A stretch of 11,198 nucleotides of DNA from Thiomargarita sp. (GTDB lineage Bacteria; Pseudomonadota; Gammaproteobacteria; Beggiatoales; Beggiatoaceae), in contig JAUXCJ010000006.1 of assembly GCA_030618965.1 (NCBI GenBank), positions 1 through 11,198 of the forward strand, in the 5' to 3' direction. The position numbers and the translations under genes are program-made. Positions 1-11,198 of the stretch are shown here, one piece after another. Below the pieces are notes generated by a model. The model worked only from the letters and a program-made list of their open reading frames with translations. It was not told where the DNA came from and searched no databases. Position 1 is the stretch's first letter. Each line of letters begins with the position of its first letter.

Positions 1-105
1 ACAAAAACTCGCTTGGTTATAAATATTAATTTAATCAAATAATTATGTAAGAATGTCATAATTATTGGTTAATGATGATACAATAATTTGCGTTTTTTCA
101 TTAAG

Positions 106-127
106 AACGGAGGAAATTCCTTCAGTT
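106..127. promoter_or_regulatory. imperfect palindrome upstream of the first gene
   Basis: A short inverted repeat is centred on A116: the arms AGGAA and TTCCT pair perfectly. The stem extends through one G-T pair and one bulge to AAC and GTT at the outer ends. It lies 45 nt before the first start codon, in an AT-rich leader with no coding frame. It could be an operator or a leader-RNA hairpin. A TACAAT hexamer at 79-84 resembles a -10 box but has no good -35 partner, so I do not call a promoter. Confidence 0.25.
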
Positions 128-171
128 TAGCTTATTAATTTAACTTATTTATATTAAAGAGGTTTTATAAT

Positions 172-1482
172 ATGAGAATATCGAGGACTTTGTTTGCTGC
201 TATGTTAATGGCGGCTTCCAGCCAGATAGCTTTAGCTGTACCTTTTATTGATGGCAAGTCCGGTTTGAAGGCGTTAACCACCGGAGAGGAGTTTGAAACG
301 AAGGTGTATTCGGGCAGTGCCGCAGATGGCGATGAGCATGTTATCTATCTGCCGTGGTCCAGACTCCAAGTGATCAAAAAAGAGGGCATTCCAAAATTTA
401 GTTTCGCCTATTCTCGCAAGGGTGCCCTGATGACAACTACACTGAGAGCGACATCTGGCACCAAAGAGGAACTTGATCCCATCATTCAGCAGAAAAGACT
501 GGCTATGATTGCCGATGGTATTCCGGCTGAGAAAATCCAGATTGCGGAATTGCCCGTGCATAGTGGGGTTTATAGTTCTACCTTGAATATGAAAGGGGTG
601 GGCGAATTCATCATTGCGACAACGGAAGTTAAAAACAGCATTCCTTCCAATGAAGTGGCCCTATCTATGCTGATGGGAAGAGCGGCGGCTGATCTGGTGG
701 TAATGGGCTTAAACAGTCCGAATACGGCACTGGGGTTTAACTACACCTATGATTTCCCGGGCAGAACCACACCCTACCGTGCCCAAGTCAAAATTCATTG
801 GTCCAGTGTGTACAGCTATATAAGAAAGCAGTTTGGTTTTACCCATATTGCTGGCTCTTATCAGGTCGATGAAATAACAAGGAAGTTGACTGAAGAGAAG
901 GCCATTGAAATTGTCACCATTCAAGGAGATACCGACAAAATTTGGGATAAACTGATTAGCGATATTTCCAAGATTATCATTGCTAGGACCTTCAAGGCCC
1001 ATCATCCCAAACCAAACACGCAAAAACTTAAGTTGCCAAAAGCACAGAACAAGTGGGTGGCTAATTTTATCTTGGGAAAAGGGGGGAGTGGTATGAGTAG
1101 TGGCTGGAATGTTGGGGTGAGTGCTGCCTATTCGCTTGTCAAGATGAAATCGTCAGAGCAGGTGACTGAAACCATTAATATTACAGCACACCCCTATAGA
1201 GTTTCTACTGCCACAGCCGGGGTGCAAATTGAGGGATACTGCAATAAGTACCCGGATATGTTTCACTATCAAGGTGATTATGATCCCACAAGAAACGCTT
1301 ACCGTATTGAAGAAGGTTGTCCAGATCATATTTATGGAGATACTCCCCCACTTAGCCAACAGAAACAGCCTAGCAGTAATGCTGTTGCAGTGGGTCAAAC
1401 AGGCACCACACCGCCTCCAGGTGATAAATCTGTGCTTGATCAAAAGGTTGAACAACAGAAGGACGACTTTTTCAACAACTAA
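172..1482 (+). CDS. exported protein, YxP-strand paralog family, long form
   Basis: 436 aa, function not recognised. The start has an AAAGAGG ribosome site nine bases upstream. Residues 1-22 are a Sec signal peptide ending ALA before VPF, so the product is periplasmic or secreted. Residues 56-92 hold the family signature: the strand IYLPW (58-62), then KFSFAY and ALMTTTL. A helical stretch (97-120) and the ELPVHSGVY strand follow. Residues 153-163 (VKNSIPSNEV) match gene 5 closely. Residues 200-345 form a middle region also present, diverged, in gene 4 but missing from gene 5. It includes a Gly/Ser-rich turn (GKGGSGMSSG, 302-311). A GYC motif at 355-357 pairs with C383 as a likely disulfide. 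The tail is Pro/Gln-rich and low in complexity. It is the first gene of the cluster and is followed by a hairpin. The gene call is secure; the role is unknown, perhaps structural in the envelope. Confidence 0.9.
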   Translation: MRISRTLFAAMLMAASSQIALAVPFIDGKSGLKALTTGEEFETKVYSGSAADGDEHVIYLPWSRLQVIKKEGIPKFSFAYSRKGALMTTTLRATSGTKEELDPIIQQKRLAMIADGIPAEKIQIAELPVHSGVYSSTLNMKGVGEFIIATTEVKNSIPSNEVALSMLMGRAAADLVVMGLNSPNTALGFNYTYDFPGRTTPYRAQVKIHWSSVYSYIRKQFGFTHIAGSYQVDEITRKLTEEKAIEIVTIQGDTDKIWDKLISDISKIIIARTFKAHHPKPNTQKLKLPKAQNKWVANFILGKGGSGMSSGWNVGVSAAYSLVKMKSSEQVTETINITAHPYRVSTATAGVQIEGYCNKYPDMFHYQGDYDPTRNAYRIEEGCPDHIYGDTPPLSQQKQPSSNAVAVGQTGTTPPPGDKSVLDQKVEQQKDDFFNN

Positions 1483-1492
1483 TTAATATTCA

Positions 1493-1523
1493 GGTGATGA
1501 CGGGTTTTATAACCCGCATCACC
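1493..1523 (+). promoter_or_regulatory. intercistronic hairpin after gene 1
   Basis: GGTGATG pairs with CATCACC and CGGGTT pairs with AACCCG, giving a 13-bp stem with one bulged A and a TTAT loop. It begins 10 nt after the stop codon of gene 1. No T-run follows (ATCTTATTC), so it is a poor intrinsic terminator. A transcript-stabilising or attenuating hairpin between gene 1 and the rest of the cluster is more likely. Confidence 0.55.
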
Positions 1524-1545
1524 ATCTTATTCAAAACGGAATTAG

Positions 1546-2415
1546 ATGATTTTTTTTCCTTATAAATTATTGTTTTTTAATTTGTTTTTAACTGTAATTA
1601 TTTCAGTTTTATCCGTTAACCCTGTCGTTGCCGAAAATTTTTTGGATGAGCCGAGTAAACATGATGAACTTTCCGAAGAAAAAGCCAAACAGCAGAAAGC
1701 ATTTGTTTATGAGCAGGGCGAAAGCCGGTTGCATAACAAATGTCTAGCAAACTTCAACCGTGGAAAAGCGTGCCACGCGCTGCTTAATAGGCTCTGTAAT
1801 CGGATTCAAAATAAAAACACAGAATGTCGGCTATTACGTGTCGAACAATGCCATAAAAACTACAGAAAGGATCAGACAAAAGCAGAAAAAACTTGTAAAC
1901 ATGGATCGCATGATGACCCTTGTTATGGCATCAATCAAAAATGTCAATATGAAGAATGGTTCGCCTGCAAGGAAACCAATTATCAGTTACGATTCTGCCC
2001 TTACTATAAGTGGCAATATTGTAGAGGGGTCGTTGGCAAACAAAATGGCGAATTTAAAACCAAGGATTGTCGGGTTTTTCATAACAAAGAAATGATCAAA
2101 TTTTATGAGCGCAAGATTAGCAAAGCCCTGCAATGGCAACCCCGTGGTGAAAATAATATTGAACAATCATTGGTATTGATGAAAGCACAGCGAAGACAGA
2201 TGCGTGAACAATTGGCCAAGATCAAAAAGCAAGAAAAAAGCCTACAAGGTTTAATTGGAAAATTGGCTGGAAAATTTGTCAAAAAACTGAAAAAACAGCA
2301 AAGGGAGCTTAAAAAACAAAAAAGGCGGCTTAGGGACAAAATTCGTAAACTCAATAAACAGATTGATGAATACGCTTATATGGGCGGCTTATGCAAAAAA
2401 TTTGGACCTTATTAG
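1546..2415 (+). CDS. exported Cys-rich protein with C-terminal basic coiled coil
   Basis: 289 aa, not recognised. The start is preceded by ACGGAA five bases upstream. Residues 1-29 form a very hydrophobic signal peptide (Phe/Leu-rich, ending PVVA before ENF). The mature protein has 13 cysteines. Twelve fall within roughly residues 66-175 in pairs such as CHALLNRLC and CYGINQKC, which suggests a disulfide-stabilised helical domain. Residues from about 205 to 275 are almost all K, Q, R, E and L with heptad-like spacing, a long basic coiled coil. The protein ends in a last Cys and GPY. A strongly basic coiled coil on an exported protein suggests binding to an acidic polymer or assembly with a partner. 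It sits between two strong hairpins, 63 nt after gene 1 and 73 nt before gene 3. The gene is real; the function is inference only. Confidence 0.85.
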   Translation: MIFFPYKLLFFNLFLTVIISVLSVNPVVAENFLDEPSKHDELSEEKAKQQKAFVYEQGESRLHNKCLANFNRGKACHALLNRLCNRIQNKNTECRLLRVEQCHKNYRKDQTKAEKTCKHGSHDDPCYGINQKCQYEEWFACKETNYQLRFCPYYKWQYCRGVVGKQNGEFKTKDCRVFHNKEMIKFYERKISKALQWQPRGENNIEQSLVLMKAQRRQMREQLAKIKKQEKSLQGLIGKLAGKFVKKLKKQQRELKKQKRRLRDKIRKLNKQIDEYAYMGGLCKKFGPY

Positions 2416-2431
2416 TAACTACACGCCACAG

Positions 2432-2460
2432 TTCGTAGGCGATTTATCGCCTACTACGAA
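2432..2460 (+). promoter_or_regulatory. intercistronic hairpin between genes 2 and 3
   Basis: TTCGTAGGCGAT pairs with ATCGCCTACTACGAA, giving 12 bp with a three-base bulge and a two-base centre. It lies 16 nt after the stop of gene 2. No T-run follows directly. It could be a weak terminator, an RNA-processing site or a dispersed palindromic repeat. It also argues against starting gene 3 further upstream, because that reading would translate through the palindrome. Confidence 0.5.
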
Positions 2461-2488
2461 TGCTTTCGAGACAAAAGTTTTAATCACC

Positions 2489-5218
2489 ATGATACGTAAT
2501 ATCACAACCACAATTATCTACACCCTCCTGATAAGCAATACCGCCATTAGCCAAGCCACCGAATATGGAGGATACTGGCAATGCATAACCCAATCACTGC
2601 CAGAATTGCTATTCAAACCCCGGGTTAGACGCATGACTATTGGCTCGCTGGATTGCTTTGAACTTGACCAAATTGAAACCGTCAAGGGTATCGCAGCAAC
2701 CACACAAAACCGTCAAAATGACGTTTGTCGTGCTTATGCCAACTTGACCGAATCCTGTCGGGATTATTTGACAAGCTGCAATAATGACTATATTGCCTGT
2801 CAAGCTGCCTTAGAAAATACAATGAATTGTATTCCCTACGTGAGCGAAGCCAATACTTTACTCAAATCGGCTGGAGTTAATACCGCCAAACGGCTGATTG
2901 ACTCTACGCTTAAATTTAGGCAACAAGCCCAATTCTGTGTCGAAGGGACAGAATATGTCGAAAAAAAGCCCCCGCTTTGGTGGGATCGCTTTTGTAATGA
3001 TTACAATGTTGGTCCAATTTCATTTTATGAGCTCAATGAATATTACTATGAAGTTGAAGAATCTGGACAAAGAGCCGAATTGCTACGCCGATATGCGATG
3101 GCTGATCCCGCGACAGACAGCTGGAAAAGATTAATAGTCACCATGATGGGCTTAGAATCTCTCGATTCCGAAGATGCCAATGAACGGGCTGCTGCTGCCA
3201 AAGTACTTGGTCCTCATGGAGATTTCTCTACACCGATTATGTATAAACTACTATCAGCATTGGACGACTCAGAGCCGGGAGTACGCGCTAACGCAGCTTT
3301 AAGCTTGCGAGTGCAGGGCAATCGTAAATCACTGGTGGTGATCTCATTATTGTCCAAATTACTGGATAGCGAAGAAACGCCCGAAGTACGGGGCAATGCC
3401 GCCTTGGCACTGAGAGAACAAGCCACAAACTATCCTTGTAAATCGCATGAAGAAGCCCGTTATTGCTTAGAGGGCAACGAAGATCCCAATGACTTAGTGA
3501 GCGGAGTCCCCACTTGCGTACCTTATGATCAGGCTGCCCATGATCGGGCGGAAAAAGAAGAAGATTGGTGGGGTGAAGATGCCCAAGATAAGGAGCACTG
3601 TGAAACTCCGTTTGCAAATCTTTTTGACAGGATAGCCAAAATCAAAGATTTCAACATTATTGATAATCTTTGTTATGTCGGAGTAAAAATGCGCCAGTCG
3701 AAAATCATGCCTATCGTCAAACAAGCCCTATTGATGGTACTACAGGCTGAAGATGATCCAGTGGCTAGGGCAAAAATGGTGGCAGCGATGAGAAATATCG
3801 GCAAACCAGTGAATGGTGATGATACCATTCTCCAATTGCTTCGCTTTCAATATTTGACGGATTCTGATTATCGGGTGAGACGGGCGGCTATTTTTGCCTT
3901 GGCGCGGGCTGCTAAAAACGAGGATTGGTTGCTTAAAGATGTGATCCCTCAAGCACTACAAGATGAATCCGCCTCCGTGAGAAAAGCCGCTATTGCTGCC
4001 GCCAGTGAATTGATCGTTCTGAGTATGTCAAAAAAGGATGCTGCCTATCAAGCTTATGTGAACGGTATGACATTTCATAATTCACAAGCCACCGATTGCC
4101 AATCCTCAGCCAAAACCAATCCTAAAGATTCCACACCGGTGGGACCGATTGAGTCAAAATTTTATACCGAGGGTTATAAAGCGGCCTACCTTTTTTATCA
4201 AGACAAGTGTGATGAGTCAGGAAAACCGGTATTGGCCTTTTCAAAACCAGCAATGGGCGCACAAGAAATTTCAAGGCGTACCGATATTGCTTTGCATTTT
4301 TTGGCTCCGGTTGCTAAAGGGATGATTACTTCAAAAATTCGATTATATGGTCCTAAAAAAGCGGTTATTCCTTATACTATCAAGGAATATAAACGCGCTC
4401 CAAAAAAACGCTTTACTTCGGTGGTATTGAAGATTGCCCAGCCATTAGCGCCGGATCAGTATTATCAGTTGAAATTTCTGGAGGGTTTTAAATATAAGGA
4501 TGCCCCGGATAATGCGTTTGGCTATGAATATGCCAGAAGTCTCTTATTCAAGACAGTCAGCTCAAAAGTATCTGAAATCATTGCCGCCATGATGACAGAT
4601 GATCCTGATGTCGATGTTCAATATGCTGCGGCGGAGGCTTTTATTGCTAGGAACGAAAATGCTGTGCTTGATTTTATGAGAAATAAATTATTGCAAAATC
4701 CCCCTCGTAACAAGGTACGAGCCGCAACCTACTTAGGCTCGCCTTATTTTACTTATGGGAGTGTACAAAGTCTTAAGGCAGAGGAACGCTTAAGTTTTCT
4801 TATTGATTTGTTAGGAAAACTCAAAAATCACATTATGGAATATGAACGCATGTTGAAAAAAACTGATCCGTCGGTGTTGACAGGCACTAATCCGCCGGCT
4901 GAGGCTTATCTTATAACGCCGGCTCTGGGACAATATTATAATTTTATGCAGGTGCTTTTGAGTAAACCTTGGGTCACACGAGAAATGAAGAAAAAAATAG
5001 ATGAGGCCCTTGACATCCGAGAGTGGATTTTGGAAAAATTCCAAAAAGATTTTCCATTACGCAGCTATACCTATTATGAAAGAATTTATTATGCCGGTAT
5101 TCGCAATACCTTGAAAACAATAATGAACCAGCATTTTATGTCTAAATCAGAACATGGTTCTAAAGATGTGGATTATGTGATCTATCGCAATATCCTGATG
5201 TCTGAGGAAGGCGATTAA
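2489..5218 (+). CDS. exported HEAT-repeat protein
   Basis: 909 aa. I chose the ATG at 2489 over one at 2363 because it opens a clean signal peptide (residues 1-23, ending ISQA). The upstream start would overlap gene 2 and translate the intergenic hairpin. The ribosome site is weak. Residues 77-115 carry a Cys ladder (CRDYLTSC, CNNDYIAC). Three blocks of HEAT-like helices follow, at about 226-311 (DDSEPGVRANAALSLR and SEETPEVRGNAALALRE), 447-512 (DSDYRVRRAAIFALA, DESASVRKAAIAAA) and 700-752 (DPDVDVQYAAAEAF). Each has the D-x-x-x-x-V-R-x-x-A-A-x-A-L pattern known from PBS-lyase-type HEAT repeats. A beta-rich segment (about 595-690) separates blocks two and three, and the C-terminal 150 residues are helical and charged. 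HEAT proteins are usually binding scaffolds, so a scaffold for the co-encoded exported proteins is the natural inference. Confidence 0.88.
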   Translation: MIRNITTTIIYTLLISNTAISQATEYGGYWQCITQSLPELLFKPRVRRMTIGSLDCFELDQIETVKGIAATTQNRQNDVCRAYANLTESCRDYLTSCNNDYIACQAALENTMNCIPYVSEANTLLKSAGVNTAKRLIDSTLKFRQQAQFCVEGTEYVEKKPPLWWDRFCNDYNVGPISFYELNEYYYEVEESGQRAELLRRYAMADPATDSWKRLIVTMMGLESLDSEDANERAAAAKVLGPHGDFSTPIMYKLLSALDDSEPGVRANAALSLRVQGNRKSLVVISLLSKLLDSEETPEVRGNAALALREQATNYPCKSHEEARYCLEGNEDPNDLVSGVPTCVPYDQAAHDRAEKEEDWWGEDAQDKEHCETPFANLFDRIAKIKDFNIIDNLCYVGVKMRQSKIMPIVKQALLMVLQAEDDPVARAKMVAAMRNIGKPVNGDDTILQLLRFQYLTDSDYRVRRAAIFALARAAKNEDWLLKDVIPQALQDESASVRKAAIAAASELIVLSMSKKDAAYQAYVNGMTFHNSQATDCQSSAKTNPKDSTPVGPIESKFYTEGYKAAYLFYQDKCDESGKPVLAFSKPAMGAQEISRRTDIALHFLAPVAKGMITSKIRLYGPKKAVIPYTIKEYKRAPKKRFTSVVLKIAQPLAPDQYYQLKFLEGFKYKDAPDNAFGYEYARSLLFKTVSSKVSEIIAAMMTDDPDVDVQYAAAEAFIARNENAVLDFMRNKLLQNPPRNKVRAATYLGSPYFTYGSVQSLKAEERLSFLIDLLGKLKNHIMEYERMLKKTDPSVLTGTNPPAEAYLITPALGQYYNFMQVLLSKPWVTREMKKKIDEALDIREWILEKFQKDFPLRSYTYYERIYYAGIRNTLKTIMNQHFMSKSEHGSKDVDYVIYRNILMSEEGD

Positions 5219-5233
5219 ATTATTATTTAAATC

Positions 5234-5247
5234 CAAGATTTATCTTG
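5234..5247 (+). promoter_or_regulatory. small hairpin before gene 4
   Basis: CAAGAT and ATCTTG form a perfect 6-bp inverted repeat around TT, followed by an A-run and the GGAGA ribosome site of gene 4. It is too small and AT-rich to be a strong terminator. It is recorded as a possible leader structure. Confidence 0.25.
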
Positions 5248-5267
5248 AAAAAACAATGGAGATTGAC

Positions 5268-6386
5268 ATGAAACGAGCCGTTATTTGGTTAATCGGAGTC
5301 ATTCTGTTATGCGGAGTCAACACTTATAGTTTTGCTTATCCCGTGATGCACGCAAGCGGTGAACAGATAGAACTGGGTACTCCAACCGATAGTGCGACCA
5401 TAATCTTGAGAGATTCAAAGGATAACAGTGTCTATTATATCCCTCCCAAAAGGGTTATTCTGGCAGAAGATCCGCTGACCAAGAGAAAATTATTCCGGTT
5501 AAGCTATTCCTCAGAACGCAAGGACGGTGAATTGTTTGCGGTGTTCAAATTAGGCTTTGATCTGGATAAGGTTGCTGCTGAATGGAAGCGGATTTTAGCC
5601 TCAAACCCGCAGGCCTCGCTTAAAATGTTGCCGATCTTTGGCGGCGTTTTTGGTCTTGAATTTGAAACGGGTGAATTTAAGTTGCTGATTGGTCAAGCTG
5701 AGGTAGTCGAAACGGATATCGTTGCGGGGGTTATTCCAGTCCATATAAAAATTGGTAAAACGGGCTTAAACGTTTTAAGAGCGCATACCCAGATGCCGGG
5801 TAAAAAACTGCTGATCTTGAATTTTGACTATAAAACCAACTACCTATTTCAAGGTCATAATTTTTTGTTCAGCGTCAATCCTCGCCGCTTGCTGGCTGAT
5901 TTTTTAGCTGATTCACTTATTAACGCTGCATGGGAAAAATCAGAACGGTTGGCTAAAACGGAAATCAAAAAATATCTACAGAGAAGCTTTGCTCCGCCCA
6001 AGCCACTTTGGTTTGTCACTAACAATGTTAATCCAGACAATTTTAATCTGAATTTGGCGGCTTATTTGTTTTATCAAGAACTGGAGACTTATTTAAAAGG
6101 CATTGTGGGTGAGTCTTTTAAAATGAATAGCCAAAAAGAGATGCGGGCACTTTCATTAAGTCATATTCCTGAAGAAACAATCACCTTGAAAGGCATTGCG
6201 CCCGGTGAAGTCAAAGCCGTATCCGACTCAGCCGCTATGGTGCTAAGTGGGGTTTGTGAGCATTATGCCGACGCAGTGTTTATTGAGGAGACTGGAGAAT
6301 CCAGATGTTTTGAGTTTCCACTTGGAAAACCCAATGAGCCTAGCAATCAAACTGACAATGAAGATCCTTGGATACCAGATTTTTAA
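5268..6386 (+). CDS. exported protein, YxP-strand paralog family
   Basis: 372 aa, function unknown. An ATG at 5256 is in frame, but the one at 5268 is preferred: GGAGA lies six bases before it, and it gives a standard signal peptide (MKRAVIW to SFA, residues 1-23). Residues 54-95 show the family signature: SVYYIPP, then KLFRLSY and ELFAVFKL. A helix (100-113), the strand MLPIFGG, and a middle region (about 185-300) like that of gene 1 follow, including NFDYKTNYLF, which resembles FNYTYDF in gene 1. Near the C-terminus, SGVC (327-330) and C347 occupy the place of the GYC...GC pair of genes 1 and 5. The tail is acidic and ends in DPWIPDF. It lies 49 nt after gene 3 and 18 nt before gene 5, so it is probably co-transcribed with both. 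The gene call is strong and the family assignment moderate. Confidence 0.88.
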   Translation: MKRAVIWLIGVILLCGVNTYSFAYPVMHASGEQIELGTPTDSATIILRDSKDNSVYYIPPKRVILAEDPLTKRKLFRLSYSSERKDGELFAVFKLGFDLDKVAAEWKRILASNPQASLKMLPIFGGVFGLEFETGEFKLLIGQAEVVETDIVAGVIPVHIKIGKTGLNVLRAHTQMPGKKLLILNFDYKTNYLFQGHNFLFSVNPRRLLADFLADSLINAAWEKSERLAKTEIKKYLQRSFAPPKPLWFVTNNVNPDNFNLNLAAYLFYQELETYLKGIVGESFKMNSQKEMRALSLSHIPEETITLKGIAPGEVKAVSDSAAMVLSGVCEHYADAVFIEETGESRCFEFPLGKPNEPSNQTDNEDPWIPDF

Positions 6387-6404
6387 CTTTTCGGAGCTAC
6401 AACT

Positions 6405-7514
6405 ATGAAATTAATAAAACTCATCCTATTAGGGGCAATGTTAGTCTTCAGTATGGCAATATTAGCCGTGCCTGTTCTGCAAAACCCACTGGATAAAGAA
6501 ACTTTATCCAATCCTGACGCGGAAAAAACGCCGCTATTAACTGACAGTACCATGACGGGCAAAGTTACTACCCTCTACTATCCTTGGAATGCGATAAAAA
6601 TCTTGCACAAAAAGGGGACACCTAAAATTTCTTTTACCGCGAGCCCAAAAGGAGTCATGGTAACGGCAACGGTTTTTTTAGATGTTCATAGGCAGCAACT
6701 CAGGGAATCTTTAGACGATTTCAAAGAAACGCATACTGACTGGCAACAAGTCAATTTAGTGCCTATTCATCCAGAAAAAGGCGAATACAGTTTCGCACTT
6801 CGAGCAGCCAGTGGGAAAAGACACTATTTTCCTAATAGCACCGTTGATAACACCATTCCAAAAAATCAAGTTGTTGTCAGTCTCAGTTTAGCTGGAACTG
6901 AGGCGAATGGTTTTGTTGATGCCCTGATGAAAGGTGCTGTCATGGAAATTCATTACCAATACCAGTTCAGCGCGTTAATCAATGCTCAAAATACCCATAC
7001 ACAGCCAGTTCAAGTACACAGTAAGATTGAGCTAAATGGGTATTGTGACGCATTTCCACGGCATTTCAATTACCAGTTATTAAAGGGGGGGCAGTTTGAA
7101 CAAGGTTGCCTGCCTGACATGGAAGTGACTAACTTGTCTGAGAGATTAACGCATCAACAGATTTGTGAAATTTTGCCAGAATTTTGCAAGCCAGCACCAA
7201 CGATGGCAAGCCGTGAAAAACCGGAAAAATCATCGGATGCTGAGTATTGTCTGATGTTTCCTGATGATATAAAATGCCAGAAACCTAAGATGGCAAAGGG
7301 GGGTATTAGTTCGTTTTATAAAGACATAGAGACGATGAAAGAGATTTGTGAAACAGACGAACCTAACTCTTCAAAATGTGTTATGTGGAAAAAAATAGAG
7401 ACTGAATTTGCGTCCTGCTTTTTCAATCCAGAATGTCATACGTTCAACATAAGTATTTCAGAAGAAAAGATAAATGGCGAAGAAGATATTAATAGCGAAA
7501 TTGACCAACAATAG
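6405..7514 (+). CDS. exported protein, YxP-strand paralog family, short form with Cys-pair tail
   Basis: 369 aa. GGAG lies eight bases before the ATG. The signal peptide is residues 1-21 (ending ILA before VPV). It is the closest relative of gene 1 in the window: YYPWNAIKILHKKGTPKISF (58-77) matches YLPWSRLQVIKKEGIPKFSF, VDNTIPKNQV (147-156) matches VKNSIPSNEV, and NGYC (211-214) with GC at 234-235 matches the disulfide-like pair. It lacks the roughly 130-residue middle region of gene 1. Instead it has a unique C-terminal extension with four close Cys pairs (C254/C261, C282/C291, C315/C325, C338/C344). Two of these share the pattern C-x2/3-[LF]-P-[ED]-x-x-(K)-C with a following K/Q-x-P. It is probably a periplasmic or secreted disulfide-bonded protein. 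The function is not known. Confidence 0.9.
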   Translation: MKLIKLILLGAMLVFSMAILAVPVLQNPLDKETLSNPDAEKTPLLTDSTMTGKVTTLYYPWNAIKILHKKGTPKISFTASPKGVMVTATVFLDVHRQQLRESLDDFKETHTDWQQVNLVPIHPEKGEYSFALRAASGKRHYFPNSTVDNTIPKNQVVVSLSLAGTEANGFVDALMKGAVMEIHYQYQFSALINAQNTHTQPVQVHSKIELNGYCDAFPRHFNYQLLKGGQFEQGCLPDMEVTNLSERLTHQQICEILPEFCKPAPTMASREKPEKSSDAEYCLMFPDDIKCQKPKMAKGGISSFYKDIETMKEICETDEPNSSKCVMWKKIETEFASCFFNPECHTFNISISEEKINGEEDINSEIDQQ

Positions 7515-7526
7515 AAAAATTCTTTC

Positions 7527-7540
7527 CCTAAAAATTTAGG
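7527..7540 (+). promoter_or_regulatory. small hairpin before gene 6
   Basis: CCTAAA and TTTAGG form a perfect 6-bp inverted repeat with an AA centre, 12 nt after the stop codon of gene 5. No T-run follows. It is similar in size and place to the small hairpin before gene 4, so it may be a weak intercistronic signal, or chance in AT-rich DNA. Confidence 0.25.
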
Positions 7541-7572
7541 ATAACCCCGATTTGTGTTTATGGAAATTATGT

Positions 7573-8922
7573 ATGAAAAAGTTTATGCAAGCCTTGATAG
7601 CAAAAATCCTTTTTTCGCTTTGCCTAATGGGGAATAGTGCCAGCGTTTTTGCAACGCCCTGCTTGGAGAAAATACCCCCTTTGCCATTTACGGGTATTTC
7701 AGTTTTTGCTGATTGCGACAATGATCAGATTCTTTATTTTGTGCCAGAAGATTTAAACCTAAAAGCGGATTTATTTTCTGGTAAAAAATCTTTTAGGTTT
7801 TATGAGAAAAAAGATGGCACAGCCATTGTCAAGTTCTCCCTCAAACTACTCACTGATAGCAGTACAGTACTTCGTGTCATACGCTCGCTGAAAAGGGATA
7901 ATAAAAAACAGTATAGAATCAAACCTTTTCGGATTAAGGATATCGAGTTGACGGGTTTTAGCAGCGATGATGGAGTCATTAAGCAAAAAATCACTGCTAG
8001 GGGCCAATTTTCTGATAGTACTTTTGCTATTCAGCTTAAACTCAATCGTGAGGGTGTCGAATTATGGAAAGAATCCGCCGAAAGTGAGTTTTGGGATGTA
8101 GAACCCGCCACGTTGACTTACAAAATTCAGGCTATCAGTGATGGACAACTGGAATGGCGGGAAATGACTTACCAAATTAATATAGAAAGTCTGCCCGCTT
8201 GTGCCATTTTAGGTCAGGATTGTACTGAGCACATTAATGAACGATTGGCAACCCATGGTAGCTTGTTTGGTCAGCTTTATTTTCATGAGCAATATGTACA
8301 GTGCCGTGATCTACTGGATAAGACGTTTGAAAAACCCCGTCGCGTCGAGATCAGTGATAAAAATCTGGATAGGGCAGAGCGTCATACAGTCTATCTTTTT
8401 GCCAAAGAAGCCTTCGATGAGGAATATGAGGCACAAAAGAGGGATTGTTCCGATGAAATTGAATGTTTTCAAGGGAAAAAATGGTTTGAAAATTTTTCTT
8501 CGGAACAAAATATATGCGGTTTAACATGGACAAACGTACAAGCTTATTTAGCTTCTCGATCCTATCGCTATATTGACTGCGCCAAGGCTGAGTACCAAAA
8601 ATTATTATCCGAGCGTTGTCGGGATAATCGTAAATGGGATTGTGATCAGAGAAAAGGCTATTCTGAATGTGCTGGAACCCTAAAAGGCTCTTCCCAAGTG
8701 TGTTTTGAGCCAAACATCATTAAAGACAATGTTAAATTTCAGAATGGCACCTGTTCTTTTGCTATTTTCTTCAGACATCCGGTCTTTTATGCCTATATAT
8801 TAGACAAATTTGTAGAGACGAGCATTACTGATGCTCGCCGTGTACCGACGTGTCTCAATATTTCCAAGTCGGTGGATAATCTCTCAGAAATTGCTGCCAG
8901 AATTCAATGTCAACAACGGTGA
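7573..8922 (+). CDS. exported Cys-rich protein, YxP-strand paralog family
   Basis: 449 aa. The ATG at 7573 has TGGAAA six bases before it and starts a normal signal peptide (residues 1-27, ending VFA before TPC). An in-frame TTG at 7552 would only add seven residues. The mature N-terminus has CLEKIPPLPF and C48, then the family signature: ILYFVPEDL (53-61), KSFRFY, and TAIVKFSLKLL. A charged helical stretch and KPFRIKDIEL follow. The C-terminal half (from about 210) is different: it is helical and Cys-rich, with motifs such as CAILGQDC, CSDEIEC and CRDNRKWDC, and recalls the Cys-rich part of gene 2. It may therefore be a fusion of the paralog domain with a disulfide-rich helical module. It lies 58 nt after gene 5 and 12 nt before gene 7. 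The function is unknown. Confidence 0.88.
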   Translation: MKKFMQALIAKILFSLCLMGNSASVFATPCLEKIPPLPFTGISVFADCDNDQILYFVPEDLNLKADLFSGKKSFRFYEKKDGTAIVKFSLKLLTDSSTVLRVIRSLKRDNKKQYRIKPFRIKDIELTGFSSDDGVIKQKITARGQFSDSTFAIQLKLNREGVELWKESAESEFWDVEPATLTYKIQAISDGQLEWREMTYQINIESLPACAILGQDCTEHINERLATHGSLFGQLYFHEQYVQCRDLLDKTFEKPRRVEISDKNLDRAERHTVYLFAKEAFDEEYEAQKRDCSDEIECFQGKKWFENFSSEQNICGLTWTNVQAYLASRSYRYIDCAKAEYQKLLSERCRDNRKWDCDQRKGYSECAGTLKGSSQVCFEPNIIKDNVKFQNGTCSFAIFFRHPVFYAYILDKFVETSITDARRVPTCLNISKSVDNLSEIAARIQCQQR

Positions 8923-8934
8923 ATGGTGTAGAAA

Positions 8935-10131
8935 ATGATCAAAGCAAGTTTCGGAAAAGTGGTTAGACTGTGGCTATTAGTTGCCATTCTGATAATGCCA
9001 CAAGCTGGAGTCGCTGAATCGCCTCTCGGTATTGCGGTTGATGTCGTGATTCACGAGGGGCGGTTTGTGATTTTTTATCTGACAAATTTCTATGAAGATA
9101 AAGCGTTTCGCTGTCCTTTTATTCGGGTTCGAGCCACGGTGAAAGATCGTCAGGGTAATATTGTTGCACTGCGTAGCATCACTGCGCGGAACGTGGCACT
9201 GCCAGCCGGTTCCCGGGAAAAACAAGAGGAAGTTGGCAAAGAGATTATTCAAAAACTAGAACTCCAGTTTGATCAGCCGCGTATCGTGGATGTTAGCGAT
9301 CCCTATCACAATTGTCAAAGTATCCAGACTACTCCCCCACCGCCTGTTACACCGCCACCTTTACCAAATAATTTCTTAGCCGGTAAAGTCTTCCGTGATC
9401 GTTTAAAGGATGGTAGCCTAGGCCCTGAAATGGTTAGAATCCCTGCGGGTTCTTTTAGAATGGGCGATATTCAAGGCAGTGGCTTTTCTAATGAAAAGCC
9501 AGTTCATAAGGTATCAGTTGGTGCTTTTGCTATAGGCAAGTATGAGGTCACGTTTGCTGAATATGATAAATTTGCTCAAGCTACGGGTAAAAGTAAACCA
9601 AGTGATTCAGGTTGGGGGCGTGGCAATCGTCCTGTAATTAGAGTGTTTTGGGATGATGCCACAGCTTATGCATCGTGGTTAAGCAAACAAACTGGGAAAA
9701 AATACCGCTTGCCAACTGAAGCCGAATGGGAATATGCAGCTCGTGCTGGGACGGAGACTAAGTATTGGTGGGGTAATAGGGCCTCTCACGATTATATGAA
9801 TTATGGTACAGAGGAATGTTGTGATGGTTTTGCAAAGGGTAAAGACCGTTGGAAGTACACTGCTCCCGTAGGCTCTTTCGGGGCGAATCCATTTGGGTTG
9901 CATGATGTGCATGGCAATGTATTAGAGTGGGTTTCCGATATATATAGTAGAGACTACTACAGTAGCTCCCCCCGTAGTAACCCTAAAGGCCCTAGTACCG
10001 GTCGGTATCGCGTGTTACGCGGGAGCTCGTGGGACTTCACCGCGCGGCTCGCAGGGGTGGCGACTCGCGGCGTCGGTCCCGATTCCCTCCGCTACTACTC
10101 CATTGGCTTCCGCCTGTTGAGGCAACCTTGA
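8935..10131 (+). CDS. exported FGE/C-type-lectin protein, putative DGR target
   Basis: 398 aa. A signal peptide (residues 1-27, ending GVA) is followed by a small beta-rich domain (about 30-130) and a proline-rich linker (134-144). An FGE-sulfatase/SUMF1-type domain runs from about 161 to 396. Family motifs are clear: MVRIPAGSFRMGD (166-178), YRLPTEAEWEYAARAG (257-272), NPFGLHDVHGNVLEWVSDIY (318-337), RVLRGSSW (359-366) and IGFRLL (390-395). The two cysteines used by formylglycine-generating enzymes align with F368 and A373, so it should not be an active enzyme; the C-type-lectin fold is probably used for binding. Codons from 367 on are GC-rich and mostly NNY, as expected for a DGR variable region. 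The ribosome site is weak. It lies 12 nt after gene 6, last in the cluster, and is probably the recognition subunit of whatever the cluster builds. Confidence 0.93.
   Translation: MIKASFGKVVRLWLLVAILIMPQAGVAESPLGIAVDVVIHEGRFVIFYLTNFYEDKAFRCPFIRVRATVKDRQGNIVALRSITARNVALPAGSREKQEEVGKEIIQKLELQFDQPRIVDVSDPYHNCQSIQTTPPPPVTPPPLPNNFLAGKVFRDRLKDGSLGPEMVRIPAGSFRMGDIQGSGFSNEKPVHKVSVGAFAIGKYEVTFAEYDKFAQATGKSKPSDSGWGRGNRPVIRVFWDDATAYASWLSKQTGKKYRLPTEAEWEYAARAGTETKYWWGNRASHDYMNYGTEECCDGFAKGKDRWKYTAPVGSFGANPFGLHDVHGNVLEWVSDIYSRDYYSSSPRSNPKGPSTGRYRVLRGSSWDFTARLAGVATRGVGPDSLRYYSIGFRLLRQP
10012..10131 (+). other. putative DGR variable region at the 3' end of gene 7
   Basis: Bases 10021-10080 contain 46 G/C of 60, against 32 of 60 at 9721-9780 in the same gene. 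Of the 23 codons from 10033 to 10101, 17 end in a pyrimidine (14 in C), and they encode D, F, T, L, R, G, V, P, S and Y with no K, Q, E, M or N. This is the pattern expected when AAY codons of a template repeat are randomised at adenines by a DGR reverse transcriptase. The constant blocks around it (RVLRG, SW, IGFRLL) match the conserved core of the lectin fold. The likely priming (IMH-like) end is the GC-rich stretch around 10102-10125. No template repeat or reverse transcriptase is in the window, so this is not proven. Boundaries are approximate. Confidence 0.72.
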
Positions 10132-10135
10132 TTAT

Positions 10136-10163
10136 CCTTTACACTCTTACCCTGTTACCCTTG
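10136..10163 (+). repeat. 8-bp periodic TTAC repeat behind the variable region
   Basis: TTAC recurs at 10139, 10147 and 10155, exactly eight bases apart; the second and third copies continue as TTACCC. The strip starts five bases after the stop codon of gene 7. It does not code. It may belong to the conserved 3' flank of the DGR target, or be a simple-sequence remnant. Confidence 0.45.
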
Positions 10164-10181
10164 TCAAAAATTTTTTTTTGA
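10164..10181 (+). terminator. A/T hairpin behind gene 7, possible terminator
   Basis: TCAAAAA pairs perfectly with TTTTTGA around TTTT. The T9 run (10171-10179) sits inside the structure, so it is not a classical GC-stem terminator, although the T-run could help end transcription. It lies 33 nt after the stop codon of gene 7. It could instead be part of the DGR 3' flank. Confidence 0.3.
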
Positions 10182-10204
10182 TGAACTAGCCTGCTTGGGC
10201 TTGG

Positions 10205-10233
10205 TTGAGTGTGCGCGTGAGCCGCGTACTCAA
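10205..10233 (+). other. GC-rich hairpin behind the variable region
   Basis: TTGAGT pairs with ACTCAA and CGCG with CGCG across a 3x1 internal loop, with TGAGC as the apical loop. It lies about 75 nt downstream of the gene 7 stop, followed by a GC-rich stretch and a T7 run (10255-10261). DGR variable regions are known to need a hairpin or cruciform downstream in some systems, and this is a candidate. The alternative is a terminator for the cluster, because the T-run lies about 20 nt further on. Confidence 0.45.
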
Positions 10234-10268
10234 GCGGGCGGCGCCAGGGGCAGGTTTTTTTGTGGGCA

Positions 10269-10286
10269 GGACGGGCTTGCCCGTCC
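10269..10286 (+). other. perfect GC-rich palindrome
   Basis: GGACGGGC and GCCCGTCC form a perfect 8-bp inverted repeat around TT. GGGCAGG occurs just before it at 10264 and also at 10249. No T-run follows. It marks the end of the GC-rich block; the sequence is AT-rich from about 10300. It is a candidate dispersed palindromic repeat or part of the DGR flank. Confidence 0.45.
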
Positions 10287-10349
10287 ACAAGTGTAAGCTA
10301 AATTCGCAAGGGCTGTTATTTGGTTTTGATTGTTTTTTGGAGAAAATAA

Positions 10350-10470
10350 ATGCTAACGAATCTTAAACTTACGCTTTAGTACGGCACTGGATGCTTTTGA
10401 TGATACGCTGTTAGTGGATTTCATTAAGGATAAAGCTGTACTCTCATTGCGCCAGTATCAGAAGGCATAG
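10350..10470 (+). pseudogene. frameshifted short reading frame, remnant
   Basis: A good ribosome site (GGAG, eight bases upstream) precedes ATG 10350, which opens MLTNLKLTL and then stops at TAG 10377. From 10357, in another frame, an uninterrupted 37-codon stretch runs to TAG 10470 and reads like real protein (FSTALDAFDDTLLVDFIKDK, then a basic tail ending QYQKA). Joining the two needs one frameshift near 10370-10380. It may be the decayed end of a larger gene or a small broken gene. I do not recognise the family. It is too short to be sure it was ever coding. Confidence 0.35.
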
Positions 10471-10475
10471 CATTC

Positions 10476-10599
10476 TTAGGTTTTCCTATTTTTCTTGGGT
10501 TAATTCGCCTGAACCGCCGGCGGCGAAAACGATGCCGACGATTAGCCTGGATTTGAAGTGCCAACCAAAACATTTGAACCGGATTAAATCAAAACCTAA
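10476..10599. repeat. weak inverted-repeat element with central palindrome
   Basis: TTAGGTTTT (10476-10484) and AAAACCTAA (10591-10599) are inverted 9-mers about 106 bases apart. Between them lie a perfect 10-bp palindrome, CCGCCGGCGG (10514-10523), and the arms TTCGCC/GGCGAA (10504-10509, 10522-10527). There is no open frame and no clear target duplication. It could be a small non-autonomous element or chance. The rest of 10300-10683 is otherwise plain AT-rich spacer. Confidence 0.2.
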
Positions 10600-10621
10600 A
10601 ACAGATTTTTTCGTGTGACTT

Positions 10622-10641
10622 GTGTTTAATCGTGTTTAATC
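10622..10641 (+). repeat. tandem 10-mer upstream of the last gene
   Basis: GTGTTTAATC occurs twice in direct contact, followed by an AGATATCT palindrome. It lies 45 nt before the start codon of the last gene, so a regulator-binding site is possible. Replication slippage is equally likely. Confidence 0.3.
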
Positions 10642-10686
10642 TTAGATATCTTAGTAAATCTTGTTCAGCAGATATAGAGAATAATG

Positions 10687-11198
10687 ATGAAAAAAGCAAG
10701 TTTTAAAACAGAGTTATGCTTACTGGTTATTGCCTTACTTAGCAGCTTGATATCCTTTCCTGCTTTAAGTTTTGCATTAGATTGTAATAGTCCATATCCG
10801 CCTTCAGGCCCCTGTATTGAATGTACAGTAAAATTTAGCAATCCGCTTCAATTACTAGAGGCACCACCTCTTTACTGGGATATTTGCAAAGGAGAGGACG
10901 CAGAAACGAAGATTGTCTATTTCTTGCCCACAAGTATTTCCCCGATTATCAAGCGTGGTAAACCTGCCCAACGGCTCAGGACACTGGCTAATGGTGACTT
11001 GAAATTGATTGCAACGCTAAACTATCATCCGTGGGGGAAAGACTCTGAGATTAATCAATCCTCCTTGATCAGGGAGTTAAGAACTCAGTATAAGCGTTTA
11101 AGAATAAGACCCATTATCCCTTTGCAATATGAATCAAAGTTTTACGGCAATATCAATGATTGGATCAAAAAGGTCAAAATTTGGAGCAGACCTTCTGG
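10687..11198 (+). CDS. exported protein, YxP-strand paralog family (3' end outside window)
   Basis: At least 170 aa, still open at the window edge. Two ATGs are adjacent (10684, 10687); the second is preferred because TAGAGA ends six bases before it and it gives a typical MKK start. The signal peptide is about residues 1-30 (ending SFA before LDC). The mature N-terminus has four cysteines by residue 67, then the family signature at about 76-81 (IVYFLP), followed by QRLRTL, LKLIATLNY, a helix (EINQSSLIRELRTQYKRLR) and IRPIIPLQYESKFYG. The order of elements and the Cys-rich start are most like gene 6. It is separated from the main cluster by 555 nt and probably has its own promoter. It may begin a second set of the same genes. 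Confidence 0.85.
   Translation, partial: MKKASFKTELCLLVIALLSSLISFPALSFALDCNSPYPPSGPCIECTVKFSNPLQLLEAPPLYWDICKGEDAETKIVYFLPTSISPIIKRGKPAQRLRTLANGDLKLIATLNYHPWGKDSEINQSSLIRELRTQYKRLRIRPIIPLQYESKFYGNINDWIKKVKIWSRPS

Follow-up and report, generated by a model that had tools for sequence, protein, structure and literature searches.

What has become of the diversity-generating retroelement (DGR) to which the GC-rich 3' end of an FGE/lectin-fold gene in a Thiomargarita relative seems to point, and is this gene still being diversified? The gene lies in a stretch of 11,198 nucleotides (the window), which is contig C189 of the draft genome G000 (2.07 Mb in 439 contigs, 59.6% complete). An earlier note on this DNA had read the end of the gene as a DGR variable region (VR) in an exported protein. 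Here we draw on comparisons with related genomes, above all Candidatus Thiomargarita nelsonii (genome G018, which we infer to be the Hydrate Ridge genome), to examine the VR, the DNA beside it and the reverse transcriptases (RTs) that could act on it.

The target gene and its variable region

The DGR target gene (8935..10131, forward strand) is an ORF of 398 aa whose product consists of a signal-like N-terminal stretch, an N-terminal domain, a proline-rich linker and an FGE-sulfatase/C-type-lectin domain. A Pfam profile search matches PF03781 to residues 164-396 (E 1.8e-57) and the solved Treponema denticola variable protein 2y3c matches by sequence (E 4.1e-18), which together show the VR to sit at the 3' end of a gene with a C-type-lectin fold; an AlphaFold model of the protein has a mean pLDDT of 60.6 and is poor around the VR. 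The N-terminus, judged by eye, resembles a signal peptide, and the protein is probably exported. The gene is still open and most likely encodes one variant of a putative binding protein. Signal-like N-termini were also seen by eye in the window genes at 172-7514 and 10684-11196; among the genes at 172-7514 a Pfam match over the cut-off occurs only in the 2363-5218 gene (HEAT repeats), and the genes at 172 and 6405 are distant paralogues (24%).

In an ungapped comparison with the T. nelsonii template the VR spans 9997..10126 (forward strand), with a hypervariable core at about 10033-10101; the constant 3' end of the VR, at about 10105-10120, is presumed to be the homing start site. The earlier note had drawn the region at 10012..10131, which is the right place with a slightly displaced boundary, as similarity to the template runs from about 9997 to about 10120. 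The rise in GC that it described is exact to the base (46 of 60 at 10021-10080 vs 32 of 60 at 9721-9780); 46 is also the highest count of any 60-base stretch in the window, and GC3 climbs from 0.37 in the first 355 codons to 0.84 in codons 360-396. Its argument from codons of the form NNY fared less well. The count is right, with 17 NNY among the 23 codons from 10033, but NNY richness alone does not discriminate within this gene: at least 17 such codons are found in 35 of its 377 stretches of 23 codons and the peak, up to 20 per 23, falls around 9931-9943. Because 24 of those 35 equally rich stretches lie outside the claimed region, we dropped NNY richness as an argument for a DGR.

The adenines of the template are more telling. 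The reference template is heterologous, from T. nelsonii contig C260 (a member of another genus), as the template of G000 itself was not recovered. Over 130 ungapped bases, 27 of the template's 37 adenines and 17 of its 93 other bases differ in the window VR, and the core gives a Fisher p of 1.1e-7 against it and of 1e-4 to 0.009 against five other templates of the family. The FGE body upstream, compared between the same two genes as a control, differs at 48 of 153 adenines and 116 of 360 other bases and thus shows no overall preference for adenines. When the VR of C260 is set against the C260 template (core, gapped), 15 of 27 adenines and 3 of 56 other bases differ. Two results count against our reading. 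Within the window VR, positions 10078-10090 have no clean alignment to the T. nelsonii template, and another FGE tail of the same genome, on contig C125, shows an adenine excess with the C260 template (p 0.007) and none with the other five templates (p 0.21 to 0.8).

The VR is also poorly conserved. The earlier note had named conservation of these codons in related strains as a point against a DGR; across all 22 relatives in our alignment (A1) the VR retains 8-13 of 30 identities and the gene body 53 to 74%, which leaves the DGR reading unrefuted. T. nelsonii has a syntenic locus (L133), where orthologues of the window genes at 6405, 7552, 8935 and 10684 follow one another in the same order. 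Its target orthologue is identical to the window protein at 130 of 201 residues of the FGE body, 56 of 96 of the N-terminal domain and 12 of 30 of the VR; judged by eye, the VR of this locus belongs to the other template type. The distance between the end of the FGE gene and residue 26 of the 10684 gene is 303 bases in this locus vs 627 in the window, and a search of the locus for RT and HRDC matches found none. In Parabeggiatoa HSG14 (L136, 213-2213) two consecutive FGE genes, one of them a target orthologue, precede a relative of the window gene at 172.

Relics of a cassette beside the gene

Relics of two DGR genes lie 3' of the VR, share its strand and are arranged as in the T. nelsonii cassette; they were detected only with the relative's proteins as queries. 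The nearer one is the 5' end of an HRDC-type accessory gene (10354..10460, 3' limit approximate, with an ATG at 10350), which is frameshifted by a 2-base gap in the DNA alignment; the HRDC protein of T. nelsonii contig C3 matches window positions 10354-10473 at 73% (E 3.4e-12) with one TAG and one TAA inside. The other is a piece of a DGR RT (10434..10541) that covers RT residues about 228-263 of 313 and is identical to the T. nelsonii RT at 25 of 36; when that RT was run against 57 genomes, the window match (10428-10541, 66%, E 7.7e-8, one TAA) appeared besides the full RTs. The HRDC relic was found independently of the RT relic. At the DNA level, 63 of 79 bases (80%) at 10440-10518 are identical to the T. 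nelsonii RT gene, and the cassette spacer at 10232-10430 aligns to the stretch that precedes this gene.

The relics overlap in a manner that suggests how the cassette was broken. Against contig C3, the DNA match ends at C3 base 180 and resumes at 1761, over which the window advances by about ten bases. The implied deletion, about 1.6 kb long, would have left the beginning of the HRDC gene joined to the late portion of the RT gene. The sequence around the junction, at about 10440-10460, aligns to either gene and so suggests a deletion at short homology (the common stretch is about 12-20 bases). A template relic was sought in 10542-10700 and gave no signal, since shuffled sequence scored at least as well in 104 of 200 trials on one strand and in 42 of 200 on the other. 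We judge the local cassette very probably dead. The earlier identification of a DGR variable region in an FGE/lectin-fold protein nevertheless gains from these remains: with adenine-specific differences from a relative's template in the VR and RT and HRDC relics beside the gene, we hardly doubt that the VR is of DGR origin.

Two structural elements separate the VR from the relics. A terminator-like stem-loop followed by a T run (10186..10262, forward strand) has a DNA fold z-score of -3.0, and a longer stem-loop with a similar loop precedes the cassette genes of T. nelsonii (z-score -8.6). The palindrome GGACGGGCTTGCCCGTCC (10269-10286, strandless) is a candidate DGR hairpin or cruciform of putative function; a search that allowed up to one mismatch found a single copy in G000, a single copy in T. 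nelsonii, at the corresponding point of the cassette, and no copy in the sister genome G001. In phages, DGR targets are reported to depend on a GC-rich hairpin/cruciform with a 4-nt loop that stands 4-34 bp 3' of the VR (PMC3240598), whereas the window palindrome has a short loop and lies about 150 bases from the VR. Perfect stems of at least 7 occur within 330 bases of seven of the eight RT-adjacent VRs checked (two VRs of locus L125 fall outside this count) and of none of three VRs without a known nearby RT (L035, L037, L115), against a hand estimate, made without a shuffle control, of about 0.14 per 330 bases. The sole stem-less one of the eight is the VR of T. nelsonii C260, where a transposase gene intervenes.

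Frozen or still diversified

If the local cassette is dead, the VR could be rewritten only by an RT elsewhere in the genome. The assembled 59.6% of G000 holds three DGR-type RT sequences, all broken, and no intact one by the RVT_1 profile or by relatives' RT queries. Besides the window relic, these are a fragment on contig C77, below the RVT_1 cut-off and recognised by RT query (63% over query residues 99-212, in a frame of 117 aa), and one on contig C261. The C77 piece (L114, 27-350, minus strand) is a middle RT fragment at a contig end with unrelated sequence on both sides. On C261 (L116, 3894-3272, minus strand) lies a broken second DGR of another type: an Avd-like piece, the N-terminal part of an RT and a further short, weak RT match stand upstream of an FGE gene whose tail is VR-like. 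Two further RVT_1 matches were set aside as DGR RTs, L006 being read as group II-like and C191 having a neighbour that is Cas1-like by eye. Template searches of the same assembly with the VR and the T. nelsonii template as queries returned only FGE gene tails and short matches. The working hypervariable system implied by the earlier note therefore finds no support: deletion and frameshift have struck the RT and accessory gene next to the VR, and neither a template nor an intact DGR RT was found in the assembled part.

FGE genes are numerous in this genome, with 22 PF03781 matches. By eye, the tails on C283, C329, C125 and C223 resemble the window tail and those on C261, C107, C180 and C164 resemble templates of the genomes G017 and G028; the tails on C99 and C57 are doubtful as VR-like. 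The C283 gene has an internal TGA, and on C329 the frame runs off the end of the contig. The VR-like tail on C329 (L036, about 3276-3415, minus strand) contains about 57 extra bases, inserted in frame within its variable part. In the sister genome G001 (93% complete) a single VR resembles that of the window (L032), and the RVT_1 profile gives three matches: C171 is group II-like by eye, and C405 resembles C191 of G000 in the RT alignment and is not DGR-like. Two DGR RT queries match only C405 in this genome, with C90 matched by neither.

We favour as the probable reading that the window gene is a DGR target orphaned by the decay of its cassette, on the combined evidence of the adenine pattern in the VR and the fossil cassette beside the gene; the VR would most likely be frozen, given that the local RT and template appear to be gone. 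The main competitor is that the VR is alive: the part of G000 missing from the assembly would hold an intact DGR RT with a template, and these would rewrite this gene, and other FGE tails of the genome, in trans. As G000 is 59.6% complete, such a pair may indeed sit in the missing part; the gene is open, its candidate hairpin is kept and found once in the genome, several other FGE tails are VR-like and trans activity has been reported in Thiohalocapsa PB-PSB1 (PMC10907252). We nonetheless consider this rather unlikely, seeing that every DGR-type RT of G000 is broken and that the RT queries find nothing DGR-like in the far more complete sister genome.

Errors of two other kinds, in the assembly or in our interpretation of the tail, are weighed more quickly. 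Repeats such as a template and its VR can break assemblies, and in a draft of 439 contigs the true locus might hold an intact cassette; yet the common stretch at the junction is short, the HRDC start has a separate 2-base gap, and the RT relic is followed by no template and then by the 10684 gene, an orthologue of which also stands after the FGE gene of T. nelsonii, all of which makes a misassembly very unlikely. Still harder to credit is that the tail is the ordinary, fast-evolving C-terminus of an FGE protein and was never a DGR target. FGE tails do vary in general and the NNY richness here is unremarkable, but an ordinary tail would not be expected to combine an adenine-specific pattern, with a clean gene-body control, a GC peak and RT and HRDC relics directly beside the gene.

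The history of an orphaned target might then run as follows. By analogy with known DGRs, the RT would have copied a template repeat, placing random bases opposite its adenines, and the copy would have replaced the 3' end of the FGE/lectin gene, randomising residues about 367-389, where the adenine pattern is observed. Later the deletion of about 1.6 kb would have joined the HRDC start to the late RT part and the template would have been lost; the relics are observed, and their mechanism and order are our reconstruction. The target gene stayed open and would now be fixed on a single variant. A broader possibility, which we hold to be doubtful, is that DGR mutators have collapsed across the genus while a set of variable FGE genes, about nine in number and belonging to two template types, was mostly kept open, as a repertoire of binders that were once random and are now frozen and maintained by selection. 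It is based on the three broken RTs of G000 and on finding no recognisable DGR RT in G001, and it is weakened by the set itself, about nine genes judged by eye, one of them with an internal stop. If it were true, each fossil VR would be the record of a variant worth keeping.

Comparison with known systems

The locus illustrates one route by which a DGR can die, with the target, VR and candidate hairpin surviving and the RT, accessory gene and template lost. Scans that require an RT or template from the genome under study miss orphan VRs of this kind, whereas a relative's template can reveal them, and the comparison of orphan with active VRs could test whether bacteria cease to diversify once a good binder has been found.

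Among 57 genomes (G000 included) the VR query reaches an E of 0.001 or better in three, namely G000, G001 and T. nelsonii. In T. nelsonii C260 the VR ends a long kinase-like and FGE gene (kinase by eye), and the 313-aa RT carries GLPIGNLTSQ and YMDD, which we take to be DGR-type, with an AAC-codon-rich template directly after it. The element on contig C3 consists of an HRDC gene (PF00570, E 2.6e-18), a bAvd-like protein (E 6.4e-6, under the Pfam cut-off), an RT and a template. The window shares with these two elements the cassette order, the palindrome (C260) and homologues of the RT, HRDC gene, template and VR; it differs in that their RT frames are open (314 and 316 codons) and their templates present. 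C260 has itself lost most of its HRDC gene and gained insertions: at 4657-6263 (L034) a transposase gene stands between VR and RT and a stretch ended by inverted repeats stands where the greater part of the HRDC gene would be expected, which marks this element as damaged as well. More widely, 14 DGR RT loci of the family represent 13 distinct ones (L123 and L180 are the same place), and 12 of the 13 have an asparagine-rich FGE template, from which we conclude that FGE DGRs are frequent in these bacteria and that the window is a decayed case; nine of the 13 also show a VR on the stretch available. One locus of Parabeggiatoa HSG14 (L161, 3332-4812) packs an asparagine-rich template and two FGE VRs into about 1.5 kb.

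DGRs in the Beggiatoa group are not new as such, as conflict systems have been described in Beggiatoa and about 80% of the gammaproteobacterial ones of one class accompany a DGR (PMC7159879). Thiohalocapsa PB-PSB1, likewise a gammaproteobacterium, has several DGR loci with FGE targets; transposons have shaped these loci and some of them are incomplete. It differs in that diversification in natural populations is reported there (PMC10907252); that paper names Thiomargarita only in the reference list. The main text of the T. nelsonii genome paper (PMC4853749) does not contain the words 'retroelement' or 'DGR', and an exact-phrase search for orphan or degenerate DGRs in the literature, subscription papers being outside its scope, found nothing.

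The closest precedent is the FGE-type DGR of T. denticola (TvpA, 2y3c), which likewise pairs an FGE/lectin-fold target with an HRDC accessory gene. Isolates of this species that lack RT and template retain FGE targets in which most differences from the templates of other isolates fall at adenines; the authors regard these orphan targets as leftovers of lost DGRs (PMC4891356). The window differs in retaining visible pieces of the RT and HRDC genes, and in its host, a Thiotrichaceae relative of Thiomargarita. Degraded DGRs have also been described in cyanobacteria, where a variable protein with remnant template-VR homology survives without a nearby RT and a lone RT is left with none of the other parts (PMC7517822); the hosts and targets are others and no RT remnant is reported beside the orphan target. 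The window locus is thus an addition to the known orphan and degraded DGRs, with precedents in T. denticola and cyanobacteria.
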